The notes under the pieces: generated by a model
The model's input: the letters and a program-made list of their open reading frames with translations, nothing else
Told to the model about the DNA's origin: nothing
The model's database searches: none
Program-made: the position numbers and the translations under genes
Part shown: positions 1 through 64,000 of the stretch, piece by piece
How the letters are laid out: each line of letters begins with the position of its first letter
How positions within the stretch are numbered: position 1 is the first letter of the stretch
Origin: Sphingopyxis panaciterrulae
GTDB lineage: Bacteria; Pseudomonadota; Alphaproteobacteria; Sphingomonadales; Sphingomonadaceae
Assembly: GCF_014199295.1 (NCBI RefSeq)
Contig: NZ_JACIJH010000011.1
Location: 1 to 64,000 of the forward strand
DNA length: 64,000 nt
Direction: 5' to 3'

Positions 1-45
1 TGCCAGCGACAAGCAAACACACCAAAACGGAACCGTCGCGGTCAG

Positions 46-89
46 ACCTTCTCATCCTGATCGTCGCAACTTCTCATCCAGTTTGTCGC
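46..89. repeat. Two tandem 22-bp repeats resembling an IS21-type element end
   Basis: Positions 46-67 and 68-89 are two adjacent 22-bp units sharing the core CTTCTCATCC and the ending GTCGC. Multiple short terminal repeats of about this size are typical of IS21-family ends. No transposase gene is visible, so the body of such an element would lie to the left of the window or be lost. The assignment is an inference from repeat layout only. Confidence 0.4.
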
Positions 90-736
90 GCTACATCCGG
101 CAGTAAAGTGGTCGCGCCGACAGTTCCTGAGCAGCCCAGCATCGGTCCGAAAGCTGCTTGAAAGCTCCTGCCCACGTTTGATTGGAGAACGCCCCACATA
201 GCTGCTTATGTACTACGTCCCGTGTTCGCTGCGTCTGCGCTAGAGATGGGCGAAGAGGTTGAGATCGTCCGTTAAGGGGAAAGTTGGAACGCGGTTAGAT
301 GTCCACCGCCTCGCCATGTCGTGACCCCAGGCCGTTCCGTTTCCGGTGCTAATATGCATGAGGCTGCGGTAGCCATTTGCCGTGGCCGCGCGCATGATAG
401 CTGAGGTTCCGCCCTTCTTCCTTCGGACGGCGGCACCAATTCCATCCACCTTCAACCTTGCCCCACCTTCACTGGCGGGGCTTTTGCCGTCCGCCGTGGT
501 GAAAGAAGAGCGCCATCTGATTATACACTCCAGATAGCTCTGGGAATCTGTTCCGAAAACGGAATTGCGGGCGGGTCTTTGTTGCAGCTTATTTTTGGCG
601 CCGATATGAGTTCCAATAGAAAATAATATTACTCGGATTCTGGGCGTCTTCATTGGCGCTTTCGGAGAAAATTTACTCGATCTCTATTTAGATTTCGAGA
701 ACGGCCTTGTTTGCGTTCAATTGATGGAGAAATATC
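90..736. other. Intergenic region upstream of the adhesin gene
   Basis: No convincing gene is present. An open frame on the minus strand (240-653) has no recognisable family and looks random. The last 120 bases are AT-rich compared with the surroundings, notably around 617-640, which would suit a promoter for the adhesin gene, but no clear -35/-10 pair can be assigned by eye. Confidence 0.4.
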
Positions 737-5452
<4,716 letters not shown>

Positions 5453-5466
5453 TACTTCGAACATGT

Positions 5467-5506
5467 GACGGCAAAGTGTGCTGAATATTCGATGCACTTT
5501 CCCGTC
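5467..5506 (+). terminator. Stem-loop between adhesin and secretion genes
   Basis: Arms at 5467-5478 and 5495-5506 (12 bp, one mismatch) enclose a 16-base loop and are followed by GCATTTTTGG. It lies just after the adhesin stop codon. It could be a leaky terminator that lowers expression of the exporter genes relative to the adhesin, or an mRNA-stabilising hairpin. The role is inferred. Confidence 0.5.
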
Positions 5507-5543
5507 GCATTTTTGGTGCATCGGATAATCGTTCGGAGGATGG

Positions 5544-6869
5544 ATGCCGATTCAGGGGCGGTGCCGGCGCGAGGATCGCGTTCGATTGGGTGGCAAGCTC
5601 ATACTGGCGATAGGCTTGCTTTCGATCCTGTCCGGAGCTTCGACCCCCGATACATCACCGCTTCTTTGGGAAGCCGCCGTCCGCGAGGCGGTTCAATGGC
5701 ATCCTTCCGTCACCGAATCCGTTGGCCGGCTGCAGGCCCGCGCCGAAGAGATCGACATCGCGAAGGCCGGCTACAAGCCGCAGATCAGCGGCGGGATCGG
5801 GTCAAGCTACGATAATGTCACGCAAAGCCGCTGGCGACCGCGTGCCAATCTGTCGGCGTCGCAGATGCTCTTCGATTTCGGCAAGGTTGCGAGTTCGGTT
5901 GCCGCCGCGGAGGCGGGGACGCGGATCGGGCGGGCGGAACTGCTCCTCGCGGTGGACAGCCTGATCCGCGACACCAGCTATGCGGTGATCGAAATTCAGC
6001 GGGACATGGCTTTGCGGCAGGTGGCGCTCGATCAGCTTGCGAGCATCCAGAGCATCAACGAACTCGTCCATCACCGCTACCGCCTTGGCGCCAGCACCAA
6101 ATCGGATGCGCTGCAGGCACAGGCGCGCGTGCAGGCGGCCGAAGTCGCCCTTCAGGAGATCGAGGCCGAACGACGCCGCTGGGACAGCAATCTCGCCTAC
6201 CTGCTCGGGCGGCCGACAGCCCCGGACGTGTCACTGGACCCGCCGCCGGGGCTGCATGGCGCCTGCGCCCGGGGAGAGCCCGACTGGTCCCGGGTGCCCG
6301 CCATCATGCAGGCAGAGGCCCAGCGCGACGAGGCGATGGCCGAATTCAGGCGCAGCAAGGCCGAGAGTCTGCCGACGATTTCGCTGGGCGCGGGCGGCGG
6401 CGCGGACATTCACGATCCCTTTTCGCGGCGCGCGGAGTATAATTTCGGAATTCAGATTTCGAGCGCGCTCTATAGCGGCGGCGCCAGGCGGGCACGGACG
6501 CGAAGCGCCGGCTATAGCCTGGCCGCGGCGGATGCCGCAGAAGCGCGGGTCCGGAACGAGGTCGGCCGCCTTCTCGCCGAAGGCGAACGGCAGGTGACAA
6601 GCCTGACGGCGGTGATCGACACGCTCAGAGCGCGGCGGGCCAGCATGGACGAGACGGGGCGCCTCTATCGCCTCCAGTATCTCGATATGGGGACGCGGAC
6701 GCTCGTCGATCTGCTCAATGCCGAGCAGGAACTGCACCAAGTCCGCTTCGACCTCGTCAACTCCCAATATGACACGCGCCGCCTGCAGATCGATTGCCTC
6801 TTCTATTCGGGAGCCCAGCGCGACGTCTTCGGATTGAACGGCATGGCGGTGCGCGGGGTGACGCTGTGA
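5544..6869 (+). CDS. TolC-family outer-membrane protein of a type I secretion system
   Basis: The 441-residue product begins with a short basic stretch and a hydrophobic segment (about 18-33) that fits a signal peptide, then shows the repeated helical organisation of TolC-type efflux proteins (EAVQWHPSV near the mature N-terminus, long coiled helices, a second internal repeat ending in LVDLLNAEQELHQ). It would form the trimeric outer-membrane channel through which the upstream adhesin leaves the cell. The ATG at 5544 follows a GGAGGA at 5535-5540 at short spacing. Its stop codon overlaps the start of the ABC transporter gene by one base, so the two are translationally coupled. Confidence 0.88.
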   Translation: MPIQGRCRREDRVRLGGKLILAIGLLSILSGASTPDTSPLLWEAAVREAVQWHPSVTESVGRLQARAEEIDIAKAGYKPQISGGIGSSYDNVTQSRWRPRANLSASQMLFDFGKVASSVAAAEAGTRIGRAELLLAVDSLIRDTSYAVIEIQRDMALRQVALDQLASIQSINELVHHRYRLGASTKSDALQAQARVQAAEVALQEIEAERRRWDSNLAYLLGRPTAPDVSLDPPPGLHGACARGEPDWSRVPAIMQAEAQRDEAMAEFRRSKAESLPTISLGAGGGADIHDPFSRRAEYNFGIQISSALYSGGARRARTRSAGYSLAAADAAEARVRNEVGRLLAEGERQVTSLTAVIDTLRARRASMDETGRLYRLQYLDMGTRTLVDLLNAEQELHQVRFDLVNSQYDTRRLQIDCLFYSGAQRDVFGLNGMAVRGVTL

Positions 6870-9010
6870 TGGAAGACGTCATTTCTCCGGCCCCTGTTTT
6901 TCGTCCCGAGCCGTGGATCGAGGCCTTCGGCCTCGTGGCTCGTCATTATCGCCTGCCGGGCCCCGCCGAAGACAGCAAACTCGCGAGCCTGTGGGCGACG
7001 GGAGGGGACGAGCCCGAACGGGTTCGCGTCATGGCGCGGCGGGCGGGGCTGCGCGTCCGCTTTGTCCCGGCCGAAGAGGCGAAGATCAGTCCGGAGCGGC
7101 TGCCGCTGATCGTGCAATTCGCTAATGGCGATCTCGCCGTCGTAACCGCGATCGACGCATCGGGCGAGGCGAGTGTCGCCATCATGGGAGAGGCGGGACT
7201 CGAGAACAGCATCGCGGTCGATAGCCTCCTCGCATCGGCCGCGTGCTGCGTCGTCGCGCGTCCAGCACGGTCGGTGCGAGATGCCCGGGTCGATACCTAT
7301 ATCCGGCCGTTCGAAGAGCATTGGCTGCGCCGCATCATCTTCCAGGACATCCGGTCCTACCCCCATATTCTCATCGCCTCGCTTGCCGCCAATACGCTGG
7401 CGCTGGCGGGCGTGCTGTTCTCGATGCAGGTCTATGACCGGGTCATACCGGCGGAATCCTTTCCCACCCTCTACGTTCTTTTCGCGGGCGTCCTGCTTGC
7501 GATCGGATTCGATTTTCTGTTTCGCCGCCTGCGGATGCGAATCATCGACATTCTGGGCAAGCGTGCCGACATGCGGATGTCGGATGAGGTGTTCGGCCAT
7601 GCGCTCAGGGTCCGGAATCGCGACCGGCCCACCTCGACGGGAGCCTTCATCGCGCAGTTGCGCGACCTCGAACAGGTCCGCGAACTGCTGACCTCGACGA
7701 CTGTCGCGGCGATCGCGGACATTCCCTTCTTCCTGCTGTTCCTCGCGATCTTCTGGTTCATCGCCGGACCGCTGGCGCTGATCCCGCTTTCGGCGCTCGT
7801 CCTTCTCGTCGCCCCGGGCCTGCTTGCCCAGCGTCGTCTGCGCGCCCATGCCAATGAAGCGATGCGCGAATCCTCGCTTCGCAACGCGATGCTGGTCGAG
7901 GCGGTTCAGGGGCTCGAAGACATCAAGGTCCTGCAGGCCGAACACCGATTCCAGCAGCAATGGAACCATTATAATGCGGCGGCCGCGGAAGCTCAGCTCA
8001 GGCTGCGCAGCCTGACGAACAGCCTGACGGTCTGGACGCACAATGTCCAGAACGGCGTCTATGCCGCCACCATCTTCGTTGGCGCGCCCCTGGTGATGGC
8101 CGGGGACATCACGACCGGCGTTCTCGTGGCATCGTCGATCCTGGGATCGCGGATGATCGCGCCGATCGCGCAGGTCAGCCAGGTTCTGAACCGGCTCCAG
8201 CAGGCGCGGGTGGGCGTCAAGAGCCTCGACCAGATCAGGGCGCTTCCCGTCGACAATCCTGACGAGGAGCATCGCATCCAACTGCCCTCGATCGCGGGCC
8301 GCTTCGCGCTCCGTTCCGCTGTGTTCCGCTATGCCGATCCCAATTCCTCCCCCGCCTTGTCGGTCGACGATCTCCACATCAAGGCGGGAGAGAAGGTGGC
8401 CGTGCTCGGCCGCAACGGGGCGGGCAAGTCGACCTTGCTGCAAGGCTGCTCCGGGCTGCTTCATCCGGTGTCGGGTGAGGTGCTGCTCGATGGCTTGGCG
8501 TTGCACCAGATCGATCCCGCCGACGTGCGGCGTGACGTCGGGCTGCTCAGCCAGGGGAGCCGCCTCTTTCACGGCACGATCCGCGAAAATCTAACGCTCG
8601 GTCATCCACAGGCGTCGCTGCAGGAGATCATGCAGGCGCTCGGGATGGTCGGTGCCGACGATTTCATTCAGCGTTCGCGCAGCGGACTGGAACAGGTCAT
8701 CCTCGAAGGCGGGATCGGGCTCTCGGGCGGCCAGGTCCAGGCGTTGCTGCTGGCGCGGCTGTTGATCCGCGAACCCCGGGTTGTCCTGCTGGACGAGCCC
8801 ACCGCGTCGATGGACGAGGCGACCGAGCGGCTGTTCATCGAGCGCTTCAAGCATTGGAGCCGCGACAGGACGGTGGTGATCGCGACGCATCGCATGCGGG
8901 TGCTCGACCTCGTCGACCGGATCATCGTGATCCACAACGGTGCCGTCGCGCTGGACCAGCCCAAAGCGGCGGCGCTGCGCGCCATGCAGGCGAGGGGCAA
9001 GGCGGCATGA
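6869..9010 (+). CDS. Type I secretion ABC transporter (LapB/HlyB-like permease-ATPase)
   Basis: This 713-residue protein has three parts. Residues 1-130 form a C39-peptidase-like domain with no visible catalytic Cys motif, as in exporters that do not cleave their substrate. Residues about 160-430 are the membrane domain with hydrophobic spans. Residues about 480-713 are the nucleotide-binding domain with Walker A GRNGAGKS, signature LSGGQ, Walker B VVLLDEPT and the switch His in ATHR. It sits in the inner membrane and powers export of the adhesin. The start ATG at 6869 overlaps the tolC-like stop by one base. The ATG of the next gene overlaps its stop as ATGA. Confidence 0.9.
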   Translation: MEDVISPAPVFRPEPWIEAFGLVARHYRLPGPAEDSKLASLWATGGDEPERVRVMARRAGLRVRFVPAEEAKISPERLPLIVQFANGDLAVVTAIDASGEASVAIMGEAGLENSIAVDSLLASAACCVVARPARSVRDARVDTYIRPFEEHWLRRIIFQDIRSYPHILIASLAANTLALAGVLFSMQVYDRVIPAESFPTLYVLFAGVLLAIGFDFLFRRLRMRIIDILGKRADMRMSDEVFGHALRVRNRDRPTSTGAFIAQLRDLEQVRELLTSTTVAAIADIPFFLLFLAIFWFIAGPLALIPLSALVLLVAPGLLAQRRLRAHANEAMRESSLRNAMLVEAVQGLEDIKVLQAEHRFQQQWNHYNAAAAEAQLRLRSLTNSLTVWTHNVQNGVYAATIFVGAPLVMAGDITTGVLVASSILGSRMIAPIAQVSQVLNRLQQARVGVKSLDQIRALPVDNPDEEHRIQLPSIAGRFALRSAVFRYADPNSSPALSVDDLHIKAGEKVAVLGRNGAGKSTLLQGCSGLLHPVSGEVLLDGLALHQIDPADVRRDVGLLSQGSRLFHGTIRENLTLGHPQASLQEIMQALGMVGADDFIQRSRSGLEQVILEGGIGLSGGQVQALLLARLLIREPRVVLLDEPTASMDEATERLFIERFKHWSRDRTVVIATHRMRVLDLVDRIIVIHNGAVALDQPKAAALRAMQARGKAA

Positions 9011-10194
9011 CGACGCGCGAGACCGCCGATACTTGGCCCTTCGATGATGAACGCGACGGCCGTCTGGTGCCCGCGCGTCGTCTGGTGTGGCTCTTATCCG
9101 CCCTCATCGTTGCCGGGCTCGTGTGGGCCTGGTTCGCCGAACTCGACGAGGTCGCCACCGGCAGCGGTCGCGTCGTACCGACGTCGCGCGAACAGGTGAT
9201 CCAGTCGCTCGAAGGCGGCATCCTGGCCCGGCTGTTCGTTCGGCAGGACGCGATCGTGAAACCGGGCCAAATTCTCGCCCAGCTCGATCCGACCCTCGCC
9301 GGCTCTACCGTCGAGGAAAGCGCAGCGAAATATCGCGCGGCGCTGGCGGCCTCGGCACGGCTGCGCGCCGAGGTGAACCAGACGCCGCTCGCCTTTTCCG
9401 ACGAACTCGACGATTTTCCCGACCTCAGGATGGAACAACAGCGGCTGTACGATGCGCGCCGGAACAGCCTGGCCAGTTCGCTCGGACTGATCGACGAATC
9501 GCTTGCGCTCATTCGCAAGGAGGTCGCGATCGGCGAATCGCTGATCGAGGTCGGTGCGGCGAGCCAGGCCGAGGTTCTGCGCCTGAAACGCCAGCGCGCA
9601 GACCTGGAGTTGAAGAAGGCGGATCTGCGTTCGCAATATATCGTCGAGGCGCGGCAGGAACTCTCCAAGGCCGACGAGGAGGTCAAAGCACTGGAGCCCG
9701 TCGTCCGCGGTCGGGCCGATACGCTGGCCCGCCTTACGCTTCGTTCGCCCGTACGCGGGATCGTCAAGAGCATTGAGGTCTCGACCGTCGGCGGCGTCGT
9801 GTCGCCGAACGGGAAAGTCATGGAAATCATTCCGCTCGACGATCAGTTGATGATCGAGGCGCGTATGGCGCCGCGCGACATCGCCTTCATCCACCCGGGG
9901 CAGCGCGCGACCGTGAAGATCACCGCCTATGACTATTCGATCTACGGCGGCCTCGACGGCGTGGTCACGACCATCTCGCCCGATACGATCCGCGACGAGG
10001 TGAAGCCCGAGATATTCTATTACCGCGTCTTCGTCCGCACAAAGTCCGATGCGCTGGTGAACAAGGCGGGCAAGCGCTTTCCCATCGTGCCGGGCATGGT
10101 CGCGACCGTCGATGTTCATACGGGGCAAAAGACCGTGCTCGAATATCTTCTCAAACCGCTCAATCGTGCGCGCGAGGCGCTGCGCGAACGATGA
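9007..10194 (+). CDS. HlyD-family periplasmic adaptor of type I secretion
   Basis: The 395-residue product has a short cytosolic N-terminus, one membrane anchor (about 24-43), a biotinyl-lipoyl-like half motif (SLEGGILARLFV), a long coiled-coil hairpin (about 110-245) and a C-terminal beta-barrel region with the family pattern VVSPNGKVMEIIP. It bridges the ABC transporter and the TolC-like channel. Start and stop overlap the neighbouring genes (ATGA at 9007-9010 and again at 10191-10194), giving a tightly coupled tolC-ABC-hlyD-Mur ligase operon. Confidence 0.92.
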   Translation: MTTRETADTWPFDDERDGRLVPARRLVWLLSALIVAGLVWAWFAELDEVATGSGRVVPTSREQVIQSLEGGILARLFVRQDAIVKPGQILAQLDPTLAGSTVEESAAKYRAALAASARLRAEVNQTPLAFSDELDDFPDLRMEQQRLYDARRNSLASSLGLIDESLALIRKEVAIGESLIEVGAASQAEVLRLKRQRADLELKKADLRSQYIVEARQELSKADEEVKALEPVVRGRADTLARLTLRSPVRGIVKSIEVSTVGGVVSPNGKVMEIIPLDDQLMIEARMAPRDIAFIHPGQRATVKITAYDYSIYGGLDGVVTTISPDTIRDEVKPEIFYYRVFVRTKSDALVNKAGKRFPIVPGMVATVDVHTGQKTVLEYLLKPLNRAREALRER

Positions 10195-13100
10195 TGGCGA
10201 CGCTCGCCCGGTTCGCGTCCCTGCGCGCGGCTATGCCCGACATCGCGCCGGTGGTGACGAAGGGCGCGCGGCGGTTTGTGCTGTTCGTTGCCTTCACCGA
10301 TGCGACGCGGCGGGCCGAAGTGTTCACCGTGACGGGCGCGACCGCGGCCGAGGCCTGGGATCGGGCGGCCGCCGAGCTGGCGCGCCGCGAGCCGAAAGCA
10401 TGCTGGTTGCGCGTCGATCGGGTCGATGCCGTGGAGCGTAGTTCATGGGGGGGGCTGCGGAGCCGTCTCAAGGAGGTCAAGCGCAATTATTTCCGCCTCG
10501 GTATTTCGCTCGACGCGGATTTCGAGCACGCCTTTCTGGAAACCGAGATCAACGCCAACGCCATGCTCTATGGTGGACCGAAGCAGGCATCCGCGGTTCT
10601 GAACGAAGCGAATTTCTGCATTTATGCCGCGCAGCGCCACGACCTTCGCGGCATGCATTTTGTCGACGAGAGGCCGATCTGGCTATTCACGACGAAGGGA
10701 GCCTTCGTCGGCGAGGACGGCGTGGTCCATGCCTTGAACGGCGATGGCCTAGACTCCGGGCGCCGTACGATAGCGAGGCTCGACCCGGAAAGCATATCCG
10801 GGCTGATCCGGAACGGCAGCGATTATCTGGCGTCGCAGGTGGGACCGGACGGACGGTTCCATTACGGCTGGCACCCCTGCTTTGATCGGCCGATCCAATC
10901 CTATAACAGCCTGCGTCATGCGAGCACGCTCTACGCCATGCTAGAGGCATGGGAGGTCATCGGCGATGCCGTGCTCAAGGCAGCGATCGACCGCGCCCTA
11001 GACCATCTCGTGACCCTATTGATCCGCACGGCCGCCCTGCCGAACGGAGAACAGGCGGCGTTTCTTGTCGACGCCGGATCGGAGATCAAGCTTGGCGGCA
11101 ACGCGGTTTCGATTCTTGCGCTGGTCAAATATCGCGAGCTGACCGGTGACGGGCGCCATGCTGCATTGCTCGACGGCCTCGCCTCCGGGATCGCCCATAT
11201 GCAGAATCCGGAGACGGGGCGCTTCATCCATGTGCTGACCTATCCCGCGCTCGAGGTGAAACAGGAATTCCGTATCATCTATTACGAGGGCGAAGCAGCT
11301 TTCGCGCTGATGCGGCTGTTCGGACTGACGGGCGATGTACGCTGGCTTGCCGCGGTCGAAAAGGCGTTCGGTCATTTCATTCGGGAGCAGCATTGGCAGG
11401 CGCACGACCATTGGCTGAGCTATTGCGTCAACGAGCTGACGCTCCATCGACCCGATGAGGCCTATTTCCGGTTCGGCCTCGACAATTTCAGGGATTATCT
11501 GGACTTCGTCCTCGAGCGGATTACGACCTTTCCTACGCTGCTGGAACTGATGATGGCGGCGGAGAAGATGATCGCCCGGCTGCGGGCCGATCCCGCGCTG
11601 GCCCATCTGCTCGACGGCGTCGATGTTCCGCGATTTTACAAGGCGTTGCATCATCGCGCCCAATATCTGCTCAACGGTCATTTCTGGCCGGAGCTCGCGA
11701 TGTTCTTTGCCGATCCGCGCAAGATCGCCGGCAGCTTCTTCATCCGACACCATGCGTTCCGGGTCCGGATCGACGACGTCGAGCATTATCTTTCCGGCCT
11801 GATCGCCTATCGCAACTATCTGCTCGCCTGCGAAGTCGGTGGTGGTTTCGCCCATGAAGAAGGTGCGGCCAGCGCCGCGCCGCTTCATTGGACAGAGGAT
11901 GATGTCGTAAAGGCGACGGGCGGGCGATGGGCCGACCCGCTCCTCCACGGCTGGTCGGCGAGCGGCCTTTGTATGCATCCGCCGACGATGCGGGACGGCG
12001 ACATGGTCGCGCTTCGGCCCGCCGGGGGGACGAGAGGAGTTCCTGCCGCGGCTCTCGCGCGATTGCCATGCCCGCCGGCTGCCTTCATCGCCGCCGCCGG
12101 GGACGACGCCGCGAAGGGACTGGCCCCGCGGCTGATCGTCGACGATGTCGGCCATGCGGTACTCGCCTTGGGCGCCTATGCGCGCGAACGGATGGCGTCG
12201 AAGGTCCTCGCCGTAACCGGCAGTGCGGGAAAGACGACGACCGTCGCGATGCTCGCTCACGCCCTCGCATCCTATGGTGCGGTCGGCCAAACGCGCCACA
12301 CTGCCAATCTTCCTCACGGCATTGCATGGAATCTGGCTTCGATCGCGTGGGATGTTCCGCATGTCGTCCTCGAACTCGCGATCGGCCGTATGGCGCAAAA
12401 TGCGCGGCTGGCGCGACCCGACATTGCGGTGTTCACGAATATCCTGCCGGCACATCTCGAATATCATGGCGATCTGGCCACAATCGCTGCGCGTAAGAGC
12501 CGGATATTCGAAGGGATGGAGCGTGGCAGCGTGGCGGTGCTCAACCGCGATATGGCCGAATGGGAACGTGTGCACATGGCGGCCCGGCTTCGCGGGCTTT
12601 CCATCCTCCATTATGGGAAGTCCGAGGGCTGCGATTTCCAACTGCTCGCCTATGATCCCGATAGCCGTCAGGTTTCGGCGCTGATCCAGGGCAGGAAGAT
12701 TCGCTATTTTCTCACGGCTGCCGGGGACCACATGGCGCTCAACAGCTTGGCGGTCCTCGCGGCTGTGGCGGCGACCGGTGGCGATATTCAGCGTGCGATT
12801 GCCTCTTTCGCCGAATTTTCGCCTGTCGCCGGGCGCGGTGAGCAATGCGAACTGTCCTTCGGCGTGCGCCGCATAACCCTTATCGACGACGCCTATAATG
12901 CCAATCCGGGCTCGATGGCGGCTGCCCTTGCCTTGCTCGGGAGCACGGGAAGAGGTCGCCGCAAGATCGCGGTACTCGGGGAAATGCGGGAGCTTGGTCC
13001 GGACGCCATCACCTATCACACCGCGCTGGCGCCTCTGATCGCCGCCTACGGCATCGACCGCGTCCATGCGGTCGGGGAACTTTATGAAGGGTTCTGGCGG

Positions 13101-13298
13101 TCAATCGCCGACGAACGGCGTGGGCGCCGGACGGCTTCGATCGAGGAATTGAGGGCTGGTTTGATGTCCGAACTGCGTGACGGAGATGTGCTCCTGCTCA
13201 AAGGATCGCACGGCACCTTGATGTATGAATTCGTCGACTGGCTGAAGTCCGAGGCCGCCCCGGCTGTCGAGCAGCGCCAAGCGGCACACGCGTTTTAG
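10191..13298 (+). CDS. Two-domain protein: helical N-terminal region fused to a MurF-like Mur ligase
   Basis: The C-terminal part (about 600-1035) is a Mur ligase of the MurF type. The P-loop is GSAGKTT at 677-683. A NILPAHLEYHGD motif marks the central domain. DDAYNANPGS and LKGSHG mark the C-terminal ligase domain. These enzymes use ATP to join an amino acid or dipeptide to a carboxylate. The N-terminal 600 residues are unlike MurF: a short beta-rich start, then a long helical region with Trp/His/Tyr-rich motifs (FHYGWHPCFDRP, YYEGEAAFALMRL) reminiscent of alpha/alpha-toroid sugar-active proteins. I do not recognise the exact family. The gene overlaps hlyD by ATGA, so it is made with the adhesin exporter. 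It is much larger than a housekeeping MurF (about 450-500 residues). Role in surface polymer or adhesin modification is inference. Confidence 0.8.
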   Translation: MMATLARFASLRAAMPDIAPVVTKGARRFVLFVAFTDATRRAEVFTVTGATAAEAWDRAAAELARREPKACWLRVDRVDAVERSSWGGLRSRLKEVKRNYFRLGISLDADFEHAFLETEINANAMLYGGPKQASAVLNEANFCIYAAQRHDLRGMHFVDERPIWLFTTKGAFVGEDGVVHALNGDGLDSGRRTIARLDPESISGLIRNGSDYLASQVGPDGRFHYGWHPCFDRPIQSYNSLRHASTLYAMLEAWEVIGDAVLKAAIDRALDHLVTLLIRTAALPNGEQAAFLVDAGSEIKLGGNAVSILALVKYRELTGDGRHAALLDGLASGIAHMQNPETGRFIHVLTYPALEVKQEFRIIYYEGEAAFALMRLFGLTGDVRWLAAVEKAFGHFIREQHWQAHDHWLSYCVNELTLHRPDEAYFRFGLDNFRDYLDFVLERITTFPTLLELMMAAEKMIARLRADPALAHLLDGVDVPRFYKALHHRAQYLLNGHFWPELAMFFADPRKIAGSFFIRHHAFRVRIDDVEHYLSGLIAYRNYLLACEVGGGFAHEEGAASAAPLHWTEDDVVKATGGRWADPLLHGWSASGLCMHPPTMRDGDMVALRPAGGTRGVPAAALARLPCPPAAFIAAAGDDAAKGLAPRLIVDDVGHAVLALGAYARERMASKVLAVTGSAGKTTTVAMLAHALASYGAVGQTRHTANLPHGIAWNLASIAWDVPHVVLELAIGRMAQNARLARPDIAVFTNILPAHLEYHGDLATIAARKSRIFEGMERGSVAVLNRDMAEWERVHMAARLRGLSILHYGKSEGCDFQLLAYDPDSRQVSALIQGRKIRYFLTAAGDHMALNSLAVLAAVAATGGDIQRAIASFAEFSPVAGRGEQCELSFGVRRITLIDDAYNANPGSMAAALALLGSTGRGRRKIAVLGEMRELGPDAITYHTALAPLIAAYGIDRVHAVGELYEGFWRSIADERRGRRTASIEELRAGLMSELRDGDVLLLKGSHGTLMYEFVDWLKSEAAPAVEQRQAAHAF

Positions 13299-13366
13299 CC
13301 CTGGGACGAATTTCACGAAGCAGATTCAGGCGATCGAAATTGGCGGAGCCAGGGAAGGAGCGATGG

Positions 13367-13861
13367 ATGCGGGATAGACCGGACGATGTTCAGAAAGTCG
13401 CCGGCGGTGCGGCGAATCCCGGAGTCCTGCGCGCGGTCGAGGCTATGTCCCGTGCTGCCGCGCGGAACAGCAGCGTTGCGGAAAAACTCCTCGTGGAAGG
13501 CGCGCGGCAATTGTTGCAGGCCCGGCTGAAAATGGCCCGGATTGCTCCCCCGGGTCTGCTCCGCGATTCGGCGTGGGACATGATGCTGGAATTGTTCATC
13601 AACGGGGAGGAAGGCGGGATTCTGTATGTCAAACAGTTGATGCTGGCATCGGGGGAATCCTCCACGGCTGCGATGCGCCGCATCGACAGGCTTGAAGAAG
13701 CTGGATTCCTGGAAAGATTCCCCGATCCGCTCGACCGCCGACGGGTCATCGTGCGGTTGAAGGAGCGGGGACGCTCGGCGATGCTGGCGATGCTGGAGCA
13801 TGTATTCGAACCGGATACATCGGAGAAACGCCCCGCCGAAACGCCGGGGAATGGCGAATGA
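13367..13861 (+). CDS. Winged-helix (MarR-like) regulator
   Basis: The 164-residue product has a helical N-terminal half and a winged-helix domain (about 70-145): recognition-helix region SSTAAMRRIDRLEEAGFL followed by a wing containing DPLDRRRVIVRL, the typical MarR-type DxRR pattern. The ATG at 13367 has AAGGAG six bases upstream. A TTG nine codons earlier (13340) is less likely. It lies 68 bp after the Mur ligase gene in the same direction and may control the adhesin locus. A paralogue is encoded at 17566-17976 with the shared core AWDMxLxL. Confidence 0.75.
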   Translation: MRDRPDDVQKVAGGAANPGVLRAVEAMSRAAARNSSVAEKLLVEGARQLLQARLKMARIAPPGLLRDSAWDMMLELFINGEEGGILYVKQLMLASGESSTAAMRRIDRLEEAGFLERFPDPLDRRRVIVRLKERGRSAMLAMLEHVFEPDTSEKRPAETPGNGE

Positions 13862-14370
13862 GCGGCGCGACATTGTCCGATCCGCCCTGGTTCGTCGCAA
13901 GGCGATGATCGTTAAAAGTTGAGCATTGATGGCCGCCGCTTGCGGTTTTTGGTCGCGCTCGCCTGCGTCGATGTCATCGTCCATGCCGATGCGACGGGCG
14001 CAAAAGGGGGCTCAAGCTGCCGCCATCGGCCGTTCGCGCGGCGGACTGACGACCAAGCTGCACGCGGCCGTCGATGCCATCGGCTTGCCGATACGCATCC
14101 ACCCAACGCCAGGACACTATGGAGACTGCCCGCAAGCCGAGGCCCTCCTGTCCGGCTGGCAAGGGGTCGGCCATGTCGCCGATGCTGCTTATGACGCCGA
14201 TCCGCTGCGCGCCTTCATCGCTGACGATGTTGGCGCAACCGCTCACATCAAGGCCAATCCCAGCCGCACCCAAAAGCCGCCTATCGACTGGAGCCTCTAC
14301 AAGGAACGGCATCAGGTCGAATGCTTCTTCAACAAACTCAAACGCTTCCGACTGACCTGACCCCCATCTT

Positions 14371-15276
14371 TCATCCAGCTGCAACTAGAGGCCGAGGGGT
14401 GTTGTCGCGCATAAGCGCAGGCGAAGCAACGGGCGGGGTTAACCCCGCCCGTTGCTTTTCGAGTTCGGCGGCGAACGCCGCCGGGGTTGCGTAGCCGAGC
14501 GAGGAGTGCGGCCGCTCGGTGTTGTAGTCGTCGACCCATCGGGCGAGGATCGTGCGCGCCTGACCGATCGTGAAGAACAGCGTCTCATTGAGCAGCTCGT
14601 CGCGCATGCGACCATTGAAGCTCTCGACGAACCCGTTCTGCGTTGGTCTGCCGGGTGCGATATAATGCCACTCGATCCCGACATCGCCGCACCAGGCCAG
14701 CACCGCGTTCGACGTCAGCTCCGTGCCGTTATCGCTGACGATCATCTTCGGCGCACCGCGCCTGGCGATCAGATCGCCCAGCTCGCGCACGACCCGCCGG
14801 CCCGAGATCGACGTGTCGATCACCGCCGCCAAGCACTCGCGCGTCACGTCATCGACGATGTTGAGCACCCGGAAGCGTCGCCCGGTGACGAACTGATCGT
14901 GGACAAAGTCCAAGCTCCAGCGCTGGTTGGGAAGCGCCAGCACCGGCGCAGGGGCCCGCGCGCCGACGGCGCGCCTTCGTCCCTTCCGGCGGCGCACCGT
15001 CAGCCCTTCCTCCCGATAGAGCCGCTGCGTCTTTTTGCGGTTGATGGTGATGCCGTCCCGGCGGAGCAGGATATGCAGGCGGCGATAGCCGAACCGCCGA
15101 CGCTGCTGCGCCAGCTCACGCAACCGCGACCGCAGGTCGCCATCATCAGCTCGGCACGAGCGATATCGCATGCTCGTGCGATCCGCTCCGACGACAGCAC
15201 ACGCCCGCCGCTCGCTCATCCCCAGCGTCGTCTGAAGATGCGCGACAGCTTCCCGCTTCGCGGCGGGCGTCACCAT
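14371..15276 (-). CDS. IS3-family transposase OrfB (DDE integrase)
   Basis: OrfB carries the retroviral-type integrase core. The DDE residues are in [15 protein letters not shown] and [16 protein letters not shown]. The N-terminal part ([15 protein letters not shown]) and the HTH_21-like segment with [10 protein letters not shown] are typical. OrfB is normally made as an OrfAB fusion by -1 frameshifting on the run of seven A (7 T on the plus strand at 15276-15282). A stand-alone start at 15276 is possible. The fused product would span 14371-15536. Confidence 0.9.
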
Positions 15277-15536
15277 TTTTTTGAAAGCAGGTCCTTCAGA
15301 CCCGCGTTGTCGAGCATGGTGTCGGCGAGCAGCCGCTTCAGGCGCGCGTTCTCTTCCTCCAGCGCCCGAAGCCGTCTGGCGTCCGACACCTCCAGCCCGC
15401 CGAACTTGGCCTTCCACGCGTAGTAGGTCGCGCTCGACATGCCGTGACGACGGCATAGATCCGTCACCACCGCGCCGGCCTCGGCCTCCTTCAGGATGCC
15501 AATAATCTGTTCTTCCGAAAACTGCTTCCGCTTCAT
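15270..15536 (-). CDS. IS3-family transposase OrfA
   Basis: This 88-residue protein has the OrfA helix-turn-helix ([33 protein letters not shown]) and a leucine-zipper-like segment ([16 protein letters not shown]). It binds the element ends and contributes the N-terminus of the OrfAB transposase. It ends ..SKKW right after the A-rich slippery site shared with orfB. Confidence 0.9.
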
Positions 15537-15959
15537 CTGTCCGTCCCTTCTTCAGGTCGGACTCTAGCTTCAACTGGTGGAGAAAATGGGGGTCAGGTCA
15601 CGACGCATCGCCCTGCGCTGCGAGAAAACCCTCCCTGCATTCATGGGCTTCCTACACCTCGCTTGCGCCATGATCTGGATACGGTGAATGCAGACAGCGC
15701 CTAGGGGATACGGAGGCAGACTTTGCTTGCATACATGGTTTGTGGACCGTCGCTTTTGCTAACGTGCGTGCCTTATCCCTTCGATGCGGAAACCATGACT
15801 GGACTCATGCTTCTCGACGTCCGACGTGCCTGTGGAAAAGCAACTGTCTTGCTCCATGATCGGTGAAAGGGAGGTTTCGCCTTGAAAACCAATGGTTCGT
15901 TGTAATGATGAGCCACCATGATATGGGCTGCGCCTGGAGGGGCAAACAGTCGAAAGCGG

Positions 15960-16544
15960 ATGAGCTACGATAATTCACCACAAGGTCCGGGGGCGGTGGT
16001 ACCAGTGAGTTTGAGCGCGGGCGAGATCGCTTGTCTGGAATGGGTATCCTCCGGCCTTGGCTCAAAGGAAATCGCTCGCAAGCTCGACATATCGCCGCAT
16101 ACCGTCGATGCGCGGTTGAAGGCGGCCTGCAGGAAGCTGGGTACCAAGTCCCGCTTCGTCGCAGCGAAAATCCTCGAGGAGGCCCATGCTTCCGCGGGGG
16201 ATTTGGTAGCGGAGGCGGGCGATACCAGTTTGGTATATGAAATTTTGGACCTTCCAAGCGATGCCGGCGATGGCGACAAGAGGCCGTCGGCGGGGGAAGG
16301 CGACGGCCTCGACGATCTCGAACATGGCGACCTGCAGCAGCCGGAATCGCGACGCGATTCCGGGCCGGGGAGGCATCGGCTCGAGCTTTCGCGTCCGATC
16401 GCCAACTTCTTCGGGGGCGAGAACAGGCTTTCGATCTGGCAGCGTATCGCAATCATCCTGATGATCACGATGGGTGCGGGGCTTACCTTCGGCGTCCTCC
16501 TGAACGGGTTCGCCGGCGTATCGCAGCTGATGTCGTCTCTGTAA
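15960..16544 (+). CDS. LuxR-type HTH protein with C-terminal membrane anchor
   Basis: Residues about 12-70 form a GerE/LuxR helix-turn-helix (SAGEIACLEWVSSGLGSKEI, SPHTVDARLKAACRKLG). A low-complexity acidic linker follows. Near the C-terminus is one membrane segment (IAIILMITMGAGLTFGVLL). No receiver or autoinducer domain is present. A regulator tethered to the inner membrane by its tail is unusual and suggests signalling from, or sequestration at, the membrane. An alternative ATG at 15918 would add 14 residues. The two following genes lie close in the same direction. Confidence 0.75.
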   Translation: MSYDNSPQGPGAVVPVSLSAGEIACLEWVSSGLGSKEIARKLDISPHTVDARLKAACRKLGTKSRFVAAKILEEAHASAGDLVAEAGDTSLVYEILDLPSDAGDGDKRPSAGEGDGLDDLEHGDLQQPESRRDSGPGRHRLELSRPIANFFGGENRLSIWQRIAIILMITMGAGLTFGVLLNGFAGVSQLMSSL

Positions 16545-16581
16545 GTGGCCAGTCCGTCGAGGACGGCCGGGGAGTGATGCC

Positions 16582-16953
16582 ATGCTCAAGGAACGTCTCG
16601 CGCTCGCAAAAAAGGTCGCAACCCAGGTGCAGGAAACCGAAGCCGCCATCGATGCGGCGATCGCCAAAATGGGCGAACTCGTTACGCTGCTTCCCGAAGC
16701 ACAGGCGGCGGCAAAATTGTCGCCCGTGGTGAGCGATGCCTCGTTCGGATACCTGCACCTCGCCATTGCCGGACTGTTCGATGGCCGCGCCAATATGGTT
16801 GCGCTCCACAACGAGCTTTCGAGCGTCAAGGACAAGATGGGTCTTCGCAACGTCATCGTTGGCACCGGCGATCTCGGCAAGCTGCTACCCCCGAACGGAC
16901 GGATCGCCAAGGCCGGCAGAATCGCTGCGATCGCTGAAGCTCAGATCGCCTGA
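16582..16953 (+). CDS. Small helical protein of unknown function
   Basis: The 123-residue product is predominantly helical, with an N-terminal coiled-coil-like region (LALAKKVATQVQETEAAIDA) and no cysteines, signal peptide or membrane span. I do not recognise a family. The ATG at 16582 is preceded by GGGGAG at about 16570. It lies 37 bp after the membrane-anchored LuxR-type gene and 42 bp before the membrane-protein gene, so the three probably form one transcript. Confidence 0.6.
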   Translation: MLKERLALAKKVATQVQETEAAIDAAIAKMGELVTLLPEAQAAAKLSPVVSDASFGYLHLAIAGLFDGRANMVALHNELSSVKDKMGLRNVIVGTGDLGKLLPPNGRIAKAGRIAAIAEAQIA

Positions 16954-16995
16954 CACGCTTTTGCGGGGACGTCAAAGCGTGAAAGATCAACATCT

Positions 16996-17451
16996 GTGAT
17001 CTGGGGAATCGTCTATCTCGTTTCGCTCCTCGCCGTGCTCATCCATGTGCTGCGCATCGGGGAACGGGAAACGCGCTTTGCGATTTTAACCTTGGTCGCG
17101 GGTTCGCTTCTGACATTGGCGAGTCTGGTCATTGCCGATTCGCGCTTCGACGTCTTCAGCCTGCTTGTTGCCACGCTCGACTTTGCGGTGCTGGTCGTTT
17201 TTCTGGGCCATGCGCTCGTCAGCCGGCGCTATTGGACGCTGTGCTTGCCTGCTTTCCAGCTCCTCACCTGCACGACGCATGTGATGAAGTTCGTCCTGCC
17301 AGACCTTTGGCCGCGCCTCTATTCGGCAGGGCAAGGCTTCTGGGCCTATCCCCAGATGCTGGTCATATTATTGGCCGCAATGTGGGCGAATGCCGATGCG
17401 CGGGCGCGGCGGGAAGCGGTTGGACCGGCGATGGATTCGTCCGCGGGCTAG
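16996..17451 (+). CDS. Small integral membrane protein of unknown function
   Basis: The 151-residue product has four or five predicted membrane spans (about 3-18, 27-46, 54-75, 78-100, 115-132) and little soluble sequence, ending in a short charged tail. The start is GTG at 16996. I do not recognise the family. As the third gene of the LuxR-type cluster it could be the membrane partner of the anchored regulator, which is inference from position. Confidence 0.62.
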   Translation: MIWGIVYLVSLLAVLIHVLRIGERETRFAILTLVAGSLLTLASLVIADSRFDVFSLLVATLDFAVLVVFLGHALVSRRYWTLCLPAFQLLTCTTHVMKFVLPDLWPRLYSAGQGFWAYPQMLVILLAAMWANADARARREAVGPAMDSSAG

Positions 17452-17565
17452 ATCGCCTGTCCGTGCCCGACGAATGAAAGGTGCCGCGCTCCTCCATCGA
17501 CCTCTTCAAGGTCAGTGTTGCCCTGACAACCGCGAATCTCGCCATGATTTGCGAGAGAGACTTTT

Positions 17566-17976
17566 ATGACGGATTGGATCGGGTTCGCCGAACCCCCATC
17601 AAATCGTCAGCAAGCCATCGCTTCCGCGGGGCGAAAGCTCGGCCCCGAAGCCCGGGCGCGGCTTGCGCGCGAATGGATTTGGAAGCGTCGCCACCGCGAA
17701 CATTTTTTCCCATCGGAAATCTTTGCCGATCCGGCGTGGGATATGCTGCTCGATCTCTACGCCGCCCATTATGAAGGAGAGACGGTCACGATATCCAGCC
17801 TTTGCATCGCCGGATCGGTGCCGACCACGACCGCTCTTCGTTGGGTTGGGGTCATGAGCGATCGGGGTTGGTTTATCCGCACCAAGGATCGCAAGGATGG
17901 CCGTCGCGCTTTCGTTCGCCTGAGCGATCGCGCGATTTCGCAGCTCGATGCCTATTTCGACACCGCATCGGCTTAG
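17566..17976 (+). CDS. Winged-helix (MarR-like) regulator, paralogue of the 13367 gene
   Basis: The 136-residue product has a winged-helix domain (about 60-130) with helix SVPTTTALRWVGVMSDRGWF and a wing containing DRKDGRRAFVRL, the MarR-like DxRR pattern. A short helical N-terminus precedes it. It shares AWDM.L.L and overall length of the wing region with the 13367-13861 product. It stands just upstream of the broken trimeric autotransporter fragment, while the paralogue stands just downstream of the Bap-like adhesin locus. This may reflect a common role in controlling surface adhesins. Confidence 0.72.
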   Translation: MTDWIGFAEPPSNRQQAIASAGRKLGPEARARLAREWIWKRRHREHFFPSEIFADPAWDMLLDLYAAHYEGETVTISSLCIAGSVPTTTALRWVGVMSDRGWFIRTKDRKDGRRAFVRLSDRAISQLDAYFDTASA

Positions 17977-18016
17977 CATCTGGCGGCTATGCCGCGGCGG
18001 ATTGCGATGATGAGGT

Positions 18017-18408
18017 GTGCTTGATCGTAGAACGCCGCCGCAGAGCGTGCTGGTGCCTGCCAGGGGCGAAACGGTCACCTGCGGGACTTTTTCGATCGCG
18101 AGCGGCGGCGGGTCCAGTGCCGGCGCCGAAAATATCAGTGTTGAGATCGGCGATGTATCAACCGCGACGGGGCAGGATTCGGTCGGTATCGGGCGGCGGG
18201 CCAATTCGACCGCCAGCGGCGCCTTCACCGTCGGTCCGGACGCCGATGCGACGGCGGTCGACGCCACTGCGCTTGGTCATCTCGCGCAGGCGACGGGCGT
18301 CAATTCCGTTGCGTCGGGTGTCAGTGCCAATGCGGTGAGTCCGAGCGCAGTTGCCATCGGTGATGACGCCATTGCAAACAACGACTTCGCGGTGGCAATC
18401 GGCGCACA
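18017..18408 (+). pseudogene. Trimeric autotransporter (YadA-head) fragment, truncated by IS21
   Basis: The readable frame encodes tandem YadA-head-type repeats ([59 protein letters not shown]). These left-handed beta-roll units are found in trimeric autotransporter adhesins. No signal peptide is seen at the GTG start, so the 5' end is also missing or altered. The frame breaks at about 18405 where istB sequence begins. No stalk or C-terminal membrane anchor is present. It is a dead remnant of a second surface adhesin. Confidence 0.75.
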
Positions 18409-18731
18409 GGCTGGTGACACGCCTCGAAGAGGAGACCCGGATCGGCAAGGGCGGGACCCTGGCGGCGCAGCTGTCGCGGCTCGACCTGATCGTGCTCGAC
18501 GAGCTCGGTTATCTGCCGTTCGCACGCTCGGGAGGGCAGTTGCTGTTCCACCTCATCAGCAAGCTTTATGAGCGCACCAGCGTCATCATCACCACCAACC
18601 TCGCCTTCGGCGAGTGGCCTACCGTCTTCGGCGATCCCAAGATGACTACGGCGCTGCTCGACCGCGTCACCCACCACTGCGATATCATCGAGACGGGCAA
18701 CGACAGCTGGCGCTTCAAAAACCGCAGCTGA
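18405..18731 (+). pseudogene. istB: istB fragment (C-terminal part of IS21 ATPase)
   Basis: About 108 residues of the IstB helper ATPase remain: [14 protein letters not shown], the Walker B region [12 protein letters not shown], and the C-terminal part with [14 protein letters not shown] and [12 protein letters not shown]. The Walker A half and all of istA are missing, so it has no transposition function by itself. It is fused out of frame to the autotransporter remnant. Confidence 0.88.
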
Positions 18732-18906
18732 CCGCCACCTTCGGCGCCTTCAAAAATCTATCTTGCGCTGCGCGCGCCTCCGGTCGGGCTACGCCCGCCC
18801 TCCGCCGCACGCAGCGCAAGGCGATCCTCAACTAACCAACATCATATCCGAAAAGGGGGTCCCTCTTCGACGCCGATAGGGGGTCCCTTTTGAACGCCGT
18901 TTGACA
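18405..18906 (+). mobile_element. IS21-family remnant: istB 3' part plus right end
   Basis: The segment begins in the middle of istB and runs to the element end. Near the end are two multiple-terminal-repeat units (18855-18875 and 18879-18899, GGGGGTCCCT...ACGCCG) and a terminal TTGACA at 18901-18906. istA and the left end are absent, so this is a deletion derivative. It directly abuts the 3' end of an IS110 gene. Confidence 0.85.
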
Positions 18907-19982
18907 CACATGAACCCGGCGAGCTCGCGCGCGACGGCCGTGCAGACGACCGTTGTTCGCTTCCCCGTCGCGCTTAGCTTGCGATATCGCGCTGTCAGGC
19001 GCGACTGTGCTTTCCATGCGATCTCGCGCACCGCCGGCGACACGCGCTCATGGATATAGAGCTTCTTCACGCCGATTCTTGGCGGATGGCGGTACGTCCA
19101 TGCACTCTCGACAAGCATATGGCGAACCCGGCTGTTGCCGGCCTTGGTGATTGCGCCGCGGCGGACCGATGCGCCGGTCGATCGTTCACTCGGAACGAGG
19201 CCCAGATATCCCATGAGCTGTCGCGGGTTCTCAAACCGCGTGACGTCGCCCACCTCGGCCGCGAAGGTGGCCGCGACGATGAGATCGACACCGCGCAGCG
19301 CCCGAAGATTATGCACCAGCGGCTCGAGCGACCATCGCGGCAAGAACTCCTCGATCGCGGCTTCGATACGCTTGATCCGTTCGCTGGCCAACCGGAGCGC
19401 ATCGACCATCTCCTGCAGGGCGATCTGGTGAGCAGGATGCTCGAACCGCTGCTCCTGGAGCCATCGCATATAGCGCATCGTCCAGCGCGTTTTGCGCGGG
19501 AAAATCCGGCCGTGCCTCAGCATGAAGGAGGTGATGTGCTGCCGATGGACGCGCTGCGTCTCGACGGCGGCCAGGCGCGCGCGAACAAGATCGCGCATGG
19601 CTTCGTGGCTTTCGTCAGGCACCCACACCGCCGTCAGTTCGCCGGCCCGGAGCAACCGCGCGAGGCCGACCGCATCACGGCGGTTCGTCTTCACCTGGTC
19701 GCCGGGGCGTCTCGGAATGAGCGATGGCGCCACAACGATGCAATCATGGCCCATCGCCCGGATCAGACGGTAAAGCCCATAGCCCGTCGGCCCCGCTTCA
19801 TAGCAGAACGTCAATCGCTCATGCTTGGCCGCAATACGCTTCACGATGCGCCGCATCGACGCCTCGTCGGAATCGAACTCGCCCAAATATCGAATCTCGC
19901 CCTGCCGGCCAGCATCGGCAACGGCGATCGCGTTGCGCAGCTTGGCAACATCGATCCCGACGAAAACTTCACCCTCCACCAC
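18828..19982 (-). CDS. IS110-family transposase
   Basis: The product has the IS110 layout: an N-terminal RuvC-like DEDD domain (FVGIDVAKLRN, CYEAGPTGYGLY, KTNRRDAVGLARLL) and a C-terminal transposase_20 domain (LRALRGVDLIVAATFAAEVG, NPRQLMGYLGLVPSERSTG, GNSRVRHMLVESAW). The GTG at 19982 preceded by AGGAGA is the best start. A longer frame to 20108 has no family support. Its natural C-terminus seems lost: the last 20 or so residues are encoded by the IS21 terminal repeats, so the reading frame runs into IS21 DNA and stops at 18828. Activity is uncertain. Confidence 0.85.
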   Translation of the reverse strand: MVEGEVFVGIDVAKLRNAIAVADAGRQGEIRYLGEFDSDEASMRRIVKRIAAKHERLTFCYEAGPTGYGLYRLIRAMGHDCIVVAPSLIPRRPGDQVKTNRRDAVGLARLLRAGELTAVWVPDESHEAMRDLVRARLAAVETQRVHRQHITSFMLRHGRIFPRKTRWTMRYMRWLQEQRFEHPAHQIALQEMVDALRLASERIKRIEAAIEEFLPRWSLEPLVHNLRALRGVDLIVAATFAAEVGDVTRFENPRQLMGYLGLVPSERSTGASVRRGAITKAGNSRVRHMLVESAWTYRHPPRIGVKKLYIHERVSPAVREIAWKAQSRLTARYRKLSATGKRTTVVCTAVARELAGFMCVKRRSKGTPYRRRRGTPFSDMMLVS

Positions 19983-20094
19983 GGCCCGCTCTCCTGCGAT
20001 GAGGACAGGCCCGGCCCATCCGAGCGATCCTCGCCACAGCAGTATAAGCGTCGGGTCGCCATCAGTCGCGCAGCGGTCATACGGTCTTACCCTT

Positions 20095-20690
20095 GTCTTC
20101 AAGTGCATCCGACAGATCCCGTTCGCGGCAGGCGAGGATATCGCGCGCTAGCAGCGGGATCAGCTGGTCGCGATGGACAATCCGCCCCGGGTTGGTTGCG
20201 AACCGATCGTCGATATGAAACGAAAGCCCGAGAACCTGGTTCAACTTGGCGAACTGTAAGTCATTGCCGACAGCGATGATCAGTTCCCGTCCGCGCAGGC
20301 AAAGGCCTGATAGGGAACGAGGTTGGCGTGTCCATTGCCGATGCGTGGGGGACGTTGTCGCTGGTCATCCAGTTAAGCGCCTGGCCGGCGATCACCGCAA
20401 CCTGCGTGTTGAGCAGCACCATGTCGATATGGGCACCCTGACCCGTGACGTCCCGGCGCCGCAAGGCTCGCGACCGCCGATAGGTTCCGGTGAACAGGTC
20501 AGGATAGGCCACGCCGCATTTCTGCGGCGGGCCATCGGGCTCTCCGGTCATCGACATTATGCCGTCCATCCTCTGGATGATGAAATTATATCCGGCGCGG
20601 TGGGCGTAAGGGCCGGTTTGACCGAAACCGGTGATCATCCGAGGATTGACCGCAGCCAGGCTTATGATCGAGCCCATATTTCACGAGTCC
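20095..20690 (-). pseudogene. CaiB/BaiF (family III) CoA-transferase remnant
   Basis: The minus strand encodes recognisable family III CoA-transferase segments: NPRMITGFGQTGPYAHRAGY, GIMSMTGEPDGPPQKCGVAY and GQGAHIDMVLLNTQVAVIAG. A small deletion is likely near FTGTYRRSRALRRRDV. A frameshift near 20340 moves the continuation (RELIIAVGNDLQFAKLNQVL, then GRIVHRDQLIPLLARDIL) into another frame. The N-terminal third is absent and the 3' part ends near the IS110 element. It is a non-functional scrap of a fatty-acyl or aromatic-acid metabolism gene. Confidence 0.8.
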
Positions 20691-20797
20691 TGACGTGCGC
20701 CCGGCTTTCCTCTAGCCAGGATTACAGCTTTGTTGCGCATGAGCGCAGTGTAAGCAATGGCCGGCGTAGCGGAGCCCGTAGGGCGTAGCTGCGCAGG

Positions 20798-20935
20798 CTA
20801 TTGCTTATGCAGTTCGACGGCGAACGCCGCCGGTGTCTCATATCCGAAGGCCGAATGAGGCCTCGACTGGTTGTAACCTTCGGCCCAGGCCGCAATCACT
20901 GTGCGGGCATGATCCAGTGGCTCCTTGTCGATCGC
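20798..20935 (-). pseudogene. IS3-family OrfB C-terminal fragment
   Basis: About 45 residues of an IS3-type integrase C-terminus are readable on the minus strand (LDHARTVIAAWAEGYNQSRP, HSAFGYETPAAFAVELHKQ, stop at 20798). The catalytic core is missing. It marks the right edge of the IS-rich zone, next to the mobilizable element. Confidence 0.8.
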
Positions 20936-21104
20936 CATATCAATGGTCCTTCCTTTTCCATCTTATGGTCTCGCGCACAAAATTAGTGGCAGGCCCCCTT
21001 TCCGGGTTGCCCCCGGAATATGCAAAGCCTGTCGACCTGTTCGCTTAGTACTTCAATGGCTCTTGCCGAGTCACCCCGCCCCTTCCGGCTCGATGCGTGC
21101 GGCC

Positions 21105-21806
21105 TCACGCTCTTTGGGCTTGAGCACCAACCCGAATGGTGCATCGCACCGACCGCCTGGTTTTGTGGGCTTTCTGCTCGCAAGAATCGATGGCTTTGCG
21201 GTTGTCGACCCGCATCTGTGCGGCATCCACGATGGCGCGCCAGTCTTCTGGGCTACCGGCCTGCATCAACCGGCTGCCCGCGCCCCATAGCGACGGCTCG
21301 CCGATGATATGGCGGGCCATATTCTCGGGCATATGCCAGCTCTGCGGCAATGCGCGCAGGAGCACGCCGGGGAGGAACGACCACAGGAGCATTCCCGCGA
21401 ACAGGCTGCCGCCCGCGGCCCAAAGAAGCCGGCGGCGCTGGTCGCGGATCGTGGCGGCCGTGCCTGTGAGCTGCTCCATCCGGTACGCGGCATTATCGAA
21501 CCGCCCGCGCGCCTTCTCTATGATGGCGCTGTCCTGTGCGCGGGCCTTTGTCCCGGCCGCCGCGATCTGCGCGGCCATGTCGTCCGGGGTGAGCTGCATC
21601 GCCGACGACCGGGCAAAGTCATTGATAGCCACGCGCATCTTTTCGAGCAATGCGGCGATTTCGGTCAGCGTGTCGCTATAGTCGGGCGCGGCATCGCGCT
21701 TGGCCACGAGCCCCCTCACGGCGGCTTCGAGCAAGCCGACCTTCTCACCAAGCTCAGCGAACGCCCTCGCGGCGGGGTCGGTTTCGGATGTGGATGGGGA
21801 GTTCAT
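21105..21806 (-). CDS. DUF6118-like protein beside the relaxase gene
   Basis: The 233-residue product has a helical, partly coiled-coil N-terminal half (FAELGEKVGLLEAAVRGLVA), one hydrophobic segment (about 134-155, LLWAAGGSLFAGMLLWSFLP) and a conserved C-terminal part with Cys residues (AIDSCEQKAHKTRRSVRCTI). Proteins of this type are commonly found next to Ti-type traA genes on alphaproteobacterial mobile elements. The function is not known. The ATG at 21806 lies 11 bp after the traA stop, so the gene is probably co-transcribed with traA. Confidence 0.7.
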   Translation of the reverse strand: MNSPSTSETDPAARAFAELGEKVGLLEAAVRGLVAKRDAAPDYSDTLTEIAALLEKMRVAINDFARSSAMQLTPDDMAAQIAAAGTKARAQDSAIIEKARGRFDNAAYRMEQLTGTAATIRDQRRRLLWAAGGSLFAGMLLWSFLPGVLLRALPQSWHMPENMARHIIGEPSLWGAGSRLMQAGSPEDWRAIVDAAQMRVDNRKAIDSCEQKAHKTRRSVRCTIRVGAQAQRA

Positions 21807-21817
21807 GGTATCTTCTC

Positions 21818-24805
21818 CTATAGGCTCATGCCAAGGCTGCGACCCTTTTCGATGCCGACGCTGCTCGCGAGGTCCTGCGCAAGCTGACGGCCCGTCTCGA
21901 TCTGGATGCCAAGCTCGGGCTTGCGGGCGCGCAGGACAGACTCCATCTGCGCATCGCGTTCGAGGCTCTTCGCCATGCCCGCCATCTGCTCGGACATCTT
22001 GCGGGCGCCGCGATGATCGCCGTCTTGCTGGAGGGCATCGCGTTGCTGGCCAAGCTCGCGCCACCCTTCGACAAAGCGGTCGGCGCGTTTGGCGGGATCG
22101 GTGCGAACGTCGGCCTCGTGCTGCATCGCGCGGAGCGCGCCATTGACACGGCCGCGCGACGCTTCGCCGACCAGGCCGGGATCGCGGGCGTAGGCTTCCT
22201 CCATATCCCTCGCGGAGTGCCAGCCGGCCCTGTCCAGCGCGTCGCGGGCCTTGTCGAGTTCGGCGCGCTGGTGGGGCAGGATGGGCAGGTCCCTGTCCTG
22301 CATCTTCCAGATATCGGAGATGGCGCGAGCATGGCGCTCGACGGCAAATCGCCGGACATGCTCGCGATCGGCCTGCGCTGCCTTCGCCGGGTCGGCGGCG
22401 GGCGTCGAGGGACGAAAGTCGGCGAAGATGCCGCGTTGCCGTTCGGGCGCGGCCGGTGCGCCGCGATCCTGCCCGCCGATGGAAAGGCGCAGGCCGTCGA
22501 ACATGCTGCGGGCCTTCTCGGGCGCTTGACGGACAATCTCGGCGACGCGTTCGCCGAACGCGATGCCGCGTCGCTCGGCGAACGAGCGAGCGGGATCGGC
22601 GCGCGCATAATCGCTCGCCATGTCCTTGGCACGCTCACGCGACAGGGTGCGCACGAGCTTGCCCTGATCCTTGAAGTCGTCGCGGCCATAGTGAAGCTGC
22701 ACGCCGTCACGATGCCGCGACAGCGCGACATAGGCGCCGTGGCGGTCCATGCCCGGCGTTGCCAGCACATGCGTCCGATCGACGGTCATGCCCTGCGCCT
22801 TGTGGATCGTCGCGGCGTAGCCATGATCGAGGTCGCGATAGTCTTTGGTGTCGAATGCGACCGAGCGCCCGTCGTCGGTGCGCACCGCCATGTTCCGCTC
22901 GCTGACACGTTCGATCGTCGCGAGCGTGCCGTTCTTCACTTCCAGGCTCCGCTCGTTGCGCAGGAACATGACGCGGTCGCCGCTAGCGAACATCCGATCA
23001 CCGCGCTCGACCTTGAGCGCGACATCATCACCAAGATCGCCGCTTGCCCGCATTGCGTCGCGCGCCGCCTCGTTGAGCTCGCGCACCTCGGCATTAGTGT
23101 GGGTGAGGATGATCCGGCTCGCATCTGGACTCGCCTGTCGATCGCGATCCCAACGATCGATCAGCTCGCCGCGTGCAGCCGCGCGCGTGTCGGTGGCATG
23201 CACCATATCCCTTGTCGCATAGCCGTCGATCGCGGCGCCGGTTCGCCCCGTCGCCAGATGCCGAGTCGCCTCTTGCTGCCAGCTCTCATGCTGGCGGCGA
23301 ACCTCGGTGATCTCGACGCCGCCATGTCGTTCGTGGATCGCGCGGAACGCCGCGCCCGCTTCGATCGCCTGCAACTGCTGCGGATCGCCGACCAGCACGA
23401 CCTTGGCGCCGGCATCGGCGGCGTGCGACATGACGCGTTCCATCTGCCTCGTGCCAACCATGCCCGCCTCGTCGATGACGAGCACGTCGCGTGATGTGAG
23501 CAGATCGCGCCCCTGCGCCCAGCCATGTTCGAGGCTGGCGATCGTGCGCGACGCGATGCCCGAACCATTCTCCAGGCCTTCAGCGGCGATGCCCGACAGC
23601 GCCGCGCCGCGCACCTCCAGCCCGGCGTGTTCCCAAGCCTCGCGCGCCACGCCGAGCATCGCGCTCTTGCCGGTCCCGGCATAGCCGACGACGATGCCAA
23701 GCCCGCGCCCGTCTGTCACACGCTCGAACGCGGCGCGCTGCTCACCCGAAAGCTCCAGACCGCGCTCCGCTGCGCGCGCCAGCGCGCCCTTCCGGTTGCT
23801 GTTCAACACACGATGCCGCTCGCGCTGTGCCATGACCTCGGCTGCGCGCTGCAACCGCTGCTCGGTCTCGATCATGTCGTGGCTGGTGAACCGGTCTTCG
23901 CCGCGTCCGTCCTGGCCGAGTTCGATCAGATCGGGCGACGATCGCACCGCGCCGAGCACGGCATCGAACTGTTCGCGCCCATCGCTGTGGCGATGCGCGA
24001 ACATGGCAAGGTCGCGGTTCGCGAAGGTGGCTTGCCCGTGGGTGATCGCATCGAGCGCGACGCGCGGCTCCGCAATGATCCGCTCGCCGTTGCGGCGCGC
24101 GATCTCGCGATGTTGCTCAATGCGCTCGGCCTGAAGCCCGCGGCCCTCCATGCGCGATGCGGCGGGGCCGATCTTGTCCTGCGGCTCGAGGCCGATGCCC
24201 TGCGCCTCCAGCGACCGATGATCGATGCGCGCTTCGATATCGAGTTCGGCGAGGCGGGTGTTGACATGATCAGCCCAACGCTCGCGCCACTGTTCGACAA
24301 GCTCCGTGCGATTCCAGTCGCGAACCTTGGCGCCAAACCCCGCTTCGCCGTCCTTGTCGGTGACGATCTCGCGCATCGTCAGCATGACATGGGCGTGTGG
24401 CTTCGCCAGCCCATCGGCACCGATGTCCCAATGGACATTGAGGTCGGCAATCATGCCCAGATCCACAAACTCGGATTGCACAAAGTCGCGGGCGAGTTCG
24501 ATGCCCTGCGCCTGGTTCATCTCGCGCGGGATCGCGAACTCGACCTCGCGGACAAGCTGGGCATCCTTCCGCTTCTCGGTTGCCTCGACCGCGTTCCAGA
24601 GCCTTTCGCGGGCGGCGAATTCCTCCGGCGCATTCTCGGGCAAGAGCACCTCGCTGTGCACAACGCCCGGCTTGTTGGTGAAGTCATGGTCGCGGTCGAG
24701 CCGTTCATCGTGCAGGCGCTCGCCAGCGCGATAGGCGGCCGCCGCGACCGCGCTGCGCCCCGCGCCGCGACCGATGACTTTGACCGAGAGATGGAAAATC
24801 GCCAT
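21818..24805 (-). CDS. traA: Ti-type conjugative transfer relaxase TraA
   Basis: The 995-residue protein joins a MobA/MobL relaxase domain (residues 1-220, with the metal-binding KPHAHVMLTMR, His137 and His139) to a TraI/TrwC-like helicase (Walker A GYAGTGKS at 374-381, Walker B VLVIDEAGMV at 441-450, later GYAATIHKAQGMT and VALSRHRD). It nicks the transfer origin and unwinds the strand for conjugation. ATG at 24805 gives the canonical start MAIFHLSVKVIGRG. A 37-codon upstream extension has no support. traC lies divergently at 24979, so the 173-bp gap probably holds the transfer origin. No type IV secretion genes are visible, so transfer would need a helper. Confidence 0.92.
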   Translation of the reverse strand: MAIFHLSVKVIGRGAGRSAVAAAAYRAGERLHDERLDRDHDFTNKPGVVHSEVLLPENAPEEFAARERLWNAVEATEKRKDAQLVREVEFAIPREMNQAQGIELARDFVQSEFVDLGMIADLNVHWDIGADGLAKPHAHVMLTMREIVTDKDGEAGFGAKVRDWNRTELVEQWRERWADHVNTRLAELDIEARIDHRSLEAQGIGLEPQDKIGPAASRMEGRGLQAERIEQHREIARRNGERIIAEPRVALDAITHGQATFANRDLAMFAHRHSDGREQFDAVLGAVRSSPDLIELGQDGRGEDRFTSHDMIETEQRLQRAAEVMAQRERHRVLNSNRKGALARAAERGLELSGEQRAAFERVTDGRGLGIVVGYAGTGKSAMLGVAREAWEHAGLEVRGAALSGIAAEGLENGSGIASRTIASLEHGWAQGRDLLTSRDVLVIDEAGMVGTRQMERVMSHAADAGAKVVLVGDPQQLQAIEAGAAFRAIHERHGGVEITEVRRQHESWQQEATRHLATGRTGAAIDGYATRDMVHATDTRAAARGELIDRWDRDRQASPDASRIILTHTNAEVRELNEAARDAMRASGDLGDDVALKVERGDRMFASGDRVMFLRNERSLEVKNGTLATIERVSERNMAVRTDDGRSVAFDTKDYRDLDHGYAATIHKAQGMTVDRTHVLATPGMDRHGAYVALSRHRDGVQLHYGRDDFKDQGKLVRTLSRERAKDMASDYARADPARSFAERRGIAFGERVAEIVRQAPEKARSMFDGLRLSIGGQDRGAPAAPERQRGIFADFRPSTPAADPAKAAQADREHVRRFAVERHARAISDIWKMQDRDLPILPHQRAELDKARDALDRAGWHSARDMEEAYARDPGLVGEASRGRVNGALRAMQHEADVRTDPAKRADRFVEGWRELGQQRDALQQDGDHRGARKMSEQMAGMAKSLERDAQMESVLRARKPELGIQIETGRQLAQDLASSVGIEKGRSLGMSL

Positions 24806-24978
24806 TGCGGCAATCCATCTACACTTCAAAGCGGACGTCGGCACGACGTATAAGCGCGCCCTTCTCGAATAAATTCTCGTGCGGGACTGGGTTGTTCCAT
24901 GCTGTCCCGGCAACACTACTGCATCACCGACGCCGCTCTTCTATCATGGCCGCATTGCCACAGAATGGAGACTTTGCG
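24806..24978. promoter_or_regulatory. traA-traC divergent intergenic region, candidate oriT
   Basis: In Ti-type systems the transfer origin lies between traA and the divergent traCD genes. This 173-bp gap is the only such region here and must also hold both promoters. It contains A/T-richer sequence near 24850-24880. I cannot identify a nick site by eye. The assignment is from synteny. Confidence 0.4.
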
Positions 24979-25284
24979 ATGCGCAAACCCCGCGATATCG
25001 ATTCGGAATTGAAGGCGCTCGAAGCCAAAGCGAAGACCCTCAAGGAACGCCGCGTTCGCCACCTCGGCGAACTCGTCATTGCGACCGGTGCCGATGCGCT
25101 TGATGCCGACATGCTCGCCGGCGCATTGCTTGGCGCCGTCGCGGTCAAGGATACAAGCGTGGAGGAGGGCTGGCGCAAGGCAGGCGCGCGCTTCTTTCAG
25201 CGCGGCGCAAGCAAAGCTGCGGCGCGATCTGATCGCGGTGCAGCGAATGACACAACGACTGACGGCCATGCGGCATCGGCTTGA
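24979..25284 (+). CDS. traC: Conjugal transfer protein TraC-like
   Basis: The 101-residue product is a small helical protein with an N-terminal coiled coil (DIDSELKALEAKAKTLKERR) and the segment GWRKAGARFFQR, like the roughly 98-residue TraC proteins encoded divergently from traA in Ti-type systems. It probably belongs to the DNA-processing complex at oriT. GGAG at 24967-24970 precedes the ATG at 24979. It overlaps traD. Confidence 0.72.
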   Translation: MRKPRDIDSELKALEAKAKTLKERRVRHLGELVIATGADALDADMLAGALLGAVAVKDTSVEEGWRKAGARFFQRGASKAAARSDRGAANDTTTDGHAASA

Positions 25285-25528
25285 AGCGGTGAAAGCACGG
25301 ACCGGCATGCGCGAATGGCAAGTGAAGCGGCGCGAACGCACGCGGCAACTCATTGAGCTGGGCGGTCTCGTCGTCAAAGCCGAGCTCGTCGATCTCACCG
25401 ACGACGATCGCGCGATGCTCTATGGCGCCTTCCTGTGGATGGCGAACAAGCTCAGGAGCGGCGAGCGCGCCCATGCCGCAGCGCTGTGGAAGCGGCGCGG
25501 GAAGCGCGCGTTCGACGCCGAGAGCTGA
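25247..25528 (+). CDS. traD: Conjugal transfer protein TraD-like
   Basis: The conserved part is QVKRRERTRQLIELGGLVVK followed by LTDDDRAMLYGAFLW, as in the small TraD proteins (about 70 residues) of Ti-type plasmids. The start is uncertain: ATGs at 25247, 25268 and 25307 are all in frame. The first overlaps traC by 38 bp. It is an accessory of the relaxosome by family association. Confidence 0.7.
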   Translation: MTQRLTAMRHRLEAVKARTGMREWQVKRRERTRQLIELGGLVVKAELVDLTDDDRAMLYGAFLWMANKLRSGERAHAAALWKRRGKRAFDAES

Positions 25529-25531
25529 CGT

Positions 25532-25945
25532 CTATTTCTTGCGCGGTCGTCCGCCGCGCCCGTTCTTGCCGAGCCCGATCTCCTTCGCGAGCGCGCGGCG
25601 CTTCTCGGCATAGTTGGGGGCGACCATCGGATAGTCCGGCGACAGATTCCACTTCGCACGATAATCTTCGGGCGTCATGTCATGGTCCGTCATCAGGTGG
25701 CGCCGAAGTGTTTTGAACTTCTTGCCGTCTTCGAGGCAGATGATGTAGTCGGGCTTCGTCGACGCGCGGAGCGATACCGCCGGTTCCTGTTTGGCTTCGG
25801 GCTCGTCGGCCTCCCCAAGTCCGGCGAGCGCGTCGTGCACGGTCTTGATGACCAGCGGCAGATCGGACACGGCCACATTATTGTTGCTGACGTGCGCCGC
25901 TACAATGTCGGCGGTGAGCGTGACGAGCGCTTCGGCATCTTGCAT
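25532..25945 (-). CDS. MucR/Ros-family zinc-finger regulator
   Basis: The 137-residue product has a helical N-terminal half and the MucR/Ros zinc-finger region (CLEDGKKFKTLRRHLMTDHD, then MTPEDYRAKWNL), with a basic C-terminal tail (GKNGRGGRPRKK). Such proteins bind AT-rich sites and silence horizontally acquired or conjugation genes in alphaproteobacteria. It sits beside traCD and faces them tail to tail, and may regulate transfer of this element. Confidence 0.9.
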   Translation of the reverse strand: MQDAEALVTLTADIVAAHVSNNNVAVSDLPLVIKTVHDALAGLGEADEPEAKQEPAVSLRASTKPDYIICLEDGKKFKTLRRHLMTDHDMTPEDYRAKWNLSPDYPMVAPNYAEKRRALAKEIGLGKNGRGGRPRKK

Positions 25946-26021
25946 TTTTTGTTCTCCTTGGACCCGGCGGCATGACCCTTACTATTCTAAGCTACGGACA
26001 TGCCCGTATCCGGACGCCACT

Positions 26022-26528
26022 TCAAGTAAGGCGCGCAGTGACTCTGCGGCATCGCGCCAGCGCGCGCCCGATATGATTTTCGACCGCCTTGCAGCTCACC
26101 CCGAGTTCGTCGGCAATGTCCCGGTAGGCCATGCCGCGCAGCCGGTGCATCAGGAAGATGCGCCGGGTCTTTCGCGACAAGGGGCGGAGCGCTCGCCAAT
26201 AAGCGCGCCGCAGTTCCTTTCCCTCGAACCTTCGCTCCTGTTCGGGCGGCGTGACGCCATCGCGTTCCTCGTCGAACGGGTAGAGGACTCCCTGCCGCCT
26301 TTGTTGGCGTAACCGGTTGAGCCATATGTTGCGCGCGATCTTCGCCAGATAGGCCCGGGGATATTCGAGCGTCGCGAACCTGCCGCTGCCATAAAGGCGC
26401 ATGAACGCTTCCTGCGTCAGATCGGCCGCCTCGTCGCGCCCGACCTTCCGCCGGAAAAAGCCATGCACCCGCGCTCGTTCGGCCCGATAGAAGGCGTCGA
26501 AGGCGACCGCCGAAGCCGGCGCGGTCAC
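26022..26528 (-). CDS. ECF/FecI-type RNA polymerase sigma factor
   Basis: The 168-residue protein has sigma region 2 (DAFYRAERARVHGFFRRKVG, EAADLTQEAFMRLYG, PRAYLAKIARNIWLNRLRQQ) and region 4 (LSRKTRRIFLMHRLRGMAYR, DIADELGVSCKAVENHIGRA). It fits the FecI-like subgroup. No FecR-type anti-sigma gene follows. Instead its GTG start (26528) overlaps by GTGA the stop of a nucleotidyltransferase-like gene, an unusual partner. The regulon cannot be deduced. Confidence 0.88.
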   Translation of the reverse strand: MTAPASAVAFDAFYRAERARVHGFFRRKVGRDEAADLTQEAFMRLYGSGRFATLEYPRAYLAKIARNIWLNRLRQQRRQGVLYPFDEERDGVTPPEQERRFEGKELRRAYWRALRPLSRKTRRIFLMHRLRGMAYRDIADELGVSCKAVENHIGRALARCRRVTARLT

Positions 26529-27019
26529 GGCCGCACCCCTTTACGCTCGCGCGGCAAGAGCGGCGCATCGCGCGAAGCGCGATAGAGGGTGATGCCTGCC
26601 TCGATACGGTCGAGGATGAAGGTGTCGCGCTCGGCCTTGGCGACGCGGATGTCGGCTCTGGAGTAAAACTCGAGGCCAACCGCGCAGCGATTGCCGAGCT
26701 CGTCGTCGATCACGTCACGGGCGCGGGTCCAGCATTCGGCTTCCTTGAACAGCGGATGATTGACGACGATCCAGAATTCGTAATCGGAAAAGTTGATCGT
26801 ATCATCGTCTTCGTACCAACTCGTCCGCGCATAGGGGCCGATCAGGATGATGCGGCGAATCTCGCCCGGCTCGGGCGCCTGCACCGCATCGGGATCGAAG
26901 CAGGCGCGCAAGATGCGCGTGATCCGCTCGACCTCCTGCTGCTTGCGGCGGATCAGATGGCCGACGCGCGCCATCACGACTTCGCGCGCGTAAACGTCGT
27001 TCGCTTTGGGGGTATGCAT
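26525..27019 (-). CDS. Degenerate nucleotidyltransferase-like protein
   Basis: The 164-residue product has the shape of a minimal nucleotidyltransferase: RRIILIGPYARTSWYEDDDT and FSDYEFWIVV. The active-site Ser of the usual GSYAR motif is Pro62, and the DxD pair is D79-x-E81, so catalysis is doubtful. An N-terminal helix (ARVGHLIRRKQQEVERITRI) resembles the start of the nucleotidyltransferase-HEPN protein encoded at 27238-28158. The ATG at 27019 is chosen. An upstream start would add 16 residues. It is coupled to the sigma-factor gene. Confidence 0.68.
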   Translation of the reverse strand: MHTPKANDVYAREVVMARVGHLIRRKQQEVERITRILRACFDPDAVQAPEPGEIRRIILIGPYARTSWYEDDDTINFSDYEFWIVVNHPLFKEAECWTRARDVIDDELGNRCAVGLEFYSRADIRVAKAERDTFILDRIEAGITLYRASRDAPLLPRERKGVRP

Positions 27020-27237
27020 GTTGAGCTCGCACAGCGGCGGTCCGCGCGTCAGCGCGCGAATGTGCAAGCGGTGTCCGCTGTGTGCCGATCGATCGGCTTA
27101 CAGCAACTGCCCGACCCTCGGCCGGACCTGCATGATGCTGGCAGGACGTTCCTCGGGATGGCCGCCAGTCATTCCATCCCGTGGGCGGGATTATGCCAGA
27201 AGCGGGGAGGCCCGGCAAGCCGGGCGGCCGCCCGCGT

Positions 27238-28158
27238 CTATTCGCGCACGGCCTTTTCGAGCTCCGTGATCCTGTCGGTGCAGACCTGATGGACGACGCG
27301 GCCGAGTTCCTCGACACGCTCGCCGAGCCAGGTCAGCTCTTCTTCGCTGATCCGGTAGTGCTTGGAATAGCGGGCCTTGGTGTAAGCCTCTTTCAACTTC
27401 TGGAACATTGCGCGTTCGCGGCGATTGGCTTCCGGCCAGATGCCGTAAAGGCGGCGGTCCAGCCCCTCGGCGAGCGAACGCAGGAATGCGATGTTGTGGT
27501 TGTACGGCGTGTAATAGGTCAGCGTCAGCAGTAGGCAGGCATAAAGACGCTCGGTGGTCTGGTGCATATCGAAGGCAGCGTCCTTCAAATACCCCTTGTC
27601 GATTCCAAACCGGGCAAATTCATACCGCTTCATCGCAGACGGGAATCCGTCCTCAAAATATTCTCTCGCGGTCGCCAAAGCTTGCTCCGAAGTCTTCGGT
27701 TTCGGCGTCGCCAATTCACGATCATCAGCCTCGTAAAGCGCGATGCCATCCTTCGCGACCTCCATGAAGAAGACCCGGCCATGCGCGAGCCCATCGTTGA
27801 CCTCGTGGAGCGAGTGGACGATGAAATTGACCGGCGTGCGCAGCGTCTTTTCGATCGTATACGCCCGGATCAGCCGCTCCTCGGCCTTGGCCCAATAGGC
27901 GGCGCGATCAGTCAGTTCCTTCTGGCTGACGATGACGAGAATATCGTAATCGGATTTATACTGGTTGGCAGACGCCCGCGCGTCGACCCAATCATCCCTC
28001 GCGTAGCTGCCGAACAGGATGATCTTCAATATGCGGGCGCCCTTGCGGCGCCCGGTCGCATTCTCGGTCGCGGCACCGAACTCGTCGAAGATGATTTCGA
28101 CGATGCGTTCGAGCTCGCGCTGCTTGGCGGCTGGCAGATGATCGACGTCTGTTCGCAT
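27238..28158 (-). CDS. Nucleotidyltransferase-HEPN domain fusion protein
   Basis: The 306-residue protein has an N-terminal nucleotidyltransferase (ILFGSYARDDW with G50-S51, and SDYDILVIV with D70 and D72) and a C-terminal helical HEPN domain (about 155-306, including MHQTTERLYACLLLTLTYY and NHNIAFLRSLAE). In two-gene MNT-HEPN systems the transferase AMPylates and silences the HEPN RNase. Here both are in one chain. It is frequent on alphaproteobacterial mobile elements, with unknown target. It is divergent from the STAND-nuclease gene. Confidence 0.85.
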   Translation of the reverse strand: MRTDVDHLPAAKQRELERIVEIIFDEFGAATENATGRRKGARILKIILFGSYARDDWVDARASANQYKSDYDILVIVSQKELTDRAAYWAKAEERLIRAYTIEKTLRTPVNFIVHSLHEVNDGLAHGRVFFMEVAKDGIALYEADDRELATPKPKTSEQALATAREYFEDGFPSAMKRYEFARFGIDKGYLKDAAFDMHQTTERLYACLLLTLTYYTPYNHNIAFLRSLAEGLDRRLYGIWPEANRRERAMFQKLKEAYTKARYSKHYRISEEELTWLGERVEELGRVVHQVCTDRITELEKAVRE

Positions 28159-28436
28159 GCGTGCAGGAATCTTCGGGCAATGCCCGTCACTTGGCAAGAA
28201 CAGATTGCCCGGCGCTCTGCGGGGGGCGTCGATAACCAGTCCATTCCGAGGATCGCCAGCCTATCAGCGCACTTCGGAACTGGCCGACTAGAGACTGTCG
28301 GCTTGTAAGGCAGTTCAGGTGAATGAGGACGTACTGCGGAGCCGAACATCCGCCTCGTCGACGGCATGGGCCTTAATCAGCATTTTCGGGTTTAGGTTGA
28401 GGTTTAATTCCTTGTAGGGGACGCTATCTTCGAACG

Positions 28437-31400
28437 ATGCCGATCCCGCACTTTCTGCCTCGCGCACTAACCGCTCGGATCGATGGCTCGGAGCGGTTGA
28501 TCCATCACACCGACCTTCTGGCTCTCCCGGCGAACCTCGTCATTCTTGGTGAAGCGGGAATGGGGAAGTCCCGCCTCCTTGAAGAATTGCAGGGCGAGAG
28601 GGTCAAGCTCGTCACCGCGCAGCGTCTCATCAACCATCACGATCCGGTCAAGCTTGTCGCAGGCGTAGATTGTCTTTTGGTCGATGCGCTCGACGAAGCC
28701 TCAGCCTTCAGGGAGGGCGAGGCAGTTAGCGGCGCGCTCGCGAAGATCGAGCAATCCGGTGTTGGTCGCTTCATTCTGAGTTGCCGATCCGAAGATTGGC
28801 AGGCGGCTACCACTGTTTCCCTGATCAGGGAAACGTTCGGCGCGGCGCCCTTGGAATTACAGTTGCAGCCCTTCGACGAAAGCCAGATCCGCGGATTTCT
28901 TACCGGCGAACTCGGATCCGAGGGAGCGGCAGCCGTCTTTGCCGATTACAAGCGCTTGGGCTTCAGCGAATGGCTCGGCAATCCGCAAACGCTGATCATG
29001 CTTGCTGAAGTGGTTAGGGCAGGCCAGTCGCCCAAGACGACCGGCGACCTGTTCTCGCGTTATGTCGAGCTGAACTTGCCCGAAGGAAATCAGGCCCGGC
29101 GCGAGCGCGGCGCCGAAGTTTCCATGGACGCTCGGCTGGATGTTCTTGGCGCGGCCTTCGCCGCGCTGATCCTGTCGGGCAAGGCGGCGTTGGCGAAGGC
29201 CGCTGCGGCTCCGAACGATGGAGACCTTCGCTTGTCGGAACTGGAACCGCTTCCGGGAAATACGGACTGGAATCTCGTCTCGGGCAATCGCCTAATCCGG
29301 GCTTATCCCGGCGATCCCAATCGGCTCTTATACGCCCACCGCCGTATCGGCGAATGGCTTGCTGCAAGATGGCTCGCACGTCGGGCAAAATCAGATCAGG
29401 CGCGCGAACGGCTTCTGGCAGCGCTCACCGTTCATCATGTCGTTCCTGCCAGCTTGCGTGGGCTTTTCGCGTGGTTGGCGCAGTATCGGGACTTCTCGCT
29501 CTCGGTCATTAAGACCGATCCGATGGCGGTGGTCGAATATGGTGATGCCGATGCGCTTCGCGATGATGAGGCGGAAGCGCTCTTCCGCGCGCTGGAAGAG
29601 CTTGCGAAGGCAGATCCCTATTTCGCGGGGTGGGGAGATTTTCGCGCCAAGGCCCTCGTTCGCGGACATATGCGCGAGCATTCCATTGATGCCGTGCTCG
29701 ACCAAAACCGAAACGAACGGCTGCGCCTCTTGCTGGCATCTCAGTTCAAGGGGGAACAACTCCCGGAAGATGTCGTGTCTCAGCTGCGCACTGCGGTGCT
29801 AGATGAGGACGCCTTCTACCCATTGCGGGAGGAGCTTTCCAAGGCTGTCATAGGAAATGTGGACGCAGAAGATATTCGGGCTCTGGTGGAAGAGCTTCGT
29901 CGGCAAGCGACGAATGACTCAACGAGGCTCGCTTCGAGCCTTATGCTCGAAGCTGGTCTTGACCTGTTCGATGACGAGCAGATCGTGCAGACGATTATGG
30001 CCGATTGTGGCAATGCGCTTTGCGCGGTTCCCCAAGAGGGGGAAGATCGCATGTCTGCGAAAACCTGGAGCTATCGGCGGGACGTGCCCGACGCTCGTCT
30101 GATCTCATTCCTCGACTGCTTCGCTGATTATGCGGACGCGCTTCTGCCGGAATATCGCAGTATCGAATCAGCCGACGTTATCGGGCTGGGCGATGCGCTC
30201 GTCGCACGGCATTTGATGGTTGGTCCAGTTGATCCCGTGCGGCTGATCAGATGGTTGGAGGCATTCGGCGGCCGGGACAGCTATGTTGCGAGCGACGAGA
30301 AGACGATCGCTCAATTTCTGCGCGAGAATGACGAGGTCCGGCGCGCCATCCAGATTCACAAACTGGGGCAGATCAAGACGCCGAAGGAGTTTTTCGAGGC
30401 CAACTATGCAATGGCCGACGCAAAGCACGACCTCGCATTTACCGATGGTGATCTCGCTGCGTTTCTCGAGAAGCAGGATGCGAGCTTCCCATGGGAAGCC
30501 GCAGTGCGATCGATCCGTCACTCCGAAACCGAGGGTGTCGAGACTCGTGCTGCAGCAAGACGCTTTTCCGGTAGCGATGACGAATATCACGCGCTGCTGG
30601 AATCCTTGCTCAACCCCGGGAAGCACCCTTGGGAAGTCGAGCAGGAAAAGAAGCGATCCGAGCGGGCGTCCGAGCGCGAGGTGCGCTGGGCCAGTTTCCG
30701 GGAGGGCGTAGCCAAGGAACGCAAGCAGGTCGAGCAGGCGCGCTACGGTGTGATCCAGCAGGTCGCGAACGTATACTTTGCGCGATACTCCGATCTTGAA
30801 AGTCTCGAAGGTGCGGAGGCGCGCCTGATTGCTTTGTGCGGCGAGGACATGCTTCCGTCGATCCGGATAGGTCTAGAAACCTATCTCGGTATCGCTCCGC
30901 TCGAACCGAGCGCTGCCGATGCGGCCGCGAGCTATGCCGAGAACCGGATGTGGAGCGCGCGCTATATTCTGCTGGCAGGCCTTGCAGAGCGGTTTCGTAC
31001 GACAGGCGCACTGGGCGATCTGACACGCGACCAGTTGGTCGCCGCTCAGCTCCATTCCGCGAATTTTGCGCTCCAGTCCGACGAATGGTCCGATCTTCGA
31101 AAGGCCATTTGGGATCGCATCGTTTCCGACAAGGGAGCCTTCGAAGAATATGCCCGCCTCATGGTCGAACCATCGTTCGCCAAGGTCAGCGAGTTCACCA
31201 CGGGTCTTTATGAGATTTTGCAGGAAGGGCGCGCCGCGCATCCCCATCTCGTCGATAGTCTGGTCGCGGAATGGCTCCACCGTTTTCCCGATATGCACTT
31301 CCGTTCCGAGGCCGAGCTCATGGACGTGCTCCTCCGAAAAGGAGATTGGGCTATTCTCGCTCCGCTGATCGAGCAACGGCTTGCAATGAAGGAATTGCAC

Positions 31401-32414
31401 GAGGAACGGCTGCACAATTGGCAGGCCGCCGCGCTGATCACAAATTTTGAAACCATGGCGCCAGCGCTTGCGACAGTGGCTGCGAGCCAGCCGGGGCTTT
31501 TCTGGGCGGTGCGATCGCGGATGGGCGCGCGGCGTCCCTATGACGATACGTTCGAGGCGATGTCGCTGGAACTGACGGCTTGGTTGATCGAGCATTTCCG
31601 GAAGCGCTTCCCGCTGGTGCATCGCCCCTCGGGCGTAACGATTGGCGAGAGCAATCCGTGGGACGCAACGGAAGCGCTCTCCCGAATGATCGACCGGCTT
31701 GGCACCGATCTTTCCGGGCGCGGGGCGGATTTGCTCGAGGCGCTCGCGGGGGTCGAGGATGGCTACCGTGATCGCGTGCTTGCTGTGCTCGCCGAAAACC
31801 GCCGGCAACGGGCCGAGCAGGCGCGTTCCACGCTTTCCGTGCAAGCGCTGGCAGATATTTTGACCTCGGGACCACCGCACAACCTGCGCGACCTCCAGGT
31901 TCGGGTTCTACAGCTGATCGAACTCGTCGAGGCACAGATAAAGAATAATCCCACGGACACTTGGGTTACCTTCTTTCGCGACGACAAAAAAACTCCGCAC
32001 AGCGAGGAGCAATGCCGCGACAGGATCATCGAAATCCTCCAGCAGCATGAAGACCAGATCGAATTCAGCCCCGAAAAGCACCTCGGCAATGATCGGGAAG
32101 GCGACATCGCCTGCGTCATCGCTGGGCTGCATTTACCGATCGAGGTCAAGGGGCAGTGGCACAGCGAGCTTTGGCGCGCGGCGGACGATCAACTTTTGGC
32201 GCAGCAGGCAGCCGACCATAAGGCCGACGGATATGGAATTTTGCTGGTTCTTTGGTTCGGCAACCGCGGCAAGACGCTCACAGGTGCTCCACAAGGGTCC
32301 GGCATCTCAAAGCCCGCGACGCCTCGCGAGCTTGAGGAGGCGCTCACAAGCTGCAGTAAGGCCGCGCGCGATGGGAATGTCGTCGTGAAGGTCATCGATC
32401 TGTCGCGTGGCTGA
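28437..32414 (+). CDS. Large STAND/NACHT-like NTPase with C-terminal PD-(D/E)XK nuclease
   Basis: The 1325-residue protein starts with a P-loop NTPase: Walker A GEAGMGKS (38-45), Walker B CLLVDALDEA (79-88), and a sensor-like GRFILSCRSEDW. A helical region of about 900 residues follows, the usual place of a sensor or repeat array in STAND proteins. The C-terminal 120 residues are a restriction-nuclease-like fold with GD (D1223), twelve residues, then IEVKGQ (E1236, K1238), a complete D-ExK site. This fits an effector fused to a recognition NTPase, as in Avs-type anti-phage proteins, but I do not recognise it as a named type. It overlaps the next gene by 8 bp and sits as cargo on a mobilizable element. 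Defence function is inference. Confidence 0.78.
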   Translation: MPIPHFLPRALTARIDGSERLIHHTDLLALPANLVILGEAGMGKSRLLEELQGERVKLVTAQRLINHHDPVKLVAGVDCLLVDALDEASAFREGEAVSGALAKIEQSGVGRFILSCRSEDWQAATTVSLIRETFGAAPLELQLQPFDESQIRGFLTGELGSEGAAAVFADYKRLGFSEWLGNPQTLIMLAEVVRAGQSPKTTGDLFSRYVELNLPEGNQARRERGAEVSMDARLDVLGAAFAALILSGKAALAKAAAAPNDGDLRLSELEPLPGNTDWNLVSGNRLIRAYPGDPNRLLYAHRRIGEWLAARWLARRAKSDQARERLLAALTVHHVVPASLRGLFAWLAQYRDFSLSVIKTDPMAVVEYGDADALRDDEAEALFRALEELAKADPYFAGWGDFRAKALVRGHMREHSIDAVLDQNRNERLRLLLASQFKGEQLPEDVVSQLRTAVLDEDAFYPLREELSKAVIGNVDAEDIRALVEELRRQATNDSTRLASSLMLEAGLDLFDDEQIVQTIMADCGNALCAVPQEGEDRMSAKTWSYRRDVPDARLISFLDCFADYADALLPEYRSIESADVIGLGDALVARHLMVGPVDPVRLIRWLEAFGGRDSYVASDEKTIAQFLRENDEVRRAIQIHKLGQIKTPKEFFEANYAMADAKHDLAFTDGDLAAFLEKQDASFPWEAAVRSIRHSETEGVETRAAARRFSGSDDEYHALLESLLNPGKHPWEVEQEKKRSERASEREVRWASFREGVAKERKQVEQARYGVIQQVANVYFARYSDLESLEGAEARLIALCGEDMLPSIRIGLETYLGIAPLEPSAADAAASYAENRMWSARYILLAGLAERFRTTGALGDLTRDQLVAAQLHSANFALQSDEWSDLRKAIWDRIVSDKGAFEEYARLMVEPSFAKVSEFTTGLYEILQEGRAAHPHLVDSLVAEWLHRFPDMHFRSEAELMDVLLRKGDWAILAPLIEQRLAMKELHEERLHNWQAAALITNFETMAPALATVAASQPGLFWAVRSRMGARRPYDDTFEAMSLELTAWLIEHFRKRFPLVHRPSGVTIGESNPWDATEALSRMIDRLGTDLSGRGADLLEALAGVEDGYRDRVLAVLAENRRQRAEQARSTLSVQALADILTSGPPHNLRDLQVRVLQLIELVEAQIKNNPTDTWVTFFRDDKKTPHSEEQCRDRIIEILQQHEDQIEFSPEKHLGNDREGDIACVIAGLHLPIEVKGQWHSELWRAADDQLLAQQAADHKADGYGILLVLWFGNRGKTLTGAPQGSGISKPATPRELEEALTSCSKAARDGNVVVKVIDLSRG

Positions 32415-33249
32415 CGGCGGCAAAGGTCGTAATCGCGCCGCTCCCGAGAGAGTAGAGGCATGGGAATGGGTGCCGCCTCTGCCCGTCCCCGATCTCACGA
32501 AATCGGCTGCTGCCGAGGCAGAACCGGAAGCCCTGTTGGCTTCCTTCGATCTGAATGTACATTGGCTGCGCGGCGGTTTTCGGGCCAGCCTGTTCGCGCC
32601 AACCGATCAGGTTAGCCAAGCTTACCTGGATGATTTGATCGCGACCGACCTCGTCATCGTTCCGGAGATGACCCGGCGCGGCGTTGCCATTGATGCAGGC
32701 AAACTGCTTCGCATTTTCGCGCGCCACAACGGACACAATCTCGATACGCTGCAAAGGAGTCTCGGTTATGATACCCAGTCCTTCAACGATCTCGTCGATC
32801 ATTTTTGTGCGGCCGGGCTGATCTTTCGCGTTCCCTGTCTGCCCGACGAGGGTCGGCCGGACATCTACTATTTCTGCGATACCGGAGTGCTGCATCGCCT
32901 GTTCAATCCCAAGTGGCAGCAGATCGGAAAAGGCCGCAAATATTTTGCCAGAAGTTGGGAAGGGTTCGTAGTCCGGACGATCTGCCAGCGCTACGGATTG
33001 GAAGCGGAGGTGTTCGTCTGGCGGGAGGCCGATCTAGACGAGATAGATCTGGTGCTCAGGTGGCCAAATGGTGAGTGCTGGGCGATCGAGATCGGTATTG
33101 GGGAAAACAAGAGGCCGTCCAAGGGTTATAAGGGCGGGGTCAGGAAACTCGCGGCGACCGAATTCACCATCATCCATCGAGGAGCCATAGATTGGGTCGA
33201 TGGCTACGAACGGATGACGCTTGAAGAGCTTTTGACCATCCGGCCCTAG
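32407..33249 (+). CDS. DUF4143-type protein lacking the AAA ATPase domain
   Basis: The 280-residue protein matches only the C-terminal two-thirds of AAA_14/DUF4143 ATPases: WLRGGF (53-58), a winged-helix segment (about 94-145, LLRIFARHNGHNLDTLQRSL), YYFCDTGVLHRLF, and a nuclease-like fold (SWEGFVVR, DEIDLVLRWPNGECWAIEIG). The P-loop domain that normally precedes is absent. The putative active site keeps D214 and E228, but the Lys expected two residues later is Gly230, so cleavage is doubtful. The GTG at 32407 overlaps the STAND-nuclease gene by 8 bp, so the two products are probably made in fixed ratio and may act together. Confidence 0.75.
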   Translation: MADGGKGRNRAAPERVEAWEWVPPLPVPDLTKSAAAEAEPEALLASFDLNVHWLRGGFRASLFAPTDQVSQAYLDDLIATDLVIVPEMTRRGVAIDAGKLLRIFARHNGHNLDTLQRSLGYDTQSFNDLVDHFCAAGLIFRVPCLPDEGRPDIYYFCDTGVLHRLFNPKWQQIGKGRKYFARSWEGFVVRTICQRYGLEAEVFVWREADLDEIDLVLRWPNGECWAIEIGIGENKRPSKGYKGGVRKLAATEFTIIHRGAIDWVDGYERMTLEELLTIRP

Positions 33250-33992
33250 CGTTTCGAGAGTCGGCCTCCACAATCGTAATCCCCGTGCCGGAACGGTAGG
33301 CTGCGACGCTCCGTTTCGGCGGGGGGCTAGCTGTGGATCGGCACGCCTAATAAGCGTGCTACCTTGCCGAGACGTCTCCGATGGCGAACGGGGAAACGGC
33401 AATCGGCGCCCCAATGGCAAAGCCCTTATCCCCACTGACGCTACCGACTGCGCTACAATGTCGGCCTTCCGGCTCTGTTCGATGTTGGTGGTATGGTCGA
33501 CATGAGGCGCAAAGCTGAAGCGCGGACTAGCGAGAATGGATTTGCGGGGTGGCGTTCAATAGCTGCTGGCGAACATCGTGCGCTGAATTCCTTCAAACGC
33601 GCCAAAATGCGCTGAAACCGTAGTTTCCAGGAGGCGCAGTTCCGCCGATCCTTGGCGCATGACGTCATGCAATGATCTCCTCGCAACCTGGGCGATCCCC
33701 AAAAGCGAATCTGCATCGGCAAACGCTCCGTCCACTCGATTCGGCGCGCGTCGCGCGGCCACAGAGGCAAGAGCCGGCTGCCCCAGGCGGCACCAAATCC
33801 GTGATTGGGACGGCATGGGAAAAAAATTGTGGCCCCGCCGTCAAACGACAACGGACGCCAGGAAAAGACAAGAGACGACGCCCCACCCTGCGCAGGCTGA
33901 GACGCCGCGAGGAGGCAGTTGTTCGGCGCGGCGATATCACCAATTCTAGCCCCAAGGGAGCCCAGCCAACCCCAGCCGAAGGAGTAACCCCC
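33250..33992. other. 743-bp region without a supported gene
   Basis: No open frame here has a recognisable product. The long plus-strand frame that reads into alpA is an upstream extension without codon support. Visible elements are a perfect 14-bp palindrome at 33657-33670 and, on the minus strand near 33435-33465, a short tRNA D-arm-like sequence that does not continue into a plausible cloverleaf. It probably contains the promoter of the alpA-recombinase genes. Confidence 0.5.
33657..33670. promoter_or_regulatory. Perfect 14-bp palindrome, candidate operator
   Basis: GCATGACGTCATGC reads the same on both strands. It lies about 320 bp upstream of alpA in non-coding DNA. A dimeric regulator or recombination accessory protein could bind it. 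There is no second copy seen nearby, so the role is open. Confidence 0.3.
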
Positions 33993-34229
33993 ATGCCTGT
34001 GCCCGAACGGATCATCCGCCTTCAGACTGTGCTCGCCCGCACCGGGCTCTCACGCTCGACGCTCTATCGCAAGATTGCCGACGGTACGTTTCCAGAGCAG
34101 GTGAAGATCAGCGTTCACGGTGCCGGGTGGCACGAGTCCGCGGTCAACCGCTGGATCGCCGATCCGCCCGCCTATCGCGCCGACAACAACAATCGCGATG
34201 CGCAGCGGCCCGGTCATGCGAGAGGATGA
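33993..34229 (+). CDS. AlpA-family excisionase/regulator
   Basis: The 78-residue product is a MerR-like AlpA DNA-binding protein (RLQTVLARTGLSRSTLYRKI, DGTFPEQVKIS, SAVNRWIAD). AlpA proteins activate or assist excision of integrated elements. The ATG at 33993 has AAGGAG at 33979-33984. It is two genes upstream of the serine recombinase gene, fitting a role as the directionality or regulatory factor. Confidence 0.88.
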   Translation: MPVPERIIRLQTVLARTGLSRSTLYRKIADGTFPEQVKISVHGAGWHESAVNRWIADPPAYRADNNNRDAQRPGHARG

Positions 34230-34413
34230 CGCGCCGCGCGATGGCATCGTGGCCGCGAACGATAATGGCGTAGTCGATCCCGCCGCTGTCGATGCGGCGC
34301 TGACGCGTATCGCCGAAGCGATCGGTCGCCACATCGCCCGCGAGCATATCCGTGCCCGCAAGGCGGCGAACGACAACGAGCCTCTGAAAAACCCGAAGGC
34401 GCCGACGCATTGA
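34216..34413 (+). CDS. Small protein between alpA and the recombinase
   Basis: The 65-residue product (start ATG at 34216, overlapping alpA by 14 bp) has a helical middle (AALTRIAEAIGRHIAREHI) and two ANDN motifs. I know no function. Similar small frames are often found just before large serine recombinase genes in alphaproteobacteria. Its overlap with alpA supports it being translated. Confidence 0.55.
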   Translation: MREDDAPRDGIVAANDNGVVDPAAVDAALTRIAEAIGRHIAREHIRARKAANDNEPLKNPKAPTH

Positions 34414-34489
34414 CCTTAGGGTGTTGGCGCGGGACACTGTCTTACCCGGCTGTGCGGGGCCTTCCCCCGCCATTCGAAAGGAAGCCACG

Positions 34490-36124
34490 ATGATCCGCGC
34501 CGCGCTCTATGCCCGCTATTCCTCCGACCAGCAGAATGCCGCGTCGATCGCCGACCAGCAGCGGCTCTGCCGCGAGCGCGCGGAGCGCGAAGGGTGGCAG
34601 ATCGTCGCGAGCTATGCCGATGCCGCCATCTCGGGCGACAGCATGATCCTGCGGCCGGACGTCCAGAAGCTGCTCGCCGATGCGCAGGGCGGCAAGTTCG
34701 ACATCGTGGTCGCCGAAGCCCTCGACCGTGTGTCGCGCGATCAGGCCGATATTGCGACCTTGTACAAACATCTCCAGTTCGCACGGGTGCCGCTGATCAC
34801 GCTCGCCGAAGGCGAAATCTCTGAGCTGCATGTCGGGCTCAAGGGCACGATGAACGCATTGTTCCTCAAAGACCTCGCCAAGAAAACGCATCGCGGCCTG
34901 CGCGGGCGGGTCGAGAAGGGCTTCTCCGCCGGCGCGGTCGGCTATGGCTACCGCATGGTCCGGCGCCTCAACAGCGAAGGAGAGCTTGTGCGCGGCGAGC
35001 GCGAGGTCGATCCCACGCAAGCGCTTATCGTCGAGCGCATCTTCCGAGAATTTTCCGCTGGCAAAAGCCCCATCGCCATCGCACGCGACCTCAACGTCGA
35101 GGGCATTGCGGGGCCGTCGGGAAAGCCGTGGCGCGACACGAGCATCCGGGGCACCCCGCGCCGGGGGGTCGGTGTTCTGAACAATGAGCTCTACGTCGGC
35201 GTCCGCGTCTGGAACCACAAACATTATGTGAAAGATCCGACCACCGGCAGGCAGGTCACCCGGCTCAACCCCGAATCCGAGTGGGTACGAAAGGCGGTGC
35301 CCGAACTGCGCATCGTCAGCGACGAGCTATGGGACGCGGCCAAGCGCCAACAGGAAGCGCTTGCCGCGCGGAACAAGGGCATCAAGGCAGCGGCGCAGGC
35401 GCGGGCGCTGCATGGCAAGCGGCGTCCAGCCTATCTGCTCTCGGGCCTGCTCGAATGCGGTGCGTGCGGCAGTACCTTCGCCATCGTCGTCAGTGACCGC
35501 TATGGCTGCGTCGGCCATTATCGCAGCCGCACCTGCTCCAACAGCCGGACGATCCGGCGCGAGGAACTGGAGCGTCGGGCGCTCGCGGGCATCGTCGACC
35601 GGCTGGTGTCGGCTGACAAGATCGACGCGGCCGTCGCCGCCTATGCGAACCATATCAACCGCGAGAATCGCGAGCGTCGTATCCAAGCCGATGCCGACAG
35701 CCGTGCCCTTGCGAAGATCGACAAGGCTATCGCGGGCATCATGGCGGCGATCGAGGACGGGCTTTATCAGCCCTCCATGAAAACGCGCATGGCTGAACTC
35801 GAACGCGAGAAAGCCGAAATCACCGCGCGGCTGGCCGAGGCGCCCGCTGGCATCCCCGATGTCCATCCCGGTGTAGCCGAGATTTACAAGCGCAAGGTCG
35901 CGAGGCTCACCGAAACGCTCCACGACCCGCAGGCGCGGCTCGATGCGTCAGCCGACATCCGCTCGCTCGTCGGCAAGATCGTGCTGCATGCGGGTGAGAC
36001 GCGCGGCGAGGTTCATGCCACCCTGCATGGCTCGCTCATGGGCATTCTCGACTTCGTGAATGACAACGCGCAACCGGGCACCGACCGAGTTATAACAAAG
36101 GTGTGCCCGGGTTCGCGGGAATGA
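34490..36124 (+). CDS. Large serine recombinase (integrase of the element)
   Basis: The 544-residue protein has the resolvase catalytic domain (ALYARYSSDQQ with the catalytic Ser at 11 or 12, ISGDSMILRPDVQKLL, EALDRVSRDQADIATLYKHL), the recombinase domain (about 170-290, FSAGAVGYGYRM, IVERIFREFSAGKSP), and a zinc-ribbon with LLECGACGSTF followed by further Cys residues, then a coiled-coil tail. Such enzymes integrate elements between attP and attB without host factors. The ATG at 34490 follows AAAGGAAG. It is the last gene before core chromosome and defines the right end of the element. Confidence 0.92.
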   Translation: MIRAALYARYSSDQQNAASIADQQRLCRERAEREGWQIVASYADAAISGDSMILRPDVQKLLADAQGGKFDIVVAEALDRVSRDQADIATLYKHLQFARVPLITLAEGEISELHVGLKGTMNALFLKDLAKKTHRGLRGRVEKGFSAGAVGYGYRMVRRLNSEGELVRGEREVDPTQALIVERIFREFSAGKSPIAIARDLNVEGIAGPSGKPWRDTSIRGTPRRGVGVLNNELYVGVRVWNHKHYVKDPTTGRQVTRLNPESEWVRKAVPELRIVSDELWDAAKRQQEALAARNKGIKAAAQARALHGKRRPAYLLSGLLECGACGSTFAIVVSDRYGCVGHYRSRTCSNSRTIRREELERRALAGIVDRLVSADKIDAAVAAYANHINRENRERRIQADADSRALAKIDKAIAGIMAAIEDGLYQPSMKTRMAELEREKAEITARLAEAPAGIPDVHPGVAEIYKRKVARLTETLHDPQARLDASADIRSLVGKIVLHAGETRGEVHATLHGSLMGILDFVNDNAQPGTDRVITKVCPGSRE

Positions 36125-36185
36125 CAAGGTTATGAAATGTCAGTCGTCGCCCAGGCCCGCTTCCGGTCGTGAACGGGTGCTCGGT

Positions 36186-37319
36186 TTAGCCGATCCACTC
36201 CCCGCTGCCCTTATATTCGTCGCGCACCTGCCCCGACTGGTTGAGCCGCGGATCGGCATAGGTCGGCGGTGCGGGTACGGCTGCGGGCGCGGCGGGCGGC
36301 GGGGTACCGATCGCGCGCTCGCTGGCGGCCATCGCGTTCGGCGTCGGCGCCGGGGCGACGTCGGGGAGCGGGGCGCTGTTGCTACCTTCGGGAAGCAGCG
36401 CGGTCGGCGCCGCGCCCTTCGCGCGCGCGGCAAGCTGGTCGGCGACCGGCAGATAGGGACCGGGCACCGGCTCGCGGCCCGGATAGGGGGTGCGGAAGGC
36501 GTCGGGCATGCCCCAGCGCCCGCGCCAGCGGTGAAAGATATGCGCGCCGACGATGTTGGTCATCACCAGGCTCTTGCCCCAGCGCGGCCAGATCGCGGTG
36601 GTGTGATAATGGGTCGCGAGCCCGACGCCCGGAAAGACCTGTCCGCCCAGCGCGGCGGAGGCGATGCGGCTCGCGCGCAGCCAATTGCGCCGCTCCGGCG
36701 CGCGCGCCATCGCGCCGTCGCAGGCGAAGGTGAACTGGCACACGCCGGCGCGCTGCGACCCCTGGAACACGACGCCGCACACGCTGTTCGGAAAGCTCGG
36801 ATGGCGCACCCGGTTGAGCACGACCTGCGCGACGCCGCGCATCCCGTCGTCGCTTTCGGATGCCGCCTCGTAATAGAGGGCGGCGGTCAGGCAATAATGG
36901 GCGCGCTCGCGGTCGAGCGCGGTCGCGCCGCGGAACGCATAGGACTTGGCCGGCGGGCCGACGAAGGCTTCGTCGCGCAGCGTCGCGGGATCGACCGGCG
37001 GCAGCGCGCTCGCGTCGGCGAAGTCGACGCTGCGCGGATCGGGCAGCGTCGGGTCGATCTTCAGCGCGTCGGCATAGCTGCCCGCGTTCATCACCGCCCA
37101 GCGCGCCGGGTCATAGGGCCTGAAATCGAGCGGCACGCTGACGCTGTAGGGGCCGAAACCGCGCGGCCGGAACTGTCCGCCCGCCAACGCGAGCGCGAGG
37201 CAAGCGACGATGACCATGCCGAGCAGTCCGGACCAGAAATTGCGCCCCGGCGCCGCCAACCGCGCCGCCGCGGGGTCGATCCAGGCGTGCTGGGCCGTCA
37301 GGTTGAGTTCGGGCTTCAT
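36186..37319 (-). CDS. SleB-family cell wall hydrolase
   Basis: The 377-residue protein has an N-terminal membrane anchor (about 30-48), a linker, and a SleB hydrolase domain (about 140-265) with the catalytic Glu151 in ALYYEAASESDDGMRG and VAQVVLNRVRHPSFP. The tail is rich in Pro and Ala. It would act on peptidoglycan in the periplasm. It is the first core gene after the mobile element, converging on the recombinase gene. Confidence 0.88.
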   Translation of the reverse strand: MKPELNLTAQHAWIDPAAARLAAPGRNFWSGLLGMVIVACLALALAGGQFRPRGFGPYSVSVPLDFRPYDPARWAVMNAGSYADALKIDPTLPDPRSVDFADASALPPVDPATLRDEAFVGPPAKSYAFRGATALDRERAHYCLTAALYYEAASESDDGMRGVAQVVLNRVRHPSFPNSVCGVVFQGSQRAGVCQFTFACDGAMARAPERRNWLRASRIASAALGGQVFPGVGLATHYHTTAIWPRWGKSLVMTNIVGAHIFHRWRGRWGMPDAFRTPYPGREPVPGPYLPVADQLAARAKGAAPTALLPEGSNSAPLPDVAPAPTPNAMAASERAIGTPPPAAPAAVPAPPTYADPRLNQSGQVRDEYKGSGEWIG

Positions 37320-37447
37320 GCGCGCATCGTCATCCGTGCCGCCGCGCGCGACCGATTCGCGTGCGGATACGCGGCCAGCTTATGCCGCGAGGTGCGAATA
37401 AAAGATTGCGCCGCGAACGAAATGTCCCGCGCCGGGACAGCGACGGG

Positions 37448-38254
37448 CTACGCCCCGGATTGCGGATGGATATCGGCGTCGAACCACTCGCCGCGCGCCG
37501 TTACCGCCATCGGCAGGTCGAACAGGCCGCTCAGCGCCTCGCTCGTCAACAGCTCGGCCTTGGCGCCGTCGCGGAAGAGCTTGCCGCCGCGCAGCATCAC
37601 GATGCGGCCGATCTCGGGCAATATCTCTTCGATATGGTGGGTGATGAGCAGCATCGTCGTGCCGCCCCGCGCCACCCCGCGCAGCATGTCGAGGAAATGG
37701 TGCCGCGCCGCGGGATCGAGCCCCGCGCAGGGCTCGTCGAGCAGTAGCGCGCGCGGCCGGTGCGCGAGGGCGCGGGCGATCAGCACGCGGCGCGCCTCGC
37801 CGGTCGACAGGCTCGCCATGCTGCGCCCGATCAGGCGGCTCGCGCCCACCTTTTCGAGCGCGGCGCGCGACACGTCGACCATCTCCTGCGTGACATGCTG
37901 GTGCGCCCACAGCCCGCGCGAGGCGAAAAAGCCCGAGACGACGCAGTCGAGCACTTCCAGCGGCGGTTCGGCGTCGAAATCGAGCTGCATCGTCGACGAC
38001 ACGATGCCGAGCAGCCTGCGAAGCTCGAAGACGTTCCAGTTCTCCTGCCCGAAGATGCGGACATCGGCGCCGTAGAGGGGATAGAGCTGGCGCGCGATCA
38101 GCTTGACCAGCGTCGACTTGCCCGATCCGTTGGCGCCGAGGATCGCGGCGCTCTCGCCCGCGCCGATGGTCAGCGCGGGCAGGTCGAGAATGCACGTCTC
38201 GTCCGCCATGACGCGGACATTGGACAGGGCGAGCAGGGGAGAGTCATCGGCCAT
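37448..38254 (-). CDS. ABC transporter ATP-binding protein, ModF/YlmA-like
   Basis: The 268-residue protein is a single nucleotide-binding domain: Walker A GANGSGKS, a signature SLSTGEARR in place of LSGGQ, Walker B RALLLDEPCAGLD, and TTMLLITHH. The STGE variant and length fit the stand-alone ATPases related to ModF. No permease gene is adjacent, so the partner is elsewhere or the protein is regulatory. It is divergent from rimP. Confidence 0.82.
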   Translation of the reverse strand: MADDSPLLALSNVRVMADETCILDLPALTIGAGESAAILGANGSGKSTLVKLIARQLYPLYGADVRIFGQENWNVFELRRLLGIVSSTMQLDFDAEPPLEVLDCVVSGFFASRGLWAHQHVTQEMVDVSRAALEKVGASRLIGRSMASLSTGEARRVLIARALAHRPRALLLDEPCAGLDPAARHHFLDMLRGVARGGTTMLLITHHIEEILPEIGRIVMLRGGKLFRDGAKAELLTSEALSGLFDLPMAVTARGEWFDADIHPQSGA

Positions 38255-38479
38255 GGCGGCGCGTTGAGCATGGTGCGGTACAAGATGAAAGGGGGAATGT
38301 CGGTTTTGGGGTGGGGAGTGGTCATACCCCCAGCTTCGTCATTCCCCCTTGCCGACTCTTCGCAACGCGCCTATATGCAGCGCACTTCTTGACATGGTTA
38401 GCCAGTTGGGACGTCGGGGCCGCGGGCCGCGGCGGCTTTTTCCGCATGGCTTTCCTGTCATCCGATTTGGGATCATCCT

Positions 38480-39031
38480 TTGGTCGATTTCGACGCCCTC
38501 AACGCGATCATCGCGCCCGAAGCCGAGGCGATGGGCCTGGCGCTCGTGCGCGTCGCCTTCTTTGGCGGCGACAGCGATCCGACCTTGCAGGTGATGGCCG
38601 AGCGGCCCGACACGCGCCAGCTCACCATCGACGATTGCGCCGACCTGTCGCGCCGCATCTCCGACCGGCTCGACGCGCTGGAGGAAGCCGGCGAGGACCC
38701 GATCGACGGCGCCTATCGGCTCGAGGTGTCGTCGCCCGGCATCGACCGGCCGCTGACGCGCCGCGCCGACTTCGCCGACTGGGCGGGGCACGAGGCGAAG
38801 ATCGCGCTCAAGGAAAAACGCGACGGGCGCCAGCGCTTCAACGGCGAACTGGTCGGCATCGACCCCAGGGGCGATGTCGTGATGATTTTGGATAAGGAAG
38901 GTGTGCAGCATCATCTGCCGTTCGACGCGATCGACACGGCGAAGCTGGTTCTCACCGACAAATTGATTGCCGCAACCGTTCCGCTCTCGACCGAGGGCGC
39001 CGACGACATGGAAGAAGAAGGACAGGACTGA
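38480..39031 (+). CDS. rimP: Ribosome maturation factor RimP
   Basis: The 183-residue protein helps assemble the 30S subunit. The family motifs are present: TIDDCADLSRRISDRLDALE, YRLEVSSPGIDRPL and the Sm-like C-terminal domain. The first in-frame start is TTG at 38480, which gives the normal family N-terminus. No ATG lies in frame nearby. Its stop overlaps the nusA start by one base, heading the classical rimP-nusA-ylxR-infB operon. Confidence 0.92.
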   Translation: MVDFDALNAIIAPEAEAMGLALVRVAFFGGDSDPTLQVMAERPDTRQLTIDDCADLSRRISDRLDALEEAGEDPIDGAYRLEVSSPGIDRPLTRRADFADWAGHEAKIALKEKRDGRQRFNGELVGIDPRGDVVMILDKEGVQHHLPFDAIDTAKLVLTDKLIAATVPLSTEGADDMEEEGQD

Positions 39032-40689
39032 TGGCCACTGCCATTTCCGCCAACAAGGCCGAACTGCTCGCGATCGCCAATTCGGTCGCCAGCGAGAAGA
39101 TGATCGACAAGGGGATCGTCATCGAGGCGATCGAGGAAGCGATCCAGCGTGCCGCGCGCGCCCGCTACGGCGCCGAGAACGACATCCGCGCCAAGCTCGA
39201 CCCGCAGACCGGGGATCTTCGTCTCTGGAGGGTTGTCGAGGTGGTCGAGGCGGTCGACGATTATTTCAAGCAGGTCGATCTCGCCGCCGCGCAGAAGCTG
39301 CAGAAGGACGCGAAGATCGGCGATTTCATCGTCGATCCGCTGCCCGCGGTCGATCTGGGCCGCATCGACGCCCAGTCGGCGAAGCAGGTCATTTTCCAGA
39401 AGGTGCGCGAGGCCGATCGCGCCCGGCAATATGAGGAATATAAGGACCGCGCGGGCGAGATCATCACCGGCGTCGTCAAGTCGGTCGAGTTCGGCCACAT
39501 CGTCGTCAACCTCGGCCGCGCCGAGGGCGTGATCCGCCGCGACCAGCAGATTCCGCGCGAACTGATGCGCGTCGGCGACCGCGTCCGCGCGATCATCCTG
39601 TCGGTGCGCAGCGAAACGCGCGGGCCGCAGATCTTCCTGTCCCGCGCGCACCCCGACTTCATGAAGAAGCTGTTCGCGCAGGAAGTACCCGAAATCTATG
39701 ACGGCATCATCGAGATCAAGGCCGCGGCGCGCGATCCGGGCAGCCGCGCGAAGATCGGCGTCATCAGCTATGACGGCAGCATCGACCCCGTCGGCGCCTG
39801 CGTCGGCATGAAGGGCAGCCGCGTCCAGGCGGTCGTGCAGGAAATGCAGGGCGAAAAGATCGACATCATCCCCTGGTCCGAAGACACGGCGACCTTCGTC
39901 GTCAACGCGCTTCAGCCCGCGACGGTGCAGCGCGTCGTGATCGACGAGGACGACGGGCGCATCGAGGTGGTGGTTCCCGACGACCAGCTCAGCCTCGCCA
40001 TCGGCCGCCGCGGCCAGAATGTCCGCCTGGCGAGCCAGCTCACCGGCAAGCAGATCGACATCATGACCGAGGCCGACGCGAGCGAGAAGCGCCAGCGCGA
40101 ATTCGTCGAACGCTCGACGATGTTCCAGGAAGAGCTCGACGTCGACGAGACGCTCGCGCAGCTCCTCGTCGCCGAAGGCTTCGGAGAGCTGGAGGAAGTC
40201 GCCTATGTTCCGCTCGAGGAACTGGCGGGCATCGAGGGCTTCGACGAGGAACTGGCCGAAGAGCTGCAGAACCGCGCGACCGAGGCGCTTGAGCGCCGCG
40301 AGGCGGCGGCACGCGCCGAGCGCCGCGAGCTCGGCGTCGAGGATGCGCTCGCCGACATGCCGCATCTGACCGAGGCGATGCTGGTCACCCTCGGCAAGGC
40401 GGGAATCAAGACGCTCGATGACCTCGCCGACCTGGCGACCGACGAACTGATCGCCAGGAAAAGGCAGGACAATCGCCGTGGCCCCTCGCGCGACCGCGGC
40501 GACCGCGCCGAGGATAAGGGTGGCGTTCTGGGCGACTATGGCCTGAACGAAGAGCAGGGCAACGAGATCATCATGGCGGCGCGTGCGCACTGGTTCGACG
40601 ACGAACCCGAAGCAGCCGCGCCAGCCGAAGCGGAGCCCGCGGCGGAGCCGCAAACCGGGGAGGCCGCCGATGCGGACCCCGCGCAATGA
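39031..40689 (+). CDS. nusA: Transcription termination/antitermination factor NusA
   Basis: The 552-residue protein has the NusA N-terminal domain, S1 domain (ITGVVKSVEFGHIVVNLGRA), two KH domains (VGACVGMKGSRVQAVVQEM, IGRRGQNVRLASQL) and C-terminal helix-hairpin-helix repeats (about 350-530, with acidic end). It binds RNA polymerase and RNA during pausing, termination and rRNA antitermination. The ATG at 39031 overlaps the rimP stop. The 3' end overlaps ylxR by 20 bp. Confidence 0.95.
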   Translation: MATAISANKAELLAIANSVASEKMIDKGIVIEAIEEAIQRAARARYGAENDIRAKLDPQTGDLRLWRVVEVVEAVDDYFKQVDLAAAQKLQKDAKIGDFIVDPLPAVDLGRIDAQSAKQVIFQKVREADRARQYEEYKDRAGEIITGVVKSVEFGHIVVNLGRAEGVIRRDQQIPRELMRVGDRVRAIILSVRSETRGPQIFLSRAHPDFMKKLFAQEVPEIYDGIIEIKAAARDPGSRAKIGVISYDGSIDPVGACVGMKGSRVQAVVQEMQGEKIDIIPWSEDTATFVVNALQPATVQRVVIDEDDGRIEVVVPDDQLSLAIGRRGQNVRLASQLTGKQIDIMTEADASEKRQREFVERSTMFQEELDVDETLAQLLVAEGFGELEEVAYVPLEELAGIEGFDEELAEELQNRATEALERREAAARAERRELGVEDALADMPHLTEAMLVTLGKAGIKTLDDLADLATDELIARKRQDNRRGPSRDRGDRAEDKGGVLGDYGLNEEQGNEIIMAARAHWFDDEPEAAAPAEAEPAAEPQTGEAADADPAQ

Positions 40690-41425
40690 CCGGCTAGGCG
40701 ACACCCACCGCGCGAGCAGGCGCGGCCAACATGCGCCCGAGCGGCGCTGCGTGGTGACCGGCGAAGTGGCGCCGGCCGAACGGCTCGTGCGTCTCGCGCT
40801 CGGGCCCGACGGCGCCATCGCGCCCGACGTCCACGGCAAGGCGCCGGGGCGCGGGGCGTGGATCGGCGTGCCGCAGGCGGAGCTCGAAGCCGCGCAGACG
40901 AAGGGCAAGCTCAAGGGCGGGCTCGCGCGGGCGCTTCATGGCGGCGACTTCACTGTCCCCGCCGACCTCGGGGCGCGGATCGCGGCGCAATTGCAGCGCG
41001 CGACGCTCGACCGGCTGGGGCTGGAGGCGCGCGCCGGCACGCTGATCCTCGGCAACGACCGCATCGAAGAGGCGGCGCGGCGCGGGCGGGTGCATCTGCT
41101 GCTCCACGCGGCCGATGCCGGCGAGGACGGGCGGCGCAAGCTGGCCCAGGCGTGGCGCGTCGGCGAGGGTGACGAAGGCTCTTCGCGCGAGGGGCTGGTC
41201 TTGCCGGTGGACCGAAACGCCCTATCTATGGCATTGGGGCGCGAGAATGCGGTGCATCTGGCATTGACTGATGCCCGTGCCGCCGACCGGGTGCTCGCGC
41301 ATTTGAGCCGCTGGCAGTTTTTCACCGGATGGTTTAGGGACGCGGCGAACCGCGGTCCCGATACGGATTCCCGCTCGGCGGGTAATGAGGCGGAGCCTAC
41401 GGACTCCGCCGCTTCGGACGCGTAG
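40670..41425 (+). CDS. YlxR (DUF448) protein with L7Ae-like C-terminal domain
   Basis: The 251-residue protein joins a YlxR domain (RRCVVTGEVAPAERLVRLAL, APGRGAWIGV, about 22-90) to a ribosomal L7Ae-like region (RAGTLILGNDRIEEAARRGR, about 120-200). This fusion is usual in alphaproteobacteria. YlxR binds RNA and is thought to affect translation or transcription around nusA-infB. GGGGAGG precedes the ATG at 40670, inside the nusA 3' end. Confidence 0.85.
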   Translation: MRTPRNDRLGDTHRASRRGQHAPERRCVVTGEVAPAERLVRLALGPDGAIAPDVHGKAPGRGAWIGVPQAELEAAQTKGKLKGGLARALHGGDFTVPADLGARIAAQLQRATLDRLGLEARAGTLILGNDRIEEAARRGRVHLLLHAADAGEDGRRKLAQAWRVGEGDEGSSREGLVLPVDRNALSMALGRENAVHLALTDARAADRVLAHLSRWQFFTGWFRDAANRGPDTDSRSAGNEAEPTDSAASDA

Positions 41426-41443
41426 AAGGATATTGGGTTTTCG

Positions 41444-43978
41444 ATGAGTGACGAACAGGACAAGCCGACTCTGACCCGCAAGCCGCTCGGCCTCAAGCGG
41501 ACGGTCGAGGCTGGCCAGGTGCAGCAGCAATTCAGCCACGGCCGCCGCAATACGGTGGTGGTCGAGGTGAAGCGCCGCCGCGTGCTCGGCCGCCCCGGCG
41601 AAGCCGCCCCTGCGCCCGAAGCCGAAGAGGCGAAGGCCGCGCCGACCCCGGCGCCCGCCGCGCCCAAGCCGGCACCGAAGCCCGCCCCTGCGCCGCGCGC
41701 GAGCGAGACCGACAGCCTGATGTCGCGTCAGGAACGCCAGGCGCAACTGCTGCGCGAGGCCGAGGAGGACCGCCTTTCCGCGCTCGAGGATGCGCGCCGC
41801 CGCGACGAAGCCGCGCGCGCCAGGGCGATCGAAGAGGAAAAGGCGCGTGCCGAAGCGCGCGAGGAAAAGGCGAAGGCCCCCGAGCCGGCGCCCGAACCCG
41901 AAGCGCCCGCCGCCGCTGCCCCCGCTCCCGTTGAAGAGCCGGCGAAGACCGAAACCGCGCCGCGCGCCGCCGCGGCCGCCGCGCCGGCCCCGCGCCGCTT
42001 CACCCCGGTCGAAGCGCCCAAGCGCCCCGAACCCAAGCGCCCCGAACCCAAGCCGGGCCGTGGCGGTGGCGACAATCGCCGCCAGTCGGGCAAACTGACG
42101 GTCACCCGCGCGCTCAACGACGACGAGGGCGCGCGCGCGCGCAGCCTCGCCGCGCTCAAGCGCGCGCGTGAAAAGGAAAAGCGGGCGCACATGCGGCCGT
42201 CGTCGGGCCCGCGCGAGAAGCAGGTCCGCGAAGTGATCGTGCCCGACACGATCACGGTGCAGGAACTCGCCAACCGCATGGCCGAAAAGGGCGCGGATCT
42301 GGTGAAGGCGCTGTTCAAGATGGGCATGCCGGTCACCGTCAACCAGACGATCGACCAGGACACGGCCGAACTGCTCGTCACCGAATTCGGGCATGAGATC
42401 AAGCGCGTCAGTGAAGCCGACGTCGACATCCGCCACGACGAGGATGTCGACGACGCCGCGGCGCTGAAGTCGCGCGCGCCGGTCGTCACGATCATGGGCC
42501 ATGTCGACCATGGCAAGACCAGCCTGCTCGACGCGCTGCGCGGGGCGAATGTGCAGGCGGGCGAAGCCGGTGGCATCACCCAGCATATCGGCGCCTATCA
42601 GGTGAAGGCGAAGGACGGCAGCGCCATCACCTTCCTCGACACGCCGGGCCACGAAGCCTTTACCGAGATGCGCGCGCGCGGGGCGAACGTCACCGATATC
42701 GTCATCCTGGTGGTCGCCGCCGACGACGGGCTCAAGCCCCAGTCGATCGAGGCGATCAATCATGCCAAGGCGGCGGGCGTGCCGATCATTGTCGCGATCA
42801 ACAAGATCGACAAGGACGGCGCCAACCCGCAGCGCGTGCGCGAGCGCCTGCTCGAGCATGAGGTGATCGTCGAGGAAATGGGCGGCGACGTCCAGAATGT
42901 CGAAGTGTCCGCACTCAAGAAGCAGAACCTCGACAAGCTGCTCGACGCGATCGCGGTGCAGGCCGAGATCATGGAGCTCAAGGCCAACCCCGACCGCAAT
43001 GCCGAAGGCACGGTGGTCGAGGCGAAGCTCGACAAGGGCCGCGGCCCCGTGGCGACCATCCTCGTCCGGCGCGGCACGCTGAAGGTCGGCGATATCTTCG
43101 TCTGCGGCGCCGAAAGCGGCCGCGTCCGCGCGCTCGTCAACGACAAGGGCCAGCAGATCAAGGAAGCCGGTCCGTCGATGCCGGTCGAGGTCCTGGGCCT
43201 TGGCGGCGTGCCGATGGCGGGCGATACGCTGACGGTCGTCGAGAATGAAGCGCGCGCCCGCGAGGTCGCGGCCTATCGCCAGAGCGAAGCGCTCAAGAAG
43301 CGGACGGCACAGGCGCCGGTCAGCCTCGAGGGCATGTTCTCGGCGCTTGCCGACAAGGCGAAGGTCATCGAATATCCGGTGGTCATCAAGGGCGACGTGC
43401 AGGGGTCGGTCGAAGCGATCGTCAATGCGCTCAACAAGTTGTCGACCGACGAGATTCGTGTCCGCGTGCTCCATTCGGGCGCCGGGGCGATCACCGAAAG
43501 CGACGTGACGCTTGCCGCCTCGACCAACGCGCCGATCATCGGCTTCAATGTTCGCCCGAACGCCAAGGCGCGTGAGATCGCGAACCGCGAAAAGGTGCGC
43601 TTCCTCTATTATGATGTCATCTATCACCTGACCGAGGAGATCGCGAAGGAGATGGCGGGCGAGCTCGGACCCGAACGCGTCGAGACCGTCATCGGGCGCG
43701 CCGAGGTCAAGGAAGTCTTCCCGGCCGGCAAGCGCGACAAGGCTGCGGGCCTGCTGGTGCTCGAAGGTTCGATCCGCAAGGGCCTCCACGCGCGTCTCAC
43801 GCGTGAGGACGTCATCGTCTCGGCGACGACGATCGCCTCGCTCCGCCGCTTCAAGGACGATGTCGCCGAAGTGCGCGCGGGCTTGGAGTGCGGTGTCGTG
43901 CTGGCGGATACGAACGACATCAAGCCGGGCGACCATCTCGAAGTCTTCGAGGTCGAACTGCGCGAACGGACGCTGTAA
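41444..43978 (+). CDS. infB: Translation initiation factor IF-2
   Basis: The 844-residue GTPase starts with the IF2-associated segment ([20 protein letters not shown]), then a long Ala/Pro/Glu/Arg-rich linker, and the core: G1 GHVDHGKT (352-359), DTPGHEAF (G3), NKID (G4), and domains II-IV with the fMet-tRNA-binding C-terminus. It delivers initiator tRNA to the 30S subunit. It lies 18 bp after ylxR and ends at a hairpin. Confidence 0.96.
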
Positions 43979-43984
43979 CCTTTG

Positions 43985-44013
43985 GGGGAATTATCGGCAT
44001 GCGATAATTCCCC
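43985..44013 (+). terminator. Perfect 12-bp inverted repeat after infB
   Basis: Arms 43985-43996 and 44002-44013 (GGGGAATTATCG and its complement) enclose GCATG. The hairpin begins 7 bp after the infB stop. There is no long T run, so it may be a weak terminator, an RNA processing site or stabiliser that separates infB from the toxin-antitoxin genes and rbfA. Confidence 0.6.
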
Positions 44014-44024
44014 TAGCTTCCGAC

Positions 44025-44039
44025 ATAACTTATAGTTAT
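44025..44039. promoter_or_regulatory. Inverted repeat before the toxin gene, candidate TA operator
   Basis: ATAACT-TAT-AGTTAT is a perfect 6-bp dyad with a 3-bp spacer, ending 8 bp before the ATG of the RelE-like toxin gene. Type II toxin-antitoxin operons are usually repressed by their antitoxin at such sites. AT-rich sequence here contrasts with the GC-rich surroundings and may also contain the -10 box. Confidence 0.5.
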
Positions 44040-44047
44040 ATTCCGGC

Positions 44048-44287
44048 ATGGAAATTCGCTTTTCCAAGTCTGCGATGCGTGCGTTGCTGCGCTCGGATAA
44101 AGGCGAGTTGATCCGAAAGAAAATTGCCGATCTGGCGGATGACCCCTTGTCACAGAGCGCCAGTGTCAAGCGATTGCAGGGGCGAACGGAATATCGGCTG
44201 CGCGTGCAGGATTGGCGCGTGATTTTTCGCGTCGAAAAAGGGATTCTCTGGATCGACGACATTGGTCCGCGTGGTTCGATTTATTAA
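44048..44287 (+). CDS. RelE/ParE-family toxin
   Basis: The 79-residue product fits the RelE fold: MEIRFSKSAMRALLRSDKGE, VKRLQGRTEYRLRVQDWRVI, and IDDIGPRGSIY at the end. RelE/HigB-type toxins cleave mRNA on the ribosome. The toxin gene precedes the antitoxin gene, the HigBA order. Lower GC content than its neighbours suggests acquisition. Confidence 0.85.
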   Translation: MEIRFSKSAMRALLRSDKGELIRKKIADLADDPLSQSASVKRLQGRTEYRLRVQDWRVIFRVEKGILWIDDIGPRGSIY

Positions 44288-44298
44288 GGGATAGGGCA

Positions 44299-44673
44299 AT
44301 GACAGTTCAGATTGTCGAAATTGCCGGCCAGAAAATGGTCATGCTTCCCATTGCCGATTACGAACGATTGCTCGATCTTGCCGAGGATCGCGTTGATGCG
44401 CAGGCGGCTTCGCGGGCTCAGCAGCGTCGTGAAGCCGGGGAGGAATATCTGTCGGCCGAGATTCTGGATCAGATCATGGCGGGTGAAAATCCGCTATATG
44501 TCTGGAGAAAGTTTCGAGGCTTTACACAAAGCGAACTTGGAGCAAAGGCAGGAATCAGCGCGGTTCAGGTATCGCATATCGAAACTGGAAAGCGCGATAC
44601 GACCAGAAAGAGGTGGCAACTTCTTGCCGATGCCCTTTCGGTTGATGTCGATGATATCATACCGCTGGACTAA
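44299..44673 (+). CDS. HTH (Xre-type) antitoxin
   Basis: The 124-residue product has an N-terminal part with a prevent-host-death-like start ([20 protein letters not shown]) and a C-terminal Xre helix-turn-helix ([34 protein letters not shown]). It would neutralise the preceding RelE-like toxin and repress the pair. The ATG at 44299 is 12 bp after the toxin stop. rbfA starts 2 bp after its stop, so rbfA translation may depend on this transcript. Confidence 0.85.
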
Positions 44674-44674
44674 C

Positions 44675-45073
44675 ATGCGCCACAACGATCAAAACCAGGG
44701 CCCCTCGGTCCGCGTCCTGCGCGTCGGCGAGCAGGTGCGCCATGTGCTCAGCGAAATCCTCCAGCGCGGCGACGTCCACGACGATGTGCTTGTGACGCAC
44801 CCGGTCAGCGTGACCGAGGTTCGCATGTCGCCCGACCTGCGGCACGCGACCGTCTTCGTGAAGTCGCTGCTCGGCCGCGACGAGGAGGCGGTTCTGAAGG
44901 CGCTCCGCACCAACACCGCCTATCTCCAGCGCGAGGTCGCGCGCCGCATCCGCATGAAATATGCGGCGAAGCTGAAATTCCTGTCCGACGAAAGCTTCGA
45001 CGAGGCGAGCCATATCGACAAATTGCTACGCGACCCGAAGGTGGCGCGCGATCTGGGTCCGGCGGAGGATTGA
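44675..45073 (+). CDS. rbfA: Ribosome-binding factor A
   Basis: The 132-residue KH-like protein helps mature 16S rRNA 5' ends and cold adaptation. Family motifs include [39 protein letters not shown] and [19 protein letters not shown]. It normally follows infB closely and precedes truB. Here a toxin-antitoxin pair separates it from infB and truB lies 6.5 kb away. Confidence 0.94.
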
Positions 45074-45661
45074 TCAGGCCGGCACCAGCCGGGTGTTGAT
45101 GATGATCCGTACCTTGCGGCCGACGATGAATGAATAGGCGGTCATGCCGAAGTCGCGGCGGTTGATCGTTGTCGTTCCGGTCAGGGCGATGGCTTCGCGC
45201 CCCGTCGCGTGCGCCGGCGGGATGGAAAAGGTTACGGCGAGCACCACCGGTTTCGTCACGCCGCGCGCGGTAAGTTCACCTGTTACATTGCCTGTCGTCG
45301 CGCCGGTCATCGCCAGCGCATGGCCGGCGAAGCGGACGATCGGATGATGGTCGACATCGAAGAAATGCCTGCCCTTCAGTCGCCTGGTGGTGAGCGTGTC
45401 GCTCGCGGTGAGTTGGCGCGCGTCGATCGCGACGTTCAGGTCGATCCGGTCCATCGCGGCGGGCGATAGAGTCACGCTGCCCGATACCGACGGAAAGTGG
45501 GCGGTGCGGCTGCCGATACCGAGAAAACCGACCCGTGCATCGACGCCGCTCGCCGCGCTGTCGAGTCGGTAGGCGAGGATTGCGGGGGTGCTGCCGGCCG
45601 GCGCCGCGAGCAGGATGGCGGCGACCGCGAGTCCGGTTTGCGCAATGACCCCGATCGGCAT
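45074..45661 (-). CDS. YceI-family periplasmic lipid-binding-like protein
   Basis: The 195-residue product has a signal peptide (about 1-25) and the YceI beta-barrel fold with DSAASGVDARVGFLGIGSRT, LKGRHFFDVDHHPIVRFAGH and TINRRDFGMTAYSFIVG. YceI proteins bind isoprenoid or amphiphilic molecules in the periplasm. Its stop directly abuts the rbfA stop (convergent). The start at 45661 gives a normal signal peptide. Confidence 0.85.
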   Translation of the reverse strand: MPIGVIAQTGLAVAAILLAAPAGSTPAILAYRLDSAASGVDARVGFLGIGSRTAHFPSVSGSVTLSPAAMDRIDLNVAIDARQLTASDTLTTRRLKGRHFFDVDHHPIVRFAGHALAMTGATTGNVTGELTARGVTKPVVLAVTFSIPPAHATGREAIALTGTTTINRRDFGMTAYSFIVGRKVRIIINTRLVPA

Positions 45662-45732
45662 GGCATCCGCCTCCCGGCTCGCCGTTCCCGATGCATTATC
45701 GCGCGTTTCGCTGGGCAGCGAAAGCGGATTCG

Positions 45733-47151
45733 CTATTTTCTCTTGATCCCCGCGGCCGCCTCCAGTTCGACCAGTGCGTCTTCCAGATAGTCGATCATCC
45801 GCTGCGCGTGCGGCACGCTGCGGCGACAGGCGGTGATGCCGAAGTCGATATTCCTGAAATTCGACACCTGGGTGATGTTCATCGCCATGCCGTCGACGGG
45901 GATGCTCGCGGGATACATGCCGTCGAGCCGTGCGCCGTTCCAGTACATCTGCTCGCGCGGTCCGGGGACGTTCGAGATGGTCGCCGAATAGGCGGGGAAC
46001 TTGTCGGCCGTGCGCGTCAGCGCGGTCAGCATCTGCGGGAAGCTGGTGATCGCGGTATAGAGTTGAATCTGCTGGGCGGTCATCGCGCGGAGCTGCACCT
46101 TGGCCGCGTTCATCGACGCCTGGATCGCCGCCATCCGCGCCGCGGGATCGTCGATGTCGGTCGCGAGATTGGCGGTGACCGAGGCGACCGAATTGCCCGA
46201 ATCGACGTCGCCCTTGGGGCGGATCGACACCGGTGCCATGGCCTTCAAGGGCTTGTCGGGCAGTTCGTTCAGCGATTGCAGATATTTGCGCATCGCCCCC
46301 GCGCACATGCCGAGTACCGCGTCGTTGATCGTCCCGTCATAGGCCTTGCCCATCGCGCGGACGCGGTCGAGCGACCAGCTTTGCGCGACGAAGCGGCGGG
46401 CGCCGGTGATGTTGCGGTTGAAGCTGGTGCGCGGCACGCCCGCGAACGGCGTGACGAGCCCGTCGCCGCCGATGCCGACCATTGCCGCGACATATTGATT
46501 GAGCGCCTTGGTCACCCCGACGCTGTTCCCCCATTGCTCCTTCAGGAAATCGCCGATCGCCGCGATGTCGGTCAGATTGGGGCGCGGCGGCTTCTTCGGT
46601 GGCGGGAACTGGCGCTTATAGGCTTCATAGGCCTCGACAGACAGCGGCGAGGCGGCGCGCCGCTCCCTGGGGTCGGCGGACAGCATCGAATTATAGAAAT
46701 GGATGCTCGCCGCGCCGTCCATCAGCGCATGATGGACCTTCTTGAAGGTCGCGATCTGCCGGTCGGGCAGCCCCGATATCAGCGTGATCTCCCACAGCGG
46801 TCGGGTGCGATCGAGCAGCCCGGAATGGAACCGCGAGGCCAGCTCGAACATCTCGCGATAGCGCCCCGGCTTGGGCAGAGCCGCGGCGCGGACGTGGTAA
46901 TGCATGTCGATGTCGCGGTCGGGCTCGAGCCGGATCGGACCATATTGGCCGAGCGGGGTCAGCTTCAGCACCTCGCTGAACGGGCGCCGCAGCCCTTCCG
47001 ACTGGCGGAGGAGCGCAAGCTGCTCGTTCAGCCATTCGGTCTCGTCGACATCGTCGGGGAGGGTGTAGAGGTTGATGCCACCGATGTGCATCGGCATCTC
47101 GCGGCTTTCCCCCCACAGGAACATCGCGTCGGTCACCGGCATCAGGCGCAT
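45733..47151 (-). CDS. Wax ester synthase/diacylglycerol acyltransferase (WS/DGAT)
   Basis: The 472-residue protein has the catalytic HHALMDG motif (HHxxxDG, residues 140-146) and the C-terminal family motif region (FPAYSATISNVPGPREQMYW). It transfers acyl groups from acyl-CoA to alcohols or diacylglycerol, making storage lipids, at the membrane surface. It stands alone on the minus strand with a palindromic repeat upstream of its promoter. Confidence 0.9.
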   Translation of the reverse strand: MRLMPVTDAMFLWGESREMPMHIGGINLYTLPDDVDETEWLNEQLALLRQSEGLRRPFSEVLKLTPLGQYGPIRLEPDRDIDMHYHVRAAALPKPGRYREMFELASRFHSGLLDRTRPLWEITLISGLPDRQIATFKKVHHALMDGAASIHFYNSMLSADPRERRAASPLSVEAYEAYKRQFPPPKKPPRPNLTDIAAIGDFLKEQWGNSVGVTKALNQYVAAMVGIGGDGLVTPFAGVPRTSFNRNITGARRFVAQSWSLDRVRAMGKAYDGTINDAVLGMCAGAMRKYLQSLNELPDKPLKAMAPVSIRPKGDVDSGNSVASVTANLATDIDDPAARMAAIQASMNAAKVQLRAMTAQQIQLYTAITSFPQMLTALTRTADKFPAYSATISNVPGPREQMYWNGARLDGMYPASIPVDGMAMNITQVSNFRNIDFGITACRRSVPHAQRMIDYLEDALVELEAAAGIKRK

Positions 47152-47270
47152 CGGCGGTTCTCTCCCCAGCAGGCGGCATCTTTTGTGCGCAGCATGACAG
47201 CGGGCGGCGGCGAGTCAAGCGGGGCGGGGAGCGAGCGCAGCTTGAAAAGCGGCGCGTGATTTTCCTCTCT

Positions 47271-47301
47271 TCGTCACCCCGGATCAAGTCCGGGGTGACG
47301 A
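47271..47301. repeat. Short palindromic intergenic repeat, family B
   Basis: The dyad TCGTCACCCCGGATCAAGTC and its near complement form a hairpin of about 31 bp. The same type of unit appears at 55451-55479 and, as a compound form, at 62423-62499. Confidence 0.75.
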
Positions 47302-47347
47302 TGAAGATATAGGTAAGCTTTCCGAAGGCCGGATCGCGTCGGCCGCC

Positions 47348-47647
47348 TCAGGGGGCGCAGAAGGCGATCTCGATCGTTACCGACCCCTGCCGCTCCAGAT
47401 GATGCGGAACACAGGGCGGGATCAGCATCGTGTCGCCGGTCTTCAACAGGCGCTCGCCCCCGCGTTCGTCGTCCCAGTGGAAGCGGATCGACCCGGCGAG
47501 GACCGACAGCAGCCCCCAAGCGCCGTCCTTGAGGTCGTGCCGGCGCAGCAGGCCGGCGGGAATCGTGTCGGCGCCGAACGGACCGATCTGCCGGTAGGCG
47601 CGGGCGCCGGAGGGAAGCGGCGGCCCGCGCTCGGCGATCGGCGCCAC
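47348..47647 (-). CDS. DUF1971/cupin-like small protein
   Basis: The 99-residue product resembles the small DUF1971 proteins related to the TehB N-terminal domain: IPAGLLRRHDLKDGAWGLLS, LAGSIRFHWDD and MLIPPCVPHHLE. A cupin fold is expected. It is adjacent to, and in the same direction as, a membrane protein gene and a truncated haemoglobin gene. In several bacteria such proteins accompany nitric-oxide-stress genes, which agrees with the NsrR-like regulator next to this group. Confidence 0.75.
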   Translation of the reverse strand: MAPIAERGPPLPSGARAYRQIGPFGADTIPAGLLRRHDLKDGAWGLLSVLAGSIRFHWDDERGGERLLKTGDTMLIPPCVPHHLERQGSVTIEIAFCAP

Positions 47648-47649
47648 AG

Positions 47650-48060
47650 TCAGAAGCCGCCTGTGGCGCGGGCGACGAGGACGGTGATGCCGAGGAAGAC
47701 CATGCCGATCGGCACCGCGAGAATCTGGGCCCCGACGGCGCGAAGGTTCATCGGCCCCGTTCGGGTTTCGAGGACGCCGCCCACGCGGTCGAGCGGCGAA
47801 TCATATTCGGGACCCTTCTGGGCGTTGAGGATGCCGGTCGTCCCAAAGACCATCACGACATAGAAGACCGAGATGACGATCATCATGAGGGCCGCGGTAT
47901 CGCGCCCGGTCGCTACGGCGATGATGAGGAAGAAGAGCGCATAGCAGCCGAACATCACTCGCCATATCCAGCGCGGCAACTGGAATCCGGCCTGGATGCC
48001 GCTGGTTTCATAGGGGTCGTTCGGGCGATAGGCAGGGCGGTCGCGCAGCGGATCAGACAT
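47650..48060 (-). CDS. Small membrane protein in the haemoglobin operon
   Basis: The 136-residue product has three membrane segments (about 32-50, 55-72, 112-130). I do not recognise a family. Its start overlaps the haemoglobin gene stop by 8 bp and its stop is 2 bp before the DUF1971 gene, so the three are one operon. A role in nitric oxide or oxygen stress is implied by context only. Confidence 0.65.
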   Translation of the reverse strand: MSDPLRDRPAYRPNDPYETSGIQAGFQLPRWIWRVMFGCYALFFLIIAVATGRDTAALMMIVISVFYVVMVFGTTGILNAQKGPEYDSPLDRVGGVLETRTGPMNLRAVGAQILAVPIGMVFLGITVLVARATGGF

Positions 48061-48532
48061 CGGGAAGCTCCACTTTCCTGGCTAGAGGATCGCCCTTGTC
48101 GCGGTGAACCCAGATGCCGGTGAGCAGGCTTTCCGCGATCATCCGCGCCTTGGCGCCGACATGGGCGACGGCTTCCGGGCTCGGCGCGATGGCGTGCAGC
48201 GTCTGGTAGAAAAGCCGCAGCCACTGCTGGAAATGCTCCTGGCCGATCGTCGGGATCGCCAGATGCTTCATCATCGGATTGCCGGTGAAATTGCCGGCGC
48301 TGAGCAGGATCGACTGCCAGAAGCGGTTCATCTGGCCAAGGTGCTTCGGCCAGTCGTCGACCCGCGCATCGAAGACCGGGCCGAGCATCGCATCCTCGCG
48401 CACCGAGGCATAGAAACGATCGACCAGTTCGGCGATGAAGGGCTCGTCGATGCCCATGGCCAGCGCCTCGGCGCGCCGCTCCTCGCGAGCGGCGATCGCG
48501 TGGGGGTGGGCCTGGACCGTTTTCGTCGTCAT
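48053..48532 (-). CDS. Group III truncated haemoglobin
   Basis: The 159-residue protein has the trHb group III features: FIAELVDRFYASVREDAMLG with the B10 Tyr, MNRFWQSILLSAGNFTGNPM, and HFQQWLRLFYQTLHAIAPSP with the heme-proximal region. Such haemoglobins bind oxygen or nitric oxide. It is the first gene of a three-gene operon divergent from an NsrR-like regulator gene, which supports nitric oxide detoxification. Confidence 0.9.
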   Translation of the reverse strand: MTTKTVQAHPHAIAAREERRAEALAMGIDEPFIAELVDRFYASVREDAMLGPVFDARVDDWPKHLGQMNRFWQSILLSAGNFTGNPMMKHLAIPTIGQEHFQQWLRLFYQTLHAIAPSPEAVAHVGAKARMIAESLLTGIWVHRDKGDPLARKVELPDV

Positions 48533-48552
48533 GTGTTTTCGACTCTATATTG

Positions 48553-48608
48553 AGTATCTAAAATACCTCTTTAAGCGGGTTGCCGCAAAAAGCAATATCT
48601 AATATACC
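48553..48608. promoter_or_regulatory. Two dyads in the divergent promoter, candidate NsrR operators
   Basis: In the 82-bp gap between the haemoglobin and rrf2-type genes are two similar dyads: AGTATCTAAAATACCT at 48553-48568 and ATATCTAATATACC at 48595-48608. Rrf2-type NsrR regulators bind AT-rich dyads containing spaced GTAT/ATAC-like half sites. Location and AT-richness fit autoregulation plus control of the haemoglobin operon. Confidence 0.55.
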
Positions 48609-48614
48609 ACTTTT

Positions 48615-49046
48615 ATGCGGTTGAGCCTGCACAGCGATTATGCCCTGCGCATCCTGATGGCGCTATCCGCGACCGGCCGGCAGATGTCGGTCGACGAGAT
48701 CGCGGGCCAGTACGGCATTTCGCGCAACCATCTTGCCAAGGTCGCGCAGCGGCTTCAGGCGCTCGGCTATGTCAGCGCGCAGCGCGGACGCGGCGGCGGG
48801 CTGACGCTGGCGCGCGAACCCGACGCGGTGGTCGTCGGCACGGTGGTGCGCGAGTTCGAGAATCTGGAGGGGCTGGTCGAGTGCATGGACCCCGCGACCT
48901 CGACCTGCCCGGTGTGCGGCGGCTGCGGCCTGCAGGGCGCGCTCGGCGGGGCGCTCGCGGCCTTCCTGACCCATCTCGACGGCTATCGGCTGACCGATCT
49001 GGTGCCCCAGCCGGGGCGCTTCCGCGACCTGCTCGGCGTCGCCTGA
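48615..49046 (+). CDS. Rrf2-family regulator, NsrR-like
   Basis: The 143-residue protein has an Rrf2 winged helix (MRLSLHSDYALRILMALSAT, GISRNHLAKVAQRLQALGYV, QRGRGGGLTLA) and a Cys cluster at 90, 98, 101 and 104. NsrR uses three such Cys to hold an iron-sulfur cluster that nitric oxide destroys, relieving repression. The divergent haemoglobin operon is the likely target. Two AT-rich dyads lie between them. Confidence 0.88.
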   Translation: MRLSLHSDYALRILMALSATGRQMSVDEIAGQYGISRNHLAKVAQRLQALGYVSAQRGRGGGLTLAREPDAVVVGTVVREFENLEGLVECMDPATSTCPVCGGCGLQGALGGALAAFLTHLDGYRLTDLVPQPGRFRDLLGVA

Positions 49047-49101
49047 TTTTGCCCGATTTCCGATTGCGCGGAGTGTTTCGCTCGTAACGAGCGTCGGCCG
49101 C

Positions 49102-49713
49102 TCAATGAGTTTCCCACGAAAGAAGAAGCTTTGACGCTCTTTCTCGCATTGCTGCGATATCGGGCAGTTCATATTCCTCAAACCCGAGGGAAAGTATTAG
49201 CCCATCAACGTTCCATACGGTTGTGCAGATTGCCGTCCCTTTGGGACGAGCGGGGTTTGGCGAGATCGGACTGCAATCGGCCACTTGCAGGCGCTGGGGC
49301 TGCTCACCCTCCGCACTGGAAGGGATCGTGGCATAATAATCCCAAGCGTAAGGATAGTCGGCAATAGGGAAAGTTTTTGTAAAAGGAGCTTCAAGCGGCT
49401 GGTGAGCGGTTTCCCGTCCGCAAGCAATGCGCAGCATCTGTGCTTGGCCATCACCGCAGACATCGTTTGGCGCCTGCACAAGCACCCTATGCGGGGGGAT
49501 CAATTGCGGATATTGAGCGAAGTCGAGAATGAACGTGAATGAAGAGGTTTTCGACGGCGGTAGCCATGGAATACGTGCGTCGAAAAGCCTTTCTTCAGGT
49601 ATAACAAATATATGCCCGGCTACTTCATGTGACACCGATGCTCCCGGCGCATATAGAACAGCGCCCGCGAGAGACGTGGCGCAAATCAGTAATGCGGTGA
49701 GCTTCCATTTCAT
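49102..49713 (-). CDS. Secreted protein of unknown function
   Basis: The 203-residue product starts MKWKLTALLICATSLAGAVL, a signal peptide, and continues as a mixed protein with several Cys (DVCGDGQ, RIACGRET, VADCSPISP, TAICTTVWNVDG). No family is recognised. Its GC content is clearly lower than the neighbours, suggesting recent acquisition. ATG at 49713 is preferred. A longer frame would lose the signal peptide position. Confidence 0.6.
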   Translation of the reverse strand: MKWKLTALLICATSLAGAVLYAPGASVSHEVAGHIFVIPEERLFDARIPWLPPSKTSSFTFILDFAQYPQLIPPHRVLVQAPNDVCGDGQAQMLRIACGRETAHQPLEAPFTKTFPIADYPYAWDYYATIPSSAEGEQPQRLQVADCSPISPNPARPKGTAICTTVWNVDGLILSLGFEEYELPDIAAMRERASKLLLSWETH

Positions 49714-49817
49714 TGGGAAGACATGCACCCGTCCGAAGAGGGGCGCAATGGCTGTTTCAAGCGCCCCCAAGCACTACGCCCTTGTCGCAGGAGCTCATCG
49801 CAGGCAAAGCGCGAGAT

Positions 49818-50420
49818 ATGGCCAAGCTCTATTTCTATTATGCCAGCATGAACGCGGGCAAGTCGACGACGCTGCTGCAGGCGGATTTCAACTATCGCGA
49901 GCGCGGCATGGAAACGATGCTGTGGACCGCGGCGCTCGACGACCGCTATGGCGCGGGACAGATCACCAGCCGCATCGGCCTGCTGGCGGAGGCGCATAAA
50001 TTCGACCCCGACAGCGATCTGTGGGCGGCGGTGCAGGCCGAGCATCGCCAGCGCCCGCTCGCCTGCGTGCTCGTCGACGAGGCGCAATTCCTGTCGCGCG
50101 CGCAGGTGCTCGACCTCGCGCGGCTGGCCGACGAGACGAATATGCCGGTGCTCTGCTATGGCCTGCGCACCGATTTCGCGGCGAATCTCTTTCCCGGCTC
50201 GGCGACGCTGCTCGGCCTCGCCGATGCGCTCGTCGAGCTGAAGGCGGTGTGCGAGTGCGGGCGCAAGGCGACGATGAACCTGCGCGTCGACGAACAGGGC
50301 CGCGCGGTGGTTGAGGGCGCGCAGACCGAGATCGGCGGCAACGACCGCTATGTCGCGATGTGCCGGCGGCATTTCATGGAAAAGCGGCGCGCAGCGGCGG
50401 CGGTGCTCGCCGATGCTTGA
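49818..50420 (+). CDS. tdk: Thymidine kinase
   Basis: The 200-residue type II thymidine kinase has P-loop ASMNAGKST (9-17), VLVDEAQFL (Walker B), LRTDFAANLFPGS, and zinc-binding Cys (CECGRKATMNL and a later CRRH). It phosphorylates thymidine for salvage. ATG at 49818 gives the normal MAKLYFYYASMN start. It overlaps the following GNAT gene by 8 bp. Confidence 0.94.
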   Translation: MAKLYFYYASMNAGKSTTLLQADFNYRERGMETMLWTAALDDRYGAGQITSRIGLLAEAHKFDPDSDLWAAVQAEHRQRPLACVLVDEAQFLSRAQVLDLARLADETNMPVLCYGLRTDFAANLFPGSATLLGLADALVELKAVCECGRKATMNLRVDEQGRAVVEGAQTEIGGNDRYVAMCRRHFMEKRRAAAAVLADA

Positions 50421-50949
50421 CCGCCTTTACGCCGAGCTCGCCGACGGCGACCTCCGGCTCGTCAAGCTGGCCGAGGCGCACCGCGAGCCGCTGCGCGCCG
50501 CCTGCGCCGCCGATGCCGAGGTCTGGCCGATCTATGCGACCAGCTTCGATCCCGATCATTTCGACGCCAGCTTCGCCGCGCTGCTCGCGAATGCGGCGCG
50601 CATGCCCTATGCGGTGTTCGCCGGCGATCGGCTGGTCGGCATGACCGCATGGCTGCGTCCCGATGTGTCGGCGCAGACGATCGAGATCGGCAGCAGCTAC
50701 ATCCACCCCGACGTGCGCGGCACCGGGCTCAACGGGCGCCTGAAGCGGCTGATGCTCGATCACGCCTTCGCGGTCGGCATCCGCCGCGTCGAATTCCGCA
50801 TCGACGAGCGCAACGCGCGCAGCCAGGCGGCGGTCGCCAAGCTCGGCGCCACCAGGGAAGGCGTGCTGCGCGCCGAACGCGTCACCTGGACCGGGCATGT
50901 GCGCGATACCGGCCTGTGGTCGCTGCTGGCGGACGAGTGGGACGGATAG
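50413..50949 (+). CDS. GNAT N-acetyltransferase (RimJ/RimL-like)
   Basis: The 178-residue protein has the RimL-type GNAT fold: EIGSSYIHPDVRGTGLNGRL (acetyl-CoA binding loop RGTGLNG), FRIDERNARSQAAVAKLGA and TREGVLR. It acetylates an unknown amine, possibly a protein N-terminus or small molecule. It is coupled to tdk by overlap. Confidence 0.85.
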   Translation: MLDRLYAELADGDLRLVKLAEAHREPLRAACAADAEVWPIYATSFDPDHFDASFAALLANAARMPYAVFAGDRLVGMTAWLRPDVSAQTIEIGSSYIHPDVRGTGLNGRLKRLMLDHAFAVGIRRVEFRIDERNARSQAAVAKLGATREGVLRAERVTWTGHVRDTGLWSLLADEWDG

Positions 50950-50954
50950 GACGG

Positions 50955-51052
50955 TCGTCATTGCGAGGCGCCGAAGGCGACGCGGCAATCCCCAGCCACG
51001 CCATGCCGAATGCCGATGGCTGGAGATTGCTTCGCTGCGCTCGCAATGACGG
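50955..51052. repeat. Palindromic intergenic repeat, family A
   Basis: A 98-bp unit starts TCGTCATTGCGAGG and ends with the complementary CTCGCAATGACGG, with inner arms GGCAATCC.../...GATTGC. A second copy is at 63692-63778. Such units resemble mobile palindromic repeats (REP/ERIC-like). Confidence 0.85.
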
Positions 51053-51099
51053 ACTATGGGTCAGCGCAGGTTCAGCCGCCCCGTGCTAACCCTCGCACC

Positions 51100-51516
51100 A
51101 TGCTCCGAACCCTCGCCCTCTCCCTGGCCGCCGCGCTGTTGCCCCTTTCGGGCGCGGCGGCCAACGAGCCCGCCAAGGCGCCGCGCCAGATCGGCGCCGA
51201 AGCGAGCATCGTTTTCCCGAGCGACACGACGATCCGCAACTGGCGCGCCGATCGCGAGCGCGGCATCTGGGTGCAGGACCGGCGCGGCGACTGGTACTAC
51301 GGGCTGTTCGCGGGCCTCTGCCGCGACGTCGATTTCGCACAGGCGATCGGCGTCGACACGCGCGGCGCGGCGCGGCTCGACCGCTTCGCGACGCTGATCG
51401 TCCGTGGCGAGCGCTGCCCGCTCGTTTCCTTCGTCCATTCGGCCCCGCCGCCGTCGAAGCGCGACAAGGCGAAGGATGTCGCGGCCGACAAGGCCGACAA
51501 CGCGAAGCCGAATTGA
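51100..51516 (+). CDS. DUF6491-like secreted protein
   Basis: The 138-residue product has a signal peptide (MLRTLALSLAAALLPLSGAA) and a compact domain with WYYGLFAGLCRDVDFAQAI and two Cys (51-120), ending in a Lys/Asp-rich tail. It resembles small DUF6491 proteins of sphingomonads and relatives. Function unknown. It precedes truB by 32 bp and could share its transcript. Confidence 0.65.
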   Translation: MLRTLALSLAAALLPLSGAAANEPAKAPRQIGAEASIVFPSDTTIRNWRADRERGIWVQDRRGDWYYGLFAGLCRDVDFAQAIGVDTRGAARLDRFATLIVRGERCPLVSFVHSAPPPSKRDKAKDVAADKADNAKPN

Positions 51517-51548
51517 CAGGGAACCCCGCGTGGCCCTAGCCGCGGCGG

Positions 51549-52457
51549 ATGAACGGCTGGATCATCCTCGACAAACCCGTGGGGCTAGGCTCGACCCAGG
51601 CGGTCGCCGCGGTCAAGCGCGTGTGCCGCGAAGCCGGGCTTGGCAAGGTCAAGACGGGCCACGGCGGGACGCTCGACCCGCTCGCATCGGGCGTGCTGCC
51701 GATCGCGCTTGGCGAGGCGACCAAGCTGACCGGCCGTATGCTCGACGCGAGCAAGGTCTATGACTTCACTTGTCGCTTCGGGACCGAGACCGCCGGCCTC
51801 GACGCCGAGGGCGAGGTGGTCGCGACCAGCGACGCGCGGCCGACGCTGGCCGAGGTGGAGGCGGTGCTGCCGCGCTTCACCGGCGCGATCGAACAGGTGC
51901 CGCCCGCTTTCTCCGCGATCAAGATCGACGGGCAGCGCGCCTACGCCCTGGCCCGCAAGGGCGAAACGGTCGAGATGAAGGCGCGGGCGGTGACGATCTA
52001 TGCCCTTCGCCACGCCGGACTTGATGAGGAGACGGGGGCAGGGACGCGGCTTGATCGAATCACCTTCACCGCCCATGTCTCGAAGGGCACCTATATCCGC
52101 AGCCTTGCGCGCGACATCGCCCATGCACTCGGCACGGTCGGGCATGTCGCCATGTTGCGGCGGACGAAGGCGGGCCCCTTCACCCTGTCGCAAGCGATTT
52201 CGCTGGACAAATTGAACGCTTTCGGTCAAGGCGCCGCGCAATCAGATGTGATTCTGCCGCTTGAGGCGGGGCTGGTCGACATCCCGGCTCTGGACCTCTC
52301 CCCGGAAGCGGCAGGGGCGATCCGTCAGGGTCGCGTCTGGACCGGGGAAAGCGCGCACGACGGGCTTTATTGGGGACGGGACCGCGACCGGCGACCCGTC
52401 GCGCTGATAGAGGCTTCGGCCGGAAGGCTGAAGGTCGTGCGGGGCTTCAATCCATAA
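51549..52457 (+). CDS. truB: tRNA pseudouridine-55 synthase TruB
   Basis: The 302-residue enzyme converts U55 of tRNA to pseudouridine. The catalytic Asp43 is in GHGGTLDPLASGVLP. Other family motifs are NGWIILDKPVGLGSTQA, RFTGAIEQVPPAFSAIKIDG and SKGTYIRSLARDIA. It is 24 bp upstream of rpsO, the usual order. Confidence 0.95.
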   Translation: MNGWIILDKPVGLGSTQAVAAVKRVCREAGLGKVKTGHGGTLDPLASGVLPIALGEATKLTGRMLDASKVYDFTCRFGTETAGLDAEGEVVATSDARPTLAEVEAVLPRFTGAIEQVPPAFSAIKIDGQRAYALARKGETVEMKARAVTIYALRHAGLDEETGAGTRLDRITFTAHVSKGTYIRSLARDIAHALGTVGHVAMLRRTKAGPFTLSQAISLDKLNAFGQGAAQSDVILPLEAGLVDIPALDLSPEAAGAIRQGRVWTGESAHDGLYWGRDRDRRPVALIEASAGRLKVVRGFNP

Positions 52458-52481
52458 CAAGATGTTCGAAGGAAAGAGTCC

Positions 52482-52751
52482 ATGTCGATTACCGCCGAGC
52501 GCAAGGCCGAACTCATCAAGGAACATGCCCGCGAAAAGGGCGACACCGGTTCGCCGGAAGTGCAGGTCGCGATCCTGACCGACCGCATCAACACGCTGAC
52601 CGGGCATTTCAAGACCCACGCGAAGGATAATCACAGCCGTCGCGGCCTGTTGATGATGGTCAATAAGCGCCGCAGCCTGCTCGACTATCTGCGGGGAAAG
52701 GATGAGGGCCGCTATCAGGCGCTGATCGCGAAGCTGGGTCTTCGCAAGTAA
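52482..52751 (+). CDS. rpsO: Ribosomal protein S15
   Basis: The 89-residue protein matches S15 throughout ([56 protein letters not shown]). It binds 16S rRNA in the platform of the 30S subunit. GGAAAG precedes the ATG. It is followed by a hairpin terminator and then pnp, as is usual. Confidence 0.97.
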
Positions 52752-52761
52752 GAATTCGAGG

Positions 52762-52795
52762 GCGGCTCCGGGTTCGGGGCCGCTTTCATTTTATC
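52762..52795 (+). terminator. Rho-independent-type terminator after rpsO
   Basis: Arms 52762-52769 and 52776-52783 (GCGGCTCC / GGGGCCGC with one G-T pair) are followed by TTTCATTTTAT. It lies 11 bp after the rpsO stop. Confidence 0.65.
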
Positions 52796-52911
52796 CGTTC
52801 GGGCTGAGCTTGTCGAAGCCCCGTCCTTTTCCTCGAGAAGGAAGAACGGCCCCCTTCGACGCCGCCTGCGGCGTCGCTCAGGATAGGCTTTCACAAGCTC
52901 AGGGCGAACGG
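52796..52911. repeat. Compound intergenic repeat, family C
   Basis: The segment begins CCGTTCGGGCTGAGCTTGTC and ends with the complementary CACAAGCTCAGGGCGAACGG, enclosing a further dyad (CGCCGCCTGCGGCG). This resembles the short mobile repeats scattered in sphingomonad genomes. It lies between the rpsO terminator and pnp. Confidence 0.7.
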
Positions 52912-53045
52912 AATTGTAGGAACTGTCGCAATCCGGCGACGGTTTCGCAAGCAAGGGGTTAAGAAACGCCCCGACCCGCCCGGGCCGGACTGCCCGGAAC
53001 TGAAGGCCCCGCCCGGCATAGGGCCCGGCGGGCGAAGGAAACCAG

Positions 53046-55355
53046 ATGTTTGATGTGAAAAAAGTATCGATCGAGTGGGGCGGTGAAACGCTGACGCTCG
53101 AAACGGGCAAGGTTGCCCGTCAGGCCGATGGCGCGGTCATCGCGAGCCTGGGCGAGACGGTTGTGCTCTGCGCCGTCACTGCCGCCAAGTCGGTGAAGGA
53201 CGGGCAGGATTTCTTCCCGCTCACCGTCCACTATCAGGAAAAATATTCGTCGGCCGGCCGTATCCCCGGCGGCTTCTTCAAGCGCGAACGCGGCGCGACC
53301 GAAAAGGAAACTTTGGTCAGCCGCCTGATCGACCGTCCGATCCGCCCGCTGTTCCCCGAAGGTTTCTATAACGAGATCAACGCCATCGCTCAGGTGCTGA
53401 GCTATGACGGCCATAATGAGCCCGACATCCTCGCGATGGTCGCGGCGTCGGCTGCGCTCACCATTTCGGGCGTGCCCTTCATGGGCCCGATCGGCGCCGC
53501 TCGCGTCGGCTATCTCAACGGCGAATATATCCTCAACCCGACCGACGAGCAGGTGGCCGAGGGTGACCTCGACCTCGTCGTCGCCGCGACGCACGACGCG
53601 GTGATGATGGTCGAATCCGAAGCGAACGAGCTGTCGGAAGAGGTCATGCTGGGCGCCGTGATGTTCGCGCACGATGCGTGCCGCGAGGTCGTCAGGGCGA
53701 TCATCAAGCTCGCCGAACAGGCGGCGAAGGAGCCGTGGGAACTGGCGTCGTCGGACGACAATGCCGCGCTCAAGGACAAGCTCAAGAAGCTGATCGGCAA
53801 GGATGTTGCCGCCGCCTACAAGCTGACCGACAAGTCGGCGCGCTCGAACGCGCTGAACGCGGCGCGCGCGAAGGCCAAGGAACAGTTCGTCGCCGACGGT
53901 CTGGAGCCGCAGGCGGTGATGGCCGGCATCAAGCTGGTCAAGAAGCTGGAGGCCGAGATCGTCCGCACCGCCATCCTCAAGGACGGCAAGCGCATCGACG
54001 GCCGCACGACGACGCAGATTCGTCCGATCGAGGCCGAAACCCACTTCCTGCCGCGCGCGCATGGCTCGGCGCTGTTCACCCGCGGCGAGACGCAGACCAT
54101 CGCGACCTGCACGCTGGGCACCAAGGAAGCCGAGCAGATGATCGACGGGCTCAATGGCCTGTCGTATCAGAATTTCATGCTCCATTATAACTTCCCGCCC
54201 TATTCGGTCGGCGAAGTCGGCCGCTTCGGTCCTCCGGGACGCCGCGAGGTCGGTCACGGCAAGCTCGCGTGGCGCGCGCTGCATCCGGTGCTGCCGTCGA
54301 AGGAGGATTTCCCCTACACGATCCGCCTGACCAGCGACATCACCGAATCGAACGGCTCGTCGTCGATGGCGACGGTATGCGGCGGTTCGCTGTCGCTGAT
54401 GGACGCCGGCGTGCCGATCAAGCGCCCGGTTTCGGGCATCGCGATGGGCCTGATCCTCGAAGGCAAGGATTTCGCGATCCTCAGCGACATCCTGGGCGAC
54501 GAGGACCACCTCGGCGACATGGATTTCAAGGTCGCGGGCACGTCCGAAGGCATCACCACGATGCAGATGGACATCAAGATCGCCGGCATCACGCAGGAAA
54601 TCTTCGAAAAGGCTCTGGCGCAGGCCAAGGACGGCCGCGCGCACATCCTGGGCGAGATGAACAAGGCGCTCGGCGAGGTTCGCAGCGAATTGTCGGCGCA
54701 CGCGCCGCGCATCGAGACGATCACGATCGACAAGTCGAAGATCCGCGACGTCATCGGCACCGGCGGCAAGGTGATCCGCGAGATCGTCGCGACCACCGGC
54801 GCCAAGGTCGACATCGACGACGAGGGCATCATCAAGATCGCCTCGTCCGACCCGGCGCAGATCGAGGCCGCCAAGGCGTGGATTCTCGGCATCGTCGAGG
54901 AGCCCGAGGTCGGCAAGGTCTATAACGGCAAGGTCGTGAACCTCGTCGATTTCGGCGCCTTCGTGAACTTCATGGGCGGCAAGGACGGCCTCGTCCACGT
55001 CTCGGAGATCCGGAACGAGCGCGTCGAAAAGGTCGCCGACGTCCTCGCCGAAGGGCAGGAGGTCAAGGTCAAGGTGCTCGAGATCGACCCGCGTGGCAAG
55101 GTCCGCCTGTCGATGCGCGTCGTCGATCAGGAAACCGGCGAAGAGCTCGAAGACACCCGCCCGCCGCGCGAACCCCGCGGTGATCGCGGTCCGCGCCGTG
55201 AAGGCGGCGACCGTGGCCGCGGCGGTCGCGACCGCGGTCCGCGTCGTGACGGCGAAGGCCGGGGCGACCGTGGTCCCAGGGGCGAAGGGCGCCGCGAACG
55301 CAGCGACGACGGTCCGGAAGACCAGGGCCATGTGCCCGACTTCCTGAAGGACTGA
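53046..55355 (+). CDS. pnp: Polyribonucleotide nucleotidyltransferase (PNPase)
   Basis: The 769-residue phosphorolytic exoribonuclease has two RNase PH domains (about 1-215 and 310-540; [40 protein letters not shown]), a KH domain ([20 protein letters not shown]) and an S1 domain ([20 protein letters not shown]). The C-terminal 70 residues are an Arg/Gly/Asp-rich tail. It degrades mRNA 3' to 5', normally in a degradosome. AAGGAA precedes the ATG. Confidence 0.97.
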
Positions 55356-55378
55356 TCCTTCGAGAAACGAACGGGAAA

Positions 55379-55404
55379 GGGGCCGCGAAAGCGGCCCCTT
55401 TTTT
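55379..55404 (+). terminator. Rho-independent terminator after pnp
   Basis: Perfect 8-bp arms 55379-55386 and 55391-55398 (GGGGCCGC / GCGGCCCC) with a GAAA tetraloop and six T residues. It is a textbook intrinsic terminator 23 bp after the pnp stop. Confidence 0.95.
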
Positions 55405-55450
55405 GACGAATGGCAGCTTTTGGGATGGGGGGCGGCCATCCATTCGCCTT

Positions 55451-55479
55451 CGTCATCCCGGATCAAGTCCGGAATGACG
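55451..55479. repeat. Short palindromic intergenic repeat, family B
   Basis: CGTCATCCCGGATCAAGTCC is followed by its near complement GGAATGACG. Same family as 47271-47301. Confidence 0.75.
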
Positions 55480-55561
55480 ATGTATATGGCGTCTGCACCG
55501 CTTGCCAACGGCTGCAAGCAGGGGGTCGCCACGCCTGTCCCATTTGGGGTATGCGACGACC

Positions 55562-56263
55562 ATGATCCCGATGCTCCTGCCGCTCCTCGCCCTCGCCGCG
55601 CAGCCCCCCGCCGCCGAACAGCCCGCGACCCCGGCCGCGCCCGATCCGCGGCCCTATGTCGCGCTGGTGACCGATCTCGGCACGATCACCGTGCGGATCG
55701 AGGACAGGCGAGCGCCGGTCACCGCGAAGAATTTCCTCCGTTATGTCGACACGAAGCGGATGGACGGGTTCAAATTCTATCGCTCCACCCGGACGTGGGG
55801 GCCGGCGAGCCGGCTGATCCAGGCGGGCAACCGCGGCAATGCGGCCCTGAACTTCCCGGCCATCGCGCATGAGCCGACCACGCAGACCGGGCTCACCAAT
55901 TGCGACGGCGCGCTGTCGATGGCCCGGCTCAATCCGGGCGACGCGACGACCGATTTCTTCCTGCTATTGTCCGACATCAAGGGATTCGACGCCGACGCGC
56001 AGGGCGGCGACGGCGCCGGCTTCGCAGTGTTCGGCGAGATCGTCGACGGACGCGATGTGGCGGAGAAAATCTATGCTGCGCCGGTATCGCCGACCGCCGG
56101 CGACGGGCCGATGCAGGGCCAGATCCTCGACCCGATGGTGACGATCAGGTCGGCGCGCCGCGTCGCCTCGCCGCCGCTGGCCGAGGCGCCGAAGGGCTGT
56201 GTCGTCAACGCCGAATCGGCCGCGCCCGGCGACGCGCCGCAGCCGCAAGGCGACATGCCCTGA
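55562..56263 (+). CDS. Cyclophilin-type peptidyl-prolyl isomerase, exported
   Basis: The 233-residue protein has a signal peptide (about 1-16) and a cyclophilin domain: GTITVRIEDRRAPVTAKNFL, YRSTRTWGPASRLIQAGN, GALSMARLNPGDATTDFFL and FAVFGEIVDGRDVAEKIY. It would assist folding of periplasmic or outer-membrane proteins. bamD follows 50 bp later in the same direction. Confidence 0.9.
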   Translation: MIPMLLPLLALAAQPPAAEQPATPAAPDPRPYVALVTDLGTITVRIEDRRAPVTAKNFLRYVDTKRMDGFKFYRSTRTWGPASRLIQAGNRGNAALNFPAIAHEPTTQTGLTNCDGALSMARLNPGDATTDFFLLLSDIKGFDADAQGGDGAGFAVFGEIVDGRDVAEKIYAAPVSPTAGDGPMQGQILDPMVTIRSARRVASPPLAEAPKGCVVNAESAAPGDAPQPQGDMP

Positions 56264-56313
56264 ACCTCCATCATTTATTTTGCGTTCATCGGCGCTGTGG
56301 CTATACCGCCCGC

Positions 56314-57108
56314 ATGACTCATCGCACCTCTCCGCGCGCCGCCCTGCGCATGTTCGCCGCCGCTCTCGTGATGACGCCCATGCTTGCGGCCTGCGCCGGG
56401 GGCGGTGGGGTCAAGAAGGACACGCGCTATGTCGCGCGCGACGTCAGCACCCTGTATCGTGCGGCGCAGGACCGGCTCGATCGCGGCCAGTACAAGCTCG
56501 CCGCGGCGCTGTTCGACGAGGTCGAGCGCCAGCATCCCTATTCGCCCTGGGCGCGCCGCGCCCAGTTGATGAGCGCTTTTTCCTATTATATGGACCGCGA
56601 ATATACGCCGGCGACCGCGGCGGCGCAGCGTTTCCTGTCGATCCATCCGGGCAACAAGGACGCCCCCTACGCCTATTATCTGATCGCGCTCTGCTATTAT
56701 GAGCAGATCAGCGACGTCACCCGCGACCAGAAGATCACCGAGCAGGCCAATGCCGCGCTCGGCGAGGTGATACGCCGCTATCCGGGCAGCCGCTACGCGG
56801 CCGACGCGCGGCTCAAGATGGACCTGGTGCAGGACCATCTGGCGGGCAAGGAGATGGAGATCGGCCGCTATTACGAGCGCTCGTCGAGCTGGCTCGCGGC
56901 GTCGCTCCGCTTCCGCGAAGTGGTCGACAAGTTCCAGACCACCAGCCACACGCCCGAGGCGCTCTATCGTCTCGTCGAATGCTATCTGGCGCTTGGCGTG
57001 CCGGAAGAGGCAAAGAAATCGGCCGCGGTGCTCGGCGCCAACTATCCGGGCAGCAAATGGTACAAGCGCGCCTTCGACCTGATGCAGAAGAACGCGCCGC
57101 AGGCCTGA
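56314..57108 (+). CDS. bamD: Outer membrane assembly lipoprotein BamD
   Basis: The 264-residue product has a lipoprotein signal ending LAAC and TPR repeats (LYRAAQDRLDRGQYKLAAAL, FDEVERQHPYSPWARRAQLM, YTPATAAAQRFLSIHPGNKD, ALGEVIRRYPGSRYAADARL). It is part of the BAM complex inserting beta-barrel proteins, here including the TolC-like protein. ATG at 56314 gives the expected lipobox distance. Confidence 0.94.
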   Translation: MTHRTSPRAALRMFAAALVMTPMLAACAGGGGVKKDTRYVARDVSTLYRAAQDRLDRGQYKLAAALFDEVERQHPYSPWARRAQLMSAFSYYMDREYTPATAAAQRFLSIHPGNKDAPYAYYLIALCYYEQISDVTRDQKITEQANAALGEVIRRYPGSRYAADARLKMDLVQDHLAGKEMEIGRYYERSSSWLAASLRFREVVDKFQTTSHTPEALYRLVECYLALGVPEEAKKSAAVLGANYPGSKWYKRAFDLMQKNAPQA

Positions 57109-57155
57109 CGCATCGCGCGATAGATTCGCATTTTGTTCTGCGATAAGAGCGGGAC

Positions 57156-58823
57156 ATGCTGACCGCGCTGTCGATCGCCAATATCGTGCTCATCGAGCGG
57201 CTCGACCTCGATTTCGAGGGCGGGCTCGGCGTGCTCACGGGCGAGACGGGGGCGGGCAAGTCGATCCTGCTCGATGCGCTGGGCCTCGCGCTCGGGATGC
57301 GCGCCGATAGCGGATTGGTACGGCAGGGCGCCGACAAGGCGCAGGTCACGGCGAGTTTTGTGGCGCCCGCGCCGGGCGCGCCGCTCGCCGGCCTGCTCGC
57401 CGACAATGACATCGCGCTCGAACCCGGTGAGCCGCTGTTGATCCGCCGCACGCTGAAAGCCGACGGCGGCAGCCGCGCCTTCCTGAACGACCAGCCCTGC
57501 TCGGCGGCGCTGCTGCGCGAGGTCGGCGGGCATCTGGTCGAGATTCACGGCCAGCACGACGACCGCGGCCTGCTCGCGCCCGCCGGGCACCGCGCGCTGC
57601 TCGACATCTATGCGCGCGCCGACGCCGGTGCGGTGGCCGAGGCGCACGCCGCGTGGCGCGCCGCCGAGGCAAAGCTTGCGGCGGCGAAGACGGCGGTGAG
57701 CGAGGCGGAACGCGACCGCGAATGGCTCGAGCATTGCGTCGCCGAACTGCAGGTGCTCGCCCCGCAGCCGGGCGAGGAAGCCGAACTCGCCGAGGCGCGC
57801 GCCGCGATGCAGAAGGGGGAGAAGATCGCTGGCGATCTCGCGACGATCCTCGATGCGTTCGACGGCAGCGCGGGCGGCCCGGCGCTGCTGCGCGGCGCGG
57901 CGCGGCGGCTCGACCGGCTCGCGGGCGATCATGTGCTGCTTGCCGAGGCGCTCGCCAGCCTCGATCGCGCGATCATCGACGCCGACGAGGCCGAGTCGAA
58001 GCTGCAAGACGCGGCGCGCGCGATGGAATATGACCCCGAACGGCTCGAGGCGGCCGAAACGCGGCTGTTCGAACTGCGCGCGATGGCGCGCAAGCATGGG
58101 GTGCAGCCCGACGAGCTGCCGCCGCTCGCGGGCGACCTCGCGGTGCGGCTCGACGCGATCGAGGGTGGCAGTGCGGGGCTTGCGAAGCTCGAGGCGGCGG
58201 TCGCCGAAACCGCGGCCACCTATACCCACGCCGCAACCGCGCTCTCCGATCAGCGCGCCAGGGCAGCGGCGCGGCTCGACGCGGCGGTCGCCGGGGAACT
58301 CGCCCCGCTGAGACTCGACGCCGCGCGCTTCCAGACGCTCGTCGAGCGCCTTCCCGCCGAGCGCTGGGGTCCCGAAGGGATCGACCGCGTCGAATTTCTC
58401 ATCTCGACCAACCCCGGCGCGCCCTTCGCGCCGCTGGCGAAGATCGCAAGCGGCGGCGAACTCTCGCGCTTCATCCTCGCGCTCAAGGTCGCGCTCGCCG
58501 AGGAGGGCGGCGCCGACACGATCATCTTCGATGAAATCGACCGCGGCGTCGGCGGTGCGGTCGCGAGCGCGATCGGCGAACGGCTCGCGCGGCTGGCGGG
58601 CGCGGGCAAGCAATTGCTCGCGGTGACCCACAGCCCGCAGGTCGCCGCCAAGGGCGCGGCGCATTTCGTCATCGCCAAATCGAGCGAGGGAACGGTGACA
58701 CGAACGGGCGTCCGCGCCCTCGACCCCGCCGGCCGCCGCGAGGAAATCGCCCGCATGCTCTCCGGTGCCGAAGTGACGGCGGAAGCGCGCGCGCAGGCGG
58801 AGCGATTGCTGGAGGTGGTGTGA
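57156..58823 (+). CDS. recN: DNA repair protein RecN
   Basis: The 555-residue SMC-like protein has Walker A GETGAGKS (29-36), a long coiled-coil middle (about 150-370) and the C-terminal LASGGELSRFILALKVALA signature and DTIIFDEIDRGVGG Walker B. It acts in double-strand break repair. Its stop overlaps the ATG of the next gene by one base, beginning a chain of overlapping genes to ligA. Confidence 0.95.
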   Translation: MLTALSIANIVLIERLDLDFEGGLGVLTGETGAGKSILLDALGLALGMRADSGLVRQGADKAQVTASFVAPAPGAPLAGLLADNDIALEPGEPLLIRRTLKADGGSRAFLNDQPCSAALLREVGGHLVEIHGQHDDRGLLAPAGHRALLDIYARADAGAVAEAHAAWRAAEAKLAAAKTAVSEAERDREWLEHCVAELQVLAPQPGEEAELAEARAAMQKGEKIAGDLATILDAFDGSAGGPALLRGAARRLDRLAGDHVLLAEALASLDRAIIDADEAESKLQDAARAMEYDPERLEAAETRLFELRAMARKHGVQPDELPPLAGDLAVRLDAIEGGSAGLAKLEAAVAETAATYTHAATALSDQRARAAARLDAAVAGELAPLRLDAARFQTLVERLPAERWGPEGIDRVEFLISTNPGAPFAPLAKIASGGELSRFILALKVALAEEGGADTIIFDEIDRGVGGAVASAIGERLARLAGAGKQLLAVTHSPQVAAKGAAHFVIAKSSEGTVTRTGVRALDPAGRREEIARMLSGAEVTAEARAQAERLLEVV

Positions 58824-59181
58824 TGGCCGAACCGACGATCACCCTTTGGCGCCCGGTAGGGCTCGCAGAACTGGCGTTGATCCGCGAAAGCGGCATGCGC
58901 GCATTTCCGCCGCGTCTGCCTGAGCAACCGATCTTCTATCCGGTGACAACCGAGGATTATGCGATCAAGATCGCGCGCGACTGGAATGTGCGTGCGAGCG
59001 GCAGCGGCTATGTGACGCGTTTCGAGGTGCTGAAATCCTATCTCGACGGCTATCGGATCGAGACGGCGGGCGGCCGCGCGCATCAGGAATATTGGATTCC
59101 CGCCGAGGACCTCGACAATTTCAACGCCGCGATCGTCGGCGAAATCGCCGTGACGCGCGAATATCATCTCGAAGGCGAGGA

Positions 59182-59185
<4 letters not shown>
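58823..59185 (+). CDS. Small protein of the so-called ADP-ribosylation/crystallin J1 type
   Basis: The 120-residue protein has no obvious catalytic motif. Recognisable segments are RPVGLAELALIRESGMRAFP, PIFYPVTTEDYAIKIARDWN and RAHQEYWIPAEDLDNFNAAI. Proteins of this length and sequence type are widespread in proteobacteria and are annotated by weak similarity to crystallin J1/ADP-ribosylation proteins. Function unknown. It overlaps recN and the following GNAT gene. Confidence 0.7.
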
Positions 59186-62407
<3,222 letters not shown>

Positions 62408-62422
62408 AAACCGGCTATTTTC

Positions 62423-62499
62423 TTCGTCACTCCGGACCTGATCCGGGGCCCATGAAATCCGGGCCGGCAATGGATGCCGGATCAAGTCCGGCATGACGA
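62423..62499. repeat. Compound palindromic intergenic repeat, family B
   Basis: The unit starts TCGTCACTCCGGACCTGATC and ends with CCGGATCAAGTCCGGCATGA CGA in the complementary sense, giving nested hairpins of 77 bp between ligA and the desaturase gene. Confidence 0.7.
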
Positions 62500-62517
62500 G
62501 AGCGAGAAGCGGCGAGC

Positions 62518-63687
62518 ATGACAAAGCGCGATTATCTCCAGACCCTTATGCGCGATCTCGAATCGCATACCGAAGTCCGGCGCTTCGGCAGCGGCTGGCT
62601 GTCGGGCTTCTTCGGGCTGCTCTTCGCGATCACCGGCTTCTTTCTGGTCGTCGCGCTGCGCTTTCCCGACTGGTTCGCGACCCCCGAGCTCGAAATCGTC
62701 AAGAACTGGACCGGCTTTCGCGGCTTCGTCCACCTGACCCTGCTCGTCAGCTATGGCCTTGCGCTGCTCAGCCTGTTGCTGCGGCCCCGAAAAGTGCTCG
62801 GGCTGACCGCGCTGATGATCGGGCTCGCCGCGGCGCTGCTCGGCGGCGCCAATGTCCAGCCCGCCGAAACGCGCGACTGGGGCATTTTCTTCGGGCTCGA
62901 TTTCTTCATCGCCAACCTGCTCGTCACCGGCTTCATGTTCGCACCGCTCGAGCGCGCCTTCCCGCACCGCCGCACTCAAAGATTGTTCCGCACCGAATGG
63001 CGCGAGGATCTCTTCTATTATCTGGTCAGCACGATGTTCGTGCAGGTGCTGAGCTTCCTCGCGCTCGCGCCGCAGGCGTTCGTCAACGACCATACGAACA
63101 ATTGGGATGCCTTCCGCGCCGCGGTCGCGTCGCTGCCGTGGCTCGTCCAGTTCGCCATCGTCCTCGTCGCGTCCGATTTCGTGCAATATTGGTTCCACCG
63201 CAGCTTTCACCGCTTCCCCTTCCTCTGGGGCTTTCACGCGATCCACCACAGCGCGAAATCAATGGACTGGCTCGCGGGGTCGCGGATGCACTTCGTCGAG
63301 ATCATCCTGCTGCGCTCGATCACCTCGCTGCCGCTCTTCACGCTCGGTTTCGCACCCTCGGTGATGCAGGCCTATATCGGCTTCGTCTATGTCTGGTCGT
63401 CGCTGCTCCACGCCAATGTCGGGGGCAGTTTCAACCGGCTCGGCCACTGGCTCGCGACCCCACGCTTCCACCACTGGCACCACGGGCTCGAACGCGAGGC
63501 TTTCGACGTCAATTTCGCGATCCACTTCCCCTTCCTCGACAAGGTCTTCGGCACCTTCCACCTGCCGAAGGACCGCTGGCCCGAACATTACGGCATCCCC
63601 GAGGATGTGCCCAAGGCCTATTGGGGCCAGTTCCTCTATCCGTGGACACGCACGGGGAAAAAGACCGACGAGGCGCCGGCGGAATAG
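62518..63687 (+). CDS. Sterol desaturase/fatty acid hydroxylase-family membrane protein
   Basis: The 389-residue protein has several membrane segments (about 27-47, 72-88, 92-112, 122-142, 165-185, 207-225) and the three histidine clusters of the superfamily: HRSFH, HAIHH and HHWHH, ligands of a di-iron centre. It would hydroxylate or desaturate a lipid, perhaps a carotenoid, sterol-like or fatty acid. The substrate is unknown. Confidence 0.88.
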   Translation: MTKRDYLQTLMRDLESHTEVRRFGSGWLSGFFGLLFAITGFFLVVALRFPDWFATPELEIVKNWTGFRGFVHLTLLVSYGLALLSLLLRPRKVLGLTALMIGLAAALLGGANVQPAETRDWGIFFGLDFFIANLLVTGFMFAPLERAFPHRRTQRLFRTEWREDLFYYLVSTMFVQVLSFLALAPQAFVNDHTNNWDAFRAAVASLPWLVQFAIVLVASDFVQYWFHRSFHRFPFLWGFHAIHHSAKSMDWLAGSRMHFVEIILLRSITSLPLFTLGFAPSVMQAYIGFVYVWSSLLHANVGGSFNRLGHWLATPRFHHWHHGLEREAFDVNFAIHFPFLDKVFGTFHLPKDRWPEHYGIPEDVPKAYWGQFLYPWTRTGKKTDEAPAE

Positions 63688-63691
63688 GCCT

Positions 63692-63778
63692 TCGTCATTG
63701 CGAGGAGCCGAAGGCGACACGGCAATCCAGAGTGTGCGTAAACCGCTCTGGATTGCTTCGCTGCGCTCGCAATGACGA
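63692..63778. repeat. Palindromic intergenic repeat, family A
   Basis: An 87-bp unit from TCGTCATTGCGAGGAGCCGA to GCTCGCAATGACGA with inner arms CAATCCAGAG / CTCTGGATTG. It matches the copy at 50955-51052. Confidence 0.85.
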
Positions 63779-63838
63779 ATCCCATAGGACATTCTGTCCG
63801 CTTGCCCCGCCGCGCGCCGCCGCATAAGGCCTCGGACC

Positions 63839-64000
63839 GTGGGCATCCTTGCCGCCTTTCGCCGTCCCGGCATCCTGCTGTTGCTGCCCGTGCTGCTGGC
63901 GCTGGCGGCGCGCGTCTTCGTCGCGCCGGGCTGGATGATCGAGACCGACGGCGGCGGTTCGATCACGGTTCGCGTCTGTTCGGACCCGGCGAACCCCGGC
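63839..64000 (+). CDS. Partial gene, hydrophobic N-terminus (DUF2946-like), cut by the window edge
   Basis: The readable 54 residues have a membrane segment (LLLLPVLLALAARVFVAPGW) and then MIETDGGGSITVRVCSDP, a Cys-containing pattern seen in small DUF2946-type proteins. The likely start is GTG at 63839. The rest is outside the window. Confidence 0.5.
   Translation, partial: MGILAAFRRPGILLLLPVLLALAARVFVAPGWMIETDGGGSITVRVCSDPANPG

Follow-up and report, generated by a model that had tools for sequence, protein, structure and literature searches.

The ECF sigma factor gene of Sphingopyxis panaciterrulae described here and the overlapping gene of a nucleotidyltransferase-like protein (NT) belong to a larger cassette, which comprises an MNT–HEPN fusion gene, a promoter, a leader RNA, a pseudo-nucleotidyltransferase gene and the sigma gene, in this order. 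The cassette is located on the minus strand of the window, i.e., the whole stretch of 64,000 nucleotides that was analysed. The cassette as such, its conservation, the structure of its leader, the fixed loss of motifs in NT and the swaps of partners emerge from the comparison of sequences. The reading that we tentatively favour, at somewhat less than even chances, is that NT is a dead partner of the MNT fold which binds and tunes the co-made sigma factor, with the leader acting as a gate and with integrated mobilisable elements carrying the cassette. It is favoured because of the 4-bp coupling of the two genes, the fixed motif loss, and the sharing of the NT slot with another protein, termed X. 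The proposal of the preliminary description, an anti-sigma or binding partner, is thereby partly supported; the leader RNA, the MNT–HEPN gene, the region-4-only and protein-X variants and the mobilisation context go beyond that description.

In the window, the NT gene (26525..27019, minus strand; 164 aa, GPYAR ... FSDYEFW, MNT fold predicted) is followed by the sigma gene (26022..26528, minus strand; 168 aa, GTG start), and the two share the bases GTGA (26525..26528, minus strand, read from the sequence), in which the NT stop codon TGA overlaps the sigma start codon GTG. The coupling named in the preliminary description is, thus, present, and the co-occurrence survey proposed there found the pair to be conserved. 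In a set of 57 loci—the window and 56 loci from a scan of genome contigs—an ATGA or GTGA overlap between the NT stop and the start of the sigma gene is found in 50 (the frame of L054 is just 89 aa long); hence, conserved co-encoding with a sigma gene, as looked for in an anti-sigma factor, is observed. A chance overlap of the two genes was considered and is ruled out by this retention. The loci are distributed over eight named genera (Sphingopyxis, Sphingomonas, Sphingobium, Sphingosinicella, Blastomonas, Novosphingobium, Pelagerythrobacter and Altererythrobacter), with further loci in metagenome-derived records that carry a name at the order, class or phylum level only. Judged by these comparisons, the pair is no accident of the S. 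panaciterrulae genome.

The other seven of the 57 loci differ in kind. In L080 and L082, a short partner begins 3 nt past the NT stop; in L084, the next gene encodes a 314-aa protein from the cluster of L040:6004, a protein with two region-4 stretches; and in L087, a short ORF of the sigma cluster comes after NT. The L085 locus is cut off by the end of its contig, and L090 and L091 are incomplete. A 65% identical NT in L017 has neither a leader nor an overlapping sigma gene, a sigma-like gene being present ~0.9 kb upstream; this case argues against NT and sigma being strictly tied to each other. Among 298 family genomes, 11 contain an NT of at least 65% identity. At E<=1e-18, NT turns up in 23 of 60 genomes from the genus and in one of 385 class genomes, namely its own, the class set listing just four other genomes of the same family. 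The S. panaciterrulae genome itself contains a second copy of MNT-HEPN, leader and NT (locus L002, 1498..1695, on contig C20), whose NT match stops after residue 52; the letters beyond resemble, by eye, the end of an IS110-type ORF at window positions 18828–20108.

In NT, G61-P62-Y-A-R stands in place of the GS motif and D79-Y-E81 in place of D-x-D, so that Pro for the motif Ser and D-x-E for D-x-D, as described earlier, can be read directly from the sequence. Among 52 distinct NT proteins, each of at least 150 aa, position 62 is Pro in 51 (the exception is Thr in L060) and D79 and E81 are invariant (52/52), while the third acid position, 115, varies, being Asp in 36 and Gly in the window. Neither a breakdown of the pair nor a homologue with an intact site was, accordingly, encountered among the close homologues, and the GSX10DXD motif by which MntA-type antitoxins are tested is not present in NT. 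In MntA, the exchanges of GS to AT and of DXD to EXE each abolish modification, according to passages of PMC7641770; on the other hand, passages of PMC11646218 describe other NT folds that are active without GS or with fewer acids, e.g., with GR in Rel-type enzymes, and Tam41. Since such folds can be active, the loss of nucleotidyl transfer by NT is graded as likely. Of the earlier label “inactive-looking”, the motif degeneracy stands and is fixed, but within the NT superfamily D-x-E alone does not prove an enzyme dead.

NT was recognised by neither Pfam nor NCBIfam, the NCBIfam MntA model included. NT does match the MNT domains of MNT-HEPN-type frames at five places in its own genome (E 8.7e-6 to 2.2e-13), and alignment to MNT domains of MNT-HEPN proteins gives 26–32% identity. 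When its AlphaFold model (mean pLDDT 82.3) was compared using VIA-align, similarity was found to HI0073 (Z 8.4, rmsd 2.9, 102 aligned), AadA (Z 8.4) and the Legionella MNT 8xeo (Z 8.2, rmsd 3.1, 100 aligned). Foldseek with the NT model returned nothing at E<=0.001 (best E 0.017, MntA/HepT) and HMMER against the PDB a single weak match (9xbd, E 0.0091), whereby absence from such fold lists rules out no family. Because of the kinship to MNT domains and the VIA-align comparison taken together, NT is assigned the MNT fold, in agreement with the nucleotidyltransferase-like nature that had been ascribed to the partner. With its gene placed before sigma and no membrane segment recognisable by eye, NT is no plain replacement of FecR. 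In most sigma/anti-sigma pairs, the gene order differs from the NT-before-sigma order of the cassette.

The sigma protein of the window contains both region 4 (Sigma70_r4_2, PF08281, 2.5e-15) and region 2 (Sigma70_r2, PF04542, 1.3e-10). Its earlier designation as FecI-like is fair as far as an ECF sigma factor with these two regions is meant, but loose, since the FecI models score 62–64 bits at cut-offs of 185 and 260. A scan of nine proteins, namely the pair and seven of its neighbours, found neither FecR nor a TonB receptor. Region 4 was detected in all 46 sigma-like partners scanned and region 2 in 41; it is missing from the partners of L082, L019, L033 and L105, which were scanned singly, L080 being a near copy of L082. 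Because region 2 is missing, the region-4-only partner of L082 and L080 cannot, by its domain content, be a classical sigma factor. Some loci (L042, L062, L069 and L088) possess two tandem sigma genes, the second of which starts 4 nt before the first ends.

Sigma is also the most divergent component of the cassette, with a mean identity over 41 sets of 0.55, compared with 0.77 for NT, 0.83 for MNT-HEPN and 0.82 for the RNA. In L039, NT is 91% identical to that of the window and sigma just 46%; because a tight partner should limit such swaps, this counts against a tight partnership. Over the same 41 sets, sigma and NT distances correlate beyond what MNT-HEPN and the RNA account for (partial r 0.30, Mantel p 0.0005). 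The partial r of sigma is, however, 0.33 with the non-coding RNA (0.14 with MNT-HEPN), so that this test is not specific to sigma and NT, because sigma tracks the leader RNA equally well, and was given little weight. Shared descent or block exchange may explain the correlation.

A structured leader RNA (27017..27187, minus strand), which is conserved and covarying and ends with the NT start codon, precedes NT; it scores 183.4 bits with model R1, built from 48 leaders. Ahead of it is a promoter-like TTGCCG-N17-CATAAT (27189..27219, minus strand, assigned by eye) with a TGG before the −10, as in extended −10 elements, which is conserved across the 37 short-gap intergenic regions that were chosen for alignment. 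A known RNA family was ruled out for the leader, as no Rfam covariance model matched it at E up to 5 in a scan of window positions 25000–29000; one weak match lies elsewhere (25199–25343). R1 finds the leader in 14 of 397 family genomes and also detects the divergent copies L082, L032, L105 and L087 at 92 to 58 bits. By BLAST and R1, the leader was seen in 53 of the 57 loci, L084 having just a 37-nt end at the contig edge. A search of 36 loci of other MNT-HEPN genes found the leader absent, save for a weak partial match. That match (L151, 2991..3065, 22.4 bits), at the locus of a 62% identical MNT-HEPN gene, is perhaps a remote relative of the leader RNA.

In 52 distinct leader sequences, 99.2% of the cells are paired. 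Two-sided changes occur in 16 of 39 pairs (shuffled mean 3.9; 16 reached by none of 500 shuffles) and the covariation score is 0.179, versus at most 0.086 with a slid partner; given that the leader alignment was fitted to the model and that the shuffles ignore relatedness, these controls support the structure rather than prove it. The single-sequence fold of the window leader surpasses its shuffles only moderately (z −2.34, 4 of 200 shuffles as good). Because 246 of 2021 cells are G-U, the transcript strand is favoured as the bearer of the structure, with 99.2% standard pairs as against 87.3% on the other strand. A candidate pseudoknot (27162–27168 with 27138–27144) is almost invariant. The terminal stem P5 (27025..27069, minus strand), which encloses P6, is formed by 27064–27069 and 27025–27030 and pairs CUUGC with a purine stretch ahead of the NT start codon; its 3' arm, carrying GAG before the start, is where ribosomes presumably bind for NT translation. 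The corresponding stretch is AAGG in L082 and AGG in L105, with the pairing kept. Because the last stem covers the purine stretch in the window and in the divergent copies, translation of NT would be gated by the leader. Of 59 leaders, 24, including that of the window, have a frame from the first ATG that closes at codon 3; in 26 (e.g., L063, 4814..4988), this frame spans 16 codons of the MExLAAI...LPGIM type and closes at codon 17, and five have no such ATG. A leader peptide may, by this count, exist in one branch of the leaders; it is not taken as the main feature of the cassette, as the frame is not common to all leaders.

In L105 (= L161), a 219-aa protein, X (847..1503, minus strand), takes the place of NT after the leader (79.7 bits), and its gene overlaps that of a region-4 protein by GTGA. 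No similarity between X and NT was found by tblastn and no match of X in Pfam. X is present in nine of 298 genomes at ten places (L161–L170). It is encoded directly before a sigma or sigma4 gene in L161, L168 and L169, before an MNT-HEPN-like gene (32–35%) in L162, L164 and L170, and with a sigma-like stretch upstream in L167; in L163, L165 and L166, i.e., three of the ten places, the flanks examined gave no sigma or MNT-HEPN match. The leader accompanies X at L161 only. Judged by these few cases, there seems to be one partner slot before sigma that is filled by either NT or X.

Upstream of the leader, the MNT-HEPN fusion gene (27238..28158, minus strand) encodes 306 aa with GS...DYD intact. 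The protein model (pLDDT 89.9) matches the HEPN domain of 4nqf with Z 25.1 and the MNT 8xeo with Z 10.8, and the NCBIfam MntA model scores 23.8 bits at a cut-off of 60. HEPN domains fused to MNT are typically devoid of RNase residues, as stated in passages of PMC3710099. An MNT-HEPN gene in the same orientation precedes NT in 51 of 57 loci (incomplete in L055, L063 and L076); the spacing is usually ~219 nt, but 0.56 to 4.3 kb in 18 of them. Across 298 family genomes, 14 MNT-HEPN places reach at least 75% identity, and every one is within 8 kb of an NT or the leader; the next best has 66%. A conserved CTTGCC ... GAAGATTC element just upstream of the gene (28167..28198, minus strand) is a putative promoter, and, given its nearness to the gene start, the MNT-HEPN mRNA might be leaderless. 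Conserved elements are present upstream of MNT-HEPN and of TraA; none could be linked to sigma as a sigma-dependent promoter.

A relaxase gene accompanies the cassette in 31 of 57 loci, 20 of TraA type and 11 of TrwC type, with neither in 26, for at most 5 kb examined per side. In the window, TraA (MobA/MobL plus helicase; 21818..24805, minus strand; PF03389 8e-74 and AAA_30 1.6e-59, scanned as 21818–24916) and the conjugal transfer gene TraD, convergent with the cassette (25094..25528, plus strand; PF06412 3.2e-22, scanned as 25079–25528), enclose an oriT-like block (24835..24861, minus strand), whose 27 bases are identical in 20 of 20 aligned TraA upstream regions, some of these being near-identical; we take the block to resemble a nic site. 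A MucR/Ros-type regulator (25532..25945, minus strand; PF05443 2.4e-50) is near the cassette in a minority of 10 loci, and a large serine-recombinase-like ORF (34490..36124, plus strand, by eye) marks the border to housekeeping-like genes. A plasmid or phage origin was considered and rejected: a search of 72,556 plasmid records gave no match to the leader and, for NT, just matches below 60% identity (279 records), and NT has no match in 50,697 phage records. The absence of the leader from these plasmid records, together with the serine-recombinase-like gene, points to integrated elements as the vehicle of the cassette. Control of element transfer by the cassette is a reasonable guess from this context.

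Further genes of the window include one for an EruA-type NACHT antiphage protein, divergent to the cassette (28437..32414, plus strand; NF058535 1260.6 bits, cut-off 1000), and one for a DUF4143/PDC-S01-like protein (32407..33249, plus strand), which overlaps the EruA end and is possibly the second part of a defence unit with it. A long ORF (1176..2855, plus strand) begins as a Met/Pro/Leu/Thr-rich low-complexity repeat.

According to the favoured reading, a sigma70-type promoter would give rise to an mRNA with a folded leader of ~170 nt over the NT gene start. A signal that opens the leader would permit translation of NT and, via the 4-bp overlap, of sigma in step, whereupon the catalytically dead NT would bind sigma and set its activity as an anti-sigma factor or sigma adaptor. 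The MNT-HEPN enzyme would probably take part as well, either as source of the signal or as a modifier, and the targets of sigma would probably be transfer or element functions. The translational gating, the binding of NT to sigma, the loss of catalysis and the sigma targets are the parts of this scheme that we infer from sequence. The fast turnover of sigma, the region-4-only partners, the placing of NT before sigma, L017, and the three X places without a sigma match speak against an NT–sigma partnership.

The main rival, itself rather unlikely, would make NT a dead MNT-domain paralogue directed at the adjacent MNT-HEPN enzyme, whose HEPN domain it would bind and which it would inhibit or tune, sigma being just co-transcribed. 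NT is, indeed, akin to MNT-HEPN proteins in their MNT part, complexes of MNT with HEPN are known (PMC11586414), and the MNT-HEPN gene is not only upstream on the same strand in 51/57 loci but linked to the cassette as one MNT–HEPN subfamily, with 14 of 14 places of at least 75% identity within 8 kb of NT or the RNA. However, the overlap ties NT to sigma and not to MNT-HEPN, which is 0.56 to 4.3 kb off in 18 of 51 loci; L105 keeps MNT-HEPN and the RNA without NT; and L019 and L033 have NT and sigma4 with no close MNT-HEPN within the short flanks examined. An improbable alternative is that NT has kept enzyme activity at an altered site composed of D79, E81 and, in most proteins, D115: the invariance of the first two (52/52), Asp at position 115 in 36/52 and the function of other NT folds without GS or the full acid set (passages of PMC11646218) are set against Pro for the motif Ser in 51/52, the variability of position 115 (Gly in the window) and the inactivity of the EXE and AT variants of MntA (passages of PMC7641770).

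Passive linkage, whereby sigma and NT would be independent genes sharing an operon by chance at a variable site close to transfer genes, is quite improbable. Downstream neighbourhoods do vary widely, and sigma diverges fast, is doubled in some loci and tracks the RNA as well as NT; nonetheless, the same 4-bp overlap recurs in 50/57 loci of eight named genera and the metagenome-derived records, and the sigma4 partner is re-used with NT or X. Very improbable is a function of the conserved intergenic element as single-stranded DNA, i.e., as an entry promoter that lies in the leading region of the strand being transferred, rather than as RNA. With TraA-type relaxases, the cassette would be on the first-entering side of the oriT-like block, a placement for which we assume the nic polarity, and the incoming strand would be the template; yet the 246 G-U cells become A-C on that strand (99.2% versus 87.3% standard pairs), its DNA fold has a z of −1.59, and TrwC-type loci keep the element with similar scores. 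A wider version of the favoured reading, which we regard as unlikely, would have the leader RNA gate the joint translation of sigma (or the region-4-only protein) and a swappable partner, the dead NT or X, with MNT-HEPN as sensor or modifier, in control of element transfer or establishment; this would be a new kind of sigma control module of integrated mobile elements.

If the NT–sigma reading is true, an MNT-fold pseudoenzyme would join the proteins paired with ECF sigma factors, and a handle on transfer control by the integrated elements of sphingomonads would be gained. With the leader comes a structured RNA that Rfam lacks and whose genetic context is clear. Because an active-looking relative, MNT-HEPN, adjoins NT, the fixed motif loss provides a clean test of enzyme-to-regulator evolution. 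We know of no anti-defence role of the cassette. Among open-licence papers, none on the cassette was found, and none of the titles listed names it; the parts are of known kinds, and their combination and the leader RNA appear to be new within this searchable literature.

With leading-region genes of conjugative elements (PMC11541004), the cassette shares the nearness to an oriT-like block and, with TraA-type relaxases, a template strand that would enter first; it differs by occurring also beside TrwC-type relaxases. Like cis-regulatory leader RNAs that cover a ribosome-binding site, it has a conserved 5' leader with covarying stems, the last of which lies over the start region, but this leader is without an Rfam match. 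ECF sigma/anti-sigma pairs (FecI-FecR and others) are similar in that the sigma factor has regions 2 and 4 and its gene overlaps that of a conserved partner, whereas here this partner resembles MNT and precedes sigma, none of the nine proteins scanned is a FecR, and sigma is sometimes reduced to region 4. The HEPN/MNT (HepT/MntA, type VII) toxin-antitoxin systems are matched by the MNT fold of NT and of the N-terminal part of MNT-HEPN as well as by the HEPN fold of its C-terminal part; in contrast to them, MNT and HEPN are fused in the cassette, which adds an extra small NT without GS/DXD, a sigma gene and a structured leader.
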